A stretch of 64,000 bases of DNA from Flavihumibacter fluvii (GTDB lineage: Bacteria > Bacteroidota > Bacteroidia > Chitinophagales > Chitinophagaceae), in contig NZ_CP092333.1 of assembly GCF_018595675.2 (NCBI RefSeq), positions 458,001 to 522,000 of the forward strand, given 5' to 3'. Both the position numbers and the translations under genes were made by a program. The notes under the pieces were generated by a model. It searched no databases. It was not told where the DNA came from and worked only from the letters and a program-made list of their open reading frames with translations. Below, one piece after another: positions 1 through 64,000 of the stretch. Every line of letters begins with the position of its first letter. Position 1 is the first letter of the stretch.

Positions 1-541
1 CCTTGATGAGCAGCAGGGTCAGCAATAACAAAATGACCAAAGCAGGTGCATTAAGGATGCCCTGGAATTTAGTCCCGGCCGAATCAGTAAAACTTTCAAA
101 AGGCGAGTGGCACCATTCATAGGGAATCCGTCCTCCCAACAGCTTATTCAGGTATTCACTCCAGGCAATCGAAACTGTTGCGGCACCCAGGGCATATTCC
201 ATAATCAGGGCCCAGCCGATAATCCAGGCAATCATTTCACCCATCGTAACATATGAATAAGCATAAGCGCTACCCGCAATCGGGATCATAGACGCAAATT
301 CGGCATAACATAGTCCGGCGAATGCACACCCCACAGCAGCAACAATAAAAGAAATGGTAACAGCCGGACCAGCAGCTTGCCCGGCGGCGGCGGCTGTCCG
401 AACAAACAGGCCGGCACCAATAATGGCACCGATGCCAAGGGCCACCAGGTTTACGGCACCCAGGGTCCGTTTTAATCCCTTTTCAGAATCAGCAGCCGTA
501 GCTAATAATACTGAAAGGGATTTTTTTCTGAATAAACTCAT
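1..541 (-). CDS. APC-family amino acid permease, N-terminal part
   Basis: Inner-membrane amino acid carrier of the APC superfamily, closest in feel to the cationic amino acid transporter group. The gene starts at the ATG at 541-539 and runs off the left edge, so only about 180 N-terminal residues are present. After a short basic cytoplasmic leader comes the TM1 motif GAIIGAGLFV (residues near 37-46), the helix break that binds the substrate backbone in APC proteins, followed by several hydrophobic segments and a soluble loop with a Cys near residue 139. The gene is divergent from the symporter at 709, with about 167 bases between them. The substrate cannot be told from this fragment, but the family assignment is strong. 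Confidence 0.85.
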   Translation of the reverse strand, partial: MSLFRKKSLSVLLATAADSEKGLKRTLGAVNLVALGIGAIIGAGLFVRTAAAAGQAAGPAVTISFIVAAVGCAFAGLCYAEFASMIPIAGSAYAYSYVTMGEMIAWIIGWALIMEYALGAATVSIAWSEYLNKLLGGRIPYEWCHSPFESFTDSAGTKFQGILNAPALVILLLLTLLLIK

Positions 542-708
542 ACAGCTTTAATTGGTTTTATGATGCAGTTTAGAAGTGCGTAAAATAAATAATTATTCAA
601 TTCACGGCCTGTAAACTTTGAAGTGAGGTGGATTTCGACCGATTATTTTGGTGGCGTCAGGATTTTTTTGAATTTTCGGCCTTCCTTACACAAAGTCAAC
701 TTCCAAGA

Positions 709-1944
709 ATGGCAAAACAAAACAGGTTAACGGTATATATATTGATAGCGATGGTATTGGGTGTGCTGGTAGGTTATATCGTTCACCGGACAGCCAGTAC
801 CGAATGGCTGACCAGTTTCGCCACGAATATTAAATTACTAACGACGATCTTCCTGCGGATGGTGCAGATGATCATCGCCCCTTTGGTGTTTTCGACCCTG
901 GTGGTAGGTATCGCCAAGCTGGGTGACCTTAAAACCGTAGGACGGGTTGGTGGCAAGGCCATGCTTTGGTTCATTACAGCCTCCCTGATGAGCCTACTGA
1001 TCGGGATGGTGCTGGTCAACTTTTTCCAGCCGGGTACCGCTATTGACCTTAGTAATGCTGACAGCAGCGGCGCACAAGACCTGGTGGGCAAAACAAAAGT
1101 ATTTTCCCTCTCCAATTTTGTGGAGCACGTATTTCCAAAAAGTGTAATAGAAGCAATGGCCACCAATGAGATCCTGCAATTGGTCGTTTTCAGTATATTT
1201 TTCGGGATAGCAGCTACTTCCATAGGTGATTATGCAAAACCGGTCATAAAGGCACTTGATGGCGTAGCGCATATTATCCTGAAAATGGTGAATTATGTGA
1301 TGGCTTTTGCGCCTCTAGGTGTTTTTGGTGCCATATCCGCCGTGATCGCTGTAAAAGGGTTGGAAGTGTTTAAGTTTTATGGACTTTACCTGTTCTATTT
1401 CCTGATAGGTATTGTTTTATTATGGGCAATTTTGCTGCTGGTAGGATTTATTATACTTGGCAGGAGATTGCCCGTTTTGCTGAGGCGCATCGCCCAGCCT
1501 TTGCTGATCGCCTTTAGTACTACTTCCAGTGAAGCTGTTTTTCCAAAACTGACCGAAGAACTGGAACGTTTTGGCTGCCGCGATAAGATTGTTTCATTTA
1601 TATTGCCGTTAGGGTATAGTTTTAATTTGGATGGCAGCATGATGTACATGACCTTCGCCAGCCTGGCCATTGCGCAGGCCTATGGTATTCACCTCGACAC
1701 TGGTACACAGATAACCATGCTACTCGTACTGATGCTGACAAGCAAGGGAATAGCAGGTGTTCCCAGGGCATCATTGGTGGTCGTGACAGCAACCTGTGCC
1801 ATGTTTAAAATACCACCGGAAGGTATTGCCCTGATATTACCAATTGATCACTTTTGTGATATGTTCCGAAGTATGACCAATGTACTGGGCAATGCACTGG
1901 CAACAACTGTGGTTAGTAGGTGGGAAGGAGAACTGGAGTCTTAA
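709..1944 (+). CDS. Dicarboxylate/amino acid:cation symporter (DAACS family)
   Basis: Secondary transporter of the GltP/DctA family that takes up glutamate, aspartate or C4-dicarboxylates with protons or sodium. The frame is open from a GTG at 628, but the ATG at 709 gives MAKQNRLTVYILIAMVLG, which places the start just before the first transmembrane helix as in homologues, so I use 709 (411 aa). Family marks are the serine-rich re-entrant loop FSTTSSEAVFPKL, the NLDGSMMYM segment of TM7 and a Gly/Ala-rich second hairpin with GIAGVPRAS. The C-terminal NVLGNALATTVV stretch includes the conserved Asn/Asp region of TM8. The DedA gene follows after 15 bases in the same direction. Glutamate versus dicarboxylate specificity is not resolved. 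Confidence 0.93.
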   Translation: MAKQNRLTVYILIAMVLGVLVGYIVHRTASTEWLTSFATNIKLLTTIFLRMVQMIIAPLVFSTLVVGIAKLGDLKTVGRVGGKAMLWFITASLMSLLIGMVLVNFFQPGTAIDLSNADSSGAQDLVGKTKVFSLSNFVEHVFPKSVIEAMATNEILQLVVFSIFFGIAATSIGDYAKPVIKALDGVAHIILKMVNYVMAFAPLGVFGAISAVIAVKGLEVFKFYGLYLFYFLIGIVLLWAILLLVGFIILGRRLPVLLRRIAQPLLIAFSTTSSEAVFPKLTEELERFGCRDKIVSFILPLGYSFNLDGSMMYMTFASLAIAQAYGIHLDTGTQITMLLVLMLTSKGIAGVPRASLVVVTATCAMFKIPPEGIALILPIDHFCDMFRSMTNVLGNALATTVVSRWEGELES

Positions 1945-1959
1945 ACTGCAAAATAAATT

Positions 1960-2943
1960 ATGAGACAAATAGGCAAAGGATTTCTGGTTGGAATGGTCGG
2001 CATTTTTATGTGGGGGATGGCAATAGCGCAATCCGAGCTGAAAATACGGGTGATCGACCAATATGAATCGCCCGTAGGAGTATTCAACATACACACAGGA
2101 AGCGGCAGTCAATCTTATACAACCGATAAAGAAGGGTATGTAGCAGTGAAGGCATTGACGGATGAAAGGGTTCAGGTTACTGCTGAAGCATATGATTCGG
2201 CAAACTTCGTCTACCAGCAATTACCTGCAGAGAAAGTTGTGGTGATGCACAAACATTTCCACTGGAAGGACCTGTTGAACCCCATGTTTTACATTGTTTA
2301 CGGTGGACTATGGTTATTATTACTGATTGTTTTTGCTGAGACCGGGTTATTCGCCGGATTCTTTCTGCCCGGTGATAGTCTCTTATTTGTTGCCGGCATT
2401 TATAGCACCAACCTGGCACATGAATTTTTAAAGTTACTGGGATTGGGGGGTATTAAAAATGAATGGCTTGACCTGCTTGTACTGGTCGGTCTGGTCTCAG
2501 TGGCGGGAATCATTGGGAATAGCGTCGGATTCTGGTTTGGAAGGAAAATCGGTCCGACCATGTTTCGCTGGAAGGATAACTTCTTCTTTAAGAAGAGGTA
2601 CCTTGATGAAGCCCATGATTTTTATGATAAACATGGCGGTGGTGCAATTGTCTTTGCACGCTTCCTTCCTATTGTAAGAACTTTTGCGCCCATCATTGCA
2701 GGAATTGTAGGGATGGAGAAAAAGAAATTCGCATTGTTCAATATTGTGGGTTGTATTGCCTGGGTATTCAGCATGATTTTCGCTGGTCACTTCCTCCAGA
2801 AATGGGTTAAGAACCAATTCGGCTTTGAATTGAAAGAACACCTGGAGATTATCGTGATTGGCATTATACTGGTCACCACTGCGCCTGTCATCTTTAAACT
2901 GATCACCGGAAAAGCAAAACCAAGATCCTACCCGAAGGAATAA
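1960..2943 (+). CDS. DedA-family membrane protein with an added N-terminal extracytoplasmic domain
   Basis: DedA/SNARE-associated (VTT domain) proteins are inner-membrane proteins linked to lipid carrier flipping and membrane homeostasis. The C-terminal two thirds (about residues 110-327) carries the DedA core: ETGLFAGFFLPGDSLLF, then GNSVGFWFGRKIG, and the FARFLPIVRTFAPIIAG motif with its conserved Arg residues. Before it lies a signal-peptide-like stretch (residues 1-24, ending AIAQ) and about 70 residues of beta-rich sequence with DQYESPVGVFNIHT and YTTDKEGYVAV, which look like a carboxypeptidase-regulatory-type beta sandwich. Ordinary DedA proteins of about 200-220 aa lack this. The DedA call is secure; the identity of the N-terminal domain is inference. 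Confidence 0.9.
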   Translation: MRQIGKGFLVGMVGIFMWGMAIAQSELKIRVIDQYESPVGVFNIHTGSGSQSYTTDKEGYVAVKALTDERVQVTAEAYDSANFVYQQLPAEKVVVMHKHFHWKDLLNPMFYIVYGGLWLLLLIVFAETGLFAGFFLPGDSLLFVAGIYSTNLAHEFLKLLGLGGIKNEWLDLLVLVGLVSVAGIIGNSVGFWFGRKIGPTMFRWKDNFFFKKRYLDEAHDFYDKHGGGAIVFARFLPIVRTFAPIIAGIVGMEKKKFALFNIVGCIAWVFSMIFAGHFLQKWVKNQFGFELKEHLEIIVIGIILVTTAPVIFKLITGKAKPRSYPKE

Positions 2944-2957
2944 TACGCTCTTATTAT

Positions 2958-4187
2958 ATGAATCAACCAACAGCGCAAAAATCATCGATTCTTAATATTG
3001 CCGTTATTGTCGCAGCACTGGGATATTTCGTAGATATCTACGACCTGCTGCTGTTCAGCATCATCAGGGTGCCCAGTTTGCGCTCCCTTGGTTTAACGGA
3101 TGTACAGATCCAGAATGATGGTTTGTTTATCATCAATATTCAAATGCTGGGTTTACTGATCGGCGGTATTTTATGGGGGGTATTGGCTGATAAAAAAGGC
3201 CGGTTAAGTGTATTGTTCGCGTCCATTATTTTGTATTCTTTGGGAAATATAGCCAATGGTTTTGTTCAAACTGTGAACCAGTATGCCCTTGTCCGGTTTA
3301 TATCTGGAATCGGACTGGCGGGGGAACTGGGTGCGGGCATTACCCTGGTGAGTGAATTATTGCCAAAAGACCGCAGGGGGGTAGGTACTTCGCTGGTGGC
3401 CGGAATTGGTTTATCTGGTGCAGTCCTCGCATATTATATGAAACAACATTTTGACTGGCGCACCTGCTATTTTATAGGCGGGGCTTTAGGGTTTGTTTTG
3501 TTGTTCCTTCGTATTAAAGTGGCTGAATCAGGGATGTTCAGGGAGGTTAAACAGAGTAGTATACAGAAAGGTAATTTCCTGATGTTCTTTAATAATGCTG
3601 ATCGCTTCAAGCGGTACATGTTAAGCATATTGATAGGGTTACCTACCTGGTATGTTATTGGTATCCTTGTGAGCTTTTCCCGTGAGTTTGGCCAGAAAAT
3701 GAATGTCCGGGGGGAAATTGATCCGGGCAAATCGGTCATGTATGCCTATGCAGCAATTTCTTTGGGTGATATCGTAATAGGCCTGGTGAGCCAGGTACTA
3801 AAAAGCCGGAAGAAAGCCTTGTATATATTTTACGGACTCACCATTATTGGGATGGTATGGTATTTTAATTTGCAGGAAGCCACACCGCAGGAATTATACT
3901 GGGCATGTGCCCTGTTAGGATTCGGAACCGGATTCTGGGCCATTTTTGTAACGATGGCCGCCGAACAATTTGGTACAAACCTCAGGGCTACTGCGGCAAC
4001 AACAGTTCCGAATATGGTAAGGGGATCGCTTAACCTGATAACCTTGCTATTTACCGGCTTGCAAGCCAGCTTTGGATTTATCCAAAGCGGGGTAGTTACG
4101 GCTGTGGTCATTATGGTGATCGGTATAATTGCAGCAATATTCACACAGGAGACTTTTGGAAAGGACCTGAATTTTGTTGAGTCATGA
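2958..4187 (+). CDS. MFS transporter
   Basis: Major facilitator superfamily carrier of 409 aa with twelve predicted helices. The loop between TM2 and TM3 reads GVLADKKGRLSVLF, the classic MFS motif A (G-x-x-x-D-x-x-G-R), and TM4-TM5 has GIGLAGELGAGITLVSEL, typical of the metabolite:proton symporter and sugar-porter-like branches. The last helices contain LRATAATTVPNMVRG. It begins 14 bases after the DedA gene and its stop overlaps the start of the following glycosyltransferase (ATGA), so the genes are probably co-transcribed. The substrate is unknown; nearby genes do not point to one. Confidence 0.9.
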   Translation: MNQPTAQKSSILNIAVIVAALGYFVDIYDLLLFSIIRVPSLRSLGLTDVQIQNDGLFIINIQMLGLLIGGILWGVLADKKGRLSVLFASIILYSLGNIANGFVQTVNQYALVRFISGIGLAGELGAGITLVSELLPKDRRGVGTSLVAGIGLSGAVLAYYMKQHFDWRTCYFIGGALGFVLLFLRIKVAESGMFREVKQSSIQKGNFLMFFNNADRFKRYMLSILIGLPTWYVIGILVSFSREFGQKMNVRGEIDPGKSVMYAYAAISLGDIVIGLVSQVLKSRKKALYIFYGLTIIGMVWYFNLQEATPQELYWACALLGFGTGFWAIFVTMAAEQFGTNLRATAATTVPNMVRGSLNLITLLFTGLQASFGFIQSGVVTAVVIMVIGIIAAIFTQETFGKDLNFVES

Positions 4188-5191
4188 AAATATTAATCAT
4201 CCGGTTTTCCTCCATTGGCGATATTGTACTAACGACCCCGGTTATTCGCTGTTTAAAACAACAGGTGGAAAACATTGAAATACACTACCTGACAAAAAAA
4301 AACTACGAACCGGTCCTGGCCGCCAACCCATACATCCACCAGTTGCATTTCCTGGATGCTGATATCCAGGAAACCATAGACCGGATGCTTGAAGAAGAGT
4401 TTGACCTGGTGATTGACCTTCATCATAACCTGAGGTCCTTAAGGATTAAGAATGCCCTGAAGTGTAAGAGCAGGAGTTTCCCGAAACTCAACCTGCAGAA
4501 ATGGTTGTATACCAACCTCAAGATAAATTTATTACCCGGCATCCATATCGTAGACCGGTATATGAAAACGGTACATGACCTGGGGGTTATAAATGATGGA
4601 AAGGGACTGGATTATTTCATCCCTGCAGATGCACATATCCAGCAAGCTGATATTCCTGCAGCACATCAATTGGGGTACATTGGACTTGTGATAGGTGCTG
4701 CACATGCTACCAAACGAATGCCGCTTTCAAAATTAAAGGAATTGGTAGTAAGCATTGACCACCCCATCATATTACTGGGTGGCAAAGAAGATAAAGCTCA
4801 GGGAGAAATCCTTGCCGCTGCGGACCCGATAAAAATTTACAATGCCTGTGGGAAATTCAACCTTAATGAATCGGCAGACCTTGTAAAGCAAGCGAAACTG
4901 ATCATTTCACACGATACAGGCCTGATGCACATTGCAGCTGCTTTTCGCAAACCAATTATTTCTGTTTGGGGAAATACGGTGCCTGCTTTTGGAATGTATC
5001 CTTATTATGGTGAAAAGAATTTGTCCACTACGCAGCAACCATTTGAAATAGTGGAAGTACAGGGCCTGCGATGCAGACCCTGTTCCAAAATTGGTTATGA
5101 TGCATGCCCCAAAGGACATTTTAAATGCATGGAAAATATTCCGGTTCAACACATCCGGCAACTGGCCCAAAAACTATTAACAGGTCGTTAA
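4184..5191 (+). CDS. Glycosyltransferase family 9 (heptosyltransferase-like)
   Basis: GT9 enzymes add heptose or related sugars to the lipopolysaccharide core at the inner face of the inner membrane. The protein (335 aa) opens with MKILIIRFSSIGDIVLTTPV, the diagnostic N-terminal signature of heptosyltransferases. The C-terminal nucleotide-sugar domain has ISHDTGLMHIAAAFRKP followed by SVWGNT, matching the GT9 D-T-G/S-x-x-M-H-x-A-A motif. A Cys-rich tail (LRCRPCSKIGYDACPKGHFKC) resembles that of many Bacteroidota members. Its start overlaps the MFS stop by four bases. It ends at 5191, abutting the stop of the convergent gene at 5192. The sugar donor and acceptor are not determined. Confidence 0.92.
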   Translation: MKILIIRFSSIGDIVLTTPVIRCLKQQVENIEIHYLTKKNYEPVLAANPYIHQLHFLDADIQETIDRMLEEEFDLVIDLHHNLRSLRIKNALKCKSRSFPKLNLQKWLYTNLKINLLPGIHIVDRYMKTVHDLGVINDGKGLDYFIPADAHIQQADIPAAHQLGYIGLVIGAAHATKRMPLSKLKELVVSIDHPIILLGGKEDKAQGEILAAADPIKIYNACGKFNLNESADLVKQAKLIISHDTGLMHIAAAFRKPIISVWGNTVPAFGMYPYYGEKNLSTTQQPFEIVEVQGLRCRPCSKIGYDACPKGHFKCMENIPVQHIRQLAQKLLTGR

Positions 5192-5764
5192 TTACTTCGC
5201 ATAATTTCCAGTCCATTCTCCTGAGGGATCAAATTGGTTGAATCCAACCATTGAGTCCTCACAGAAAAATGTTTTAGTCCATTCATCCTGGAGATTAAAG
5301 TAATTGTAAGTGTTAACACTGGTTTTAACCAGGTAACCTTTCCAAACACCTTTTTCGTCGAAGTCAAGTACAACAAACTGGTTGGCAATCACCATGTATC
5401 CCGACATCTTATTGTCTTTGTCGAAGGTGTAATAACCTTTCCATGTATCGTTACTCAGCGGATGAAGGCTGAAAGTGTACATGGGATTGATACTGTGGTT
5501 GGAAAGCGGACTGAAATCCTTGTTGAATTTTGGATTGATCAGTTTGTTTTTTTCCGGATTGATGCCATCATTCATAGCTGGATTGATATTCCAGTTTTGT
5601 TTGGGATTAATGCGCATGTTTTTACCCGGGTTGATACGCATGTTGGCATACGGGCTGATAGCCAGATTTTTTTGTGGGTCACGATCTGAAGGAAGTTCTA
5701 CGGTTTGTGCATTTGAAAGCAATCCGAATAGCAACAATCCTACGGTGAATAAAGGCTTGATCAT
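5192..5764 (-). CDS. Secreted protein with nine octapeptide repeats (unrecognised family)
   Basis: A 190-aa protein I do not recognise. It has a signal peptide (MIKPLFTVGLLLFGLLSNAQ, cleavage expected after about residue 20). Residues 33-104 are nine back-to-back eight-residue units with consensus N-x-x-I-N-P-x-x, for example NMRINPGK, NMRINPKQ, NWNINPAM and NDGINPEK; units 1, 7 and 9 are degenerate. The remaining 85 residues hold aromatic segments such as WKGYYTFDK, VWKGYLVKT and EWTGNYAK, which may be a second, longer repeat. The stop touches the stop of the convergent glycosyltransferase gene with no spacer. The regular period and aromatic tail suggest an extracytoplasmic beta-solenoid or binding protein, but function is unknown. 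Confidence 0.8.
   Translation of the reverse strand: MIKPLFTVGLLLFGLLSNAQTVELPSDRDPQKNLAISPYANMRINPGKNMRINPKQNWNINPAMNDGINPEKNKLINPKFNKDFSPLSNHSINPMYTFSLHPLSNDTWKGYYTFDKDNKMSGYMVIANQFVVLDFDEKGVWKGYLVKTSVNTYNYFNLQDEWTKTFFCEDSMVGFNQFDPSGEWTGNYAK
5453..5668 (-). repeat. Nine tandem 24-base units encoding N-x-x-I-N-P-x-x
   Basis: In-frame 24-base tandem repeats coding for residues 33-104 of the secreted protein. The units are diverged at DNA level but the Asn at position 1, the hydrophobic residue at 4 and the Pro at 6 are kept in nearly all. Position 5 is Asn in six units and Ser or His in the degenerate ones. They are coding repeats, not a CRISPR or intergenic array. Confidence 0.85.
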
Positions 5765-5934
5765 ACACTTTTTGTTTGAATAGGTTTCAGAATTAAATGC
5801 CGGTTAAGGCAAACGGTAAAGCGGGTGTAATTACCCAATCAAGCTTTAAATAGGTGTTGGAGAGAACCGAATGGATATACAAATCTAATAGAATAGTTCT
5901 GGCTTCAAAATAGTTAACCGGGTTTTTTCGGTGA

Positions 5935-5974
5935 ATCGATAAAAAAAGTCGGCGAATGCCGACTTTTTATCGAT
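5935..5974 (-). terminator. Intrinsic terminator after mdh
   Basis: A hairpin with arms AGTCGGC and GCCGACT around a GAAT loop, flanked by A-runs and T-runs and then by ATCGAT on both sides. It lies 12 bases beyond the mdh stop codon and carries a T-run on the minus strand, so it should end mdh transcription. The symmetric A/T flanks mean it could act in both directions. Confidence 0.85.
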
Positions 5975-5986
5975 TAATGGATTGAA

Positions 5987-6916
5987 TTACAATGTTTTGA
6001 GCACATCATTCATCGCTCTTACAGCATCTGCGCTCTTACTGAATAAGGTTTTTTCAGCCTCATTCAGGTCGAAATCGACAATTTTTTCCCAGCCATTCTT
6101 GCCGATCACGACGGGAACGCCAAGGCAAATATCGGATTGTCCATATTCGCCATTTAACTGTACACAACAGGTAAAGAGTTTTTTCTCATCGCGCACGATA
6201 CTTTCCACCATAGCAGCTCCTGCAGCACCCGGCGCATACCATGCAGACGTACCAATCAGCTTGGTGAGGGTAGCACCCCCTACCATGGTATCTGCAATTG
6301 TTTGCTCCTGTTGTTCGGCACTCAGGTATTTGGTTACAGGAATGGAATTCCAGGTGGCAAAACGGATTAAGGGGATCATGGTAGTATCGCCGTGCCCGCC
6401 AATCACTACTGCATTCAGGTCGGCAGGTGAGCAATTCAGGCGTTGGCTCAATTGGTATTTAAAACGGGCGCTGTCCAGCGTACCCCCCATACCGATGATC
6501 CTGTTTTTCGGCAGGCCGGTTGCGGTAAGTGCCAGCTGGGTCATGGTATCCATTGGGTTACTGATAATAATCAGGATCGCATCCGGAGAATACTTTAAGA
6601 TATTTTCACACACGGTTTTCACAATACCGGCATTGGTGCCAATCAGTTCTTCACGTGTCATACCCGGTTTACGGGGAATTCCTGAAGTAATGACTACGAC
6701 ATTGCTGCCGGCTGTCTTACTGTAGTCGTTGGTAGAACCGGTTATTTTGGTGTCAAAACCCAGCAAGGCTGCGGTTTGCATCATATCCTGGGCTTTTCCT
6801 TCTGCAAGGCCTTCTTTGATGTCTAACAAAACCAGTTCCTGGCAGAGCTCTTTACGGGCAATATTGTCAGCACAGGTTGCGCCCACGGCGCCGGCGCCAA
6901 CTACAGTTACTTTCAT
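5987..6916 (-). CDS. mdh: Malate dehydrogenase
   Basis: NAD-dependent malate dehydrogenase of the LDH-like type, converting malate to oxaloacetate in the TCA cycle. The 309-aa protein starts with the Rossmann motif VGAGAVGATCADNIA. It has the mobile loop IPRKPGMTREEL, whose Arg after Pro selects malate over lactate, and the active-site VIGGHGDTTMIPL with the catalytic His. Length is as expected for the short, tetrameric group of Bacteroidota enzymes. It is monocistronic: an upstream TATCTTTG box (6962-6955) and a strong terminator (5935-5974) bracket it. Confidence 0.97.
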   Translation of the reverse strand: MKVTVVGAGAVGATCADNIARKELCQELVLLDIKEGLAEGKAQDMMQTAALLGFDTKITGSTNDYSKTAGSNVVVITSGIPRKPGMTREELIGTNAGIVKTVCENILKYSPDAILIIISNPMDTMTQLALTATGLPKNRIIGMGGTLDSARFKYQLSQRLNCSPADLNAVVIGGHGDTTMIPLIRFATWNSIPVTKYLSAEQQEQTIADTMVGGATLTKLIGTSAWYAPGAAGAAMVESIVRDEKKLFTCCVQLNGEYGQSDICLGVPVVIGKNGWEKIVDFDLNEAEKTLFSKSADAVRAMNDVLKTL

Positions 6917-6954
6917 GGAATGAAATTTTTATGCGTGATTGAATAATTTGCGGG

Positions 6955-6962
6955 CAAAGATA
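6955..6962 (-). promoter_or_regulatory. Bacteroidota -7 box for mdh
   Basis: The minus strand reads TATCTTTG here, a perfect match to the Bacteroidota -7 consensus TAnnTTTG, about 39 bases upstream of the mdh ATG. I see no TTG -33 element at the usual 17-23 base spacing; the nearest TTG is about 27 bases away, so the call rests on the -7 box and its position. Confidence 0.5.
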
Positions 6963-6978
6963 ATGGATGGCCATCCAT

Positions 6979-7503
6979 TTATTTTTTTGCAAAGCCATTT
7001 AAAAGTTTGTCCATGGCTGTGGTGCCTTCAAAAGTGGTGATCAGGTTCCCTTTTTTATCATACAATGCATTAAAAGGGAGATTGACGATCTTGAAATAGG
7101 GTGGGAAGAAGAATTTCTCATCCCGGCCGATATAAAGATTTTTCCAGGTGGACAGATTGTATTTGGTATAAAACAACTGGAGTTCATTCATGGGCTGGTA
7201 GGTCGCAAAAACGAGGTTGTATTGCTGGAATTTCCCGGCTTGCGCAACCATTTGTTCCATCTGATCGATGCAATGGTGGCAATCTGGACTAAAAAAAATG
7301 ATCAGTGTTCCCTGCCTATTGGCCAGGTTATCACGTTTGATGGTTTTTCCGTCGAGGGCCTTTAATTCAAAAGGTGGAATAGTAGGGTAACGCAAGTAGG
7401 CTGCAGGTGGATTAGCAGCAGTATTTTGAGCAAATGATGGCAAATCAGCAGATAAGATCAGTCCAATTAGTCCTGCATAAATGATTTGGCGAAATGTTTT
7501 CAT
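6979..7503 (-). CDS. TlpA-like thiol-disulfide oxidoreductase, periplasmic
   Basis: A thioredoxin-fold protein of 174 aa with an N-terminal signal peptide (residues 1-26, ending SFAQN). The redoxin core contains the active-site motif SPDCHHCIDQ, a C-x-x-C pair with two His between, preceded by the beta strand GTLIIFF. A cis-Pro is expected in VNLPFNALYDKKGN. Such proteins act in the periplasm as reductants for disulfides or cytochrome c maturation. It stands alone between mdh and blaI, with about 60 bases before mdh. The general class is clear, the partner is not. Confidence 0.85.
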   Translation of the reverse strand: MKTFRQIIYAGLIGLILSADLPSFAQNTAANPPAAYLRYPTIPPFELKALDGKTIKRDNLANRQGTLIIFFSPDCHHCIDQMEQMVAQAGKFQQYNLVFATYQPMNELQLFYTKYNLSTWKNLYIGRDEKFFFPPYFKIVNLPFNALYDKKGNLITTFEGTTAMDKLLNGFAKK

Positions 7504-7573
7504 CCAATAAAATTAGGAGCAATCAATGACTATTTCACCTTAACAAAGATTTTAACAATAATTATTTTGTATT

Positions 7574-7608
7574 CTACGATTTTGTCGTAGGTTTACGAAA
7601 AGTTCGTA
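7574..7608 (+). promoter_or_regulatory. Two palindromic BlaI-type operators
   Basis: Two inverted repeats lie side by side just before the blaI-like gene. The first is CTACGA-N5-TCGTAG (7574-7590, perfect six-base arms); the second is TACGA-N5-TCGTA (7594-7608, perfect five-base arms). Their centres are 19 bases apart, close to two helical turns, and the second ends three bases before the ATG at 7612. BlaI/MecI repressors bind TACA/TGTA dyads with similar half-site spacing, so these are probably the autoregulatory operators, with TACGA/TCGTA as the local variant. Confidence 0.8.
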
Positions 7609-7611
7609 GAA

Positions 7612-7983
7612 ATGGACAAATTAACAGCACCTGAAGAGCAAGCCATGCAGGCGGCATGGCAAGTGGGAGAAGGGAATGTGAAAGCGATCCTGGAAAAGAT
7701 TGAGGCGCCGGTTCCGCCATATACCACCCTGGCGTCCACCGTGAAAAACCTGGAGAAAAAGGGGTTTCTTGCCAGCCGCCAGATCGGGAATATGTATATG
7801 TACCGGCCAACCATAACCGAAGAAGAATACAAAAAAGGATTCATGGGGAATTTCATCCGGGAATATTTTGATAACTCCTACAAAGCCATGGTGAATTTTT
7901 TTGTGGAGCAAAAACAGCTCAGTAAGGGGGAACTGGAAGAAATACTGGGTATGATAGAAGGAAAACATGAAAAAGAACAGTAA
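7612..7983 (+). CDS. BlaI/MecI/CopY-family transcriptional repressor
   Basis: A 123-aa winged-helix repressor. The N-terminal domain begins LTAPEEQAMQAAW and includes the recognition region PPYTTLASTVKNLEKKGFL, the hallmark of the BlaI/MecI family. The C-terminal helices (about residues 75-123) form the dimerisation part that is cleaved when the partner sensor is activated. The M56 gene follows 11 bases downstream, the standard pairing. Two palindromic operators sit between the promoter region and the start codon, implying autorepression. No beta-lactamase gene is adjacent, so the inducing signal is unknown. Confidence 0.93.
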   Translation: MDKLTAPEEQAMQAAWQVGEGNVKAILEKIEAPVPPYTTLASTVKNLEKKGFLASRQIGNMYMYRPTITEEEYKKGFMGNFIREYFDNSYKAMVNFFVEQKQLSKGELEEILGMIEGKHEKEQ

Positions 7984-7994
7984 AATTTTGGATC

Positions 7995-9704
7995 ATGCCA
8001 GACATTCTTCAGTACATCATTAAAGTTTCCGTCAGCCTTGCTGCTGTACATGTGTTTTACTGGTTAGTGCTCAGCAGGCTGACCTTTTACCAATGGAACC
8101 GATGGTACCTGTTAGGGTATGTTGCCATCTGTTTCTTTTTGCCCCTGATGAATATATACGGTTGGATGGAATCACATCCAACGGGACAACTGTTCAAACT
8201 GGTACCGGCGATGCATAGCTGGGTAGCCACAGAACCGTTGCCATATAGCCGGTGGACAACCTATGATGTACTACTGGTCGTATTTGCACTGGGTATAGGT
8301 ATTATGCTGCTCCGGCTTGCAATGCAATTTTTATCCCTTCGAAGGATGCACAAACGGGCCCGTTTGCTGACAGACGAGGGCATCAGGTTGTATGAAGTAA
8401 ACCATCCCATAATTCCTTTTTCTTTTGGGACTTCTGTATTTATTCATCCTGCACAGCATGATGAAGCCGAATTAAAGGAAATTATCCGGCATGAAATGGT
8501 GCATGTACGTGAGCACCATACGGTAGATATCATTTTCACGGAGATATTGGTCGCGTTAAACTGGTTTAATCCATTTGCCTGGTTGTTAAGGCAGTCTATC
8601 AGGCAGAACCTGGAATTCATTGCCGACAGGCAGGTGCTGGCGCATGGACTTGACCGTAAACAGTACCAGCATTTATTATTAAAAGTAATCGGGCAACAGC
8701 AATTCAGCATTGCCAGTCATTTAAATTTTTCAGCACTAAAAACAAGAATCACCATGATGAACAAAATCAAATCAGCCAGGGTGCACCTTATTAAATTTCT
8801 ATTTGCACTACCCATTGTGGCGGTACTCTTACTCGCTTTCCGGCAGGACAGCCAGTACCAGGATACATCAAAAGAGCGCTTACCGCAAAACGAATTAACT
8901 GTTTTGCCGGCAATTATGGATACCCTGCCGCAACTCGCACCAGCAGGCGGTGAAGCCCTGGTGAATAAGAAAGGTTACATTATTACAGTAGCAGATAACC
9001 AGGGAGAATGTATTGTCATCATTAAAGACAGGTCGAAAACGGTGGTGAAGGCCATAGCGCTGACGGACTGGAATAATAACAAACAGCATTATGAGGATAT
9101 GTATGGTAAAGTTCCGCCCCCACCGCCACCTGCAGCACCGCCACCACCACCTGCACCCGGTTATGGGGATATAAGCCATATGCCTCCGCCACCATCGCCA
9201 GCCATGGCTCCGCCACCACCGCCACCAGCACCCAAATTGCCGGCAAATATTGAAAGTATGTCCATAGATAATGACAAGGTGAAAATCAGGTATAAGAATG
9301 GCAAAACAGAAAATTATGATCTGTCTGACCCCTCAGAAAAAGCTGCCTTTGAAAAGAAATATGGTGAATTGCCGGATCCACATCCTGTTCCAGCCGTGGC
9401 ACCTGTTAGCGCAGTAACGCCAGTTGTTTCAGTAAGTCCGGTAGAACCTGCCACAGAGGTTATTGTACCTGCTGATAATCAGCCAGTTTACTATATAGAT
9501 GGAAAAGATGCTACCAAAGCCGAGGTTGACGCACTGGATCCCGTTAATATTGCAGCAATAGAGGTTTTTAAAGGACAGGATGCCATCGGGAAGTATGGTC
9601 AGAAAGGGAAAAACGGGGTAATTAAGATTACGCTTAAAAAAGCCAAGAAATACAGTTTATTCAATCCATTTGCAAAATTCACAGAAGAAAAAGATAAGTG
9701 TTAA
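7995..9704 (+). CDS. M56-family (BlaR1/MecR1-like) sensor peptidase with proline-rich and plug-like tail
   Basis: Membrane zinc metallopeptidase paired with the preceding BlaI-like repressor. The first 280 residues are the M56 core: helices near residues 8-28, 38-55 and 90-110, the zinc motif HEMVH at 166-170, then NLEFIADRQ with Glu207 and Asp211 as further active-site candidates, and a fourth helix at 265-282. The rest is extracytoplasmic and unusual. Residues 374-412 are rich in Pro (runs of five and six), and residues 498-549 (VYYIDGKDA, then IEVFKGQDAIGKYG and NGVIKITLKK) resemble the plug of SusC-type receptors. There is no beta-lactam-sensing penicillin-binding domain, so the signal differs from classical BlaR1. 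Confidence 0.9.
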   Translation: MPDILQYIIKVSVSLAAVHVFYWLVLSRLTFYQWNRWYLLGYVAICFFLPLMNIYGWMESHPTGQLFKLVPAMHSWVATEPLPYSRWTTYDVLLVVFALGIGIMLLRLAMQFLSLRRMHKRARLLTDEGIRLYEVNHPIIPFSFGTSVFIHPAQHDEAELKEIIRHEMVHVREHHTVDIIFTEILVALNWFNPFAWLLRQSIRQNLEFIADRQVLAHGLDRKQYQHLLLKVIGQQQFSIASHLNFSALKTRITMMNKIKSARVHLIKFLFALPIVAVLLLAFRQDSQYQDTSKERLPQNELTVLPAIMDTLPQLAPAGGEALVNKKGYIITVADNQGECIVIIKDRSKTVVKAIALTDWNNNKQHYEDMYGKVPPPPPPAAPPPPPAPGYGDISHMPPPPSPAMAPPPPPPAPKLPANIESMSIDNDKVKIRYKNGKTENYDLSDPSEKAAFEKKYGELPDPHPVPAVAPVSAVTPVVSVSPVEPATEVIVPADNQPVYYIDGKDATKAEVDALDPVNIAAIEVFKGQDAIGKYGQKGKNGVIKITLKKAKKYSLFNPFAKFTEEKDKC

Positions 9705-9726
9705 GTGGCAAAAAAGCCATGTTTAC

Positions 9727-9756
9727 TTGCCTTATAACCGAATTACAGTAGCTTTG
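9727..9756 (+). promoter_or_regulatory. Bacteroidota promoter for efp
   Basis: TTG at 9727-9729 and TAGCTTTG at 9749-9756 match the Bacteroidota -33 (TTG) and -7 (TAnnTTTG) elements with a 19-base spacer. The -7 box ends about 41 bases before the efp start codon. Confidence 0.75.
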
Positions 9757-9797
9757 CACCCTCTAGTTAATCTGAATTGAAAAAATTGTAATTCGTT

Positions 9798-10364
9798 ATG
9801 GCAAATACTTCAGACATCAGCCGTGGCCTCATTATCAAGTTAGACGGCAGTTTGTATAAGATTGTAGAATTTGGCGAGAATAAAACTGCCCGTGCGGCAG
9901 CAAAGGTTTGGGCTAAATTAAAGGGTGTTGACAATAACCGTTCCATTGAACAAACGTGGAATAGTGGTGATACCATTTATCCGATTCGTGTGGAAAGGAA
10001 GAACTACCAGTTCCTCTATAAAGATGATAACGGGTATAATTTCATGGATAACGAAACCTTTGAGCAAATCGTTGCACAGGAAGCCCTTGTGGATGCCCCC
10101 CAGTTCCTGAAAGATGGCCAGGAGGTTTCTGTTTTGGTCAACACTGATACGGACACCCCCATGAGTATTGAATTGCCCGATAAGATCGTATTGCAGGTTA
10201 CCTATAGTGAGCCTGGAATGCGTGGAGATACGGCAACGCGTACCCTAAAACCTGCAAAGGTAGAAACAGGAGCAACGGTGATGGTACCACTCTTTGTGAA
10301 TGAAGGCGAATTGATTCGTATAAATACTAAAACAGGCGATTACGTAGAACGCGTAAAAGAATAA
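9798..10364 (+). CDS. efp: Translation elongation factor P
   Basis: EF-P enters the ribosomal E site and relieves stalling at consecutive prolines. The 188-aa length and three-domain layout are standard: the KOW-like domain (about residues 1-65), the central OB domain with YNFMDNETFEQI, and the C-terminal OB domain containing GDTATRTLKPAKVETGA and VPLFVNEGELI. The tip of domain I, usually PGKG with a modified Lys, here reads GENKTARAAAK, with Lys29 as the candidate tip residue. The gene has its own promoter and a terminator, and precedes accB-accC, a common order in this phylum. The poly-Pro M56 protein encoded upstream is a plausible EF-P client. Confidence 0.96.
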   Translation: MANTSDISRGLIIKLDGSLYKIVEFGENKTARAAAKVWAKLKGVDNNRSIEQTWNSGDTIYPIRVERKNYQFLYKDDNGYNFMDNETFEQIVAQEALVDAPQFLKDGQEVSVLVNTDTDTPMSIELPDKIVLQVTYSEPGMRGDTATRTLKPAKVETGATVMVPLFVNEGELIRINTKTGDYVERVKE

Positions 10365-10386
10365 TATTCCGGCGGCTAAAAATAGT

Positions 10387-10416
10387 TTGCCCCTCCGAAG
10401 GAGGGGCAATTTTATT
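10387..10416 (+). terminator. Intrinsic terminator after efp
   Basis: Hairpin with arms TTGCCCCTC (10387-10395) and GAGGGGCAA (10401-10409) around a five-base loop, followed by TTTTATT. It begins 22 bases beyond the efp stop. Confidence 0.88.
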
Positions 10417-10508
10417 CTAAAGGACAGATTTTCAATTCTAAAAGTTGAAATCTACAATCTTTCCTATCTTAGCCGCCTAAATTGATCACCAACTGTAAAT
10501 TCAGTACA

Positions 10509-10988
10509 ATGGATTTCAAACAAATTCAGGAGTTGATCCGTCTGATCAACAAATCGAACATCGGTGAACTGACGATTGAAGAGAAAGGGTTTAAGGTTAC
10601 GATTAAGCAAAAGCAAGACAACATCCAACAAGTAATGGCCGCACCGGTTTATGCGCAGGCTCCTGCCGCCCCGGTTGCAGCACCAGCAACGCCATCTGCC
10701 GCACCTGTAGCAGAAAAATCAAAACCTGCCGAAGTAACAGCTTCTAACCTGGTCACTATCAAGAGTCCCATGATCGGTACATTTTACCGACGTTCTTCTC
10801 CCGATAAACCGCTTTTAGCTGAAGTTGGAGAAGAGGTTTCTCCCGGCAAAGTAGTTTGCATCATTGAGGCCATGAAATTATTCAATGAGATTGAAAGCGA
10901 AGTGAAAGGGAAAATTGTAAAAGTGCTTGTAGAAGACGCTTCCCCTGTTGAATACGACCAACCTTTATTCCTGGTTGAACCTGCTTAA
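10509..10988 (+). CDS. accB: Acetyl-CoA carboxylase biotin carboxyl carrier protein
   Basis: Carries the biotin of acetyl-CoA carboxylase, the first committed step of fatty acid synthesis. The frame is open from 10482, but MDFKQIQELIRLINKSN from the ATG at 10509 is the usual N-terminus, so I start there (159 aa). A helical N-terminal part is followed by an Ala/Pro-rich linker (about residues 45-80) and the biotinyl domain with EAMKLFNEIES, in which the Lys is biotinylated. A possible promoter (TTG at 10445, TATCTTAG at 10465-10472, one mismatch in the -7 box) lies upstream. accC follows 76 bases later. Confidence 0.96.
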   Translation: MDFKQIQELIRLINKSNIGELTIEEKGFKVTIKQKQDNIQQVMAAPVYAQAPAAPVAAPATPSAAPVAEKSKPAEVTASNLVTIKSPMIGTFYRRSSPDKPLLAEVGEEVSPGKVVCIIEAMKLFNEIESEVKGKIVKVLVEDASPVEYDQPLFLVEPA

Positions 10989-11064
10989 TGAACGGTTTAT
11001 TTATTTTGTCCGGCCCCTTTTTAAGGTGCTGGATATATTTTGATGAGCCATTAAATCTGAAAGG

Positions 11065-12405
11065 ATGATGTTTAAAAAAGTATTGATCGCCAACCGTGGT
11101 GAGATTGCGTTGCGTATTATCAGAACCTGCCGTGAGATGGGTATTAAGACCATTGCGGTGTATTCCACTGCTGACAAGGATAGCTTACATGTGAAGTTTG
11201 CCGATGAAGCGGTTTGCATAGGGCGTCCGCAAAGTGCAGACTCTTACCTGAATATTCCGCACCTGATGGCCGCAGCTGAAATCACCAATGCAGATGCCAT
11301 ACACCCTGGGTATGGATTTTTAGCAGAGAATGCTCGATTTGCAGAAATATGTGGTGAGCACAATATTAAATTTATTGGACCGACACCAGACCAGATCAGA
11401 TCGATGGGCGATAAGATTACCGCCAAAGAAACGATGATCCGTGCCGGTGTTCCTGTGATTCCGGGTAGCGATGGATTACTGGCTAGCCTCGACCAGGCAT
11501 ATAGCGTTGCCCGCGATATGGGGTATCCTGTGATCATCAAGGCTACAGCTGGTGGTGGTGGTAAGGGTATGCGCGTGGTTTGGTCAGACAATGAGATGGA
11601 AAAGGCTTACGATGCGGCAAAAGCAGAAGCCGCTGCTTCCTTTAAGAATGATGGTATTTACATGGAGAAATTCGTGGAAGAACCCCGCCATATCGAGATA
11701 CAGATAGCCGGTGACCGTTATGGGAAAGTTTGTCACCTCAGCGAACGCGATTGTTCCATACAGCGCCGCCACCAGAAATTGGTGGAAGAATCGCCATCAC
11801 CTTTTATGACACCGGAATTGCGGCATGCAATGGGTGAAGCCGCTAAAAAAGCCGCGGGTGCGATTGGTTATGAAAGTGTAGGTACCATTGAATTCCTGGT
11901 GGATAAGCACCGCAATTTTTATTTCATGGAAATGAATACGCGGATCCAGGTGGAACATTGTGTAACTGAGGAAGTAATTAATTTTGACCTTATTAAAGAG
12001 CAGATCAAAATAGCCATGGGGGAGCCGATCAGCGGCCGTGATTATGAACCACAAATGCATGCGATCGAATGTCGTATCAATGCTGAAGATCCTTATAATG
12101 ATTTCAGGCCAAGTCCGGGTAAGATCACGGTATTGCATACACCCGGTGGACATGGTGTAAGGGTTGATAGCCATGTTTATGCCGGATATACCATCCCGCC
12201 ATATTATGATTCAATGATTGGTAAGCTGATTACGATTGCACGTACACGTGATGAAGCCATAGATACGATGTACCGGGCATTAAGTGAATATGTGATCGAA
12301 GGGGTTAAGACAACTATTCCATTCCACCTGCAGTTGATGCAGAATGATGATTTCCGGAGCGGTAATTTTACCACTAAATTCCTGGAAGGGTTTACAATGA
12401 AATAG
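11065..12405 (+). CDS. accC: Acetyl-CoA carboxylase, biotin carboxylase subunit
   Basis: ATP-dependent carboxylation of biotin on AccB. The 446-aa protein starts with [17 protein letters not shown] and has the ATP-grasp glycine loop [14 protein letters not shown], the [16 protein letters not shown] motif and the catalytic [16 protein letters not shown] stretch with the essential Arg and Glu. The C-terminal domain includes [11 protein letters not shown]. Two adjacent ATG codons (11065 and 11068) are possible starts. It is the natural partner of accB just upstream; the carboxyltransferase genes accA/accD are not in the window, although a separate carboxylase beta gene lies at 62305-63933. Confidence 0.97.
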
Positions 12406-12436
12406 GGGAGGTCAGGGAAGCTTAATTATATACTAT

Positions 12437-13102
12437 TCACCTGCCCCATACTGCCTCAAGCAGCAATTCATTAAAATTGGCCAGGGACCTGAGTTTAAGG
12501 TCGGCAGAACCCCATTTCTGGTGCGCATACTGTTCAGGTACCGGAACGACCACGCATTTCATTTTGGCAGCTTTTGCAGCTATCATGCCGTTGAAAGAAT
12601 CTTCAAAACAAACGCAATGAAAAGCGTCGGTCCCTAATGCTTCAGCGCAATTAATAAATACCTGCGGGTGAGGCTTTCCGAAAGCCAGGTCTCCGGCTGA
12701 ACTTATCGTATTCAAATAGGGTCTTATGCCTAATTTATTGACCACTACATCAATCATTTTAAGTGGTGAGGAAGAAGCCAGGCCAATCTTATAATTCTTT
12801 TGCAGGAAAAAGTTGATGATATGTTCAACACCAGGCATTGGTAATGCAGATAATCTTATTTTTTCAATAGCGCTTGATTCAATCTGGTGAATGGCATTTG
12901 GCGCTTTGGCCAGGTCAATCCCAAAATACCTGAACCAGTGATCGATCCATTCAATAGTCCTTAATCCGGTGCTGGAGTGATATTGCGCAGTAGTCAACTG
13001 AACGCCAAATTGTGCTAAGGTTTCTATACCTGCTTCCTGCCAGTAAGGTTCAGAATCAATCAGGAGGCCATCCATATCGAAAATTACTGCTTTTTGTACC
13101 AT
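12437..13102 (-). CDS. HAD-superfamily sugar-phosphatase-like hydrolase
   Basis: A haloacid dehalogenase family phosphatase of 221 aa, similar to the beta-phosphoglucomutase/2-deoxyglucose-6-phosphatase group (YniC/HxpB-like). Motif I is VIFDMDGLLIDSEPYW with the nucleophile and acid Asp pair, motif II is GLASSSPLK, and motif III/IV is FGKPHPQVF with CVCFEDSFNGMIAAKAA. A helical cap lies between motifs I and II. The frame extends to a TTG at 13108, but the ATG at 13102 (MVQKAVIFDMDG) is the better start. It converges on accC with a 31-base gap. The exact substrate is not determinable. Confidence 0.92.
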   Translation of the reverse strand: MVQKAVIFDMDGLLIDSEPYWQEAGIETLAQFGVQLTTAQYHSSTGLRTIEWIDHWFRYFGIDLAKAPNAIHQIESSAIEKIRLSALPMPGVEHIINFFLQKNYKIGLASSSPLKMIDVVVNKLGIRPYLNTISSAGDLAFGKPHPQVFINCAEALGTDAFHCVCFEDSFNGMIAAKAAKMKCVVVPVPEQYAHQKWGSADLKLRSLANFNELLLEAVWGR

Positions 13103-13200
13103 GCGCAAATATACAGATAGGGTCGTTCAGTATTGACTGGTTTGTATGGGCAAATCCTTATATTGCGGCATTGATTGTTTGTTAAATCATTGGCCACTTC

Positions 13201-13989
13201 ATGAGTGCATTCATAGATCGTTTAAAACAAATCAGGCTGGTGCGGAAACTGGTTTATGCGTTCGTGGGAATTATTTCCTACCCGGGCCTTACCATCGTGA
13301 ACAGGATAAAGATTACAGGTACTGAAAACTTCGAAAATCTTCCCCGTAAGAATGTAATATTTGTCAGTAATCATCAAACCTATTTTGCTGATGTGATTAC
13401 TTTCCTGCATATATTTTGTGCAGTAAAATGGGGTAAGCGGAATAAACTTGGACTTCCCTATTATTTGTTGAATCCTTATACCAATGTGTATTATGTAGCT
13501 GCAGAAGAAACGATGAAAGGGAGCCTGGTCAGTAAGTTTTTTATGCTTGCCGGCGGGCTAACGGTTAAACGTACCTGGATAAAAGGCACGAGTGAAGTAA
13601 GGCGGGGGCTTGACCCTTCCGATACACGAAAAATTGAAAGGGCTTTAAGTAATAGCTGGGTAATCACCTTTCCCCAGGGTACTACACGTCCATTTGCACC
13701 CGGCAGGAAAGGCACCGCACTTATCATCAAAAAGAACAGACCCGTTGTTATCCCGGTAGTAATCAATGGCTTTTGGCGCGCATTTAGCAAAAGGGGCCTT
13801 GCCTTCAAGAAGAAAGGTTCCCTGCTTACTGTTGATTTTAAAGCGCCTCTTGAGATTGACTATGAAGCTTCTTCCGAAGCGATCATTGAGCAGATCATGG
13901 ATGCTATTGAACAAAGCAGGAAATATATGATGAAGGTTCCCCATCTCGCTGAAACATTCCAGGATAAGCCTGAAAAATTCAAAACATAA
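13201..13989 (+). CDS. 1-acyl-sn-glycerol-3-phosphate acyltransferase-like protein (PlsC family)
   Basis: Acyltransferase of the PlsC/AGPAT family at the inner membrane, adding a fatty acyl chain to lysophosphatidate or a related acceptor. The H-x4-D catalytic motif is NHQTYFADV (near residue 57), and the second block FPQGTTRPFAPGRKGTA corresponds to the E/Q-G-T-R acceptor-binding motif, here with Gln in place of the usual Glu. A hydrophobic N-terminal helix (about residues 15-32) anchors the protein. Length 262 aa is typical. Its stop lies 11 bases from the stop of the convergent thioesterase. Confidence 0.9.
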   Translation: MSAFIDRLKQIRLVRKLVYAFVGIISYPGLTIVNRIKITGTENFENLPRKNVIFVSNHQTYFADVITFLHIFCAVKWGKRNKLGLPYYLLNPYTNVYYVAAEETMKGSLVSKFFMLAGGLTVKRTWIKGTSEVRRGLDPSDTRKIERALSNSWVITFPQGTTRPFAPGRKGTALIIKKNRPVVIPVVINGFWRAFSKRGLAFKKKGSLLTVDFKAPLEIDYEASSEAIIEQIMDAIEQSRKYMMKVPHLAETFQDKPEKFKT

Positions 13990-14000
13990 GGATAGTGAAA

Positions 14001-14516
14001 TCAGCTTGACTGAAATAATGCCTTAAGTTCAGTTGCATCGTCGGGTTTCATTTTGCCGCCAAGGATCAGCCGCAATTGCCTTCTTCGCAAGGCCCCTTCA
14101 TATAATTTTTGCTCCTCTTCAGATTCAACAATTAAACGCGGCACCGGCCTGGGTTTGCTATTGGGATCGAGTGCTACAAAGGTATAATAGGCCTCATTGC
14201 TCTTGTATTTATACTGGTGGGTAAAATCTTCACCCCACACTTTCAAATGCACTTCCATGGAAGTATTGAAACTACGGGTCACTTTGGCTTCAATATGCAC
14301 TACATTTCCCAGTTTGATTGGCGCTTCAAAAGAAATATTATCTACGGATGCAGTAACTACAGGGGCATTGCAATGCTTGGCTGCAGCCAGTGCGGCGGCA
14401 ATATCCATCCAGTACATAAGCCGGCCCCCCATAAGATTACCATATAAATTGGTATCATTGGGCAGGACCAGTTCGGTCATGATTATGGCGCTTTCGGAAG
14501 GTTTACGTGGATCCAT
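14001..14516 (-). CDS. Acyl-CoA thioesterase, hotdog fold (YciA/BFIT type)
   Basis: Hydrolyses acyl-CoA to free acid and CoA. The core sequence VLPNDTNLYGNLMGGRLMYW, then MDIAAALAAAKHCNAP and FEAPIKLGNVVHIEAKVTRS, is that of hexameric hotdog thioesterases, with the conserved N-x-x-G-N-x-x-G-G and the active-site Asp in WMD. The frame extends upstream to a TTG at 14537, but the ATG at 14516 (MDPRKPSESAII) is preferred, giving 171 aa. A short C-terminal extension (about 35 residues, RRRQLRLILGG) is common in Bacteroidota members. It is followed on the plus side by the convergent acyltransferase. Confidence 0.92.
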   Translation of the reverse strand: MDPRKPSESAIIMTELVLPNDTNLYGNLMGGRLMYWMDIAAALAAAKHCNAPVVTASVDNISFEAPIKLGNVVHIEAKVTRSFNTSMEVHLKVWGEDFTHQYKYKSNEAYYTFVALDPNSKPRPVPRLIVESEEEQKLYEGALRRRQLRLILGGKMKPDDATELKALFQSS

Positions 14517-14582
14517 TTCGTGAATTTGATGGTGCAAACTACTGAATTTTAGGGTGAACGGTAAACGGTGAATGGAAGCAGG

Positions 14583-15683
14583 CTATATGCGAACCTTTTG
14601 CAGGCTGTTAAGGTAGTCTTCGCAGATGTCGGCTCCAATACCAATGTCATCGGGCAGTTCAACAAAGAATCCATTGTAGCGAACACCGCCGGTTACAGGG
14701 TCTGCCTTGTGACCTAAAAGGCAGGTGTCCATATCATAAAAAACAATATTATCAAAGGCTGTGGCGAAATGGGCAAAGGCAGTGAGGGCCACCCTGCTTT
14801 CCAGCATTCCACCCATCATACAGGGGATTCGGTGCTGCTCACAGTGACCATTAACCGCAATAGCTTCCAGTATCCCACCGGTCTTTGCGAGCTTTATATT
14901 TACGGAACTGCAACTGTTGGTGCGGATCATCCGGTCGGCATCATGGTGGTCGTAGACAGATTCGTCGGCCATAATGGGGACCGGGGAGATCTCATGCAAA
15001 GCCGGTAAAAGATAGTCATAGTAGGTACGCATTGGCTGTTCACAAAACTGTATGGTATATTGCCCCATGGCCAGCAAGGCTTTTTCAGCACCGGCAGGAT
15101 CCCAGCCCTGGTTGGCATCAATACGTATTATTATAGTTGGCCCAACCGCTTCCCTGATACGCCTTACCCTTTCAATATCCTCGTCGGGCGATTTACCCAA
15201 TTTTACTTTAATGATCCGGACACCTTTTTGTACAAATTCAACTGCCTGTTGTGCCATATGTTCAGGCTTGCCAATCCCAATTGTGAGATCGGTTTCCAGT
15301 GTTTTTTTATTTTTCCCACCCAGGAACCGGTACAAGGGCAGGGCGGCAACTTTGGCAGCAAGATCATACAAAGCCATATCGAAAGCACTTTTTATCGTGC
15401 TGTTTGCAGCAGTAAATAAATGCAGTTCTTTCATCCTTTCAGGAATATCCAGTGGGTCTTTCCCTTTCCAGAGTAATGCGAAATCCTGGGCCATGGCATA
15501 ACAGGTAGCCTGTGTTTCTCCCACGATCATGGGAAATGCAGAACATTCGCCAACCCCATATATACCCTCACTGGTATGGATACGGATAAAAATATTTTGC
15601 GCATAATCCATTGTACCCGTGGCAATGGTAAAGGGTACCATTGGAATGCTGAGGCGGTAAATATCTATGCTGGTAATAGTCAT
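14583..15683 (-). CDS. Dipeptide epimerase (enolase superfamily, muconate-cycloisomerase subgroup)
   Basis: Probably epimerises L-Ala-D/L-Glu or related dipeptides during murein peptide recycling. The catalytic K-x-K is in RIIKVKLGKS, metal ligands are RIDANQGW (Asp), FCEQPM (Glu) and IMADESVYD (Asp), and the opposing base is Lys in NIKLAKTGG. The C-terminal loop has ADPVTGGVRY. The 366-aa length fits. Starts at the ATG at 15683. No other murein-recycling gene adjoins it, so the exact dipeptide, or a muconate-type substrate, is not settled; the subgroup is secure. Confidence 0.9.
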   Translation of the reverse strand: MTITSIDIYRLSIPMVPFTIATGTMDYAQNIFIRIHTSEGIYGVGECSAFPMIVGETQATCYAMAQDFALLWKGKDPLDIPERMKELHLFTAANSTIKSAFDMALYDLAAKVAALPLYRFLGGKNKKTLETDLTIGIGKPEHMAQQAVEFVQKGVRIIKVKLGKSPDEDIERVRRIREAVGPTIIIRIDANQGWDPAGAEKALLAMGQYTIQFCEQPMRTYYDYLLPALHEISPVPIMADESVYDHHDADRMIRTNSCSSVNIKLAKTGGILEAIAVNGHCEQHRIPCMMGGMLESRVALTAFAHFATAFDNIVFYDMDTCLLGHKADPVTGGVRYNGFFVELPDDIGIGADICEDYLNSLQKVRI

Positions 15684-15922
15684 ATGCTTTAATAATTACC
15701 CAAAATAGAGAAAAAGCTGCAATACAAGAATGGTGCAGGCTTTCGCCCCGTCGATGCCAGCTACGAAACGCCTTGCGTCTTAGGTGCCAGCAACCCAGAA
15801 GTAGAATAGTATGAAAAATGGTGCTTAAGTCCTTCCATCACCAGGCTATTTAAGGAAGTTGTCTTGCTTCTATGCAGAACACGACAGTAATTCTACTTAT
15901 TTTTGGGCCTTAATTTTCAAGC

Positions 15923-17143
15923 ATGGATCCCTTGCCAGATATATCATTTGACAATACTGAGAACGCCTTTGCCTATAAAACGGACAAATCATTACGGAAA
16001 GCACAGTTTTTGTTTTCCAGTATGGGTTTTGGATTCCTGGTTAAATTGGGTACGCTAATTACTCCCTGGGCGATCAGGTCCGGATTACCCATCAAAGGAA
16101 TTATCAGGAATACCATTTTTGAACAATTTGTCGGTGGCGAAACCCTTGACGAAACCGCAAGCGTTGCAAAAACACTGGGCAATTTTCATGTGCAGGTAAT
16201 CCTTGACTATGGTGTGGAAGGTGGTGATTACGGGGAGAAAGGATTGGATCATGCCTGTGATGAGTTCATCAGGGTGATTGACTATGCTTCCACCCAACCG
16301 AATATCCCTTTCATGAGCATTAAAGTGACCGGCCTTGCTCGTTTCGGATTATTGGAAAAACTGGATGAAGCTGCTTATGCAAAGAGTGGCTATGAAGGGA
16401 AGGTGCATACCGAAGTGCTGACAGCCCAGGAAAAGGCTGAATGGGATAGGGTTATTGCAAGGATGCACCGGATATGTTCCACTGCGGCGGCTAAACATGT
16501 GGGCGTATTGATAGATGCAGAAGAAACCTGGATACAGGATCCGGTTGATGCACTGACTATGCAAATGATGTTGCAATACAACCAGGAAAAGGCTATAGTA
16601 TATAATACGATACAATTGTACCGGCATGATCGCCTGCAATTCCTGAAAGACAGTTACCAGGCTGCCGAAAGCAAAGGTTTTATATTGGGGGCTAAACTGG
16701 TTCGTGGCGCATACATGGAAAAGGAAAGGAAGCGGGCGGAGGAAATGAATTATCGATCACCTATCCAGCCAAACAAGGAGGCAACTGATCGGGATTATAA
16801 CCAGGGTGTTGAATTTTGCATTGATCATATCGATAGGATCGCAACCATTGTTGCTTCACATAATGAGTACAGTAACCTGCTGGCTACAAAGTTACTCGCG
16901 CAAAAAAAAATGCCCCTGCACCATGACCATATCCATTTTTCGCAATTGTATGGTATGAGCGATAATATCACTTTTAACCTGGCAAAAGCCGGTTGCCCGG
17001 TGAGTAAATACCTGCCTTTTGGGCCTATTAATGATGTGATTCCTTATCTGATGAGACGAGCACAGGAAAATAGTTCAGTATCAGGACAGACGGGGCGTGA
17101 ACTGGGACTGATCAAAAAAGAAATAGCAAGAAGAAGAAAATAA
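15923..17143 (+). CDS. Proline dehydrogenase
   Basis: FAD-dependent enzyme oxidising proline to pyrroline-5-carboxylate, the first step of proline breakdown. The 406-aa monofunctional protein has the TIM-barrel landmarks KLVRGAYMEKERKR and SHNEYSN, and ends with YLPFGPINDVIPYLMRRAQEN, the strongly conserved PRODH C-terminal motif that contacts the substrate. No P5C dehydrogenase is fused or adjacent. The 240 bases upstream back to 15684 hold a possible -7 box (TATTTTTG at 15898-15905) but no gene. The DinB gene begins 10 bases downstream and is probably co-transcribed. Confidence 0.93.
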   Translation: MDPLPDISFDNTENAFAYKTDKSLRKAQFLFSSMGFGFLVKLGTLITPWAIRSGLPIKGIIRNTIFEQFVGGETLDETASVAKTLGNFHVQVILDYGVEGGDYGEKGLDHACDEFIRVIDYASTQPNIPFMSIKVTGLARFGLLEKLDEAAYAKSGYEGKVHTEVLTAQEKAEWDRVIARMHRICSTAAAKHVGVLIDAEETWIQDPVDALTMQMMLQYNQEKAIVYNTIQLYRHDRLQFLKDSYQAAESKGFILGAKLVRGAYMEKERKRAEEMNYRSPIQPNKEATDRDYNQGVEFCIDHIDRIATIVASHNEYSNLLATKLLAQKKMPLHHDHIHFSQLYGMSDNITFNLAKAGCPVSKYLPFGPINDVIPYLMRRAQENSSVSGQTGRELGLIKKEIARRRK

Positions 17144-17152
17144 TATTACCCC

Positions 17153-17614
17153 ATGTTAATTGACATTTTACGCACGATGTTCCGGCGCGATCTCAAAAAG
17201 TTGAAATCCGAATTGGAGAGCTACAACCAGGAAGAAAATATCTGGCGTTGCGAAAGGGGTATCACCAACTCCGGGGGTAATTTATGTTTACACCTGATTG
17301 GTAACCTGAATACCTATATTGGTGCGGAGATGGGTAAAACTTCCTATGTGCGTAACCGTGATGCCGAGTTTTCCCTTAAAGATATTCCAAGGGAAGTTTT
17401 GCTGAAAAGTATTGATGATACCATTGAAGTAGTGGATAAAGCCTTACAGCTTCTTACAGTTGAAGACCTGGATAAAGAATACCCCCAGGTAGTATTTGAA
17501 AAGGGAATGACTGTAGAATACTTCCTCGTGCATCTGGCGGTCCATTTGTCTTATCACCTGGGGCAAATCAATTACCACCGCAGGTTATTGGATGTCGCAA
17601 CCAGCCCTGCATAA
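17153..17614 (+). CDS. DinB-superfamily protein (DUF1572-like)
   Basis: A 153-aa four-helix-bundle protein of the DinB/YfiT-like superfamily. Metal-ligand positions are visible as LHLIGNLNTYIG near residue 45 and HLAVHLSYHLGQINYHRR near residue 128, with the typical H-x3-H pattern. Members are metal-dependent thiol transferases or remain uncharacterised. It starts 10 bases after the proline dehydrogenase stop. A second DUF1572-like gene lies at 39527-40072 and a decayed relative at 58789-59270. The function here is not known. Confidence 0.85.
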   Translation: MLIDILRTMFRRDLKKLKSELESYNQEENIWRCERGITNSGGNLCLHLIGNLNTYIGAEMGKTSYVRNRDAEFSLKDIPREVLLKSIDDTIEVVDKALQLLTVEDLDKEYPQVVFEKGMTVEYFLVHLAVHLSYHLGQINYHRRLLDVATSPA

Positions 17615-17685
17615 AGTCGTTTCCACACCCGGTCAGGTTCATTTTTTGCCGCTAAGTTTGTAGGGCGTATTAAAAACAAACTATC

Positions 17686-18096
17686 ATGGCCAGATTAAAT
17701 CCTTACATGAGTATGCCGGGAAAATGTCGTGAAATGATGACATTTTATGCCGAATGCCTTGATGCCAAAGTGAATTTCCAAACTGTGGCTGAATCTCCGG
17801 TAGCCTGCCAGATGCCAGCACAATACAAGGACCAGATTTTACATTCAGTCCTTGAAAAAGGGGAACTCGTTATAATGGCTTCTGATATGAGTAAGACGGC
17901 CAGTATTTCCGGTAATACGGTTCAGTTATGTGTGAATTGCACGAGTGTTGAGGAAATTAACGGTTTTTTCAATAAGCTTCGTGAAGGGGGAACAGTTGAT
18001 GAGGAACTGCAGACTATGTTCTGGGGCGGTTTGTTTGGTGCACTTACGGATAAGTTTGGTGTTCACTGGATGTTTAATTATGAAGCCAAAGAGTGA
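17686..18096 (+). CDS. VOC-family protein (PhnB/glyoxalase-like)
   Basis: A 136-aa protein of the vicinal oxygen chelate fold in the PhnB-like branch. It begins NPYMSMPGKCREMMTFYAEC and ends DKFGVHWMFNYEAKE, both characteristic of this family; the fold is a pair of beta-alpha-beta3 units. A TAAGTTTG box at 17653-17660 (matching TAnnTTTG) precedes the start by about 25 bases, so the gene probably has its own promoter. Its stop overlaps the next start as TGATG. Enzymatic activity is unproven for this branch. Confidence 0.88.
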   Translation: MARLNPYMSMPGKCREMMTFYAECLDAKVNFQTVAESPVACQMPAQYKDQILHSVLEKGELVIMASDMSKTASISGNTVQLCVNCTSVEEINGFFNKLREGGTVDEELQTMFWGGLFGALTDKFGVHWMFNYEAKE

Positions 18097-18305
18097 TGGT
18101 TGAAGTATTTGCGACAAATATCAATTCAAAAAGTCAGGCAGACCAGGTGAGACAGAAAATGGTGGAATTATTTCCGGGTACACACATCAATTTTGATGTA
18201 GATGACTGCGACCATATTTTGAGAATGGAAGGGAAAAATATTTGCGTGACTGAGATCATGCAATGGCTTCAATGCCAGGGTGTGGTTGTCCGGGTGCTGG
18301 ATTGA
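18096..18305 (+). CDS. Small conserved-looking protein (unrecognised, ferredoxin-like fold possible)
   Basis: A 69-aa acidic protein. The start is the ATG at 18096, which overlaps the VOC stop (TGATG), so translation is probably coupled. The pattern VEVFATNINSKSQADQVRQ, then GTHINFDVDDCDHILRM and a final VVVRVL strand suggests a beta-alpha-beta-beta-alpha-beta layout like heavy-metal-associated domains, but there is no C-x-x-C. Its last 50 bases run antisense over the 3' end of the methionine sulfoxide reductase gene. Reality is supported by the tight coupling and protein-like composition; function is unknown. Confidence 0.7.
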   Translation: MVEVFATNINSKSQADQVRQKMVELFPGTHINFDVDDCDHILRMEGKNICVTEIMQWLQCQGVVVRVLD

Positions 18306-18768
18306 TCATTGCCAAAATCTGTTCCAGGTAAATCTGGTCGATTGAAGAGAATTGGTCCAGGTGTTCACTGTCAACATCCAGTACCCCGTAAATTTTGCCG
18401 TTGTTTTTCATGGGCACTACAATTTCTGAGCGCGACAGGCTGCTACAGGCGATATGTCCGGGAAATTTTTCCACATCCGGCACAATAAGGGTTTTTTCCT
18501 GTTCCCAACTGCTGCCACAAACACCCCGGCCTTTTTTGATGCGGGTGCAGGCAACGGGTCCCTGAAATGGTCCTAAAACCAACTCATTTTCGGAGACCAG
18601 GTAGAAACCTACCCAAAACCAGCCAAATTGTTCTTTAAGGGCTGCGGCAATATTTGCCAGGTTGGCAACCAGGTTTGTTTCGCCTTCGATCAGGCCCTTT
18701 ATTTGTGGGATCAGGGCCGCGTATTGTTCTTCGCGCGTCCCCTTCGCGATTACAAGGTCTTCTGCCAT
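18256..18768 (-). CDS. msrC: Free methionine-(R)-sulfoxide reductase (GAF domain)
   Basis: A GAF-fold enzyme that reduces free methionine-R-sulfoxide. All three catalytic/resolving cysteines known from the E. coli enzyme are in place: Cys74 in PVACTRI, Cys84 in GRGVCGSS and Cys108 in HIACSS. The surrounding WVGFYLV, LGPFQG and YGVLDVDSE segments are also family-typical. Length 170 aa is usual. The gene overlaps the 3' end of the small plus-strand gene by 50 bases, tail to tail. Confidence 0.95.
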   Translation of the reverse strand: MAEDLVIAKGTREEQYAALIPQIKGLIEGETNLVANLANIAAALKEQFGWFWVGFYLVSENELVLGPFQGPVACTRIKKGRGVCGSSWEQEKTLIVPDVEKFPGHIACSSLSRSEIVVPMKNNGKIYGVLDVDSEHLDQFSSIDQIYLEQILAMINPAPGQPHPGIEAIA

Positions 18769-18912
18769 CCGGCAAAGATAAGGAGCCTTAAGCAGCGAGC
18801 AGCTGGCAGTAAAACAATATAATAGGTTACAGTTATACGGTCTTTACACAAATTAATCACAAGCCACCTGGGCAGGTTGCCAGAAAATGCCGGCATTGCT
18901 TAACTTGCACCA

Positions 18913-19707
18913 ATGCAACAATACCAGCAATTATTGCAACATATTTTGAATCATGGGGTTGAAAAATCAGATCGAACGGGCACCGGCACGATAAGTTGTT
19001 TTGGTTACCAGATGCGATTTGACCTGCAGAAGGGCTTTCCTCTTGTGACAACCAAAAAAGTACACCTTAAAAGTATTATTTATGAGTTGCTCTGGTTTTT
19101 GCAGGGTTCAACAAATATTGCCTACCTCAAAGAGCATGGGGTGAAGATTTGGGACGAATGGGCGGATGAAAATGGCGACCTGGGGCCGGTTTATGGCAAG
19201 CAATGGCGCAGTTGGGAAGGAAAGGATGGGAAGGTGGTCGACCAGATATCAGATGTCATCGGGCAATTAAAAGCCAACCCGGATAGCCGCAGGATGATCG
19301 TAAGTGCGTGGAACGTAGCTGAATTACCGGAAATGCACCTGATGCCATGTCACTCGCTATTCCAGTTTTATGTGGCCAACGGAAAACTCAGTTGCCAGTT
19401 ATACCAGCGTTCTGCGGATGTGTTTTTAGGTGTACCCTTTAATATTGCCTCCTATGCATTGCTAACGATGATGATGGCGCAGGTTTGCGGATTGAAGGCA
19501 GGTGAGTTTATCCATAGTTTTGGCGATGTGCATATTTACAGCAATCATCTGGAGCAGGTAAAATTGCAATTGAGCAGGACGCCGTTTGACCTGCCCATTA
19601 TGCAACTGAATCCGGCAGTTCAGGATATATTTAGTTTCAGGTATGAAGATTTTGAATTGCTCAATTATACCGCGCATCCGGCGATAAAAGCTCCGGTAGC
19701 TGTCTAG
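18913..19707 (+). CDS. thyA: Thymidylate synthase
   Basis: Methylates dUMP to dTMP using methylenetetrahydrofolate. The 264-aa protein has the same length as the E. coli enzyme and shows every main motif: [13 protein letters not shown] at the N-terminus, the catalytic Cys in [12 protein letters not shown], and [19 protein letters not shown] for substrate binding. Start ATG at 18913. folA lies 39 bases downstream, an arrangement that makes sense because ThyA generates the dihydrofolate that DHFR recycles. Confidence 0.98.
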
Positions 19708-19746
19708 AACCATGGCCATTGCCACATCACCAATAATACAATTGTT

Positions 19747-20244
19747 TTGACAATCAATCTAGTCGTAGCAGCAAGTGAGAATAATGTGATTGGTAAAAAC
19801 AACCAGCTTTTGTGGAGTTTACCAAATGATATGAAGTTTTTTAAGAACACCACCTGGGCGATGCCTGTCATCATGGGCCGGAAGACTTTCCAGAGTATGG
19901 GCAAGGCTTTAAACGGGCGGACAAATATTGTGATCACCTCAAAAGCAGATTTCACAGCGCCTGGTATCATAGTTGTGAATAGTCTGGAGGCGGCCATAGA
20001 GGCCGCACGCCAAACAGATGCACTGGAAGCCTATATTATTGGAGGCGGAGAAATATACCGGCAGTCATTGCCTTTATGCCACCGGGTATATCTCACCCGT
20101 GTACATACGACCATTGACGGGGATACATTTTTCCCGGTCTTACCCCCGGCAGAATGGATGCTTCATTCCGTGTTGCATTTTCCGGCTGATGATAAACATG
20201 CATATGCTTATAGCTTTGAAGTTTGGGATAAAAATCCGCAGTAA
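19747..20244 (+). CDS. folA: Dihydrofolate reductase (TTG start)
   Basis: NADPH-dependent reduction of dihydrofolate. The 165-aa protein opens TINLVVAASENNVIGKNNQL and has the active-site acid in SLPNDMKFF, then VIMGRKTFQSMG and the cofactor loop IIGGGEIYRQSLP. The only start codon that supplies the first beta strand is the TTG at 19747; there is no in-frame ATG or GTG upstream, and the ATG at 19712 is out of frame. It follows thyA closely and is followed by a methyltransferase three bases after its stop. Confidence 0.95.
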   Translation: MTINLVVAASENNVIGKNNQLLWSLPNDMKFFKNTTWAMPVIMGRKTFQSMGKALNGRTNIVITSKADFTAPGIIVVNSLEAAIEAARQTDALEAYIIGGGEIYRQSLPLCHRVYLTRVHTTIDGDTFFPVLPPAEWMLHSVLHFPADDKHAYAYSFEVWDKNPQ

Positions 20245-20247
20245 TTG

Positions 20248-21057
20248 ATGTCTGCCCGCCCGTATACTTTTTTTCCCCTTGCCCTTCGCTACCTGCGGTA
20301 TTACCTGGGGGCCATGAATGGCAGCGGTCATGGGATCCATTCTCCTTTTGTTTATGCGTTTGTGCGCAATGTTTTGATGGACCGAAGCAGTAACAAAAAC
20401 TTTGGTCGGATCGAAAAAATGCGGCAACAGTTACAAAAAGATGTCCGCATGATTAAGCTCACTGATTTTGGTGCCGGATCAGCTAAGCAGGATACTAAGG
20501 AAAAATCCATAGGGCAGATTGCCCGGTCTGCAGCCAAGTCGCCACGCCTTGCGCAGCTATTATTCCGGAGTGTTCAATATTTTAATGCTTCTACAATTGT
20601 TGAATTGGGCAGTTCCCTTGGATTGACCACAGCCTACCTGGCTTCAGCCAATAAAAATGGCATCGTATATAGCCTGGAAGGAGATCCGGAACTGGCCCAG
20701 GCTGCTGCTCAAAACCTGGCCGGGCTCGGGTTGCACAATGCACACATCATTCCCGGAAATTTTGATAACACCCTGCAACCCCTGCTGGACAAATTATCTA
20801 AAGCGGACCTGGTATATATTGATGGGAACCACCGACTGGAGCCTACACTCCGTTATTTTGAGCAGGCTTTGGCTGTGGCAAATGAGCAAACTGTGATAAT
20901 CCTGGATGATATCCACTGGAGCGGTGAGATGGAAGCTGCCTGGAAAGCCATACAAGCCCATCCCAAAGTTACCACCACGATCGACCTTTTTTTCCTGGGC
21001 TATGTGTTTATGCGGCCTGAATTTAAGGAACGCCAGCATTTTCCCATCCGGTTCTGA
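20248..21057 (+). CDS. Class I SAM-dependent methyltransferase
   Basis: A 269-aa protein starting at the ATG at 20248, three bases beyond the folA stop. The SAM-binding glycine motif is VELGSSLGLTTAYLA (motif I), followed by VYSLEGDPELAQ with the acidic residue for the SAM ribose, and LVYIDGNHRLEPT and ILDDIHWSGEM. The latter pair resembles the O-methyltransferase/Methyltransf_24 group. The N-terminal 100 residues include MNGSGHGIHSPFVYAFVRN. The target molecule is unknown; position after thyA-folA does not by itself imply a folate role. Confidence 0.85.
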   Translation: MSARPYTFFPLALRYLRYYLGAMNGSGHGIHSPFVYAFVRNVLMDRSSNKNFGRIEKMRQQLQKDVRMIKLTDFGAGSAKQDTKEKSIGQIARSAAKSPRLAQLLFRSVQYFNASTIVELGSSLGLTTAYLASANKNGIVYSLEGDPELAQAAAQNLAGLGLHNAHIIPGNFDNTLQPLLDKLSKADLVYIDGNHRLEPTLRYFEQALAVANEQTVIILDDIHWSGEMEAAWKAIQAHPKVTTTIDLFFLGYVFMRPEFKERQHFPIRF

Positions 21058-21127
21058 AGGTTTATAAGGCATCCTTTCCACTCTGCGCAATATCACTTAA
21101 ATTGAAAAAGAATCAATAAAGTACTGC

Positions 21128-22246
21128 ATGACCATTGGCGTATTAAAGGAACCTTCATTTGAAACAAGAGTATCCCTATTACCAGAATCTATTGCTTCGC
21201 TCTGTAAAAAAGGCCACCAGCTATTGGTGGAAAATGAGGCCGGCCTGAATGCCTTTGCAACTGATGAACATTACCAGAATGCGGGGGCAAGGATCGTTTC
21301 CAGGAATGAGGTTTATTCTGCTGATGCCATATTGGCCATACATCCTCCAATTGAAGGCACAATAAAAATGAAGGCAGGTTCCGTTTTAGTCGGCGTATTT
21401 CAACCATTGTTCCGGCATCCCCTGATGAAAGAGTGGGCTGCGGCGGGTATTACCTGTTTCAGCCTGGATATGTTACCCCGTACCTCACGCGCCCAAAGTA
21501 TGGATGTATTAAGTTCACAGGCGAATATTGCAGGATATAAAGCCGTATTGATGGCAGCGTTTACTTATTCCCGTTATCTGCCCATGTTTATGACAGCAGC
21601 GGGAAGTATCCCGCCGGCAAAAGTATTGGTATTGGGGGCAGGGGTTGCCGGTTTGCAGGCTGTAGCTACAGCCAGAAGGCTGGGCGCCATTGTAGAAGTA
21701 TTTGATACGCGGCCGGCTGTTAAAGAAGAGGTGATGAGCCTTGGCGCCAAATTTATCGAAGTTGAAGGCGCTGCTGATGCCAGTAATGCTGGAGGTTATG
21801 CAGTAGAGCAGGATGCTACATTCAGGCAGAAGCAACAACAACGCATAACCGAAAGCATCGCCAGGGCGGATATTGTTATCACTACCGCCCAGATACCTGG
21901 AAAGCAGGCGCCGGTACTGGTGAATACCGCAATGATTGAATCGATGCGCGCAGGTTCCATCATCATCGATCTGGCAGCGGGCACCGGTGGAAATACCTCC
22001 CTCTCCAGGAACGATGAAACGGTAATACACCATGGAGTAACAATAATCGGGAATTCTAATTTGCCCGCCACTATGCCATCGGATGCGAGTAAATTATATG
22101 GCAGGAACCTGGTGGCTTTCCTGCAATTACTCACGGGCAGTGATGGGGAACTGGTATTGAACTGGGAAGATGACCTGGTAAAAGGGTCATGTATAATACA
22201 CGATAAAGAAATTGTTCACGCCGGGGTTAAATCGCTGGCAATATAA
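21128..22246 (+). CDS. pntAA: NAD(P) transhydrogenase subunit alpha, part 1
   Basis: NAD(H)-binding peripheral subunit (domain I) of the proton-pumping transhydrogenase. The 372-aa protein starts MTIGVLKEPSFETRVSLLP, like alanine dehydrogenase/PNT proteins, and has the Rossmann motif VLVLGAGVAGLQAVATARRLG followed by VEVFDTRPAVKEE. The loop RAQSMDVLSSQANIAGYKA is the conserved RQD-loop region that contacts NAD in this family. The alpha subunit is split, as in Rhodospirillum-type enzymes; part 2 starts 19 bases downstream and the beta gene follows. Confidence 0.95.
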   Translation: MTIGVLKEPSFETRVSLLPESIASLCKKGHQLLVENEAGLNAFATDEHYQNAGARIVSRNEVYSADAILAIHPPIEGTIKMKAGSVLVGVFQPLFRHPLMKEWAAAGITCFSLDMLPRTSRAQSMDVLSSQANIAGYKAVLMAAFTYSRYLPMFMTAAGSIPPAKVLVLGAGVAGLQAVATARRLGAIVEVFDTRPAVKEEVMSLGAKFIEVEGAADASNAGGYAVEQDATFRQKQQQRITESIARADIVITTAQIPGKQAPVLVNTAMIESMRAGSIIIDLAAGTGGNTSLSRNDETVIHHGVTIIGNSNLPATMPSDASKLYGRNLVAFLQLLTGSDGELVLNWEDDLVKGSCIIHDKEIVHAGVKSLAI

Positions 22247-22265
22247 GACACATAATATTTTGATT

Positions 22266-22586
22266 ATGGAAAGTTTATTGGAAAAAATAGCAACACACCA
22301 GGAATATATATATATCGTTGTTTTGATGATTTTCCTGGGTATTGAAGTAATTGGCAGAGTGCCGAGTGTATTACATACCCCGTTAATGAGCGGGGCAAAT
22401 GCAATTCATGGTGTGGTAATCATTGGGGCAATCATAGTAATGGGTAAAGCCGGCTCAGGAAATTATTTTGCCTTAGCCCTGGGTTTTCTGGCTGTCATAC
22501 TTGGTACCATTAATGTGGTAGGTGGATTTGTGGTAACAGATCGCATGCTGGAAATGTTCAGGCATAAAAAACCGCCACAGCAATAA
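22266..22586 (+). CDS. pntAB: NAD(P) transhydrogenase subunit alpha, part 2
   Basis: Small membrane subunit (106 aa) supplying the first transmembrane helices of domain II. The frame is open from a GTG at 22212, but the ATG at 22266 (MESLLEKIATHQEYIYIVVL) gives the normal size and does not overlap pntAA. Family marks are EVIGRVPSVLHTPLMSGANA, with the conserved SGxNAIHGV segment, and three or four hydrophobic helices ending GGFVVTDRMLEMF. It lies between pntAA and pntB in one operon. Confidence 0.95.
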   Translation: MESLLEKIATHQEYIYIVVLMIFLGIEVIGRVPSVLHTPLMSGANAIHGVVIIGAIIVMGKAGSGNYFALALGFLAVILGTINVVGGFVVTDRMLEMFRHKKPPQQ

Positions 22587-22634
22587 ATTAAGTGTCACCC
22601 AAATCTATTTAATACCAACAATTTAATTCTGCGC

Positions 22635-24089
22635 ATGGCCTTTTCCTTTTTAACCATTATCTACCTGTTTGCTTCCGTGACATTTATCCTTGGGTTGAAA
22701 TTGTTATCCCATCCGGCTTCAGCCAGAAGGGGTAACCTGATCGCAGCCGGCGGTATGGTCCTGGCCATTGCAGGCACTATCTTCCTTTATAAGGATGATG
22801 AAGGGAAATCATTGGGGAACTTTGGCTGGATATTTGGTGGCCTGGTCATTGGATCAGTGGTTGGCACAATTGCAGCGAGGCGGGTGAAAATGACCGCTAT
22901 GCCCGAAATGGTGAGTCTTTTTAATGGAATGGGTGGTGCCTGCGCGGCCCTGATCTCTATCGTAGAGTTCAATCGCCTCGCCCATCACATTCATAGAAGT
23001 AAGGATATCCAACTCACAGATATATTTCCTTCCGTACAGGCTTATACAAACTGGACCGGTGAAATGCTGATTATTTTAGCCGGACTGGTTATAGGGGCTG
23101 TATCCTTTTCAGGAAGTGTTATTGCCTGGGGTAAACTGAATGGTAAGATCCGTGACTATTCATTTAAAGGCCAGCATTTATTTAACATTGGAGTTTTATT
23201 GGTCATCCTTGCAATGTCTTCCTGGATGATTGGCGTATTTGAAAATGCAAATGTTGCTGTTTTCTTCCTGATCCTGGTATTGTCCCTGGTATATGGGGTG
23301 TTTTTTGTTTTGCCTATAGGTGGCGCAGATATGCCGGTCGTGATTTCCTTGCTTAATTCATTTACTGGTGTGGCGGCAGCCTGTGGTGGATTCCTTTATA
23401 ATAACAAAGCCATGCTCACTGGTGGGATACTTGTGGGGGCAGCCGGAACCCTGCTGACAATTTTGATGTGCCGCGCCATGAATCGTTCGTTAATAAATGT
23501 TTTGATCGGATCCTTCGGTGCAACTGCAATGCAAGGGGCTATAAGACAGCAGCAGGGAAATTATAAGGAGATCAGTTTGCCTGATGCGGCCATGGTATTG
23601 AGTTATGCTCATAAAGTGATGATCGTGCCAGGATATGGATTGGCTGTGGCCCAGGCGCAGCATGCCTGCCATGAGTTAGAGAAATTATTATCTGCCAGGG
23701 GTGTTGACGTGAAGTATGCGATCCATCCTGTTGCCGGAAGGATGCCCGGACACATGAATGTTTTATTGGCTGAAGCAGATGTCGATTATGAACAGTTGCT
23801 TGAAATGGAACAGGCTAATGATGAATTTCCTGCAACAGATGTCGTCCTGGTATTGGGTGCCAATGATGTGGTGAACCCTGCAGCAAAATCGGACACCAGT
23901 TCTCCAATATATGGTATGCCCATTTTAGATGTGGAACTTGCTAAATCCTGTATTGTCAATAAACGCAGCATGAAGCCTGGTTACGCTGGCATTGAAAATG
24001 AACTTTTCTTCCGGCCCAAAACTTCCATGATGTTTGGGGATGCAAAAAAAGTATTGCAAGACCTTGTTAATGAAATAAAAAATCTATAA
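22635..24089 (+). CDS. pntB: NAD(P) transhydrogenase subunit beta
   Basis: Membrane domain II plus the NADP(H)-binding domain III. The 484-aa protein has about eight to nine helices to residue 300, including MPEMVSLFNGMGGACAAL and MPVVISLLNSFTGVAAAC, two conserved proton-channel helices. The soluble C-terminal domain reads MIVPGYGLAVAQAQHACHEL, HPVAGRMPGHMNVLLAEADV, GANDVVNP and KRSMKPGYAGIENELFF, all standard NADP-site motifs. Together with pntAA and pntAB it makes the complete enzyme, which uses the proton gradient to drive NADPH formation. Confidence 0.97.
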   Translation: MAFSFLTIIYLFASVTFILGLKLLSHPASARRGNLIAAGGMVLAIAGTIFLYKDDEGKSLGNFGWIFGGLVIGSVVGTIAARRVKMTAMPEMVSLFNGMGGACAALISIVEFNRLAHHIHRSKDIQLTDIFPSVQAYTNWTGEMLIILAGLVIGAVSFSGSVIAWGKLNGKIRDYSFKGQHLFNIGVLLVILAMSSWMIGVFENANVAVFFLILVLSLVYGVFFVLPIGGADMPVVISLLNSFTGVAAACGGFLYNNKAMLTGGILVGAAGTLLTILMCRAMNRSLINVLIGSFGATAMQGAIRQQQGNYKEISLPDAAMVLSYAHKVMIVPGYGLAVAQAQHACHELEKLLSARGVDVKYAIHPVAGRMPGHMNVLLAEADVDYEQLLEMEQANDEFPATDVVLVLGANDVVNPAAKSDTSSPIYGMPILDVELAKSCIVNKRSMKPGYAGIENELFFRPKTSMMFGDAKKVLQDLVNEIKNL

Positions 24090-24119
24090 AGCTGTATTTT
24101 AGCGGATTAATCATATTGC

Positions 24120-25487
24120 TTGACCTTACCCGCGCATATTATTAAGGCTTTTAGAAATGCACCAGGTTTTGACGAAGCTGCATTTTGCCGTGTACATGAA
24201 AGTGGTGACCAGGTGGTATCCGTTCGATTGAATCCCGCAAAATTACCTGATCCGGCAGCATTGAATTTTCATTTAGGAGCAAAAGTTCCATGGACTTCAT
24301 CGGGGTACTATTTATCGGAGCGTCCATTCTTCACTTTTGAGCCATTACTGCATGCAGGTGCATTTTATGTTCAGGAAGCGAGCAGTATGTTCCTGGAGCA
24401 GGCACTTGAACAAACCTGTGATCTCTCCACTCCATTGGTAGCGCTTGACCTTTGTGCAGCTCCGGGTGGTAAATCAACGCACCTGTTATCCTTATTGCCA
24501 GCGGAAAGCGTGCTGGTAAGCAATGAAGTGATTCGTTCAAGATCCTCCATCCTGGAAGAAAACCTGGTAAAATGGGGTGCTGCCAATTCTATCATTACCA
24601 ATAATGATCCACGTGATTTTTCGGCTATCGGGGCAATTTTTGACCTGATTGTTATTGATGCACCCTGCAGCGGGTCTGGCATGTTTCGAAAAGACCCGGA
24701 TTCAACAAATGGATGGAGTGAAGATCTGGTAAAACTATGCAGCCAGCGCCAGCAGCGGATCATTGCTGATGTTTGGCCGGCATTAAAGGAGGGCGGGACG
24801 TTGATCTATTCAACCTGCTCTTATTCTGTAGAAGAAGATGAGCTGATAGCGGATTGGATTGTAGGGGAATTGCAGGCGAATACAATCCCCATCCAAACTG
24901 TTGTTGATTGGAGTATTGTCGGGTCAAAGAGCCCTGTTCACCAGGCTGCAGGGTATCGGTTTTATCCCAATAAAGTAAAGGGTGAAGGATTTTACCTGGC
25001 GGCTTTCAGGAAGTCCACTGTGGCTGACCCTCCACCCAAGCATAAATCAAAACCGAATTGGGAGCCGGTACCGAAGAATATCAGAGAAGGAATACAGCGC
25101 TGGTTAAATACAGATGAGCTGGTGTTGGTGAATAGTAATGATAACTTACTGGCTTTGCCGGTAGCTACTGAGAAATGCCTGCAGCAACTCCGGTCTTTAT
25201 ATATCCGGAAAGCGGGAGTAAGCCTGGGTAAATGGGCAGGTAAGGACCTTGTTCCGGATCATGCGCTTGCATTGAGCCATCTTCTGGCCAATAAATTCCC
25301 GGTGCTTTCTGTGAACCGCGAACAGGCACTGAATTACCTTAGAAAAGAAGAAGTAAATGCGTCCGAAACGCCTAAAGGCTGGGCTACCGTTCAGTTTGGG
25401 GGCCATATATTAGGATGGATCAAGCAGCTGGGAAACCGCTCGAATAACTATTATCCCAGGGATTGGCGCATCCTGAAACCGGCTTAA
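24120..25487 (+). CDS. rRNA (cytosine-5-)-methyltransferase, RsmF/NOL1-NOP2-Sun family (TTG start)
   Basis: Methylates a cytosine in 16S rRNA. SAM-binding motif I is LDLCAAPGGKSTHLLSLL. The two catalytic cysteines are in DAPCSGSGMFRKDP (motif IV, first Cys) and STCSYSVEEDEL (motif VI). The C-terminal part (after about residue 300) resembles the PUA-like extension of RsmF/YebU. The earliest possible start in this frame is the TTG at 24120, giving TLPAHIIKAFRNAPGF, which fits the family start; no ATG or GTG is available. 455 aa is a normal length. Confidence 0.92.
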   Translation: MTLPAHIIKAFRNAPGFDEAAFCRVHESGDQVVSVRLNPAKLPDPAALNFHLGAKVPWTSSGYYLSERPFFTFEPLLHAGAFYVQEASSMFLEQALEQTCDLSTPLVALDLCAAPGGKSTHLLSLLPAESVLVSNEVIRSRSSILEENLVKWGAANSIITNNDPRDFSAIGAIFDLIVIDAPCSGSGMFRKDPDSTNGWSEDLVKLCSQRQQRIIADVWPALKEGGTLIYSTCSYSVEEDELIADWIVGELQANTIPIQTVVDWSIVGSKSPVHQAAGYRFYPNKVKGEGFYLAAFRKSTVADPPPKHKSKPNWEPVPKNIREGIQRWLNTDELVLVNSNDNLLALPVATEKCLQQLRSLYIRKAGVSLGKWAGKDLVPDHALALSHLLANKFPVLSVNREQALNYLRKEEVNASETPKGWATVQFGGHILGWIKQLGNRSNNYYPRDWRILKPA

Positions 25488-25552
25488 CGGGTTTTTGGCG
25501 TCAATTTTGCCGGGAATCCTGCATATTTGCATGGAGTAAAATTCATTTCCTT

Positions 25553-26515
25553 ATGTCACAAAAGCCAATGCTGTGGTTTTTTCTAGTATTCGTTTCATTC
25601 CCGGTTTTAGCCCAGCCCAATTTGGAGGTTCAGGGCACTACTCCCACGCTTTACCTGATGCATAAAGTACAAGCCAAGGAAACGTGGTACGGTATCGGCA
25701 GGATGTACAACCTTAGTCCAAAAGAAATTGCTCCCTTCAATAAAACAGATATTAATAAAGGGCTTGTCATCGGAGATGGCCTTAAGATACCCCTTGTGCC
25801 TGCCAATTTTTCACAGGATGGTAATAAAGCCAGTGACGAAGTATTAGTGCCGGTTTACCATAAAGTTGGCGAAGGAGAGTGGATGTTCAGGGTAAGTACT
25901 AACCATAATAAAGTCCCTGTTGATCAATTGGAAAAATGGAACAAGATCAGCAGTAGCCAGGTTAAGGCCGGTCTTAAACTGATAGTGGGGTATCTTAAAG
26001 TTAAAAAGGACCAAAGTGCACTAGCAGGATCTTCAATTACAGATATTGCTGTTTCCCCAAAAGCACCTGTTGAGCCACCTAAAGAACTGAAACCTATTAC
26101 TTCAACGGTTGATCCCAAACAGCCGGTTACAAAAGCAGAACCTGCACCACCATTAAAGAAAGCGGATTTGCCTGTTTCAGAAGTTGCAATGAATCCGGCT
26201 TCGATTGACTTCAATGGCGGGTATTTCAAATCACAATACGAATCCAATGGAAAATCAGCTAAAGGTACTGCGACGATTTTTCGCAGTACAAGTGGATGGA
26301 AAGATGGTAAGTATTATGCATTAATGGATAATGTTCCTGTAGGTACCATTGTGCTTGTTTCCAATCCTTCATCTGGCAAGTTTATATATGCCAAAATATT
26401 GGGAAATCTTTCTGATATCCGTGAAAATGCCGGGTTGATTGTTAGGATCAGCAATGCTGCAGCAGCTGAGTTGGGGGTTGGTGAAGGGAAATTCAATGCT
26501 GACCTGAAATACTAG
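25553..26515 (+). CDS. LysM-domain secreted protein with RlpA-like C-terminal domain
   Basis: Probably a cell-wall-binding protein. The ATG at 25553 gives a clear signal peptide (residues 1-18, ending PVLAQ); the longer open frame from 25463 would destroy it. The first LysM domain (about residues 34-85) reads HKVQAKETWYGIGRMYNLSP, and a second, more divergent one (about 100-150) reads YHKVGEGEWMFRVSTNHNK. A Pro/Lys-rich linker (about 165-215) leads to a domain with GTATIFRSTSGWKDG, VPVGTIVLVSN and a DIRENAGLIVRIS tail, similar to the double-psi barrel of RlpA. Start lies 65 bases after the methyltransferase stop. Wall localisation is inferred. Confidence 0.88.
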   Translation: MSQKPMLWFFLVFVSFPVLAQPNLEVQGTTPTLYLMHKVQAKETWYGIGRMYNLSPKEIAPFNKTDINKGLVIGDGLKIPLVPANFSQDGNKASDEVLVPVYHKVGEGEWMFRVSTNHNKVPVDQLEKWNKISSSQVKAGLKLIVGYLKVKKDQSALAGSSITDIAVSPKAPVEPPKELKPITSTVDPKQPVTKAEPAPPLKKADLPVSEVAMNPASIDFNGGYFKSQYESNGKSAKGTATIFRSTSGWKDGKYYALMDNVPVGTIVLVSNPSSGKFIYAKILGNLSDIRENAGLIVRISNAAAAELGVGEGKFNADLKY

Positions 26516-26742
26516 TGTGTTTTTTGGAATGGCCTTTGTTTCTTTAACAACGGGCGCCCTTTCACTGCGATTTTTTTTATACGCTTTACTGTTTTTTTCC
26601 GTAATCCTGGTAGTACATGGTTTGTATTCAGAAATGGGGTTAAAATGTCGCATATCAATAAGTGAGATCATTTTGCCCGAAAACCAGGTGCCGGTTTTCC
26701 TTTAAATGGCTTCATATGTTGGCAGTAATCAACCGTGCAAAA

Positions 26743-26781
26743 AAACCGGATGTATCGGGAAATGACCAATACATCCGGTTT
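26743..26781 (-). terminator. Intrinsic terminator after the DUF4382 lipoprotein gene
   Basis: A perfect 13-base inverted repeat (AAACCGGATGTAT at 26743-26755 and its complement at 26769-26781) with a 13-base loop. On the minus strand it is followed directly by a run of T, so it ends transcription of the gene that stops at 26807. The rest of the gap from 26516 holds no gene that I can support. Confidence 0.88.
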
Positions 26782-26806
26782 CAGGTATGCACCTTACAGG
26801 TTTAAA

Positions 26807-27610
26807 TTATTTATGTTCCAGTTGAACAGTATCAACTATCGTGGTTTGTCCTAATGTTACTTCTATGTTTTTCGTTGCTGTATGGAAAGAGTCAGTATCG
26901 GGATAAAAAGACAAGGCATATGAACCGGCTTTAATATCCTTGAACTGGTAATTGCCATCAAAGGTAGAAGTAGATGAAATGGTATCAGTTCCCATTATTG
27001 CGAAAACGGAAGTGTGGATGGTGTCTGGTGCAACAAAACCAATTACAATTCCGCCGGATGGTGCAAACGATAATACCCGGATAACTGGTTTTAAAATGTA
27101 ATTGCCACTATTGCCTGCTGTAACGATAGATTTTGCAGCATCAAAATCAAGGACTAGCCTGTAAAGCATTCCACCAGTGAGGTCAGTCTGAACCAGTAGC
27201 TTTAAACCGGATTCCTGGGCACTTGGGGTATTCAGCATTTCTTTTTGACCATCATTGGTTATAATATAATTATTATCACCGAGGATAAGGCGCAACTGAT
27301 TGAGACGACCTGCGGGTATGTCAGCATCAGCCAATAAAGTATCCCTGCCATTTGTAAGGTCCATCAGGTTATAAATACCCTGGTGAATATTTGGGACTGA
27401 TGTCCATGCTGCGGTATCACCGGTGTTGATTTGTATATCCTTTATATCGACCCATACTTCACGAACTGATTCGGTGGGGGCATCCGTTAACCGGATTTCC
27501 AGCCTTGCAGTTTTTGGCATGTTGTCAGTTTCATTATTTCTGTTACAGGCGCCAATTAGAGCTAATGATAAAAGACCAGCGGTTATCCGCCAAATTTGAT
27601 TTGTTTTCAT
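26807..27610 (-). CDS. DUF4382-domain lipoprotein
   Basis: A surface or periplasmic lipoprotein of 267 aa. The lipobox is LALIGAC (Cys about residue 22) followed by a polar stretch. Residues 33-190 match DUF4382: LEIRLTDAPTESVREVWVDI, then QINTGDTAAW and RLVLDFDAAKSIV. The last 70 residues (VIGFVAPDTIHTSVFAIMG, then FDGNYQFKDIKAGSY) form a carboxypeptidase-regulatory-like beta sandwich. It is a single-gene unit with a strong terminator. The role of DUF4382 is not established. Confidence 0.88.
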   Translation of the reverse strand: MKTNQIWRITAGLLSLALIGACNRNNETDNMPKTARLEIRLTDAPTESVREVWVDIKDIQINTGDTAAWTSVPNIHQGIYNLMDLTNGRDTLLADADIPAGRLNQLRLILGDNNYIITNDGQKEMLNTPSAQESGLKLLVQTDLTGGMLYRLVLDFDAAKSIVTAGNSGNYILKPVIRVLSFAPSGGIVIGFVAPDTIHTSVFAIMGTDTISSTSTFDGNYQFKDIKAGSYALSFYPDTDSFHTATKNIEVTLGQTTIVDTVQLEHK

Positions 27611-27772
27611 ATGTCACTTTTTGTTGTGTACACATGATTTGCAAATTTCATTCCAGCAAGGCGTTTGTTTTATTCTTTTCGATGATTGGTCACAACGATA
27701 ACTGGTTCAGGCTTTGCAATTTATATTTTGTTAAAATCTCCGGGGAGGAAACGGGAGGGAATTGGGAAAGTC

Positions 27773-29032
27773 TTAAGCTATTGCCTGGAATACCAGAAGT
27801 ATGCTTGCAACAGCCATTATAGCAAGTGTGATAAAACCCAATATGTTAGCCGTTATGTTATTCGTGTAATGGAGCATGATCTTTTTATTATTGCAAATAT
27901 GCATGATGACCCCAATCAGTACCGGAGCAATCATTCCGTAAAATATGGCAGTGTATAACAATGCTTTAACAGGGCTTATATTTAAAGCCTGTATAGCAAG
28001 TCCTAGTACCAGGGAAATTGCCAGTGTGCCATAGAATCCTTTAGCCTCATGGAATTTTTTATCCAGTCCTTCTTCCCATTCAAATACTTCCGCGATCATG
28101 TAGCTAAGTGAGCCTGCCAAAACCGGTATTGCCAGTAATCCGGTGCCGATTACGCCAAGGGCAAAAAGAGCATATGCGCTTTTCCCGGCAAGGGGTTCCA
28201 GAGCCATGGCAGCTTCTTCAACAGAATTAACCTGGTGAATGCCTGCGGTAAATAATACATTTCCTGCCGCCAGGATAATGAAATAAAATACAATATTGGT
28301 CAGGAACATCCCGCCTTTTACATCTGATTCCATGGCTAATATCATGCGCTTATTTACCACAACATGGCGATGGTTAATTTCCTCCACTTCCATGGAGGTT
28401 TGCCAGAAAAAAAGATAGGGTGAGATTGTTGTCCCAAGAATGCCTACCAGTGCCATGTAATAATCCAGGTCATTTTCAAATTTTGGAATAAAAGTGTTTC
28501 TTAATGCTGCTGCCCAATTGGTATGTGTGATAAATGGAATGACCAGGTAGGCAAATAAGGTTATGCAAAGCCATTTCAGCACCGTAGAAATGATTTTATA
28601 ACTCCATACAATAAGGCTGTACATCAGTAAAAGCGTAAACACTATAGAGAAAATCCAGGCAGGAATCCGGGGTACAAGTAAATTGGCAACAGCACCCATG
28701 CCCGCGATATCAGCGCCTATATTTAGAATGATTGATGGAACACTAATGATGATTACCATATATAACAATGGCCGTGGGTAATGTCGTTTAATTATGCCTG
28801 TTAGTCCCATTCTCGAGACCAATCCGATTCGCGCACACATTTCCTGGATGCCTACCATCAGTGGATAGGAGACTATTGCGGTCCATAATAATGAATTTCC
28901 AAACCTTGCACCGGCCTGTGTATAGGTAGCTATTCCTGAAGGGTCATCATCACTCGCCCCGGTAATTAATCCGGGTCCAAGCTTCGCAAAGAATTTTCTG
29001 AATCTCGAGTAATGGGTGCCAGCCTTCTTCAT
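27773..29032 (-). CDS. Nramp-family divalent metal transporter (DPSG variant)
   Basis: A 419-aa, eleven-helix membrane carrier of the Nramp family. TM1 contains ITGASDDDPSGIATYTQAGA, where canonical Nramps have DPGN (residues 30-33 here D-P-S-G), and TM6 has ILGTTISPYLFFWQTSMEVEE instead of the usual A-x-x-M-P metal-binding methionine motif. These substitutions are typical of a divergent Nramp subgroup whose ion may not be manganese. The gene starts 42 bases after the response regulator stop in the same direction, so it is probably the last gene of the two-component operon. Confidence 0.9.
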   Translation of the reverse strand: MKKAGTHYSRFRKFFAKLGPGLITGASDDDPSGIATYTQAGARFGNSLLWTAIVSYPLMVGIQEMCARIGLVSRMGLTGIIKRHYPRPLLYMVIIISVPSIILNIGADIAGMGAVANLLVPRIPAWIFSIVFTLLLMYSLIVWSYKIISTVLKWLCITLFAYLVIPFITHTNWAAALRNTFIPKFENDLDYYMALVGILGTTISPYLFFWQTSMEVEEINHRHVVVNKRMILAMESDVKGGMFLTNIVFYFIILAAGNVLFTAGIHQVNSVEEAAMALEPLAGKSAYALFALGVIGTGLLAIPVLAGSLSYMIAEVFEWEEGLDKKFHEAKGFYGTLAISLVLGLAIQALNISPVKALLYTAIFYGMIAPVLIGVIMHICNNKKIMLHYTNNITANILGFITLAIMAVASILLVFQAIA

Positions 29033-29074
29033 GATATTCTAAATTAAAGAAAGATTGGCAGTGACGGATATAAT

Positions 29075-29755
29075 CTATTTCAGGCGGTCAGCGTTCACCC
29101 AACCTAACCTGATAGCAAAGAGTACGAGGCCCACCCGGCTTTTGACCTGTAATTTTTCAAACAGGGCTTCACGGTAGCCATCAATGGTTCTTTCACTGAG
29201 TTTCATAGTGGTTGCAATTTCCTTATAGGTCATTTCTGATGCGGCATATTGAAGGAATTCCATTTCACGCTCAGTAAGTTTAATGCCATTGTCCTGGTTC
29301 TTTTCTTCCTTGTGGATGGTGTGGATCAGTTTGCCGGTAACAAAGTCTGAATAATAGAAACCCTTTTCAATTATTTCACTCATGGCTTTATGCAACTCCG
29401 CCTGGGTGCAGTCTTTCAGCAGGTAACCGCGGCATCCTGCCCTGATCATCTGTATTACGGAAGATTCGTCATCATTCATACTGAGGGCCAGGCACCGTAC
29501 TAATGGAAATTGAACGGAAAGTTCTTTGGCAGTGATAACGCCGTTCATCACCGGCATATTGATATCAAGGATAGCTATATCAGGGAGTGTTTTTGTGGTT
29601 TTCAGCATATCCAGGAGTGCCTGGCCATTATTGGCTATTAGGATCACTTCAAAATCGGGGGTGTCATTGATGAGATGTGATAATGATTCTGCGATCAGCC
29701 GGTGGTCGTCGGCAATGGCCACCCTGTATTTTTTTTTGGATTCATTAACTGGCAT
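29075..29755 (-). CDS. LuxR/NarL-type response regulator
   Basis: DNA-binding response regulator of 226 aa. The receiver domain has the acidic pair IADDH (near residue 16-17) and the phosphoacceptor Asp64 in DIAILDINMPVMNG, with Lys near residue 115 in YLLKDCT. The C-terminal LuxR helix-turn-helix is LTEREMEFLQYAASEMTYKE followed by IATTMKLSERTIDGYREALF. It overlaps the kinase gene by 11 bases, and Nramp follows 42 bases later. The cognate kinase is almost certainly the adjacent one; regulation of the Nramp gene is inferred from position. Confidence 0.95.
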   Translation of the reverse strand: MPVNESKKKYRVAIADDHRLIAESLSHLINDTPDFEVILIANNGQALLDMLKTTKTLPDIAILDINMPVMNGVITAKELSVQFPLVRCLALSMNDDESSVIQMIRAGCRGYLLKDCTQAELHKAMSEIIEKGFYYSDFVTGKLIHTIHKEEKNQDNGIKLTEREMEFLQYAASEMTYKEIATTMKLSERTIDGYREALFEKLQVKSRVGLVLFAIRLGWVNADRLK

Positions 29756-30560
29756 GATCGTTTGATTTTGGTAAAGTGATCAAAATATCGGTTCCTTGTC
29801 CGGGCTGACTGGTTATCTGTAAATCAGCGCCTACCAATGCTGCTCTTTTCTGCAGGTTTCGGATACCAGAGCCAGCATCAGCAATATTACGACTTACTGC
29901 TTCCAGCTGGTCAAACCCTTTTCCGTTATCTTTGATATTGAGGATGAAATTCAATGGTGTGTATAGCATGGAAATGCTGATTTCAGTTGCCGCTGCATGT
30001 TTTAAAATGTTGTTGAGGATTTCCTGTATCATGCGGTAGATGACAATTTCTTTTTTTGCATCGATGGCGAAATCCTCTCCTTCTGTAATAAAGTCACATT
30101 TGATCATGGCACTTTGCTCAATCCGTTTCAATTCAAACCTGATAGATTCACGTAACCCGTAGGTGGACAGCATGTCTGAGTTGAGGCCTTTTGACAGCAT
30201 CCTGATATATTTTATAACATCTCCGAGAAGTATGTTGGTATCCTGGATCCGCTTTAGTTGAGGTTGTTCGGCCATTTCCTTTTCCAGAATATTCAGGTTG
30301 ATCCTGGCTACACTGAGTAACTGGCCCATATTGTCGTGGATTTCCTGGCTTACATCCCTCAGGGTTTGGTCGCGGCTTTCTATTTGGGTGGTTAGTACCT
30401 CCCTTTCATAGTTTTCTCTCAGTTGTTCCCGCTCGTGTTGTTGTTTCAGCCGTTTACGCTGGCCGGAAAAAATGAAATATACCACAAAGCCACTTAATGC
30501 CAGCATGATTATCACTGCAGCAGTAAGGGTATAAATAATCTCAAATTCATTTCCATTCAT
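29745..30560 (-). CDS. Sensor histidine kinase, HisKA_3 type, with no sensor domain of its own
   Basis: A 271-aa NarL-partner kinase. One N-terminal helix (about residues 9-31) anchors it, then a coiled region leads to the dimerisation box QEIHDNMGQLLSVARINL with the phosphorylated His. The ATPase domain has MIQEILNNILKHAAATE (N box), DNGKGFD (G1) and GSGIRNLQKRAALVGADL (G2). There is almost no extracytoplasmic segment, so input must come from elsewhere. The start overlaps the end of the preceding membrane-protein gene by four bases (ATGA), suggesting that protein is the sensor. Confidence 0.93.
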   Translation of the reverse strand: MNGNEFEIIYTLTAAVIIMLALSGFVVYFIFSGQRKRLKQQHEREQLRENYEREVLTTQIESRDQTLRDVSQEIHDNMGQLLSVARINLNILEKEMAEQPQLKRIQDTNILLGDVIKYIRMLSKGLNSDMLSTYGLRESIRFELKRIEQSAMIKCDFITEGEDFAIDAKKEIVIYRMIQEILNNILKHAAATEISISMLYTPLNFILNIKDNGKGFDQLEAVSRNIADAGSGIRNLQKRAALVGADLQITSQPGQGTDILITLPKSNDHAS

Positions 30561-31207
30561 GTTGCAGAATTAAGCGAAACCGGCTTTGTTTTTTGTAACA
30601 TAAAATTTAGGCTGAAGGATCCATAAAATATAAACTCACTAAATGCCTGAACGTTTACTACAACATCCTGGCCTTCATCATCCAGGAAATTATGGATACC
30701 CAGGGAAAGGAAGGATGCTATGGAATGAATCAGGATTGCGATGGCGATCCAGAACGAATGGTAATGCATGGTTTCCTCCCAGCTATGCTCCTCAAAAAGT
30801 ATGGCAATATAAAACAGTACCTGCAGGATCAATAGGACACTGATCAGGTTGATGATAATGGTATTTAATGCAATGTCTGGCGGTTGCATAAATTTAGCAT
30901 TCAGGAAAGCGGCTATAATTACCAGCGGGATGGAAATTATGTAAATCGTTTTTAATCTTTTCATCTCATTGGAAATGGCCAGCGTGAGAAAAGTATAATA
31001 TAATGGCCGAAATACATGGTATATAGGGAAATTATTCCTGAAGTACCTGGCCAGCAAAGGGTCAAGTATTTCGCCTGCCAATGCCACAAATAAAAAAAGC
31101 CAGAAGATACGGTTTGCTTCATTAAGTGTGGCATGCCGAAAAAGTCCAATTATGATAGCAACGATTATTATCGCAAATTTTATAAACGTAAGGATCATTA
31201 AATCCAT
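30557..31207 (-). CDS. Polytopic membrane protein of about seven helices, probable sensor partner
   Basis: A 216-aa hydrophobic protein I do not recognise by family. About seven transmembrane helices can be drawn, for example IKFAIIIVAIIIGLF, FWLFLFVALAGEILDPLLAR and IIINLISVLLILQVLFYIAI. A His-rich patch EETMHYHSFWIAIAILIHS and a few acidic residues (FLDDEGQD) near the last helices could bind ligand or metal. The start is the ATG at 31207, 35 bases after the upstream lipoprotein stop; the stop overlaps the kinase start. The coupling to a sensorless kinase supports a signal-input role, which remains inference. Confidence 0.8.
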   Translation of the reverse strand: MDLMILTFIKFAIIIVAIIIGLFRHATLNEANRIFWLFLFVALAGEILDPLLARYFRNNFPIYHVFRPLYYTFLTLAISNEMKRLKTIYIISIPLVIIAAFLNAKFMQPPDIALNTIIINLISVLLILQVLFYIAILFEEHSWEETMHYHSFWIAIAILIHSIASFLSLGIHNFLDDEGQDVVVNVQAFSEFIFYGSFSLNFMLQKTKPVSLNSAT

Positions 31208-31242
31208 GCTATATTCTAAATTTTTCGGTTATCAGCATGGGA

Positions 31243-31647
31243 TTAGTTACTGCAATGCGTGGGGCATGGATAATAGACCAGGTAGGCTTTTTCTGCAAAT
31301 GGGGCGGAATTGGCGCTCCTGCTTTTGTAGTTTAAAATATCTTTTGTTCCGGTTAAAATGAAAACCGGACTTTTATATTCAGGTGATTTGCCATAATAAA
31401 CCATTATGCCATTGATGCCCTCCTCGGTTCTTATGGCATCAATAATCTTTACCGGGATGTACATGCCTTGCCTGAAATCAATTTTGAATTTCGGGTCGTC
31501 TAAATAGTTCTTTTTATAGATCTCAGCTGAATCCTTACTGATTTCCCGAACCGTGAAATTTTCAGGAAATGAAGCAGTAGTGAGCCTTTTAGGGTAGCAA
31601 GCGGCTAAAAGCAGTGTGCCGGTAAGAATGATTAAAAGCTGTTTCAT
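31243..31647 (-). CDS. Small lipoprotein of unknown function
   Basis: A 134-aa lipoprotein with signal MKQLLIILTGTLLLAAC, lipobox LLAAC and Cys17. The mature part has mixed alpha/beta character (FTVREISKDSAEIYKKNY, then IPVKIIDAIRTEEGING) and a C-terminal PCPTHC motif with two cysteines. No family is recognised. It lies first in the minus-strand run with the membrane protein, kinase, regulator and Nramp, with 35 bases to the next gene, and just after the terminator of the upstream 45-aa gene. Confidence 0.8.
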   Translation of the reverse strand: MKQLLIILTGTLLLAACYPKRLTTASFPENFTVREISKDSAEIYKKNYLDDPKFKIDFRQGMYIPVKIIDAIRTEEGINGIMVYYGKSPEYKSPVFILTGTKDILNYKSRSANSAPFAEKAYLVYYPCPTHCSN

Positions 31648-31697
31648 TGCAGATCAGTTTAATGGTTGAGTGATTTAAAGTTAGCTGAATTGGGCGA

Positions 31698-31734
31698 TGA
31701 AAAAACCAGGGTTTGTAAAATACGCCCCCTGGTT
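31698..31734 (-). terminator. Intrinsic terminator after the 45-aa membrane protein
   Basis: Eight-base arms AACCAGGG (31704-31711) and CCCTGGTT (31727-31734) followed on the minus strand by a T-run. It separates the small gene at 31769-31906 from the lipoprotein-to-Nramp operon, which must therefore have its own promoter in the roughly 50 bases before 31647. Confidence 0.75.
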
Positions 31735-31768
31735 ATAGGTAGTAGTAAGCACACAACAAACGATTAAT

Positions 31769-31906
31769 TTAATCTTTTCGGTTCAATTTGTGATGATGTT
31801 GTCTCTGGTGATATAACATTACCATCATAGTGATGAAAACCAGCCCAGCCAGAATTACCATCACCCAGGGAAGTGCATTGACTGAGAATTCAAGCAAATT
31901 TTTCAT
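31769..31906 (-). CDS. Small single-pass membrane protein (45 aa)
   Basis: A 45-residue protein starting at the ATG at 31906: a short N-terminal segment MKNLLEFSVNALP, one hydrophobic helix WVMVILAGLVFITMMVMLY, and a basic His-rich tail (HQRQHHHKLNRKD). The longer reading from 32002 includes the inverted-repeat region and is unlikely. It is an isolated gene with a terminator behind it. No family is recognised; the His-rich tail might bind metal, but that is only a suggestion. Confidence 0.6.
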   Translation of the reverse strand: MKNLLEFSVNALPWVMVILAGLVFITMMVMLYHQRQHHHKLNRKD

Positions 31907-31943
31907 ATCAATAGTTTTGAAGTATGGGTTGATGAGCCGGTAG

Positions 31944-32020
31944 GGTTGTGGCGTCAGTTGACTGCCACAACCGTGACCAACCGTACCTGATTTCTTAACC
32001 AAAAGTACCGGTCGGTTGGT
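31944..32020. repeat. Two adjacent inverted repeats upstream of the 45-aa gene
   Basis: The first is GGTTGTGGC (31944-31952) with GCCACAACC (31964-31972), extended inside by GTCA/TGAC. The second is ACCAACCG (31976-31983) with CGGTTGGT (32013-32020), with an inner TAC/GTA match. They sit between the D-aminoacylase stop and the 45-aa gene start. They could be a terminator for the former, a leader structure for the latter, or repressor sites; no T-run follows either. Confidence 0.55.
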
Positions 32021-32049
32021 TCTTAGAAAAGGGGAGTTTCCTCTTTGGC

Positions 32050-33627
32050 CTACGGGATTTTCCCCGGTATGGCTAGTCCGTACAGGGCTTTGCCGGCCCT
32101 GGCTCCGGTTAATGTATTGTTTTCCAGGGTCAATTCCCCATTTACGATAACATAGCGGAACCCTGAAGAGAACTGATGTGGCAGATCAAAGGTGGAATTG
32201 TCCCTGACAGTAAGTGGATCAAAAATAACAATGTCGGCATCCATACCTGGTTTGAGTAATCCTTTGCTTTGGAATTTGAATTTTTGTGCAGGAAGGGAAC
32301 TCATGCGCCTGATGGCCTCTTCAAGGGAGATCGTATTTGTTTCCCGTACATATTGGGCAAGCACCCGGGCATTGGTGCCATAGGCGCGCGGGTGGGGAAC
32401 GCTCTTAGGAAGATAAACAACTCCAGCATCTGAAGCGATCATGTTAAAAGGGTACCGCATGATGTTCCGGACATCCTCCTCGTTCATGGAATGATAGATC
32501 ATTTGGGCCCCGCCCTTTAGTATGATCTGCTTTACGGTTTCAATATCGTTTTTAATGTTCGGCTTCCTGCCGTTTGTTTTTGTGATATCGCTGATCGATT
32601 TTCCGTTCAATGAACTGTCCCCCGGACAATTTGCCACAACAGCATAAGCATAGTTTTTTCTTTTGTCTGTTTTGGCCTTGGTTAACATTTCCTGCCTGAT
32701 GGAATTGAAGACAGCGGAATTGGTCAGGCGATAATTCATCGAGTCTGTACCGCCGGCCAAGACCCAGGATGGCAGCAAAACATGCAGGTTGGTAGAGCTG
32801 GCAGTATAGGGATACTGGTCGATAGTAACGTCGAGACCTTCTTTCCTGGCAGCCATAATAAGTCCAAGGGTTCTGTTGGAACCACCCCAGTTTCTTTGTC
32901 CGCTTAACTTGAAATGCGAGATCTCCACCGGAATACCTGTTGCCCGGCCGATCTCAATAGTTTCCTTGATTGCGGCATCAATCTCATTGCCTTCGTTTCT
33001 CATATGTGAGGCATAGATACCCTGGTTAGCCTTAACGATTCTGGCCAGTCCTATGATCTCCCGGGTTTTGGCATAAGTGCCTGGAATATAGATTAGTCCG
33101 GTAGACATTCCCGTAGCGCCTTCGGCCATCGCCTTCGTTACAAGCGCTTCCATAAGCTGTTGTTCACTTTCATTGGGATCGCGCTGAGCCCTTTGCATTA
33201 CCTCCTCACGAATTGTATTATGTCCTACAAGGGTTGCAATATTGATAGCTGTTCCCGTGCTGTCCACCTTTCGCAGGAACTCACCGATGCCGGACTGAAA
33301 GGAAGAACCGCAATTTCCTGTGACAACAGTGGTAACCCCATCAAAAATGAAATTATCGGCTGAGGGTTTCTGGAAAATTGAAGATTCAATATGAGCATGG
33401 ACATCAATAAACCCCGGGGTTACTACCATTCCTTTTGCTGAGATTGATTTAAGCGTATTGGCTGTACCAAGTTGTCCAATAGCGGCTATTTTTCCATCAC
33501 GGATACCAATATCTCCGTAATACCAGGAATTGCCGGTGCCATCAATTATTTTACCATTTAAGATGACCAGGTCGAATTCCTGTGCCGATGTGGTGGTGGA
33601 AATAAGCAGGAGGAATAGCCATTTCAT
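32050..33627 (-). CDS. N-acyl-D-amino-acid deacylase (amidohydrolase superfamily), exported
   Basis: Hydrolyses N-acyl-D-amino acids in the D-aminoacylase branch of the amidohydrolase superfamily. A short signal-like leader (residues 1-15, LLLISTTTSAQ) precedes the beta-sandwich FDLVILNGKIIDGTGNSWYY. The first metal motif is GFIDVHAHIES, followed by TTVVTGNCGSS, whose Cys is the metal ligand characteristic of D-aminoacylases. Later ligands are in ISHFKLSG and in IASDAGVVYLP. The frame ends in a typical C-terminal sandwich (MDADIVIFDPLTV). 525 aa is the usual size. The exact acyl amino acid is unknown. Confidence 0.92.
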   Translation of the reverse strand: MKWLFLLLISTTTSAQEFDLVILNGKIIDGTGNSWYYGDIGIRDGKIAAIGQLGTANTLKSISAKGMVVTPGFIDVHAHIESSIFQKPSADNFIFDGVTTVVTGNCGSSFQSGIGEFLRKVDSTGTAINIATLVGHNTIREEVMQRAQRDPNESEQQLMEALVTKAMAEGATGMSTGLIYIPGTYAKTREIIGLARIVKANQGIYASHMRNEGNEIDAAIKETIEIGRATGIPVEISHFKLSGQRNWGGSNRTLGLIMAARKEGLDVTIDQYPYTASSTNLHVLLPSWVLAGGTDSMNYRLTNSAVFNSIRQEMLTKAKTDKRKNYAYAVVANCPGDSSLNGKSISDITKTNGRKPNIKNDIETVKQIILKGGAQMIYHSMNEEDVRNIMRYPFNMIASDAGVVYLPKSVPHPRAYGTNARVLAQYVRETNTISLEEAIRRMSSLPAQKFKFQSKGLLKPGMDADIVIFDPLTVRDNSTFDLPHQFSSGFRYVIVNGELTLENNTLTGARAGKALYGLAIPGKIP

Positions 33628-33673
33628 TGATCAGGTGTATAGCTAAAATTAAGCAATGGAAGTTAAATAAGAA

Positions 33674-33693
33674 GGTCTGCTGTTAAGCAGACC
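33674..33693. terminator. Short hairpin between D-aminoacylase and the T9SS gene
   Basis: GGTCTGCT (33674-33681) and AGCAGACC (33686-33693) form a perfect eight-base stem with a GTTA loop. A T-run follows on the plus strand, where no gene precedes it. On the minus strand the flank is weaker, so its direction is uncertain. Confidence 0.45.
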
Positions 33694-33798
33694 ACTTATA
33701 TTTTTTTCATTGCTTTGGGTCCTGAACCGGATAAGGTAATGGTTAATCGGTTATTTGTTACGTATGCACCCAGGCAACAAAATTAAGTGTATATAATA

Positions 33799-33831
33799 CT
33801 TGCAAAGAGGGTATATAACCCTCTTTGCAAG
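33799..33831 (-). terminator. Long hairpin after the T9SS gene
   Basis: A perfect 14-base inverted repeat, CTTGCAAAGAGGGT (33799-33812) with its complement at 33818-33831 and a five-base ATATA loop. It lies 28 bases beyond the stop of the minus-strand T9SS gene. The following minus-strand sequence is T/A-rich but has no long T-run, so a terminator or mRNA-stabilising role is likely but not certain. Confidence 0.6.
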
Positions 33832-33859
33832 GGGTGTTTTTCCCGTGGCAGCGCTCTTT

Positions 33860-36637
33860 TTAATGAAGGACGATGATTTTTTCCGTGATTATTTTGCCAT
33901 TTTTATCCTGGAGCATGAACATATATGATCCACTTTGCAGTTGATTCGTTTCTATTTTAATAGTCGAACTGTTTTTTGGGTTCAATAGATTTTGTTGTTT
34001 AACAATCCTGCCAAAAACATCATAAACCATTAGGTTGATTTTGCCTTTTTCAAGATCATTGCCAGTTTTAATATTCACCCAATCCTTAGCCGGATTTGGC
34101 GCAAACCTGGTTCGTGCTTCTAATTCCAGGTTATCTCTGAATTGTATTGATGAGGGCGCTGCCGATGTATTAGTTGCAGTTGCCGTAGCCAGGTTCGGGA
34201 TTGTAATAGCGGGATAAAAAAGGGTTGCTTTGCTATCATTATAAGTAGCCTTAACCCAAACTGGTGCTGATGATTTTTTCAGGAAGGTATAGACCAGGTT
34301 CCAGGAAAGGCCATTATCTATTGAATGTTCAACCAGGTAAGTATCACCTGTTCTCCTGATCCTTACAAAGTCACCGTAAGTAACCACTACATCGGTCAGG
34401 TAGAAAATATTCATTGATGTATAATCGCCACAATAAATTCTATTTGCTGCAACGGAAATCCAAATCTGGTCTGGCGTATAAATATTTTCCAGGGTGTTAT
34501 CATTATCTATAGCGAGTGCTGCATTATTAGGTCCTACGGTCATTTGCAGACTGAAATCTCCAGAAACGCTTGTTGTTGCCAGTGATATTGAATTGGCAAT
34601 ACTGCCACCTTTATAGATATAACTATTGACTTTGGTAACACCCGTGCTTAGTACATTAAAATTAACCATTTGCATTTCAGGTGCTACAACTTTTACAACA
34701 ACATTATCTGTGACTGTGCCGTTTGCATTATCCGTTACAATCCATTGGTAAGTATAGGTCCCTGCCTGCAATTGGGTAAGCGTTATATTGTTTTTTAAGG
34801 AATCAGAAATAAATCCACCGGCCGGGCCACTAATTTTCTTCCAGTATTTTGAATAAATCAATCCATCCCTGTCCTCTTCAGTAGCCGATAAGGTGGTTCT
34901 TGTAGCTGGAAGTTTAAGGACCTGGTCCTCCCCGGCAGATATAATCGGGAGAAGGTTAGGTTTGTTGACCACCAGGAAATCCTTGAGTGTTGCCCTGGCA
35001 GTTCCAAACCTGATCTCATCCATATATATAGTCACTTTATCTACATTTGGAGCTGTGGGGACACCATCCTGGAAGGCCCATTTATACAAGCCCATTTGTA
35101 CATAAGGTTCCCTGCTGTGTGCACTGTCATCGATCCAGTTCCCACCCAGGTATTCATATACCAATTCCCCGTTTTTATATAGCCGCACATACCCGGAGTC
35201 TTTGCTGGTATAATTCCGGTTCAAAATCCAGTCAACCCAAACATTTTTAACGACTGGTCCGACATCATTATATGTTTCAAGTGTTGATCCGTCGGTTAAA
35301 ACTTTAGTCAAAACAAATACATAACGACCGCTATCTGTCCATAAAGCTGTGGGTTGTGGCCAATCATCCGTAAGTGATTTTATATTAAAGAGAATTCCGG
35401 TTGGTGTATTGTAATCTGTATTGGTAGAAGGAATAAGTGTGCTTGCTGCCATCCAGCGCAAATCCAGTGCAGGTCGGTTAAATGCTTCCGTATTCCCCAG
35501 GAAGCCAAGTTGCGTTCCTGCCGGCAGGTAGTTCCAGATAAGTTCAGATTTCAGGTAATGGTAATCGTTACCCGGACCATCGCTTAAATCAAACCTGTAA
35601 GCATATTTGCCCGTCCTTTTATAAGTAGTGGATTGAACGACGGAGCTAACAGATGGATGCCCCTGAAAATAAGTCCATTGGGCTGGTGGTTGGGTGTTGT
35701 AAGACATAGTTGCATAAGGCATACCCGGGATCTCACAATTGTCGTAAAAAATAATATTGGACAAATCGGTTCCGATAAGGAAATCAGAAAGTTTTGCACT
35801 TGCATTTCCAAACCGGATCTCATCATAATAGATCACCTTATTAATGTTAGTTGCCGAAGAATCCAGCAAAGGTGTTGACCAACTATCATTCGTTAAACCA
35901 TGCAACACATAAGGTTCTTTTGCATAACCAAGTTCAGGTGCAGGCCAGTTTGGTCCTGAAATATTGACAACCAGGACACCGTTCTTATAGAATCGCACAA
36001 AACCAGTGGCTTCATGGGTGTAGTTCCTCTCCAGCACCCAGTCTTCCCAATAATCTTTTTTTACTGCCCCCAAATTGACTGCTGTATCTTTTGGCGTGCC
36101 TCCGGACCAGATTGCAGTATGTAAAACGTATTTACCATTTTCAATAGTAAGGTTTTGGGAGGGTATATAATTTTCAGGGTAATTCAATACCTGGAACCCA
36201 ATTGACTCCACATTGGAATCAGGTAGCCAGTTACCCGGCAAATAAGTAGATAAGGCCATCCATCTAAGGTCCATTGGAGTGCGGTTGGTCACATCAGGCA
36301 AACCCATTGATGTTGCGGAAACTGAATCGCTTCCTGCTGGCAGGTAGTTATATACCAATTGATTCCTCCGGTAAGTATCAGATAGATGGGAATTAAGGGA
36401 TCGCTTGATTTCAAAACGATAAGATGACTTGCCTGTCCTGGTGATTGAATCTGATAACTGGAGCCCAGTGGTACTGGTATCGCCAATTTTACCACTCCAG
36501 AAATCATTTGGATAGGGCGAACCCCAGCCAAACTTTGGCGCTGTTTCACACTGGTCATAAAAAATGATACCAGTCTGACTGCTTGCTGCCATTGATAATA
36601 GCAACAGAGGTAAAATTAAAAATCGCACAATTTGCAA
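33860..36637 (-). CDS. Large secreted protein: two polysaccharide-lyase-like domains, PKD-like domain, T9SS sorting domain
   Basis: A 925-aa exported protein. After a signal peptide (residues 1-20) come two homologous domains, about 24-290 and 295-570, each with an R-T-G-K-x-x-Y-R-F motif, a DLRWMA block, an ENGKYVL or DSGRYVF strand, DWVLERNYT or DWILNRNYT, then RFYKNGVLV or RLYKNGELV, and a closing YYDEIRFG or YMDEIRFG. This pattern resembles the jelly-roll of heparin-lyase-I/PL20-type proteins. Next is a PKD-like domain (ISAGEDQVLKLPATRTTLSA), a DUF1349-like lectin fold (about 665-820), and a C-terminal sorting domain starting RFAPNPAKDW. Binding or cleavage of a plant or algal polysaccharide is inferred. 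Confidence 0.85.
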   Translation of the reverse strand: MQIVRFLILPLLLLSMAASSQTGIIFYDQCETAPKFGWGSPYPNDFWSGKIGDTSTTGLQLSDSITRTGKSSYRFEIKRSLNSHLSDTYRRNQLVYNYLPAGSDSVSATSMGLPDVTNRTPMDLRWMALSTYLPGNWLPDSNVESIGFQVLNYPENYIPSQNLTIENGKYVLHTAIWSGGTPKDTAVNLGAVKKDYWEDWVLERNYTHEATGFVRFYKNGVLVVNISGPNWPAPELGYAKEPYVLHGLTNDSWSTPLLDSSATNINKVIYYDEIRFGNASAKLSDFLIGTDLSNIIFYDNCEIPGMPYATMSYNTQPPAQWTYFQGHPSVSSVVQSTTYKRTGKYAYRFDLSDGPGNDYHYLKSELIWNYLPAGTQLGFLGNTEAFNRPALDLRWMAASTLIPSTNTDYNTPTGILFNIKSLTDDWPQPTALWTDSGRYVFVLTKVLTDGSTLETYNDVGPVVKNVWVDWILNRNYTSKDSGYVRLYKNGELVYEYLGGNWIDDSAHSREPYVQMGLYKWAFQDGVPTAPNVDKVTIYMDEIRFGTARATLKDFLVVNKPNLLPIISAGEDQVLKLPATRTTLSATEEDRDGLIYSKYWKKISGPAGGFISDSLKNNITLTQLQAGTYTYQWIVTDNANGTVTDNVVVKVVAPEMQMVNFNVLSTGVTKVNSYIYKGGSIANSISLATTSVSGDFSLQMTVGPNNAALAIDNDNTLENIYTPDQIWISVAANRIYCGDYTSMNIFYLTDVVVTYGDFVRIRRTGDTYLVEHSIDNGLSWNLVYTFLKKSSAPVWVKATYNDSKATLFYPAITIPNLATATATNTSAAPSSIQFRDNLELEARTRFAPNPAKDWVNIKTGNDLEKGKINLMVYDVFGRIVKQQNLLNPKNSSTIKIETNQLQSGSYMFMLQDKNGKIITEKIIVLH

Positions 36638-36764
36638 ATATTAGTTACTGAATAATCTTCGTAACGATACTGGAGGGTGGATTTTGAGGACGATATTGGA
36701 GAGGAAGGCTACGTATGTAGCGGGCAGTAATGTTAATAAAAGTAGGAATAATGTGGAAAATAAA

Positions 36765-36811
36765 CAACAGTCATGCAATATTGCGTGTTTTTACGCTATG
36801 CATGACTGTTG
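36765..36811 (-). terminator. Hairpin after the aconitase gene
   Basis: Perfect 13-base arms CAACAGTCATGCA (36765-36777) and TGCATGACTGTTG (36799-36811), with an inner GCGT/ACGC stem. It lies beyond the acn stop; the minus-strand flank is TTTATTTT. This is the probable acn terminator. The rest of the 240-base gap shows nothing else. Confidence 0.65.
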
Positions 36812-36877
36812 AAATCCCATTTCAAATATCCGTTTTATAGAGAATCCGGTATTTTTAATAGGTAGATTAAATTTTTA

Positions 36878-39145
36878 TTACCCTAAAAATTGCTGCCGGA
36901 TAATATTCAAAGCGGCTCCAGCCTTGAACCATTCGATTTGTTGTTCATTATAGCTATGGTTGGCCAGGATGGTTTCGGTGGTACCATCCTTATGGTGTAA
37001 TACAAGCTGTAGCGGATTACCTGGGGTGAAACTGGTTAATCCAAGGATATCAATAGTATCATCTTCCAGGATTTTATCATAGTCGCTTTTGTCAGCGAAA
37101 GTTAATGCCAGCATACCCTGTTTTTTCAGGTTGGTTTCATGGATGCGGGCAAAACTTTTTACCAAAACAGCCCTAACACCAAGGTGTCGGGGTTCCATAG
37201 CGGCATGCTCGCGGCTGGACCCTTCCCCGTAGTTTTCATCACCTACCACAAGTGAGCCAACGCCAGCGGCTTTATAAGCGCGTTGGGTGTTGGGAACTGT
37301 TCCGTATTCTCCGGTGAGTTGGTTTTTTACTGAATCGGTCTTTTCGTTAAAGAAATTTATAGCTCCGATAAGCAGGTTATTGGAAATGTTATCGAGGTGA
37401 CCCCGGAACTTGAGCCATGGACCGGCCATGGAGATATGGTCAGTGGTACATTTTCCTTTAGCTTTTATGAGGAGTTTGAGTCCTTTCAGGTCCGTACCTT
37501 CCCACGCTGTAAAAGGATCGAGTAGTTGTAATCTTTTTGATACAGGGTCAACAATTACCTGAACGCTACTGCCGTCTATAGCTGGCGCCTGGTATCCGGC
37601 ATCTTCAACTGAAAATCCCCTTGGTGGTAATTCGTCGCCAGATGGAGCATCCAGTTTTACCTGTTCTCCTTTATTATTGGTCAGTGTATCGGTAAGCGGA
37701 TTGAAATTAAGATCACCTGCAATGGCCAGTGCCGTAACCAGTTCTGGTGAACCCACAAAAGCCAGGGTATTCGGGTTGCCATCCGCCCTTTTAGCAAAGT
37801 TGCGGTTGAATGAATGGACGATTGTGTTGCGTTCTTGTTTTTCTGAGCCAACTCTTTCCCACATGCCGATACAAGGGCCACAGGCATTGGCGAAAACACT
37901 TGCTCCGATTGAATTAAATACGTCCAGAAAACCATCGCGTTCAATAGTATAGCGCACCTGTTCAGAGCCTGGGGTAATGTGAAATTCGGATTTCAGCGTT
38001 AATCCTTTTTGGGTAACCTGTTTCGCCAGGCTTACCGCCCTGCTGATATCTTCATAAGAAGAATTGGTACAAGAACCGATCAGGCCTACCTCGATTTTAG
38101 TAGGCCAATTGTTTTTTGCAGCCTCTTCTTTCAGTTTAGAGATTGGAGTAGCCAGGTCTGGTGTGAATGGCCCGTTCAGGTGTGGTTCCAGTTCGTTCAG
38201 GTTGATTTCGATCACCTGGTCGAAATATTTTTCCGGGTTTGCATATACTTCAGGATCTGCGGTGAGGTGTTCTTTAACGGTGTCAGCCAGGGTAGCCACT
38301 TCAGTGCGGCCGGTGGCTTTCAGGTAGCGGCTCATGCTTTCGTCGTAACCGAAAGTTGAAGTAGTTGCGCCGATTTCGGCACCCATATTACAGATTGTGC
38401 CTTTTCCTGTACAACTCATACTGGTAGCACCTTCCCCGAAATATTCAACTACAGCCCCGGTTCCGCCTTTAACAGTAAGAATACCGGCAACCTTAAGGAT
38501 AACATCTTTTGGTGCGGTCCAGCCGCTGAGTTTTCCTGTTAGTTTTATACCGATCAGTTTGGGCATTTTAAGTTCCCAGGCCAGTCCGCTCATAACGTCA
38601 CAAGCATCTGCGCCGCCAACCCCGATGGCGATCATGCCAAGACCGCCTGCGTTTACAGTATGTGAATCTGTTCCGATCATCATACCGCCAGGGAAGGCAT
38701 AGTTTTCGAGCACTACCTGGTGGATGATCCCGGCACCTGGCTTCCAGAAACCGATACCATATTTATTAGATACAGAAGCCAGGAAATTATATACTTCACT
38801 GCTTTCGTTGATGGCACGTTCAAGATCTACCTTGCTATTGTCTTTGGCCACAATAAGGTGGTCGCAATGAACGGTAGATGGAACCGCAACTTTATCGCGA
38901 CCAGCCTGCATAAATTGCAGCAAGGCCATTTGCGCGGTAGCATCCTGCATGGCTACACGATCCGGTGCGAAATCAACGTAACTTTTACCTCTTTCAAAAG
39001 CCTGGGTGGCATCTCCCTGCCAGAGGTGGGCATATAAAATCTTTTCTGTTAAGGTAAGAGGACGGCCAACAATTTTGCGGGCTGCTGCAACCCTGCCTGG
39101 GAAGTTGGCATACAATTTTTTGATCATCTCGAGGTCGAAAACCAT
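36878..39145 (-). CDS. Aconitate hydratase
   Basis: TCA-cycle enzyme converting citrate to isocitrate with a 4Fe-4S cluster. The 755-aa length and layout follow the mitochondrial-type aconitase. The N-terminal part has [11 protein letters not shown] and [20 protein letters not shown]. Cluster cysteines are in [11 protein letters not shown] and [11 protein letters not shown]. The mobile C-terminal domain has [15 protein letters not shown] and [20 protein letters not shown] with the catalytic Ser. The start ATG is at 39145. It is alone in its unit, with a hairpin behind it. Confidence 0.96.
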
Positions 39146-39192
39146 AGCTATGTATGTTTGAGGTTTGATATTTTTCCTTTTCTACAGGTATT

Positions 39193-39206
39193 CCGGAAGT
39201 TTCCGG
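39193..39206. promoter_or_regulatory. Palindrome upstream of aconitase
   Basis: CCGGAA-GT-TTCCGG is a 14-base near-perfect palindrome 48 bases upstream of the acn start and about 100 bases before the divergent PspC gene. A further CCGG follows. It could be an operator for either gene; no known motif is recognised. Confidence 0.35.
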
Positions 39207-39308
39207 TTCCGGGATTGCTTGATCAGGAATCGCGAATTTACCGATAAAACCATTCCCTTTTCAACCTTTTCACTATTGAAATTGTTGAAAATTGGCTAAA
39301 TTGGCAGT

Positions 39309-39530
39309 ATGAAGAACTTCAAACACTTTATAGAGTGGCACGTGTTTGGCGTTTGCTCCTCCCTTGGGGAAAAGATGGGCATAGCCCCGGCCACTATCCG
39401 CAGGTATTTTATGTACATTTCCCTGTTAACAATGGGGTCACCCATTATCTTTTACATTTTTACTGCGTTCTGGATGAATGTAAAGCAATACATCACAGAA
39501 GGAAAGCGGAATCCATTGCGAAATTTCTAA
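39309..39530 (+). CDS. PspC-domain membrane protein
   Basis: A 73-aa protein related to the phage-shock protein C domain. FGVCSSLGEKMGIAPATIRR resembles the PspC pattern G-V-C-x-G-L-A-x-x-x-G-I-x-P-x-x-V-R. It is followed by one or two hydrophobic helices (YFMYISLLTMGSPIIFYIFT) and a basic tail. The stop overlaps the stop region of the convergent DinB gene by four bases. The role in envelope stress is by family analogy only. Confidence 0.8.
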   Translation: MKNFKHFIEWHVFGVCSSLGEKMGIAPATIRRYFMYISLLTMGSPIIFYIFTAFWMNVKQYITEGKRNPLRNF

Positions 39531-40072
39531 CCTGTAGTAAATTTTTTGGCCATTTCCTGGTTGAATAGATCAGATTCCCCTTTAGGAATGGAAAGGGATT
39601 TCCATGCGGCGCCCTTGATCATTTTAGCGAGGTAAACAATTTGGCCCACATGCGAAGCGTAATGGGTTAGTTGCCGGTTTATGGCATCCAATACCAGGAG
39701 GGGCTGTTGCCTGATCTTTATGGTATTGCCTAATTCAGCCGGCGTTAACTGGTCAATGGCATTCAACGCGCAGTCCCATCCTTCCGCCCACAAGGCAGCC
39801 ACTTCACCCTCCCGGTTGAACCCGGCAGGTAAGAGAAATTCCTTATCCCGCTCTCGCCAGGGTTTTTCCCCGTCTTCCGTCAGGAAATTAGTGAACCTGC
39901 TTATCATATTGCCATGGAGGTGCTGCACAATAATTGCAATGCTATTTGAATTAGACTCGGGTTGAAAATATAGTTCTTGTTCGCTCAATTGGGCGATTGC
40001 ATTTTCACCTAAAGTCTTGTACATGATGAATTGCTTGCGAACGCTTTGCAAATAAACTGCTTCAAATGCCAT
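39527..40072 (-). CDS. DUF1572/DinB-superfamily protein
   Basis: A 181-aa four-helix-bundle protein. The pattern SNSIAIIVQHLHGNMISRFT and a late NRQLTHYASHVGQIVYLAKM supplies the His ligands of DinB-type proteins, and the early LSEQELYFQPES is typical of DUF1572. The function is unknown; the closest relatives are putative metal-dependent hydrolases or thiol transferases. It converges on the PspC gene and follows the gamma-glutamyltransferase gene, 21 bases apart, in the same direction. Confidence 0.85.
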   Translation of the reverse strand: MAFEAVYLQSVRKQFIMYKTLGENAIAQLSEQELYFQPESNSNSIAIIVQHLHGNMISRFTNFLTEDGEKPWRERDKEFLLPAGFNREGEVAALWAEGWDCALNAIDQLTPAELGNTIKIRQQPLLVLDAINRQLTHYASHVGQIVYLAKMIKGAAWKSLSIPKGESDLFNQEMAKKFTTG

Positions 40073-40093
40073 TTTATGCCTTTTACATAATCA

Positions 40094-41791
40094 TTAATAT
40101 CCCGCTGCAGTATCGTCGCCTCTTTTATCACCAACTGCTTCGATTGTTCCATCCGGAAGAATTCTGATGACGTCGGTTCTTCCTATTTTTCCACGCTTTG
40201 TTACGGTATACCCCATTTTTTGTAAGGCTGAAACGATATCATCCGGAAAATCATCTTCAGCAAAAATCTGATCGGGCAGCCATTGCATGTGGAATTTTGG
40301 CTTATTCACAGCATCTGCTGTATTTAACCTGAAGTCAATAAGGTTAAGCAGGGTTTGGTAAACCGACGTGGTAATAGTAGTGCCACCCGGTGTTCCGGCA
40401 ACGATATAGGGTTTATTATTCTTCAGGACTATTGTTGGGGTCATAGAGCTTAGCATACGCTTTCCTGGTTCAATAGCATTTGCTTCCCCGCCAACTGCGC
40501 CATACATATTGGGTACCCCAGGTTTAACACTGAAATCATCCATTTCATTGTTCAATAGGAAACCTGCGCCACCAACTACAGTATAGCATCCGTAGCCTCC
40601 ATTTAGCGTAGTGGTTACAGAAACGGCATTTCCTTTTTTGTCTACCACACTGAAATGGGTTGTTTCTTCACTTTCTTTTTCAACAGTTCCAGCCTGGATA
40701 TTTTTACTGTTTCCCGCACTATCAGCATGGTAAAGCCGAAGCCTTTCGGTAATGTAGGCATCACTGGTAAGATATTTTACAGGCACTTTATAGAAATCGG
40801 GGTCGCCAAGGAATTTAGCCCGGTCTGCATAGGCAAGTCTTTCAATTTCAGTCATCAGTTGAACCGCTTTCAGAGAATGAAAACCATAATCAGCGATAGG
40901 AAACCTTGACGTCATTTTAAGCATCATAGGCAGTAATACACCACCGCTGCTGGGAAGTGGCATGGTGATAACTTCATGGCCTTTATAGTTAAAGGTGGAT
41001 GGTGTTCTTTCTTTTGCATCATATTTTTTGAGGTCTTCAAAATTGATAATACCGTTTCCGCGCTTCATTTCTTCAACGATCAGCCGGGCTGTCTCACCTT
41101 CATAAAAGCCCTTTTGTCCTGATGCTTTTATCCTTTGTAATGTTTGTGCCAGTTCTTTTTGGATAAGGGTATCACCTGCTTTCCAGGGGATGTCTTTTAC
41201 AAAGGCAGTTGGCCGCGTGTTGTATTTAATAAAATTTGCCCGGTCTTCGTTCAGGCTTTCAGCTTCGGCAGCAGTAATTACAAATCCTTTTTCTGCAAGA
41301 TCGATTGCTGGTTGAATGAGTTCAGTAAACGGCAATTTGCTATATTTTTTCGCAGCAAACATACCAGCGATGGTGCCTGGTACTCCAGCTGCGAGGTGAC
41401 CGTTCTGGCTCTTATCCATAATGGCATTTCCCGCAGCATCGAGGTACATGTCACGGTGCCCTTGTAATGGTGCCTTTTCCCTAAAATCGATGGTGGTATT
41501 CTTGCCGTTTTCCAGGTGTACTACCATGAATCCGCCGCCACCTATATTTCCGGCTCCGGGGTATACAACTGCGAGAGCCAATTGTGTTGCGATTGCTGCG
41601 TCAACTGCATTGCCCCCTTTTTTAAGTATTGAAACACCTACCTGGCTTGCAAGTGGGTGGGCTGTTACCACGGCGCCATTTCTACCGGTATAGGTTTTCT
41701 GGATGGAATAATTATAAGGGTCGAAGGATGATTGCGAAAAAGTTGCCAGGAAGAGGTGAAGTGCAGCTACCAGGGATAAGCAAAATTTCAT
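40094..41791 (-). CDS. ggt: Gamma-glutamyltransferase
   Basis: Exported N-terminal-nucleophile enzyme that cleaves gamma-glutamyl bonds such as in glutathione. The signal peptide is residues 1-19. The large subunit starts with SQVGVSILKKGGNAVDAAIA and GNIGGGGFMVVH. Autocleavage should occur before Thr378 in EETTHFSVVDKKGNAVS, and the small subunit carries TTLNGGYGC and AGTPGGTTITTSVYQ (the glycines and serine/threonine of the active site). 565 aa is usual. Adjacent DinB downstream may be co-transcribed. Confidence 0.95.
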   Translation of the reverse strand: MKFCLSLVAALHLFLATFSQSSFDPYNYSIQKTYTGRNGAVVTAHPLASQVGVSILKKGGNAVDAAIATQLALAVVYPGAGNIGGGGFMVVHLENGKNTTIDFREKAPLQGHRDMYLDAAGNAIMDKSQNGHLAAGVPGTIAGMFAAKKYSKLPFTELIQPAIDLAEKGFVITAAEAESLNEDRANFIKYNTRPTAFVKDIPWKAGDTLIQKELAQTLQRIKASGQKGFYEGETARLIVEEMKRGNGIINFEDLKKYDAKERTPSTFNYKGHEVITMPLPSSGGVLLPMMLKMTSRFPIADYGFHSLKAVQLMTEIERLAYADRAKFLGDPDFYKVPVKYLTSDAYITERLRLYHADSAGNSKNIQAGTVEKESEETTHFSVVDKKGNAVSVTTTLNGGYGCYTVVGGAGFLLNNEMDDFSVKPGVPNMYGAVGGEANAIEPGKRMLSSMTPTIVLKNNKPYIVAGTPGGTTITTSVYQTLLNLIDFRLNTADAVNKPKFHMQWLPDQIFAEDDFPDDIVSALQKMGYTVTKRGKIGRTDVIRILPDGTIEAVGDKRGDDTAAGY

Positions 41792-41875
41792 TGCGTGAAA
41801 ATTATCCCATAAAAATAGGTATTCTTCTTCTTCATCAGACGGGTATTACCTGAGGTTTGAAATAATTTTTGTATT

Positions 41876-42106
41876 TCAGGAGATTAGTTGCTGGTCGGTT
41901 CTGAATGCACAGTTATTCATATTATGATGTGCTTTCATTTGATCTATACCACGAAATAATTCACGGCAGAATTTGGTGGTATGGGTTATTGAACTTTGGC
42001 TGAGATAAGGCGGGCAGGAAGAATATTTCCATACCTGCCAGGTTTCGGTTATGCCATGGTGTAAAGGATTCTGGTGGATATGATTGTATTCGTTGCCTTC
42101 CTGTTG
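41876..42106 (-). pseudogene. Remnant of a REP-associated (Y1/IS200-like) transposase
   Basis: The 449-base gap between ggt and the M14 gene looks empty but the minus strand carries a 77-codon open frame from 42106 to a TGA at 41878-41876. It contains HIHQNPLHHGITETWQVWKY followed by SS, matching the Y-I-H-x-N-P-V-x-x-G-x-x-x-x-x-x-W-x-Y-S-S pattern near the C-terminus of REP-associated tyrosine transposases. There is no plausible start: a TGA blocks the frame at 42109-42107, and the catalytic HUH domain is missing. I read it as the tail of a decayed copy. A hairpin at 42149-42185 lies just upstream of the fragment. Family assignment rests on one motif. Confidence 0.5.
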
Positions 42107-42148
42107 TCATAATCTTCCTTACTGCGAAATCCCCATAAACAGAACCGT

Positions 42149-42185
42149 TTCTTCGCCCCTCGCTTACGACCCGGCGGGTGAAGAA
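42149..42185. repeat. REP-like hairpin near the transposase remnant
   Basis: Arms TTCTTCGCCC (42149-42158) and GGGTGAAGAA (42176-42185) pair with one G-T mismatch around a 17-base loop. It sits about 55 bases before the M14 gene. It might be a REP-type palindrome mobilised by the nearby transposase or a leader structure; a related GGCGGGTG string occurs at about 44793-44802. Confidence 0.4.
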
Positions 42186-42240
42186 CTTATTTCCTTAGCT
42201 TCACAACTTCATTTTCCAACATCATAATTTGTATTAAGAC

Positions 42241-44754
42241 GTGATAAAACGCATTTTTTTTAGCTTTATAGCCGTAATGGCTTTACTTACGGCGGGTGCA
42301 CAATTGCAATCGCCCGACCAATTCCTGGGTTACACAATTGGTACGCATTATACACCACATTACAGGATCGTACAGTATTTTCAGCATGTTGCCCAGCAGG
42401 CCCCCAGCCAGGTTAAACTGGAACAATATGGTACAACAAATGAAGGCCGCCCGCTTTTTTTAGCAACTATTGCATCTGCAGAAAACCTGGGAAATATTGA
42501 ACAGATCAGGTTGAATAACCTTCGGCTGGCTAATGCTACCAAAGACCGCATGGCACCGTTGGAGAATGGTCCGCTTATCATTTGGCTGAGTTATAACGTA
42601 CATGGAAATGAAACATCTTCGTCAGAAGCTGCAATGCTCACGCTCTTTGAACTGGCCAATCCGGCTAACCAGCGCTCGCAGGGGTGGCTCAAAAATACGG
42701 TGGTGTTGATTGATCCCTGCCTTAATCCGGATGGCCGCGATCGTTATGTCAACTGGTATACCACAATGCTGGGGACAGAAGTAAATCCGCAGCCATATGC
42801 CCGCGAGCACCGCGAACCATGGCCGGGCGGCAGGAGTAATCATTATTATTTCGATTTGAACCGAGACTGGGCATGGCAATCCCAGGTAGAAAGTCGTGCT
42901 AGGGTAAAAAAGTACAACCAATGGCTTCCACAGGTGCATGTTGATTTCCATGAGCAGGGCTTTAATGAACCCTATTATTTTGCACCTGCGGCAGAACCAT
43001 ACCATGATGTGATCACCAAATGGCAGCGCGATTTCCAGGTAATAATCGGTAAGAATCATGCGAAATATTTTGACCAGAATGGTTGGCTCTATTTTACCAA
43101 GCAGAGATTTGATCTTTTTTATCCGTCATATGGAGACACCTACCCGACCTATAATGGGTCTATTGGCATGACCTATGAGCAGGGCGGTATCAGGGCCGGG
43201 TTAGGGGTTATCAATGAAGATGGTGATACGGTTACCTTGCGTGAAAGGGCACTTCACCATTTTACTACGGGAATCAGCACTGTTGAAATCTCTTCCCAAA
43301 ATGCAGCAAGGCTCATGAAAGAATTCCGGACCTATTTCAACAATACGGTGAATAATCCGGTTGGTGAATTCAAATCATGGCTGGTTAAGTCTGACGGAAC
43401 AGATAGGATAGCCAGGCTGAAGGAATTGCTTGACCGCAATGAAGTGCAATGGTCGTATGCTAAAGCAGCAAATCTTACTGGCCTGAATTATTTCACGGGC
43501 AAACAGGAATCGGTAAAATCCGAACCGGGAGACATTGTTATTAACCTCAACCAAACAAAGGGTAATTTTATTAAAGTATTATTTGAAAGGACTTCAAGGT
43601 TAAGTGATTCGGCCACATATGATATAACAGCCTGGTCAGTTCCATTTGCGTATGGATTAAAAACAATTGGCATTGCCAATTACACTCCAGCTGGTCCGGG
43701 ACCTGCTATATCTGCTGCTGCATCGGTTATTCCTGATAATGCATATGCTTATGCGATTAAGTGGGATGGACTTAACAGTGGTAAATTATTAGCCATCCTT
43801 TTGCAAAAAGGAATCAGGGTAAGGTATGCTGAACAGCCGTTTACTTCGGGAACTGAAAATTTTGAAAAAGGTACTTTACTGGTCACTAAAACTTCTAATG
43901 CCACTAAACCAATTCAACAGGTCCTGAATGATGCGGCCAGGCAAACCGGTACTACTGTGTACACAGTTCCTTCAGGTTTTGTAGATAAAGGATTCGATTT
44001 CGGTTCCGATAGGGTTCGCATCATCAATGCCCCGAAAATCGCTTTACTGACGGGCGACAATATATCTTCATTAGGTGTAGGTGAATTATGGCAGTTTTTT
44101 GACCAGCAACTAGGTTATCCGGTAACTTTAATCAGTGCGAATGATTTTTTTCAAAATGCCATGAGCCAGTTTAATGTGTTGATTCTGGCCGATGGTAGTT
44201 ATGATTTTTTCAACAGAAAGGACGCCAACGAAGAATTGAAAAACTGGGTACGGCGGGGTGGAAAGATTATTGCTATTGAAAATCCGGTTGCCCAAATGTC
44301 AAAGGCAGACTGGGGTATCAGGTTAAAAGATGACGATGATAAAAGAGAAGAGGGCAAAAAGGCGGACTACAGTAACCTTAAAAAATATGAAAACCGGGAG
44401 CGGGACGATCTGGTAAATAGTATGCCCGGATCCATTTTTAAAGTGGAGCTTGACCATAGCCATCCGCTGGGATTCGGTTACCCCGATTATTATTACACGC
44501 TGAAACAGGATGCTAATATTTATGAGTTTTTCAAGGAAGGGGGCTGGAATGTCGGCATTATAAAAAAGGACAATTACATCAGTGGGTTTACTGGTAGCGT
44601 GTTAAAAGAAAAGTTAAAAGATGGGTTATTGATCGGTGTGCAGGACCTTGGCAAGGGTCAAGTAATCTATCTTGCTGAAAATCCCATTTTCAGGAGTTTC
44701 TGGGAAAATGGCAAATTGCTGATCTGCAATGCTGTTTTCCTGGTTGGACAATGA
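42241..44754 (+). CDS. M14-family zinc carboxypeptidase, exported (GTG start)
   Basis: A large (837 aa) secreted metallopeptidase. The start is a GTG at 42241; it gives a proper signal peptide (MIKRIFFSFIAVMALLTAGA) and no ATG is available. The M14 domain (about residues 30-360) has the first zinc motif LSYNVHGNETSSSEAA (H-x-x-E), DPCLNPDGRDRY, and the second zinc His in QVHVDFHEQG. The C-terminal half is not catalytic; around residue 600 it has ALLTGDNISSLGVGELWQFF, a Rossmann-like fold seen in related Bacteroidota proteins. PIG-L deacetylase follows 64 bases downstream in the same direction. Confidence 0.88.
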   Translation: MIKRIFFSFIAVMALLTAGAQLQSPDQFLGYTIGTHYTPHYRIVQYFQHVAQQAPSQVKLEQYGTTNEGRPLFLATIASAENLGNIEQIRLNNLRLANATKDRMAPLENGPLIIWLSYNVHGNETSSSEAAMLTLFELANPANQRSQGWLKNTVVLIDPCLNPDGRDRYVNWYTTMLGTEVNPQPYAREHREPWPGGRSNHYYFDLNRDWAWQSQVESRARVKKYNQWLPQVHVDFHEQGFNEPYYFAPAAEPYHDVITKWQRDFQVIIGKNHAKYFDQNGWLYFTKQRFDLFYPSYGDTYPTYNGSIGMTYEQGGIRAGLGVINEDGDTVTLRERALHHFTTGISTVEISSQNAARLMKEFRTYFNNTVNNPVGEFKSWLVKSDGTDRIARLKELLDRNEVQWSYAKAANLTGLNYFTGKQESVKSEPGDIVINLNQTKGNFIKVLFERTSRLSDSATYDITAWSVPFAYGLKTIGIANYTPAGPGPAISAAASVIPDNAYAYAIKWDGLNSGKLLAILLQKGIRVRYAEQPFTSGTENFEKGTLLVTKTSNATKPIQQVLNDAARQTGTTVYTVPSGFVDKGFDFGSDRVRIINAPKIALLTGDNISSLGVGELWQFFDQQLGYPVTLISANDFFQNAMSQFNVLILADGSYDFFNRKDANEELKNWVRRGGKIIAIENPVAQMSKADWGIRLKDDDDKREEGKKADYSNLKKYENRERDDLVNSMPGSIFKVELDHSHPLGFGYPDYYYTLKQDANIYEFFKEGGWNVGIIKKDNYISGFTGSVLKEKLKDGLLIGVQDLGKGQVIYLAENPIFRSFWENGKLLICNAVFLVGQ

Positions 44755-44818
44755 TTTTTTTATCCATTCGCGCGTCGTGTAGAACTACAGCGGGCGGGTG
44801 GAGTAAACCACTGCTATT

Positions 44819-47323
44819 ATGAGAAGATTTTTTACCGTTTTTTTGTTATTGACTTCTATAGGTAAGGTTTGCGCCCAGGTGCCACAAACTTACACATCTT
44901 CGGATATCTTTCTGGGCCTGCAGAAGTTAAAGGTCCTTGGTTCAGTGTTGTACGTTGCTGCTCATCCCGACGATGAGAATACCCGTTTGTTGGCTTATTT
45001 GTCGAAAGAACGGAAGTTGCGCACGGGCTACCTTTCTATTACCCGCGGTGACGGCGGACAAAACCTCATAGGGGATGAACAGGGGATCTCACTGGGATTG
45101 ATCCGTACGCAGGAATTACTGGCTGCAAGAAGGGTAGACGGCGCAGAACAATTTTTTTCCAGGGCGTATGATTTCGGATTCTCAAAATCAACAGAAGAAG
45201 CGCTCCGTATCTGGAAAAAAGATAAGATTTTAAGTGATGTGGTCTGGGTCATCCGGAAATTCAGGCCGGATGTGATCATTACGCGTTTCCCACCTGATAA
45301 TCGCGCCGGGCATGGTCACCATTCTGCATCTGCAGCCCTTGCCATAGAAGCATTTAAAGCTGCAGCCGATCCTAAGCAGTACCCTGAACAATTAGCCTTT
45401 GTACAGCCCTGGCAAGCGAAAAGAATTTTATGGAACACCTTCAATTTTGGTGGACTAAATACCCAGAATGATAACCAGTATAAAATCGATGTTGGTGTAT
45501 TCAACCCACTGTTAGGCAAGGGATATGGTGAATTGGCCGCTGAAAGCCGCAGCCAGCATAAAAGCCAGGGGTTTGGTGTGCCTCGCCAGCGGGGATCATC
45601 ATACGAATATTTTGCAGCTACTGATGGTGCACCTATCCAGAATGACCTGATGGATGGCATAACAACAGACTGGAACAGGGTAGGGGCCGCAAAATTGAAC
45701 CAATCCATAGACAGTATCCTTACAGGATATTCTATGATGTCGCCTTCCAGAATAGTTCCTTCTCTTTTTCAATTACGCGCCACCATCACAGAAACAATTT
45801 CTGATGATTATTGGCGCGACCAAAAATTGAAAGAGATCAACCAGCTCATCAAGGCTTCATTGGGCTTGTATTTTGAAGCTGTGGCCAACCAGCAGGTTGC
45901 TGTAACCGGTGATTCCCTGCAGGTGAATTTTAATCTGGTCAACCGCAGTACCTTGCCAATCACCGATGTCAGAATAAATTTTCGGGATAGTAGTTTTCAA
46001 CTGACCCCGGATACCAAATTGAACCAGGTTTATTCAAATACCTATAAACACCTGGTGAAGGACAATTTCATGGCCGATCAGCCTTACTGGTTGCGTGAAC
46101 AAATGGATACCGGAAGCTTTAATGTAAATACCATTGCCCTGATAGGATATGCAGAAAATCCAGCCAAGGATGTTAATATCAGTTTTAAGGTTGGTGCCTA
46201 TACCTTTACCGATGATTACCCATTGTTGTACAAATTTACAGACCCTGTAAAAGGAGAAATTTATCAACCTGTGTTTACCGTCCCACCCATTATTGTTGGG
46301 GCGTTACCGACTGTATTGCTGAATAACCTTCAACCCCGGCATCCGCAGGATTTACAATTAACCTACAAAAGCTACGCACAACTTGATACAGTAAAAGGAT
46401 CACTGCGTTTTGAATTGGTTGGCGGATCTGGCCATAATGAGAAAACATTAACCTACTTGCTTCCGCGTCCAAAAAACACCATGCAAACTGTTTCTCTTTC
46501 GTTTGACTCCCTCTTCGCTAAAGAAAAGCCTACCCAGATTTATCCCTGGGTGCAGGTTCCGGCTGCAGGGAAAACGACCGGTTATAACAACGCCATGAAA
46601 TTGATCCAATATGATCATATCCCAACTGTACATTATTTTCTGCCAAATAGTATCAGGGTCATCAACGAAGAAATTAAAGTAGTTGGGAAAATGATCGGCT
46701 ATATCCCAGGCTCAGGTGACGGCGTTATGGATGCCCTGAAGCAAATGGGCTTTACGGTTGAAGTGTTGGATGATGCTGCATTATCTTCTTCTAACTTATC
46801 CCGGTTTGATGCCATTATCACCGGAGTAAGGGCCTATAATATTAAAGAATCGCTCAATAACCATTATGAAAAGCTGATGGATTATATCGCTAAGGGCGGA
46901 AACATGATTGTCCAGTACAATACATCCAACCAGATCGGTCCGGTTAAATCGAAAATTGGTCCATATCCCTTTACTATTTCACGCACACGAATAACCGACG
47001 AGAAGGCGATCGTGACCATTAAGGACCAGGCCAATGCCCTCCTGAATTATCCTAACAAGATCACCGGCAAAGATTTTGACGGCTGGATACAGGAACGCAG
47101 CATTTACCATGCTTCCAACTGGGATAGCCGGTATAAAACTATTTTTACGATGAATGATCCGGGTGAATCACCTGATGAAGGAAGCCTTATCATGGCAAAA
47201 TACGGCAAGGGCTATTTTGTTTATACCGGGTTGGTTTTTTTCAGGGAATTGCCGGCAGGTATTCCAGGAGCCTACCGTTTACTGGCCAATCTCATTGCAT
47301 TAAATCAAAAGAAAGGATTTTAA
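44819..47323 (+). CDS. Large PIG-L family deacetylase, exported
   Basis: An 834-aa protein with a signal peptide (residues 1-19, ending KVCAQ). The N-terminal PIG-L/LmbE domain has the diagnostic VAAHPDDENTRLLAYLS zinc and catalytic Asp motif, then ITRGDGGQNLIG, and the third metal ligand in RAGHGHHSASA. The middle is a beta-rich region, and the last third (YIPGSGDGVMDALKQMGF, then YIAKGGNMIVQYNTS) has a glutamine-amidotransferase-like fold found in related large deacetylases. Family members remove N-acetyl groups from amino sugars. It is followed two bases later by the 53-aa protein gene, forming an operon with the symporter. Confidence 0.9.
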   Translation: MRRFFTVFLLLTSIGKVCAQVPQTYTSSDIFLGLQKLKVLGSVLYVAAHPDDENTRLLAYLSKERKLRTGYLSITRGDGGQNLIGDEQGISLGLIRTQELLAARRVDGAEQFFSRAYDFGFSKSTEEALRIWKKDKILSDVVWVIRKFRPDVIITRFPPDNRAGHGHHSASAALAIEAFKAAADPKQYPEQLAFVQPWQAKRILWNTFNFGGLNTQNDNQYKIDVGVFNPLLGKGYGELAAESRSQHKSQGFGVPRQRGSSYEYFAATDGAPIQNDLMDGITTDWNRVGAAKLNQSIDSILTGYSMMSPSRIVPSLFQLRATITETISDDYWRDQKLKEINQLIKASLGLYFEAVANQQVAVTGDSLQVNFNLVNRSTLPITDVRINFRDSSFQLTPDTKLNQVYSNTYKHLVKDNFMADQPYWLREQMDTGSFNVNTIALIGYAENPAKDVNISFKVGAYTFTDDYPLLYKFTDPVKGEIYQPVFTVPPIIVGALPTVLLNNLQPRHPQDLQLTYKSYAQLDTVKGSLRFELVGGSGHNEKTLTYLLPRPKNTMQTVSLSFDSLFAKEKPTQIYPWVQVPAAGKTTGYNNAMKLIQYDHIPTVHYFLPNSIRVINEEIKVVGKMIGYIPGSGDGVMDALKQMGFTVEVLDDAALSSSNLSRFDAIITGVRAYNIKESLNNHYEKLMDYIAKGGNMIVQYNTSNQIGPVKSKIGPYPFTISRTRITDEKAIVTIKDQANALLNYPNKITGKDFDGWIQERSIYHASNWDSRYKTIFTMNDPGESPDEGSLIMAKYGKGYFVYTGLVFFRELPAGIPGAYRLLANLIALNQKKGF

Positions 47324-47324
47324 T

Positions 47325-47486
47325 ATGGCATCGAAGGACCAAAGCAGGCGTGACATAGGTATTGTAATTTGCATCATCCTTGGACTGGTGCTGGGTGGAT
47401 TAATTAAGAGGGTTACCCTGGGATTGGTGATAGGCCTTGGTCTTGGCTTACTGGCATCTGGCTTGTATGCCGGAAGAAAAAAATAA
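47325..47486 (+). CDS. Small glycine-rich membrane protein (53 aa)
   Basis: Starts at the ATG at 47325, one base after the PIG-L stop, so it is almost certainly translated with it. The sequence is MASKDQSRRD followed by two hydrophobic helices, IGIVICIILGLVLGGLI and LGLVIGLGLGLLASGLY, and a basic tail AGRKK. This is a helical hairpin with cytoplasmic ends. No family is recognised. Absence from automated long-ORF lists is due to size only. Confidence 0.65.
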   Translation: MASKDQSRRDIGIVICIILGLVLGGLIKRVTLGLVIGLGLGLLASGLYAGRKK

Positions 47487-47488
47487 AA

Positions 47489-47494
47489 AGGAGG
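47489..47494 (+). promoter_or_regulatory. Strong Shine-Dalgarno sequence
   Basis: AGGAGG, nine bases before the ATG at 47504. Perfect Shine-Dalgarno sites are rare in Bacteroidota, so this one stands out; it would raise translation of the 39-aa protein and, by coupling, of the symporter. Confidence 0.65.
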
Positions 47495-47503
47495 ACCTGA
47501 CAT

Positions 47504-47623
47504 ATGCAAGACAATGATAAAATACCCTTGTTCAGATCCTGGCGGGGCTGGTACATCTTTGTACTGGTATTCCTGTTGCTAGAAATTATTGGTTTCCACT
47601 TTTTTACCCAACATTTTTCATGA
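47504..47623 (+). CDS. Small single-pass membrane protein coupled to the symporter (39 aa)
   Basis: MQDNDKIPLFRSWRGWYIFV leads into one hydrophobic helix and ends FTQHFS. Its stop overlaps the symporter start as ATGA, and it has a perfect AGGAGG ribosome-binding site. Such coupling of a short helix to a transporter is typical of accessory subunits (compare small partners of other sodium:solute symporters), but the family is not recognised. A role in assembly or regulation of the SSS protein is inference. Confidence 0.65.
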   Translation: MQDNDKIPLFRSWRGWYIFVLVFLLLEIIGFHFFTQHFS

Positions 47624-49317
47624 GCCTGCCAGACTGGATCGTATTGATTGCCACACTTACCGGAATAATTGCCTATGGCTTATACAGAGGCAAGACCAGT
47701 AAAAACCTGGATGGTTATTTTTTGAGTAACCGTTCCATGCCATGGTACCTTGTACTTCTGAGTATTATGGGTACGCAGGCCTCTGCTATTACTTTTTTGT
47801 CAGCGCCTGGTCAGGCATATTCAGATGGGATGCGTTTCGTTCAGTATTATTTCGGACTTCCTTTGGCGATGATCGTAATCAGTATTTTTTTTGTACCCAT
47901 TTTCCATCGCCTGAAAGTGTTTACGGCGTATGAATTCCTGGAAGAAAGGTTCGATAAGAAGACCCGGACATTCACTTCCTTCCTTTTTTTATTGCAACGC
48001 GGCCTCTCAACTGGCATCAGTATTTATGCGCCGGCAATCATCCTTTCTTCTTTATTAGGCTGGAATATTTATTGGACAAATATTTTCATGGGCGGGTTGC
48101 TCATTATTTATACTGTGAGCGGTGGTGCGAAAGCAGTGGCCTATACCCAGCAATTGCAATTACTCATCATTTTTTCAGGCATGTTTATCGCTGCTTATAT
48201 GATGGTGCATCTCCTGCCGGATGGCGTTGGATTCATTGATGCACTGAAAGTCAGTGGTAAACTTGGCCGTCTCAATGTTATCACCACTGGTATGGGAAAG
48301 AATGGATTTGACTGGACCGACCGGTATAATATCTGGAGCGGTATCATAGGCGGATTTTTCCTTGCCCTGTCTTATTTTGGTGCCGACCAAAGCCAGGTAG
48401 GGCGATACCTCACAGCAAAAAATATTTCAGAAAGCCGTATTGGTTTATTGATGAACGGATTGGTCAAAGTACCCATGCAATTTTCGATACTGTTGATCGG
48501 TGCCCTCGTGTTCACTTTCTATCAATTCAATCCATCTCCTGTATTTTTTAACCAGGCTGTTTCGGGGAAGATAGTCGAAACACAGGCACACGATAAGCTG
48601 TTGGGTATTGAAAGGACTTATGAACAACAATCGGGCCGGCAGGCGGAGATGGTTCGGGCATTTGTGAAGGAACCGGATAACCAACAGTTGGTGGATGAAA
48701 TCCGAGTGAATCAGCAGGTGCTGGACCAAACACGGAAAGAATATAAATCTACCTTAAAAAAAGCGCTTCCTTCTGAAGACGTAAACGATACCAATTATAT
48801 CTTCCTTCGGTTTGTGGTAGATCATCTGCCTCAGGGCCTGATAGGATTGCTAATTGCCGTAATCTTTTTGGCTGCCTGGGGAAGTATTGCAGCTGCATTG
48901 AATTCACTGGCATCATCAACCATGTGTGATATCCACCAACAATATTCGAAATCGCCAGAAACGCCTTTGCAGGAGTATCGTTTATCGAAATGGTACACCT
49001 TAGGATGGGGAATATTTTGCATCATCGTGGCGCAGTTTGCTAATAATATGGGGAGTTTGATTGAAGCGGTAAATGTACTGGGTTCCTTATTTTATGGCGT
49101 TATCCTTGGTATTTTCCTGCTGGCATTTTTCTTCAAAAGGATTGGGGGTAATGCCACATTTTGGAGTGCTATTATTACTGAATTACTGGTGATACTCCTA
49201 TTCTGGAAATCTTCCATCGGATTTTTATGGCTAAATGCTATTGGCGCTATTATTTTGGTGATTGTCGCCTGGTTGATCCATGCAACGATTTACCTGGCTG
49301 GTCGCTCAGGAAAGTAA
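47620..49317 (+). CDS. Sodium:solute symporter (SSS family)
   Basis: A 565-aa, thirteen-helix carrier of the SSS/SLC5-like family. It starts at the ATG overlapping the previous stop. TM1 is followed by GRGKTSKN-like NLDGYFLSNRSMPWY, and the family motif appears in SIMGTQASAITFLSAPGQAY. The sodium-site region corresponds to LAAWGSIAAALNSLASSTMC. A soluble loop of about 90 residues (about 300-390, KIVETQAHDKLLGIERTYEQ) between helices 8 and 9 is longer than usual. The substrate is unknown; the adjacent deacetylase suggests an amino sugar or its product. Confidence 0.92.
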   Translation: MSLPDWIVLIATLTGIIAYGLYRGKTSKNLDGYFLSNRSMPWYLVLLSIMGTQASAITFLSAPGQAYSDGMRFVQYYFGLPLAMIVISIFFVPIFHRLKVFTAYEFLEERFDKKTRTFTSFLFLLQRGLSTGISIYAPAIILSSLLGWNIYWTNIFMGGLLIIYTVSGGAKAVAYTQQLQLLIIFSGMFIAAYMMVHLLPDGVGFIDALKVSGKLGRLNVITTGMGKNGFDWTDRYNIWSGIIGGFFLALSYFGADQSQVGRYLTAKNISESRIGLLMNGLVKVPMQFSILLIGALVFTFYQFNPSPVFFNQAVSGKIVETQAHDKLLGIERTYEQQSGRQAEMVRAFVKEPDNQQLVDEIRVNQQVLDQTRKEYKSTLKKALPSEDVNDTNYIFLRFVVDHLPQGLIGLLIAVIFLAAWGSIAAALNSLASSTMCDIHQQYSKSPETPLQEYRLSKWYTLGWGIFCIIVAQFANNMGSLIEAVNVLGSLFYGVILGIFLLAFFFKRIGGNATFWSAIITELLVILLFWKSSIGFLWLNAIGAIILVIVAWLIHATIYLAGRSGK

Positions 49318-49755
49318 ATGGCGCATATGAGCAGGCTGTTGAATTTGCTGGGTGGATTTTTATTCATTTCCTGCCTGGCATTATGCTGCACAAAAGAAGA
49401 AGGCAAAATACTTACAGGACGGGATCTATTAGGTGTTTGGGTGGATTTTGATCATCCGGCCGATACACTGATTATTTACAGGAATGGCGATAATCTGGAG
49501 TTGTTTGACAACTCAATGGCTTTCAGGGCCCATCCTGATGTGAAAAAAGCCAAAGCGTCTTTTACATCTGTTATCCGGCTTAAAAATAATGGCATCGACA
49601 TAGCAACCAATAAATCCAGAAATAAGCAACCTGAGTATCGGGAGTTTAATTTCCGGTGGTTACAAAAAGGGACCAGGTTCCGGATAGCGGCAGATTCATT
49701 CAGGCCGTACCTTAATTCTGAAGGTGGTGAACTAACATACAGGCGGGTAGAGTAG
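49318..49755 (+). CDS. Putative lipoprotein, last gene of the symporter cluster
   Basis: A 145-aa protein whose start at 49318 directly follows the symporter stop (49315-49317); an in-frame ATG at 49327 is the alternative. The leader LLGGFLFISCLALCC shows a lipobox-like LALC. The mature part is mostly beta (GVWVDFDHPADTLIIYRNGD, then REFNFRWLQKGTRFRIA). No family is recognised. Position makes it part of the same transcription unit; a bidirectional terminator follows at 49759. Confidence 0.75.
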   Translation: MAHMSRLLNLLGGFLFISCLALCCTKEEGKILTGRDLLGVWVDFDHPADTLIIYRNGDNLELFDNSMAFRAHPDVKKAKASFTSVIRLKNNGIDIATNKSRNKQPEYREFNFRWLQKGTRFRIAADSFRPYLNSEGGELTYRRVE

Positions 49756-49758
49756 AAC

Positions 49759-49809
49759 AATCATTCCGGGTATCAGGCACCTTTACGATGCCTGATACCT
49801 GGAATGATT
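49759..49809. terminator. Bidirectional terminator between the symporter operon and DUF2911
   Basis: A 20-base inverted repeat (49759-49778 with 49790-49809, one G-T pair) around an 11-base loop, placed three bases after one stop and seven bases from the convergent gene's stop. It should terminate both transcripts. Confidence 0.82.
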
Positions 49810-49816
49810 CATCAAA

Positions 49817-50653
49817 TTATTTAAGCGAAGCAATCAATTTTTGGTTAAGCGCTACATAATCATCGTTCTTAGCGGCTTTGGCCAGTTCGATTGATTTATT
49901 AGCGGTTGTGATCGCTTCCTGCTTGCGGCCAAGTTTGGCCAGGCAATTTGCTTTTTGGTGTTGTATCCAGAAAGCAGATGGGTTTTGTTCGATGGCTTTA
50001 TCAAACCATCCGAGGGCCTTATTCAGGTCTTTGCCATTTTCCATGTAATACATTGCGGACTGGAAGTAAGGGCGGTTATCCTTTGTCATCATTTCGTTGA
50101 TCTGCGCCATGATTTTGTCATCAATGTTAGCCTTGATCGGAATGCTTACACCGGTATTTTCCCATACCATATTCAGTTGCATACTGGTGGGTGTAATGTT
50201 ATCAAAAACGATCATAAAATTTTCAATGGTGATCGGAAGGTTGCCAGACTGAACAGTAATGCGGGCTACGTCCTGGTCCTGCTTATATGCAGCCGGGCTG
50301 GTTACGTCCAATTGCTTGGATAGAATGATTGTCCAGGAACCTGCATCAGGAATAGTAAGCAGGCCATATTTCCCCGCGGGGACCGCTTTGTCGCCAAATG
50401 TTACCGCATCACCAAATGTAATAGTGGTTGCACTGTTAGCACCGGTACGCCATACTTTTCCATAAGGAACGAGGTCACCGAAAATCTTACGGCCACGGGC
50501 AGCCGGGCGGGAATAATTAATTTCAACACTTGATAAGGCAAATTCCTGCGTTATTGTCGTACTTGGACTTGGTGCAGGTGTGCGCAACTGCTGTGCTTCT
50601 GTATTCTGCAGAAAGCAGGCGGCAATTGCCATAGATAAAAACAACTTCTTCAT
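49817..50653 (-). CDS. DUF2911-domain protein, exported
   Basis: A 278-aa protein with a signal peptide (about residues 1-20, ending NTEAQ). The DUF2911 domain (about 22-170) is recognised by LSSVEINYSRPAARGRKIFG, VWRTGANSATTITFG and AGKYGLLTIPD. After it a TPR-like C-terminal part, MYYMENGKDLNKALGWFDKA and then ANCLAKLGRKQEAI, adds helical hairpins. The family is widespread in Bacteroidota and uncharacterised. A terminator follows its stop. Confidence 0.92.
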   Translation of the reverse strand: MKKLFLSMAIAACFLQNTEAQQLRTPAPSPSTTITQEFALSSVEINYSRPAARGRKIFGDLVPYGKVWRTGANSATTITFGDAVTFGDKAVPAGKYGLLTIPDAGSWTIILSKQLDVTSPAAYKQDQDVARITVQSGNLPITIENFMIVFDNITPTSMQLNMVWENTGVSIPIKANIDDKIMAQINEMMTKDNRPYFQSAMYYMENGKDLNKALGWFDKAIEQNPSAFWIQHQKANCLAKLGRKQEAITTANKSIELAKAAKNDDYVALNQKLIASLK

Positions 50654-50686
50654 GGTGGCATGATTTTAGGTCCCAAATTTAGGGGT

Positions 50687-51946
50687 TTAAAATGGTACCA
50701 TAACAATAACCCTGGCCTTGCGACCCTTAAGGATTTTCCAGGCAGGACCAGCCTTCACCAGGCGAATGGCTTCACGGTCCAATTCAGGATGAAGCGACTG
50801 TTCCACTAAAAATGAGGAGAGTTTGCCATTGGCCGCAACAACAAAACTGAGGACTACATTTCCGTTGTTATTTTTAAGGCTGTCGGGAACTATTTTTTTT
50901 TGCTGCAGATAGGTATTATAATCATTCCAGCCCACAACGGGAACAGCCTCCTGTACTTTTGCGGAAAGGTCTTTCGACAACTCATTCTTAGTATTTTCCG
51001 AAGTTCTTTTCCTGGTTGAATATGCTGTTGCCACCACCTCATTCAATGCCGCATTGGCTGGTTTCAGGTTGATGGCTATATCGTTGGTGCTATCTGCGAC
51101 AGAAAGCTGGTATTTATCGCTTACGTATCCTATTGAGCTTACAGTAAGCTCAACAACAGAATCCGTAACAGGAACTAAAAAACGTCCGGCTGTATCCGTT
51201 ACTACAGAAACGCCAGCTACTTTACCCTTTAAATTTATAATAGCCCCTTGTACAGGTTTTTTTTCTTCATCAAGTACCACTCCTTTATAATCAAATAAAA
51301 CAATCTCCCTCGCAGCTGGAGCCTGTGGCGCTTTTGCAGCTGCAATTTCCGGAACTGTTTCTGTTGCCTTTTCTGAACGGGTTACTGCCAGCCCTGGTTC
51401 ATTGGCGCTAGAAATTTCCTGCTGATTATCAGATACCGGCGATGGTGATTTTCGTGAAACAGATATAGTTTTTTTCTTTTCCTTATCCAATACAGCAATG
51501 TCTGTTGGTAATACAACTGAAGTATCGTGTTTTATAAGGCTGTCCCGGGTCTCCGGCGCAACAATTGATGGTTCCAACACCGGTTGCTTCCTGGCAGCAA
51601 TATCGTTTGTAGGAGCAGGTTTCCAAAGGTAATAAGCAATAGATCCGGCGGTAATGATCAATAAGGCTGCGATAGCAGGTTTCCACCAATTGAAAGAAAT
51701 GATTTTAGGTTGATTACCGGATATACGATTGTTTAGCCGATCCTTCAAATCGGCTAGATCCCTGGTAACAGATGATGATGGTATATTGTTAAGATACTGG
51801 TAACCTTCCATCGCATCAGCAAGGATTGGATCCTCAAGAGCCGCCTTTTCCATTGCATGCATCTGCGAAGGAGTCAACTCACCTTTCCAATATTTTTCAA
51901 TATCGGTTGCGGTAAATTGGTTCATATCGTTTTTCTGCTCAGGCAT
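50687..51946 (-). CDS. Anti-sigma-like membrane protein with carboxypeptidase-regulatory and TonB C-terminal domains
   Basis: A 419-aa protein that appears to combine regulator and energy-transducer parts. The N-terminal cytoplasmic section (about 1-80) begins TATDIEKYWKGELTPSQMHA, typical of anti-sigma factors paired with Bacteroidota sigma genes. A helix at 88-108 crosses the membrane. Residues about 213-300 form a carboxypeptidase-regulatory-like domain (GVVLDEEKKPVQGAIINLKG) ending NEVVATAYSTRKR. The last 80 residues (NGNVVLSFVVAANGKLSSFL and then ILKGRKARVIVMVPF) match the TonB C-terminal domain. The start overlaps the sigma stop by one base (TAATG). Confidence 0.85.
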   Translation of the reverse strand: MPEQKNDMNQFTATDIEKYWKGELTPSQMHAMEKAALEDPILADAMEGYQYLNNIPSSSVTRDLADLKDRLNNRISGNQPKIISFNWWKPAIAALLIITAGSIAYYLWKPAPTNDIAARKQPVLEPSIVAPETRDSLIKHDTSVVLPTDIAVLDKEKKKTISVSRKSPSPVSDNQQEISSANEPGLAVTRSEKATETVPEIAAAKAPQAPAAREIVLFDYKGVVLDEEKKPVQGAIINLKGKVAGVSVVTDTAGRFLVPVTDSVVELTVSSIGYVSDKYQLSVADSTNDIAINLKPANAALNEVVATAYSTRKRTSENTKNELSKDLSAKVQEAVPVVGWNDYNTYLQQKKIVPDSLKNNNGNVVLSFVVAANGKLSSFLVEQSLHPELDREAIRLVKAGPAWKILKGRKARVIVMVPF

Positions 51947-52515
51947 TACTGGTGTTTATCCATACAAATTTTGAGGTTTCTTCGGCCATTCTGGATCAGG
52001 CTTCGCACTTTGGTCCATTCCATTCCAGTTTTGGCAACGATCTCATTATACGATTTTTGTTCCAGGTAAAACAGGCTCACGGCTTCCTGTTGTTCACCTG
52101 TTAATTGTTGCAGGCATTTTTCCAGCAGTTCTAATTGTGCTTCTTTATGAAAGCTGCCATTCAGATGCCCATTATCGTCAGATTGCATAAGTTCTGCAGG
52201 CAGTTCGATGGTTTTTCTCAATTTTCCACTTCTTAGCTGCATCAGGCAATAATTTTTTGCCACTGTGTACAACCAGCTTTTGAAATAAATGATTTCGTGC
52301 TGTTGCAATTTTAGCACCAATAGCTCGAAAATCTGCATCACGGCATCTTTGGCTGCCTCCGGATCTTCGAGGTATTTGAGGGTAAGACCATATACAAGGT
52401 CCATATACCTGCTGTATAGTTGCCCCAGGACATGGAGGTTACCCGAACTCCGGTAAGAATCCGCCAGTTCCTGATCGCTGGCGGATGAACCTGATATGGT
52501 TTTCAGAAATTCCAA
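51946..52515 (-). CDS. RNA polymerase sigma-70 family factor, ECF-like
   Basis: An ECF-type sigma factor whose region 2 reads LGQLYSRYMDLVYGLTLKYL followed by DPEAAKDAVMQIFELL, and region 4 has LTGEQQEAVSLFYLEQKSYN with a helix-turn-helix. I place the start at the TTG at 52515 (LEFLKTISGSSASDQ), giving about 190 aa; the frame is open to a TTG at 52611 but that reading would overlap the divergent VWA gene. The 1-base overlap with the following anti-sigma/TonB gene is characteristic of a sigma/anti-sigma pair. Start choice is uncertain. Confidence 0.82.
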   Translation of the reverse strand: MEFLKTISGSSASDQELADSYRSSGNLHVLGQLYSRYMDLVYGLTLKYLEDPEAAKDAVMQIFELLVLKLQQHEIIYFKSWLYTVAKNYCLMQLRSGKLRKTIELPAELMQSDDNGHLNGSFHKEAQLELLEKCLQQLTGEQQEAVSLFYLEQKSYNEIVAKTGMEWTKVRSLIQNGRRNLKICMDKHQ

Positions 52516-52593
52516 AATGTGTACCGGCAAGATAATATTTTTTCCGGGCTGTGTAATTATAGAAAACCCTGCATCCCATCTGAAAATAATTTT

Positions 52594-54540
52594 ATGCGAG
52601 GCAACTACCAAAGTATTGGAAACTTCACCTGCCTGATTTTAATGGCACTACTTTCTTCCTTTTTTTTACCTGGTCAAACTACGATCAAAGGTTTTGTAAA
52701 GGATGCACAGACCAAACAGGTGATTAGTGGGGTCACTATACAGGAAACAGGCACCCGGAAGGCTACGGTTACAGGTTCTGATGGCGGGTTTAGTTTAGCC
52801 ATTACCAGGAATTCCACCACATTGAAATTCAGTTACCCGGGCTACCAAACCCAGATGGTATTGGTGCTACTGGAAAACAAAGAATTTGAAGTATTGCTGA
52901 AGCCGGAAACAGTTGCCTTACAGGAAGTGGTGGTAACTGGTAATGCGGTAAAAAAGGATTTTAGGAGCGTGTCATCAAGTGTAGCTGCTTCTCCATTACA
53001 GGGTAGGGTTGCAGGAATAACTTTAAGTGATCAGTCAACTAAACGGGTCAGCCGTTTACACAAACCTGGTAAAACAGATGAGGAATTTTATACTGAAGAA
53101 TATGCCCCAATTCAGGAAAACAGGTTTCTTTCAGTTACAGGGAATCCGTTGTCTACTTTTTCCATTGATGTGGATGCTGCCTCTTACAGTAATGTGCGGC
53201 GTTTCATTCAACAGGGGCAACTCCCCCCGCCGGGTGCTGTTCGAACAGAAGAACTGATCAATTATTTTGATTACCATTATGCTGAACCAACCGGTGATGC
53301 ACCTTTTTCCATCCATACTGAAATTATTACCTGTCCATGGAATCAGTGCCACCAGCTGGTGTCAGTCGGATTACAAGGTAAGCGTATACCGGTTGATCAC
53401 CTGCCTGCGAGTAACCTGGTTTTCCTGATCGATGTTTCCGGATCTATGGTGAGTGAGAATAAATTACCCCTGGTAAAGGCTTCTTTGGAACTATTAACCG
53501 ATCAATTGCGGGAACAGGATAAGGTGGCTATTGTAGTATATGCAGGTAATGCAGGTTTGGTATTGTCTTCCACAAGTGGCCAGAACAAAATGAAAATTAA
53601 GGAAGCGCTCCATGCCCTTGAAGCAGGCGGATCAACCGCAGGTGGAGCAGGTATCCAACTGGCGTATAAAATTGCCCGTGACAATTTTGCAAGGAATGGC
53701 AATAACAGGGTGATTCTCTGTACGGATGGTGATTTTAATGTAGGGGCCAGCAGTGACGCCGATATGGAAAAACTAATTGAAAAAGAAAGGGCATCTGGCG
53801 TTTTTTTAACTGTGCTTGGCTATGGAATGGGTAATTATAAAGATAGTAAAATGGAGATACTTGCTGATAAGGGCAATGGTAACCATGCCTATATAGATGG
53901 GCTTACTGAAGCGAAAAAAGTATTGGTGCATGAATTCGGCGGTACATTGTTTACAATAGCCAAAGATGTTAAACTGCAGGTTGAATTCAATCCGGTTAAC
54001 GTGCTGGCCTATCGACTCATTGGATATGAGAACAGGTTATTAGATAAAGAAGATTTTAACAACGACCTGAAAGATGCGGGTGACATGGGTAGCGGGCATG
54101 CGGTTACCGCCCTGTATGAAATTATTCCGGTTGGTGTGAAAGACAATTTTACAGATAGTGTAGATCAGTTGAAATACAAGTCAGTAAATAACCGCAAAGC
54201 AATAGCCGGAAATGAAATTCTGTTTGTAAAATTCAGGTACAAAGCGCCTGATGGTAATGTCAGCAGGTTGATTCAACAAACTATAACAAAACAATCAGTG
54301 GTGAGCTGGAAGGAAGCCTCGGCTAATACTAAGTTTGCCGCGGCTGTGGCAGAATGGGGGATGATCCTGATTAACTCCACTTTCAAGCAGCAATCCAGCT
54401 TTGAGAGCATCCTGAACCTTGCGTCGGGGGCACTAGAACATGATGACCAGGGATACAGGAAAGAATTCATCGAATTGGTAAAGAAATCAAAACAACTTCT
54501 GGCGTCTGAAACTTTTTCACTCAGGGAAGAAAAAGAGTAA
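52594..54540 (+). CDS. VWA-domain protein with carboxypeptidase-regulatory domain (YfbK-like)
   Basis: A 648-aa exported or membrane protein starting at the ATG at 52594; the open frame from 52519 would overlap the divergent sigma gene. A hydrophobic leader is followed by a carboxypeptidase-regulatory-like domain (IKGFVKDAQTKQVISGVTIQ) ending ALQEVVVTGNAVKK, a piece normally seen at the N-terminus of SusC-like receptors. The von Willebrand A domain begins LVFLIDVSGSMVSENKLPLV with the metal-binding D-x-S-x-S, after a YfbK-type N-terminal VWA-associated region (STFSIDVDAASYSNVRRFIQ). It is divergent from the sigma gene, 78 bases away. Confidence 0.88.
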   Translation: MRGNYQSIGNFTCLILMALLSSFFLPGQTTIKGFVKDAQTKQVISGVTIQETGTRKATVTGSDGGFSLAITRNSTTLKFSYPGYQTQMVLVLLENKEFEVLLKPETVALQEVVVTGNAVKKDFRSVSSSVAASPLQGRVAGITLSDQSTKRVSRLHKPGKTDEEFYTEEYAPIQENRFLSVTGNPLSTFSIDVDAASYSNVRRFIQQGQLPPPGAVRTEELINYFDYHYAEPTGDAPFSIHTEIITCPWNQCHQLVSVGLQGKRIPVDHLPASNLVFLIDVSGSMVSENKLPLVKASLELLTDQLREQDKVAIVVYAGNAGLVLSSTSGQNKMKIKEALHALEAGGSTAGGAGIQLAYKIARDNFARNGNNRVILCTDGDFNVGASSDADMEKLIEKERASGVFLTVLGYGMGNYKDSKMEILADKGNGNHAYIDGLTEAKKVLVHEFGGTLFTIAKDVKLQVEFNPVNVLAYRLIGYENRLLDKEDFNNDLKDAGDMGSGHAVTALYEIIPVGVKDNFTDSVDQLKYKSVNNRKAIAGNEILFVKFRYKAPDGNVSRLIQQTITKQSVVSWKEASANTKFAAAVAEWGMILINSTFKQQSSFESILNLASGALEHDDQGYRKEFIELVKKSKQLLASETFSLREEKE

Positions 54541-54542
54541 AA

Positions 54543-54570
54543 AAGCAGGCTGGTAAGAACCGGCCTGCTT
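54543..54570. terminator. Terminator between VWA gene and xerD
   Basis: AAGCAGGCTGG and CCGGCCTGCTT form an 11-base stem (with one T-G pair) around a six-base loop, two bases beyond the VWA stop and two before the convergent xerD stop. Confidence 0.75.
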
Positions 54571-54572
54571 GC

Positions 54573-55472
54573 TTATTGAAAAGCGGGGTGAAAATTGGCT
54601 AATGTCTTGCGAAGGAACTCCCGATCGAGGTGCGTGTAGATCTCTGTGGTGGTAATACTTTCATGGCCCAGCATTTCCTGAACTGCACGGAGATCAGCCC
54701 CACCTTCAACAAGGTGTGTGGCGAATGAATGCCTGAATGTATGTGGTGAAATGTTTTTCTTAATACCTGCTTTATTTGCCAGGTCTTTAATTAATAAAAA
54801 TATCATCACACGCGATAATGCAGCACCCCTGCGGTTAAGGAAAACAACGTCTTCATTACCTGGTGCAATTTCCTGGAACTTTCGGGTATGTTCCATGTAC
54901 ATCCTAATCTGGTTTATGGCATTCCCGCCAATTGGTACCAGTCTTTCCTTGTTACCTTTGCCAATCACCCTGATAAACCCACTATCCAGAAAAAGGCAGG
55001 AGACCTGCAGGCCAACTATTTCACTAACCCTAAGTCCACAACTGTACATCGTTTCAAGGATAGCCTTGTTTCTTTCACCTTCCGGTTTACTTCTATCTAT
55101 GGCGCCGATCAATAATTCAATCTCTTCATAACTGAGCGTATCGGGAAGGGTCCTTTTAAGTTTGGGCGATTCCAGTAAAATCGTCGGATCCTCCTTTGTG
55201 AGCTGTTCAGCCTGGCAATATGAATAAAAACTACGGAGCCCGGATAAAATACGTGCCTGGCTGGTTTGGGTCATGCCCAGTTCAGCGATCCAGCGGATGA
55301 ATTGCTGCAAGTGTTCCATGTTCAGTTGGTCGGGCGTATACATCCATCCCTGCAACTGAATGAATTGGGTGAGCTTTTCAATGTCGTGCAGGTAAGCATC
55401 AACGGAATGTGCCGATAAGGATTTCTCCAATCTCAACCAAGCTTTGAAACCTTTTTTATAGGCTACCCACAT
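54573..55472 (-). CDS. xerD: Tyrosine recombinase (XerC/XerD)
   Basis: Site-specific recombinase of 299 aa for chromosome dimer resolution at dif. The N-terminal SAM-like domain is FKAWLRLEKSLSAHSVDAYL. The catalytic domain has the first Arg in MYSCGLRVSEIVGLQ, a Lys in GKGNKERLVPI, H-x-x-R in PHTFRHSFATHLVEGG, a His in MLGHESITTT, and the Tyr nucleophile in EIYTHLDREF. Single-copy location among housekeeping genes favours Xer over a phage integrase; XerC versus XerD cannot be told with certainty. Confidence 0.9.
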   Translation of the reverse strand: MWVAYKKGFKAWLRLEKSLSAHSVDAYLHDIEKLTQFIQLQGWMYTPDQLNMEHLQQFIRWIAELGMTQTSQARILSGLRSFYSYCQAEQLTKEDPTILLESPKLKRTLPDTLSYEEIELLIGAIDRSKPEGERNKAILETMYSCGLRVSEIVGLQVSCLFLDSGFIRVIGKGNKERLVPIGGNAINQIRMYMEHTRKFQEIAPGNEDVVFLNRRGAALSRVMIFLLIKDLANKAGIKKNISPHTFRHSFATHLVEGGADLRAVQEMLGHESITTTEIYTHLDREFLRKTLANFHPAFQ

Positions 55473-55550
55473 TTACTGTATCAAAATTAATTCTCCGGCA
55501 AATTAAGCATTGAATCAATTATATTGCGTTTTAAATCATTTAGTGCAAGC

Positions 55551-56072
55551 ATGAGTGTTCAGCGAAATCCCCGTGATGTGAATCTTCGTCAGTTAAAGAA
55601 GCAATTCAATGCCAATAAGCGAAAATTTAGGCGGTTTATAACAAAGGTTGAAAATGAACGCCCAAGGGGAATAGACCAGCTTACACCAGTGCTCGAAAAA
55701 GAAGTTTGGGAAGAAGTGGATTGCCTCACATGTGCCAATTGCTGCAAGAAAATGACACCAACTTTCACCACAAAAGATATCAGCCGCATTTCAGCCCATT
55801 TTGAAATGACTCCTGCGGCTTTTAAAGAAAAGTGGCTGGTATTTGAAAAAAAGGATCGGGATTGGGTAAATGTAAAAAGGCCCTGCCAGTTCCTTGACCT
55901 TAAGACGAATATGTGTTCCATTTATGCAATCCGACCATCTGATTGCGCCGGTTTTCCCTACTTGTCAAAAAAGAAGGCTGTAGATTATGTGCATGTGCAT
56001 AAGCAAAATATCGAATATTGCCCGGCAACCTATAAAATGGTGGAAAAGATGAAAGCAAGGCTCGCACCCTGA
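55551..56072 (+). CDS. YkgJ-family cysteine-cluster protein
   Basis: A 173-aa protein starting at the ATG at 55551; the open frame from 55524 adds nine unlikely residues. The signature cluster is LTCANCCKKMTPTFTTKDIS (C-x2-C-C), followed by CQFLDLKTNMCSIYAIRPSD with further cysteines and a late EYCPATYKM. The Cys pattern indicates metal, probably an iron-sulfur or zinc site. The gene is about 80 bases from the xerD start and is divergent from it. Function is uncharacterised. Confidence 0.88.
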   Translation: MSVQRNPRDVNLRQLKKQFNANKRKFRRFITKVENERPRGIDQLTPVLEKEVWEEVDCLTCANCCKKMTPTFTTKDISRISAHFEMTPAAFKEKWLVFEKKDRDWVNVKRPCQFLDLKTNMCSIYAIRPSDCAGFPYLSKKKAVDYVHVHKQNIEYCPATYKMVEKMKARLAP

Positions 56073-56079
56073 ATTGATT

Positions 56080-56430
56080 TCAGGAAATATCTTCAAAATA
56101 ATCTATAAGAAGTTTATTGGGTTCCAGAACAACAGAGATAATATCGAATTGTATTTTCCGCCATTGCGGGTTTTCCTCCAGGAAGGCAGATGCCGCATCC
56201 TGCAAATACTTTAGTTTTCTGTGATTGACCTGGTATTCGGGTGGACCGAAATTATTTCCCCGGCGTGTTTTCACCTCAATGATATGGAGTGTCCCCTTTT
56301 TTGAAGCGATCAGGTCAATTTCCTTGCGGCCATGGCGCCAGTTATTGAACAGTATGGTGAAACCATTCTCCAGCAGCCATTTTGCGGCAATTTCTTCGCC
56401 ATAGCGGCCAATAGCTAAATGGGTGGACAA
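56080..56430 (-). CDS. yraN: YraN family protein, UPF0102 (TTG start)
   Basis: A 116-aa protein of the endonuclease-fold UPF0102 family. The pattern GRYGEEIAAKWLLENGFTIL near the N-terminus, then RHGRKEIDLIASKKGTLHII, EVKTRRG and FDIISV, is the family core including the D-(x)n-E-V-K motif of nuclease folds. The start is the TTG at 56430; no in-frame ATG or GTG precedes the conserved N-terminus. It is convergent with the YkgJ-type gene, seven bases away. Confidence 0.9.
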   Translation of the reverse strand: MSTHLAIGRYGEEIAAKWLLENGFTILFNNWRHGRKEIDLIASKKGTLHIIEVKTRRGNNFGPPEYQVNHRKLKYLQDAASAFLEENPQWRKIQFDIISVVLEPNKLLIDYFEDIS

Positions 56431-56465
56431 TTTGTCTTGTTTTACTGTATTTTCGAAGTACTGCT

Positions 56466-57677
56466 ATGGAAAAACAAAATAAAATATTTGCACTGGAAGG
56501 TCAAGTGCAACACTATCAATGGGGTGGTTTCACCTATCTGCCGCAGTTGTTATCACGGTCTAACAATATGGGTAAACCTTTTGCAGAATATTGGCTGGGG
56601 GCACATGTTCAGGCACCTGCCCTGGTTGCCGGTGATGGGAAGCTCGATTATTTTATCGACCGTCACCCGGAAGTACTGGGCAGCCAGGTGACCCGGAAAT
56701 TCGGCCGGCTTCCTTACCTGTTGAAAGTGCTTGACGTAAAGGATATGTTATCGATTCAGGTGCATCCCACATTGGAAGATGCGATAGCGGGATTTGCTGC
56801 TGAAAATGCCAGTGGATTGGATATTTCAGCTCCTAACCGGAATTATAAGGATGATAACCATAAGCCCGAATTGATGGCGGCCCTTGGTGAGTTTTACCTG
56901 CTGCATGGATTCAGGGCACCGGCATCGATGATCAATATATTGCAGGAACAACCAGAATTGCAGTTCCTGCTGCCGGTCTTTAAAAAAGATGATTATGTTT
57001 CATTGTACAGGACAGTGATGGAGATGGATGCAGCAGAAGTAAATCAACGGTTAGAGCCCTTGCTGGATCGCATTATCCCCTTATACCAGGCGGACCGTTT
57101 ATCGAAAAGTAGCCCGGATTTCTGGGCGGCAAGGGCTGCGCTTACCTTCAACCAGCCAGGTTTGATCGACCGTGGAATATTTTCCGTATACCTGTTAAAC
57201 CTGGTGCGGATGAATAAGGGCGAGGCCATTTTCCAGGATGCTGGTATCTTACATGCTTACCTTGAAGGCCAGAACATTGAGATTATGGCCAATTCGGATA
57301 ATGTTCTGAGGGGTGGATTAACCCCAAAACATATCGATGTTCCGGAGCTTATGAAACATGTACGCTTTGAAGCTGTCGTACCCCTGGTGCTGAAGGGAGA
57401 AACCCTGAATGCTTATGAGAAACGTTATCCCACCCCGGCATATGATTTCGAGCTACGGGAGATACATCTCGATAAAGGTGATCATTATGGCGTGAAAGCC
57501 AATACGGTGGATATCCTATTAGTTGTAGAAGGTGACCTGGTTGCGAAATCTGCTGAAGGCACTGTACTCATTGCAGGAAAAGGAAATAGCCTGATGTTTG
57601 TGAATGGGGCAGTCGTGCAATTATCCTCCAATACCGGAGCACTTGTGTTTAAGGCAACCGTACCCTTAGACCAATAA
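56466..57677 (+). CDS. manA: Mannose-6-phosphate isomerase, type I
   Basis: Zinc enzyme interconverting mannose-6-phosphate and fructose-6-phosphate. The 403-aa protein has the family marks YLLKVLDVKDMLSIQVHPTL (zinc Gln and His), NHKPELMAAL (zinc Glu) and DAGILHAYLEGQNIEIMANS (zinc His), then NVLRGGLTPKHIDVPEL with the conserved Arg. The start ATG is at 56466. It is 35 bases from the divergent yraN start. Confidence 0.95.
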   Translation: MEKQNKIFALEGQVQHYQWGGFTYLPQLLSRSNNMGKPFAEYWLGAHVQAPALVAGDGKLDYFIDRHPEVLGSQVTRKFGRLPYLLKVLDVKDMLSIQVHPTLEDAIAGFAAENASGLDISAPNRNYKDDNHKPELMAALGEFYLLHGFRAPASMINILQEQPELQFLLPVFKKDDYVSLYRTVMEMDAAEVNQRLEPLLDRIIPLYQADRLSKSSPDFWAARAALTFNQPGLIDRGIFSVYLLNLVRMNKGEAIFQDAGILHAYLEGQNIEIMANSDNVLRGGLTPKHIDVPELMKHVRFEAVVPLVLKGETLNAYEKRYPTPAYDFELREIHLDKGDHYGVKANTVDILLVVEGDLVAKSAEGTVLIAGKGNSLMFVNGAVVQLSSNTGALVFKATVPLDQ

Positions 57678-57739
57678 AATGAATCTAAACTGGCAGATAG
57701 GCAATTTTGATTTATTTTTGCTCAATTAGAAAGCTTCAT

Positions 57740-58306
57740 ATGAAATTTAACCGTTCAATATTCATTTCTCTGGTTCTTCTGATTGTTGTGGCAGCTATCT
57801 ACAGAATTGTTCCTGCCCGGCCTTTCGGGCTAATCAGCTTTGCCCCGCATATAGCCATGGCATTGTTCGGGGGCGCTGTAATTAAGGACCGGAAATGGGC
57901 ATTTGCCTTACCTATTTTTTCAATGTTCCTGAGTGATGTGCTTTTTCAGGTGTTGTATGTGAATGGACTGAGTAGTACTCCCGGATTTTATGCAGGCCAG
58001 ATCACCAATTATGTCCTGTTTGCTGGTTTAACCCTGGTCGGATTTGCCATTAAAAGGATTACCATTCCAGCAGTTTTAACAGCATCCCTGGTGGCACCAA
58101 CCCTTTATTTTATCTTTTCAAATTTCTTTGTATGGACTGCCGGTGCTGGTTTTGAAAGGCCAAAGACACTTGAAGGTTTGTTAGCTTGTTATGCAGACGG
58201 TCTTCCTTTTTATACAAGTAGTATTGCAGCTACATTAATGTTCAGCACCATTTTATTTGGTGGATATTATTTGCTGACTGAACGAAAGAAAGTTGAGGCT
58301 GTTTAA
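57740..58306 (+). CDS. DUF6580-like integral membrane protein
   Basis: A 188-aa, five- to six-helix membrane protein. The ATG at 57740 gives a basic N-terminus (KFNRSIF) before the first helix. The pattern FGLISFAPHIAMALFGGAVI, DRKWAFALPIFSMFLSDVLF and GLLACYADGLPFYTSSIAAT matches the putative transport/ECF-S-like DUF6580 family of Bacteroidota. A possible -7 box TATTTTTG lies at 57713-57720. Its last bases overlap the tail of the decayed gene on the other strand. The transported molecule is unknown. Confidence 0.85.
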   Translation: MKFNRSIFISLVLLIVVAAIYRIVPARPFGLISFAPHIAMALFGGAVIKDRKWAFALPIFSMFLSDVLFQVLYVNGLSSTPGFYAGQITNYVLFAGLTLVGFAIKRITIPAVLTASLVAPTLYFIFSNFFVWTAGAGFERPKTLEGLLACYADGLPFYTSSIAATLMFSTILFGGYYLLTERKKVEAV

Positions 58307-58767
58307 GGGATTTCCAGGACTGATTTTTCCAGTACACCATTTTTGACTGAAATAAAGAATGAAATTCCGCCTTCGGCTGGAGACTATGTATATACATTAA
58401 ATATTTCATTTCCAATTGCTGATCTCATGACCGAGCATACTTTAATAGCCTTTTTTCCCTGTTCCAGGTGAGGGGCATATTTTCAGAACAGGTCTCCGGA
58501 CCATCTGCATAATTAGAAATAAAATAGGCATTATTTGATCCAAAGACCCTTGCAAAACCATCACTATCAATAGCCACCGCTTTTTTGGATCATCCACCGG
58601 AAGGCTGCATCAACATCTGTACCGCCTCCCATCAGCAGTATTCCGCTGGTGGTTTGGGTGTTTACATCGCCGGAATCGCCTGTAAGGAAGGACAAGACTG
58701 GTTTGCCAGTTGCAATTCCAATATGGTACATAGTAATGATTAGCGCGCACAGATGTCTATGGAACAT
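58303..58767 (-). pseudogene. Decayed, internally deleted cyanophycinase-like (peptidase S51) gene
   Basis: The minus strand holds pieces of one S51-type protein in three frames. From the ATG at 58767 one frame gives SFLTGDSGDVNTQTTSG and LLMGGGTDVDAAFRWMIQ, the N-terminal signature of exported cyanophycinase-like proteins. It stops near 58567, and a shifted frame continues with VAIDSDGFARVFGSNNAYF and PLTWN, the C-terminal signature. A second shift recovers GKKAIKV and SPAEGGISFFISVKNGVLEK to a stop at 58303. The catalytic middle, including the Ser nucleophile region, is missing. The gene is therefore inactive. Confidence 0.72.
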
Positions 58768-58788
58768 ATTAAATTATTGAACTTCAAT

Positions 58789-59270
58789 TTAAGCCATAGC
58801 CCCTAAGAAGGGAAATAGCGGGACCGCCAGGCGGACATCACCAGTAATCTGTATCTGCAAGTGCTGGCTCTGCGTTGATCCCTTCGGTGAATAATTTCCT
58901 GGCAGTTTCAGTTTGAAGTAGTGTTATAGTAGTGAGTGCAGCTATATTTTTTCTTCGCTGATGGACTAATTGTTTTTATGTCTTTTCATTACCCAGTTAG
59001 CAGCTGCAAGTGATGTAACCTGTACATGCATGACTGATTCTTACGCGGGCTCACTAGGACGGCAGGCATAGAGCGGCCTTGTAAGTCAAAGCTGGTACAT
59101 GATTGTAATAAATGCCTTTCCATCAGGTTTCAGTTAGCGCCAATGCTGCCTGGATCTGTTGCCGGTTTCCAGCAAGTGCAGGGCGGTCCCAGTCTTCGGT
59201 TGTGCATAATCGGAAGCAGCTGGTGAGCAGTGCGTCCAGTTCTCGAATAAATTAAGAGTATCTATTTCAT
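58789..59270 (-). pseudogene. Decayed maleylpyruvate-isomerase/DinB-type gene
   Basis: This stretch carries fragments of a DinB-like protein in shifting frames. After an ATG at 59270 a frameshift leads to EIDTLNLF, then RELDALLTS and TTEDWDRPALAG in the next frame, which match the start of MDMPI-type DinB proteins. Further on, ETARKLFTEGINAE and IQITGDVRLAVPLF with final LGAMA match their C-terminus, ending at a TAA at 58789. At 482 bases it is shorter than an intact gene of about 750 bases, and stops interrupt each frame, so it is a pseudogene. Assignment is from remembered family motifs and is reasonably but not fully secure. Confidence 0.6.
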
Positions 59271-59295
59271 GAAATGTTGTTGACCTATGAAAGGT

Positions 59296-60501
59296 TTAGT
59301 AATGCTGGTCCTGGTAATTTACTTGAGGGGCTTTTGAATGGCGGTTCATTAGAAAATCATTTTTCCAGGCTACAATAGCTGCAGCAATGGCCAGGAAAAA
59401 AATGATTGAAAGTCCAGCTCCGACACTGTATTGTTCTGCTACCAGGCCGATCATGGAAGGGCCTGCAAGGAATCCTATAAGTCCACCGCTGGCGACGGCT
59501 GAAATACCGTTGACCGGACTAACACCAGGTACTTTTGCAGCTGCGCTGAAAAGAATAGGTACCACACAGCTGAATCCTATCCCGATTAATGTGAACCCTG
59601 CAATAGCGGTAGGTATTGTGGCAAATCCTATGGCGAGTAAAAATCCTGTTGCAGCAACCAGGCTACCGGTGATGGCCATGCGCTTACTTCCAACCCGTGG
59701 TATCCATGAATCACCATTCAGCCTGCCGAAGGCCATGGCGATGGAGAAACCTGCGAAACCCAATCCGGCTGCCGCTTTGGAGCTGCCAAGGGATTCTTTA
59801 AGGTAGATCGCACTCCAGTCTGCTACACATCCTTCTCCCATAAAAGTGACAAAACAAATAAAAGCGAGTCCGACTACGCTTCCCGATGGCAGCCTGAATG
59901 CTGAATCGGACTCGATAAAATTGGTGTATGATAAGTAATCATTTTTCAAAGTCAGGAGGATAAAAACGAGGATACCGGCAACCAGAATAATTTGCCAAAG
60001 CGGAATCATTTGAAAGGAATAGAAAATGGCGGCCAGTCCGGCACTGACAAATCCACCTGCGCTATACATGCCATGGCTTGTACTCATCAAATGGCGGTTC
60101 TCTCTTTTTTCCAGCAGGTCAATAACAGCATTTGTAGATACCCCATTTAAAAAGCCGATGAGCCCGGTCAGGAATAGGCTGATCCAAAGCATAACCGGGT
60201 TAATAGCCGCAACCTGCAAAATGAAGACAAAACAATAAAGGATATTTCCGGCCAGCAGCCATTTACCCACGGAGATCTTCTTGAACAGGTAGGAAGAAAC
60301 AATAACCCCAGTCAAAGCGCCAACCGGTGCGAGTAAAAGGGTGAGTCCGAGTGTAGCATCAGAGAAACCGAGCCTGGTTTTTATTTGCGGGATCGCTGCT
60401 GCCCAGATTCCCAGCAGTAAGCTCCCCAGTGCAAATAAAAATCCGATGCTCCTGCTGGATCGATGACTGAAATAACGGATGGTGTTGTTGAACATTATCA
60501 T
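59296..60501 (-). CDS. MFS transporter
   Basis: A 401-aa, twelve-helix major facilitator protein. The N-terminal half has LGSLLLGIWAAAIPQIKTRL, typical of the fucose/YbjJ-like branch, and LGFSDATLGLTLLLAPVGAL; the second half has YLKESLGSSKAAAGLGFAGF. The start ATG at 60501 overlaps the GNAT stop (ATGA), so it is the last intact gene of the minus-strand operon; an ATG at 60495 is an alternative. Two decayed genes lie directly downstream. Substrate unknown. Confidence 0.9.
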   Translation of the reverse strand: MIMFNNTIRYFSHRSSRSIGFLFALGSLLLGIWAAAIPQIKTRLGFSDATLGLTLLLAPVGALTGVIVSSYLFKKISVGKWLLAGNILYCFVFILQVAAINPVMLWISLFLTGLIGFLNGVSTNAVIDLLEKRENRHLMSTSHGMYSAGGFVSAGLAAIFYSFQMIPLWQIILVAGILVFILLTLKNDYLSYTNFIESDSAFRLPSGSVVGLAFICFVTFMGEGCVADWSAIYLKESLGSSKAAAGLGFAGFSIAMAFGRLNGDSWIPRVGSKRMAITGSLVAATGFLLAIGFATIPTAIAGFTLIGIGFSCVVPILFSAAAKVPGVSPVNGISAVASGGLIGFLAGPSMIGLVAEQYSVGAGLSIIFFLAIAAAIVAWKNDFLMNRHSKAPQVNYQDQHY

Positions 60502-60992
60502 TGGGATTTATCCTGCAGTACGCGCGATAATACCAATTGGTGCCGGCATAAAATGCCATCTTCAATAATGGGTTCAGGAAAGTGATCGGTAAAATAGTTC
60601 CAACGGACATCCGTTAATTCAAAGCCAAATTGCTGGTAAACTTTAAACTGCCGGATGCTGGAATTACCTGTACAAACCTGCACCAAAGAATATCCCAGCC
60701 TTGTTGCGCGGTCAAAGGCATCCTGTAATAATCTCCTGGCAAAACCTTTTCCGCGGTGGGCTGGAGCTATGGCGATATTGCGGATCTCAGCCTTTTCTTT
60801 GGTTTCAGGGCTCATAGCCATTACGCCAATCACTTTTTGGTTGTGTATAGCGATGACTACAATACAATATTCTATATAGGTCCTGATTTGCTCCTCGTTG
60901 GGATCGGCCATCAGCAATAATTCCATGGGCAGTGGTTGGCCTTCAGGAAGCTGTTGTATAATGATGTCATCAGCCTGAATGGATTTGCTCAT
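60498..60992 (-). CDS. GNAT-family N-acetyltransferase
   Basis: A 164-aa acetyl-CoA-dependent acetyltransferase. The acetyl-CoA pyrophosphate-binding loop is IAPAHRGKGFARRLLQDAF (R-x-x-G-x-G/A), preceded by the strand GVMAMSPETKEKAEIRNIAI, and VYQQFGFELTDVRWNYF is the usual late motif. It starts 31 bases after rnhA and overlaps the MFS gene by four bases. The acetyl acceptor is not known. Confidence 0.92.
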   Translation of the reverse strand: MSKSIQADDIIIQQLPEGQPLPMELLLMADPNEEQIRTYIEYCIVVIAIHNQKVIGVMAMSPETKEKAEIRNIAIAPAHRGKGFARRLLQDAFDRATRLGYSLVQVCTGNSSIRQFKVYQQFGFELTDVRWNYFTDHFPEPIIEDGILCRHQLVLSRVLQDKSQ

Positions 60993-61023
60993 ATTTCAAA
61001 TATCCAACATTTTTAGATGCGAA

Positions 61024-61497
61024 CTATCCGTCAATTCCGGATTCGTATCCTTCATCAATCAGCAGGTGGGAGCTATCGGCTGCCGTTGTAGCCAGCAGGT
61101 CACATCGATTATTGTAAGGATTGTCAGCATGGCCTTTTACCCAGTGGAACCTGATCTGGTGCTGCAGGGATAGCCGGTAAAACCGGGTCCAGAGGTCTTT
61201 GTTTTTTTTGCCACCTTTGAAATCGGTAGCGATCCAGTTGCGAAGCCAGCCTTGTTCAACGGCTTTTACCACATATTGGCTGTCACTGTATACCATAATA
61301 TTTACCCTGCTTTTGGTAAGTGCTTCAAGTCCGGCGATAACAGCCATCAGCTCCATCCGGTTATTAGTGGTTCTGCGATAGCCTTGTGACAGTTCTTTTT
61401 CTTTCGAACCCCATTTTAAAATTGTTCCATAGCCGCCCGGACCGGGATTTCCCCTGCTCGAACCATCTGTATAGATCACCAGCCCTTGTTGTTGCAT
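61024..61497 (-). CDS. rnhA: Ribonuclease HI
   Basis: Cleaves RNA in RNA-DNA hybrids. The 157-aa protein has all catalytic acids: Asp in VIYTDGSSRGNPGPGGYG, Glu in TNNRMELMAVIAGLEAL, Asp in MVYSDSQYVVKAVEQGW and Asp in NNRCDLLATTAA, with the HWVKGHADNPYN loop carrying the active-site His. The start ATG at 61497 overlaps the PhzF stop (TGATG). Confidence 0.97.
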   Translation of the reverse strand: MQQQGLVIYTDGSSRGNPGPGGYGTILKWGSKEKELSQGYRRTTNNRMELMAVIAGLEALTKSRVNIMVYSDSQYVVKAVEQGWLRNWIATDFKGGKKNKDLWTRFYRLSLQHQIRFHWVKGHADNPYNNRCDLLATTAADSSHLLIDEGYESGIDG

Positions 61498-62279
61498 CAG
61501 CAGTTTATTTTTCCTTCGAGGTAGGTAACGGCTGTTCCCGTCATCAAAACCCGATTGCCTTGTAATGTACAGCGCAAATATCCTTTTCGTTTAGATAATT
61601 GCAATGCATCAAGTGAAGATTTATTCAATTGGTCGGCCCAGAACGGTACCATGATAGTATGGGCAGAACCTGTCACCGGATCTTCATTAATTCCACTCTG
61701 TGGATAGAAGCACCTGGATACAAAATCGGCATGGTCCCCCTTTGCTGTACAAATCACTCCCCTTGCTGGAATGGTGGCAAGCAAACTGAAATCAGGCTCA
61801 AGGGCTTCCACTGCCTGTTGGTTTTCTAGCAATACCATATAGTCGAAGCTGGTGGTAAAAACAAGTCCGCCCTTTATACCCAGTGCAGTAAATAATAGTT
61901 CTGGCGCTTTAGTTGCCTGGGGTGGATTCGCTGGAAAATCAAGTGTTAGATCTTGGCCATGACGTGTAACCAGTAATTCACCACTCAGACTTTGGTATTG
62001 TATTGTATCACTGTGGTGGGCTTTGTGGCAAAATAATACGTGCGACGCAGCGAGCGTAGCGTGGCCACAAAGTTTAACCTCAATAGTTGGGGTAAACCAT
62101 CGGATGCGGTAATGATCGTTTTCTTTCACCAGGAAAGTGGTTTCACTCTGGTTATTTTCCATAGCGATCTGTTGCATTAGACGGTCAGGCAGCCATTGGT
62201 CAAGGATCAATACAGCAGCCGGGTTGCCACCGAATTGTTTTTCGGTGAAGGCGTCGATGATATAGATGGGGACTTGCAT
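61497..62279 (-). CDS. PhzF-family isomerase
   Basis: A 260-aa protein of the PhzF/diaminopimelate-epimerase fold. IIDAFTEKQFGGNPAAVLIL carries the conserved family N-terminus with the GNPAAV signature, and later ENNQSETTFLV, VKLCGHATLAASHVLF and EDPVTGSAHTIMVPFW match the usual blocks; the Glu in NQSET is the catalytic acid. It overlaps rnhA by one base and follows the carboxylase beta gene by 25 bases. No phenazine genes are nearby, so this is a general family member. Confidence 0.93.
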   Translation of the reverse strand: MQVPIYIIDAFTEKQFGGNPAAVLILDQWLPDRLMQQIAMENNQSETTFLVKENDHYRIRWFTPTIEVKLCGHATLAASHVLFCHKAHHSDTIQYQSLSGELLVTRHGQDLTLDFPANPPQATKAPELLFTALGIKGGLVFTTSFDYMVLLENQQAVEALEPDFSLLATIPARGVICTAKGDHADFVSRCFYPQSGINEDPVTGSAHTIMVPFWADQLNKSSLDALQLSKRKGYLRCTLQGNRVLMTGTAVTYLEGKINC

Positions 62280-62304
62280 GAAGTGAGTGGTAAACGTTAA
62301 CCGG

Positions 62305-63933
62305 TCAGACCTGGAAAACGCCGGTATTCATTTTCCGGCAGATGGGGAAGTGGTTGGCAGCGTTAATACCTTCCGAGATTACCCTTCGGGTATCAGCAGG
62401 ATCAATGATTTCGTCTATCCATAGCCGGGATGCTGCATAATAAGGAGATGTCTGCCTTTCATAACGACCCCTGATATCATCCAGTAGTTTCTTTTCATCA
62501 TCAGGTGCCACTTCAAGACCACGTGCCTTCATGCCCGCAACCTGGATCTGTAATAATGTTTTGGCAGCCTGGTCACCACCCATTACGGCTATTTTAGCGG
62601 TTGGCCAGGCATATATAAAGCGCGGGTCATAAGCTTTGCCGCACATCGCATAATTGCCGGCACCAAAAGAATTGCCTATGATGATGGTGATTTTCGGTAC
62701 AACTGAATTAGCTACAGCATTCACCATTTTTGCACCGTCTTTAATGATTCCTGAATGTTCACTTCGGCTTCCTACCATGAAACCGGTCACATCCTGCAGG
62801 AAAATTAGTGGAATTTTTTTCTGGTTGCAATTCAGGATGAACCGGGCAGATTTATCGGCACTGTCGTTGTAGATCACGCCACCCATCTGCATTTCACCTT
62901 TTTTATTTTTTACGATCAGCCGTTGGTTAGCTACAATACCAACTGCCCAACCATCTATTCTCGCATAGCCACACAAAACACTTTTGCCATAATCTGCTTT
63001 GAACTCATCAAACTCAGAAGCATCAGTAATACAGGCGATGATGTCGCGCATATCATAGGTTTTGCCGCCGCCTTCCGGCAAAATTGAATAAATATCGGTA
63101 GCTGGTCTTTTAGGATTGATGGCATGAATCCGGTCAAACCCGGCCTTCGGTTGGTGACCCAGTTTGCCAATGATTTTCTTTACCTGTTCTAGGCATTCTT
63201 TTTCTGTTGGGAATTTGTAATCAGCAATGCCACTAATAGCCGTATGCGTGGCTGCACCACCCAGGGTTTCTGTATCAATATCTTCACCAATGGCGGCTTT
63301 CACGAGGTATGGCCCTGCCAGGAAAATAGAGCCATTCCCTTCCACCATTAGGGTTTCATCACTCATGATGGGAAGGTAGGCGCCACCAGCTACGCAGGCA
63401 CCCATAACGGCCGCGATCTGCGTAATACCCATGCCACTCATAATTGCATTATTGCGGAAGATGCGGCCAAAATGTTCTTTATCCGGAAATATTTCATCTT
63501 GCATAGGGAGGAAAACGCCGGCACTGTCTACCAGGTAAATAATAGGCAGGAAATTCTCCATCGCAATTTCCTGGAGGCGCAGGTTTTTTTTGCCGGTGAT
63601 CGGGAACCAGGCCCCTGCTTTCACGGTTTGGTCATTGGCTACTATAACACATTGACGGCCGCTTACATAACCAATACCAGCCACTGTACCACCTGCCGGG
63701 CAGCCACCATATTCGGCATACATTTCGTAACCGGCAAATGACCCGATCTCTATAAATTGCTCCATGTCATCTACCAGGTAACTGATTCTTTCACGTGCAG
63801 TTAATTTATTTTTCTCATGTTGTTTTTCAATGGCCTTCTTACCGCCACCCAGGCTGATTTGTGCTAATCGTGCACGTAATTCACCGAGGGCCAGTTTCAG
63901 GGCATCTTCATTACGGTTTTGTTCAATATGCAT
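62305..63933 (-). CDS. Acyl-CoA carboxylase carboxyltransferase (beta) subunit, methylcrotonyl/propionyl type
   Basis: Carboxyltransferase subunit of a biotin-dependent acyl-CoA carboxylase, 542 aa. The ATG at 63933 (MHIEQNRNEDALKLALGELR) is preferred over the open frame to 63972. Features are the KLTARERISYLVD motif, the two oxyanion-hole glycine regions GITQIAAVMGACVAGGAYLP and IIGNSFGAGNYAMCGKAYDP, and FLQDVTGFMVGSRSE. It resembles methylcrotonyl-CoA carboxylase beta more than propionyl-CoA carboxylase, but the acceptor cannot be settled. The biotin subunit is not adjacent in this window. It is the first gene of the operon with phzF, rnhA, GNAT and MFS. Confidence 0.9.
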   Translation of the reverse strand: MHIEQNRNEDALKLALGELRARLAQISLGGGKKAIEKQHEKNKLTARERISYLVDDMEQFIEIGSFAGYEMYAEYGGCPAGGTVAGIGYVSGRQCVIVANDQTVKAGAWFPITGKKNLRLQEIAMENFLPIIYLVDSAGVFLPMQDEIFPDKEHFGRIFRNNAIMSGMGITQIAAVMGACVAGGAYLPIMSDETLMVEGNGSIFLAGPYLVKAAIGEDIDTETLGGAATHTAISGIADYKFPTEKECLEQVKKIIGKLGHQPKAGFDRIHAINPKRPATDIYSILPEGGGKTYDMRDIIACITDASEFDEFKADYGKSVLCGYARIDGWAVGIVANQRLIVKNKKGEMQMGGVIYNDSADKSARFILNCNQKKIPLIFLQDVTGFMVGSRSEHSGIIKDGAKMVNAVANSVVPKITIIIGNSFGAGNYAMCGKAYDPRFIYAWPTAKIAVMGGDQAAKTLLQIQVAGMKARGLEVAPDDEKKLLDDIRGRYERQTSPYYAASRLWIDEIIDPADTRRVISEGINAANHFPICRKMNTGVFQV

Positions 63934-64000
63934 AGCTGGAGACTCTTGGCATGCAAAGTACGGAGAAGCCACGCGAAAAACAAACGACTGTTAGTGTGGA

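Follow-up and report, generated by a model that had tools for sequence, protein, structure and literature searches.

The window analysed here, a 64,000-nucleotide stretch of the Flavihumibacter fluvii genome, carries five consecutive minus-strand genes encoding a small predicted lipoprotein, a seven-transmembrane (7TM) protein, a histidine kinase, a response regulator and an NRMT-like carrier (Table 1). An earlier sequence-only reading had described these genes as spaced, in turn, by a 35-base gap, overlaps of 4 and 11 bases and a 42-base gap, and the positions of the open reading frames (ORFs) agree with that description. Its further claim that the kinase lacks a sensory domain also holds, HisKA_3 and HATPase_c being the sole Pfam matches above cut-off. 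The regulator, which adjoins the kinase through the 11-base overlap, matches the receiver and GerE families above their Pfam cut-offs, and the pair fits a two-component system with a NarL/UhpB-type kinase and a LuxR-type regulator, in which the kinase would pass its phosphate to the regulator.

Table 1. Genes of the F. fluvii locus and their positions in the window
Feature	Position	Strand	Basis
Partner protein, 134-aa predicted lipoprotein, C-terminal end PCPTHC	31243..31647	-	Position and motif common to the upstream genes of relatives
7TM protein, 216 aa, proposed receptor subunit	30557..31207	-	AlphaFold2 model, family-charge topology, adjacency to kinases
Sensorless histidine kinase, 271 aa (one N-terminal helix, HisKA_3, HATPase_c)	29745..30560	-	Pfam; 4-base overlap with 7TM gene
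Response regulator, 226 aa (receiver and GerE/LuxR DNA-binding domain)	29075..29755	-	Pfam
NRMT-like carrier, 419 aa, optional neighbour, not core	27773..29032	-	Pfam Nramp; closest solved chain 7qia; DPSG and TTIS motifs

The order partner, 7TM protein, kinase, regulator is kept in relatives far beyond chance, and the core of the locus is a recurrent four-gene module, consisting of a small partner, a 7TM protein, a one-helix sensorless kinase and a regulator, rather than a metal-control operon. Neither the partner lipoprotein nor the 216-aa 7TM protein matches a Pfam or NCBIfam family above cut-off (the NCBIfam comparison of the latter used the F. fluvii protein itself). Isolated matches supported by one member each were set aside, the best being NF052533 at 1.7e-4 for the partner and Cation_efflux at 5e-4 for the 7TM family, as was a PHROG match of the F. 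fluvii lipoprotein that covers only residues 1-39, signal included. Alignment of seven upstream stretches yielded no nameable binding site for the regulator 5′ of the operon; a hairpin-like and a promoter-like stretch are all that is held in common, and only by some rows. A description of this module was not found in the portions of the open literature consulted, including parts of PMC8939145 and PMC9425974, and one may be in print elsewhere.

A search of 294 genomes belonging to the family found relatives of the 7TM gene in 65, and the set assembled around this gene comprised 40 stretches and the F. fluvii window, or 41 loci with 42 7TM genes. A kinase of the F. fluvii type lies at -55 to +59 bases downstream of 39 of the 42, the exceptions being L041 (gap of 236), the first of two tandem genes in L050, and L067, in which a further 7TM-like ORF intervenes between the 7TM gene and the kinase. 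A profile search of genomes drawn across the phylum recovered the 7TM family in 66 of 296; as only 10 candidates were scored in most genomes, the copy numbers are lower bounds. Twenty stretches were sampled at this level, 19 from 7TM-positive genomes and one from the F. fluvii genome. A kinase of some type follows the 7TM gene in 19 of them (the exception is L197), and a partner-profile match (E up to 1) lies beside it in 17 (all except L185, L188 and L194). The F. fluvii genome itself contains two further 7TM copies, each with a kinase after it.

A set of 12 genomes contains 37 7TM genes, one match at 6.5e-4 within a 669-aa frame having been dropped. For 24 of these genes a profile-matched kinase lies within 300 bases, and the remaining 13 lead to a kinase by reading of the loci rather than by match coordinates: four stand in front of a second 7TM gene that is itself followed by the kinase, for two (G540, L199) the kinase reached is one with a 406-aa open frame, and seven precede kinases below the profile cut-off (L206, L207, L189, L193 and the triple tandem L204). 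Within this last group, L206 and L207 have HisKA_3 kinases, that of L207 falling below cut-off; L189 is a partner-7TM cassette with a LytS-type His_kinase and a LytTR regulator; and L193 and L204, which come from one genome, have a PAS kinase with HisKA below cut-off and a PAS-HisKA kinase, respectively. All 37 7TM genes thus lead to a kinase gene. The sequence-only reading had proposed the membrane protein as a likely sensor for the kinase and had named its occurrence mostly without the kinase as grounds for rejection; the linkage supports an input role, with exceptions in L197 (two genes), L210 and L211, where 7TM genes have no kinase directly downstream.

The converse search used a profile built from 13 module kinases, which found at least 559 relatives in named genomes. 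A 7TM gene lies directly upstream in 78 of the best 80 of these kinase-anchored loci, a set that is biased towards module kinases; L081 has no 7TM gene, and the record of L083 starts just before the kinase. The less biased test employed the 12 whole genomes, in which 69 kinases match the profile at E 1e-25 or better. By match coordinates, a 7TM gene is found within 300 bases upstream of 24 of the 28 short kinases (open frames of up to 341 aa, a length limit chosen after the list had been seen) and of none of the 41 longer ones. Adding the G540 kinase (406-aa open frame, L199), which has a 7TM gene 150 bases upstream by ORF reading, brings the latter count to 1 of 41.

The 7TM gene is usually preceded by a gene for a small protein. 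When the products of this upstream gene were aligned from 37 of the 42 sites (L040, L054, L057, L065 and the first L050 site having been excluded beforehand), C128 and C132 proved to be at least 90% conserved and P129 invariant, and a CPxxC-type motif occurs near the C-terminal end of most partners. Twenty genomes chosen for their 7TM genes contain 18 partner-profile matches, distributed over 13 genomes, and all 18 are located 2-215 bases upstream of a 7TM gene. In L050 and L199 a single kinase is preceded by tandem copies of the partner-7TM pair, and 7TM genes are repeated behind a single partner in L186, L204 and L205. The shared position, the motif and the linkage to 7TM genes rule out the lipoprotein as a bystander. 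The sequence-only reading, supported with respect to the membrane-protein input, had missed the lipoprotein family, which in these 20 genomes occurs beside the 7TM gene only.

The F. fluvii partner and several others are predicted lipoproteins. By a simple rule, however, an N-terminal hydrophobic stretch is present in 6 of the 53 partner-profile matches of the best-80 set (a count in which L073 is misplaced, its start having been called too long), and most partners in the kinase-anchored loci look cytosolic from their sequences. A periplasmic site of action therefore cannot be general. Comparison of partner-group profiles, performed with signals removed, linked the F. fluvii group to group A8 (probability 84.9%, score 36.3, shuffled maximum 15.2) and A8 to the cytosolic group A7 (51.6%, 31.1 and 21.9, respectively). 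The F. fluvii group matched A7 itself weakly (4.3%, 20.7 and 14.3), and this weak direct match between lipoprotein and cytosolic partners counts against the interpretation favoured below. The structural model of the partner is of middling quality (pLDDT 78.2, pTM 0.67). No similar solved fold was found for it, the best Foldseek E being 0.78 and no VIA row having Z of 5 or more, and a sequence search of solved structures with the partner profile gave eight chance-level rows (best E 0.14).

The AlphaFold2 model of the 7TM protein is confident (pLDDT 93.8, pTM 0.90) and consists of seven long helices, and the distribution of charges across the family predicts that loops 1 and 3 and the C-terminus are inside and the N-terminus outside, with loop 5 neutral. 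Among 56 aligned members, F152 is present in 54 and W153 in 53; further conserved residues are Y63, Y195, E46, N59, H/N64, N103 and Q108. A histidine-rich patch, which the sequence-only reading had suggested as the sensor, is present in the F. fluvii protein, yet histidine occurs at position 148 in 4 of the 56 members and at position 150 in 4, and the loop bearing it is at best weakly predicted to be cytoplasmic. Because of this variation we reject the patch as a metal sensor. VIA-align placed the GPCR-like domain of LYCHOS first (Z 14.7, rmsd 3.7, 202 aligned residues), followed by GPCRs with Z declining to 12.9 at rank 50, values that helical bundles often reach. For this reason we describe the 7TM protein as GPCR/rhodopsin-like in modelled arrangement and make no claim of descent. 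Foldseek gave no match to the model at E 0.001 or better, and no solved relative of the 7TM profile was found by sequence at E 1 or better.

We interpret the first four genes as coding for a single signalling complex whose receptor is a protein separate from the kinase; the 7TM protein would sense, and the partner would serve as a regulatory subunit. To this interpretation we assign a probability of about 0.7. The conserved gene set, the linkage between partner and 7TM genes, and the association with short sensorless kinases (and, at a few loci, with kinases of other classes) are observed; the 7TM architecture is predicted. We infer binding among the partner, the 7TM protein and the kinase, as well as the direction of control, the partner's side of action and any ligand. 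In the proposed mechanism, the 7TM protein would be the sensing subunit in the inner membrane and the small partner its dedicated regulatory subunit, which in F. fluvii, being a lipoprotein, would act from the periplasmic side. Within the membrane, the state of the 7TM protein would be relayed laterally to the sensorless kinase by way of that kinase's single helix and coiled coil. The kinase would then phosphorylate the LuxR-type regulator, and the regulator would change transcription. Since many relatives have this gene set too, the partner and the 7TM protein probably constitute a plug-in kinase receptor of a kind not yet described. In a few cases the partner-7TM set adjoins a LytS-type or PAS-HisKA kinase, which suggests an input cassette that can be exchanged between kinases. 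The contrast between short and long kinases, the location of the partner next to the 7TM gene and the use with other kinase classes all point to such a cassette. Against a receptor split off from its kinase count the exceptional 7TM genes of L197, L210 and L211, the 7 of 20 genomes that have 7TM genes and no partner match, the 4 of 28 short kinases in the 12 genomes without an upstream 7TM gene, and some loci whose kinase carries its own PAS domains.

The conserved cysteines might instead mean that the partner is itself the sensor, its CPxxC pair being a switch of the thiol-disulfide or metal type whose state the 7TM protein merely relays to the kinase. Besides the conservation of both residues, enrichment of the motif favours this idea: an upstream ORF is present at 73 of 78 sites of the best-80 set, and CPx(1-2)C occurs in 38 of these 73 (picked by a rule that favoured partner-profile matches and that also took some clearly unrelated genes) compared with 5 of 439 other ORFs anywhere, and none of the 439 within the last 60 residues (these comparison ORFs, of at least 100 aa, are not proven genes). 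We nevertheless regard it as unlikely, as whole sub-groups, for example L062, L104, L112 and L116, have lost the cysteine motif and kept the protein, and the partner model resembles no solved fold. Somewhat less probable again is that the 7TM protein, rather than being a receptor, restrains the kinase or helps to assemble it, in the manner of LiaF and LiaS, and that the partner is one of the operon's outputs. PMC3543457 presents LiaF as a negative regulator of LiaRS, and position in an operon cannot separate input from output; on the other hand, conserved 7TM residues in the stretch from E46 to Q108 lie on the predicted outer face, and the partner and 7TM genes have been duplicated together.

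The carrier has as its closest solved relative chain 7qia, which we take to be EleNRMT, at 163.8 bits, the next scoring 77.5. According to the excerpt of PMC8806188 consulted, Nramps are marked by DxxN-A/CxxM and NRMTs, the Mg2+ transporters of the SLC11/NRAMP family, by DxxG-TxxA/T. The DPSG of the carrier, in helix 1, fits DxxG, whereas its second motif, TTIS, is TxxS in place of the TxxA/T given there. From its sequence, the carrier thus resembles Mg2+ NRMTs rather than Mn/Fe Nramps. It is present in 5 of 15 genomes of the genus (E 1e-60), in six copies, of which three lie immediately behind the regulator (G000, G179, G586), two lie approximately 1.6-1.7 kb away (G272, G582) and one has no module gene within the 10 kb read. 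Conversely, the module is present and the carrier absent in G231, G008 and G108. Being linked in only part of the genus, the carrier is rejected as an integral part of the module; it is an optional neighbour, specific to certain lineages, and may be one of the target genes. The sequence-only reading had taken it as a sign of metal control; metal sensing by the membrane protein, with the carrier under the control of the system, is, despite the adjacent and nearby copies and a 4-base overlap between the genes in L032, quite improbable given the variable histidines, the patchy occurrence and Mg2+-type appearance of the carrier, the opposite-strand gene that separates it from the regulator in L031, and the lack of any Nramp-like gene in the other 35 family loci scanned.

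For the interpretation in which receptor and kinase are separate gene products, several known systems offer partial parallels. In the UhpABC(T) system of enterobacteria, a HisKA_3 kinase and a LuxR-type regulator work with a separate membrane protein, the transporter-like UhpC, and a carrier gene lies close by. The best model for the F. fluvii kinase is UhpB, at 102.4 bits, a score far below the curated 408-bit cut-off of that model, and the module differs from UhpABC in having a 216-aa 7TM protein as its subunit, a dedicated small partner and a carrier that is not constant. UhpC, LiaF and VraT are parallels for the separate membrane subunit, although neither LiaF nor VraT is known to be a 7TM protein. 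The LiaFSR and VraTSR operons of Firmicutes likewise combine a kinase, a regulator and an extra membrane protein, as described in the accessible parts of PMC3543457 and PMC9380581; unlike the module, they are not known to have a CPxxC partner. A parallel for a kinase-activating lipoprotein is QseG, which is encoded with a two-component system and activates the kinase QseE via its C-terminal domain; the excerpt of PMC12691602 describes no 7TM subunit with QseG-QseE, and the likeness drawn here is one of role.

A 7TM input with an outer N-terminus is exemplified by the LytS-type kinase BtsS. In the consulted portion of PMC10653868, BtsS and the 7TMR-DISM proteins share with the module seven helices, an N-terminus outside and input to a kinase, but in them the seven helices belong to the same polypeptide as the kinase or effector, whereas in the module they are encoded by a separate gene. 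Membership of the 7TMR-DISM family receives no support at profile level: the 7TMR-DISM_7TM profile has no match at E 0.01 among 39 and 56 7TM members, and hhalign against 13 7TMR-DISM segments returned a probability of 4.4% and a score of 22.4, compared with 19.6 for the reversed and at most 17.2 for shuffled profiles. The 5TM-5TMR_LYT family, in turn, has no match in 25 related genomes.

Many short kinases of Bacteroidota look sensorless. If the receptor is indeed split from the kinase as proposed, the sensor would be encoded next door, making the inputs of a large set of kinases directly testable. One could go further and suppose, tentatively and with considerable doubt, that Bacteroidota have a GPCR-like principle of their own, in which a stand-alone 7TM receptor, gated by a cognate small protein whose conserved CPxxC-type tail docks or switches, can be plugged interchangeably into kinases of at least three classes. 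Noted alongside this proposal is that the partner family, in the genomes searched, is found beside the receptor only and has no recognised fold. The split receptor, if correct, would add two unnamed protein families, one of them GPCR-like in its seven-helix arrangement, and with them a swappable receptor cassette.

The 45-aa ORF at the 5′ side of the module is kept in five further Flavihumibacter loci (L031–L034 and L238), and none was found in the genus locus L035. Between this ORF and the lipoprotein gene lies a hairpin followed by a T run, common to some of the genus rows in the alignment of stretches upstream of the module operon, which is probably the terminator of the ORF. At the other end, the DUF4382 lipoprotein-like gene is syntenic within the genus; in L034, from a member lacking the carrier, the gene directly behind the regulator encodes a 299-aa, exported, beta-rich-looking protein.

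Features of the module's surroundings and of variant loci (L-numbers, loci fetched for comparison)
Feature	Location	Strand	Remark
DUF4382 lipoprotein-like gene	window 26807-27610	-	downstream of carrier
CCAGGG...CCCTGG hairpin, then T run	window about 31700-31735	-	spotted by eye
45-aa ORF, one helix, His-rich end	window 31769-31906	-	just upstream of module
299-aa protein gene	L034:11367-12266		
7TM gene with LytS-type kinase, LytTR regulator	L189:4236-6984		
7TM gene with LytS-type kinase, LytTR regulator	L209:4507-7074		regulator on opposite strand
Triple 7TM row	L186:4414-7944		
Triple 7TM row	L204:3137-7202		

Among the partner proteins, those encoded by the upstream ORFs of L104, L112 and L116, together with those of L192, L195 and L196, have lost the CPxxC cysteines and retain PP near the end. 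Where LytS-type kinases and LytTR regulators adjoin the 7TM genes, a partner gene is also present in L189, and none was detected in L209. In L186 and L204, a single partner gene is followed by three consecutive 7TM genes and then by one kinase, and these triple rows might represent receptor arrays.
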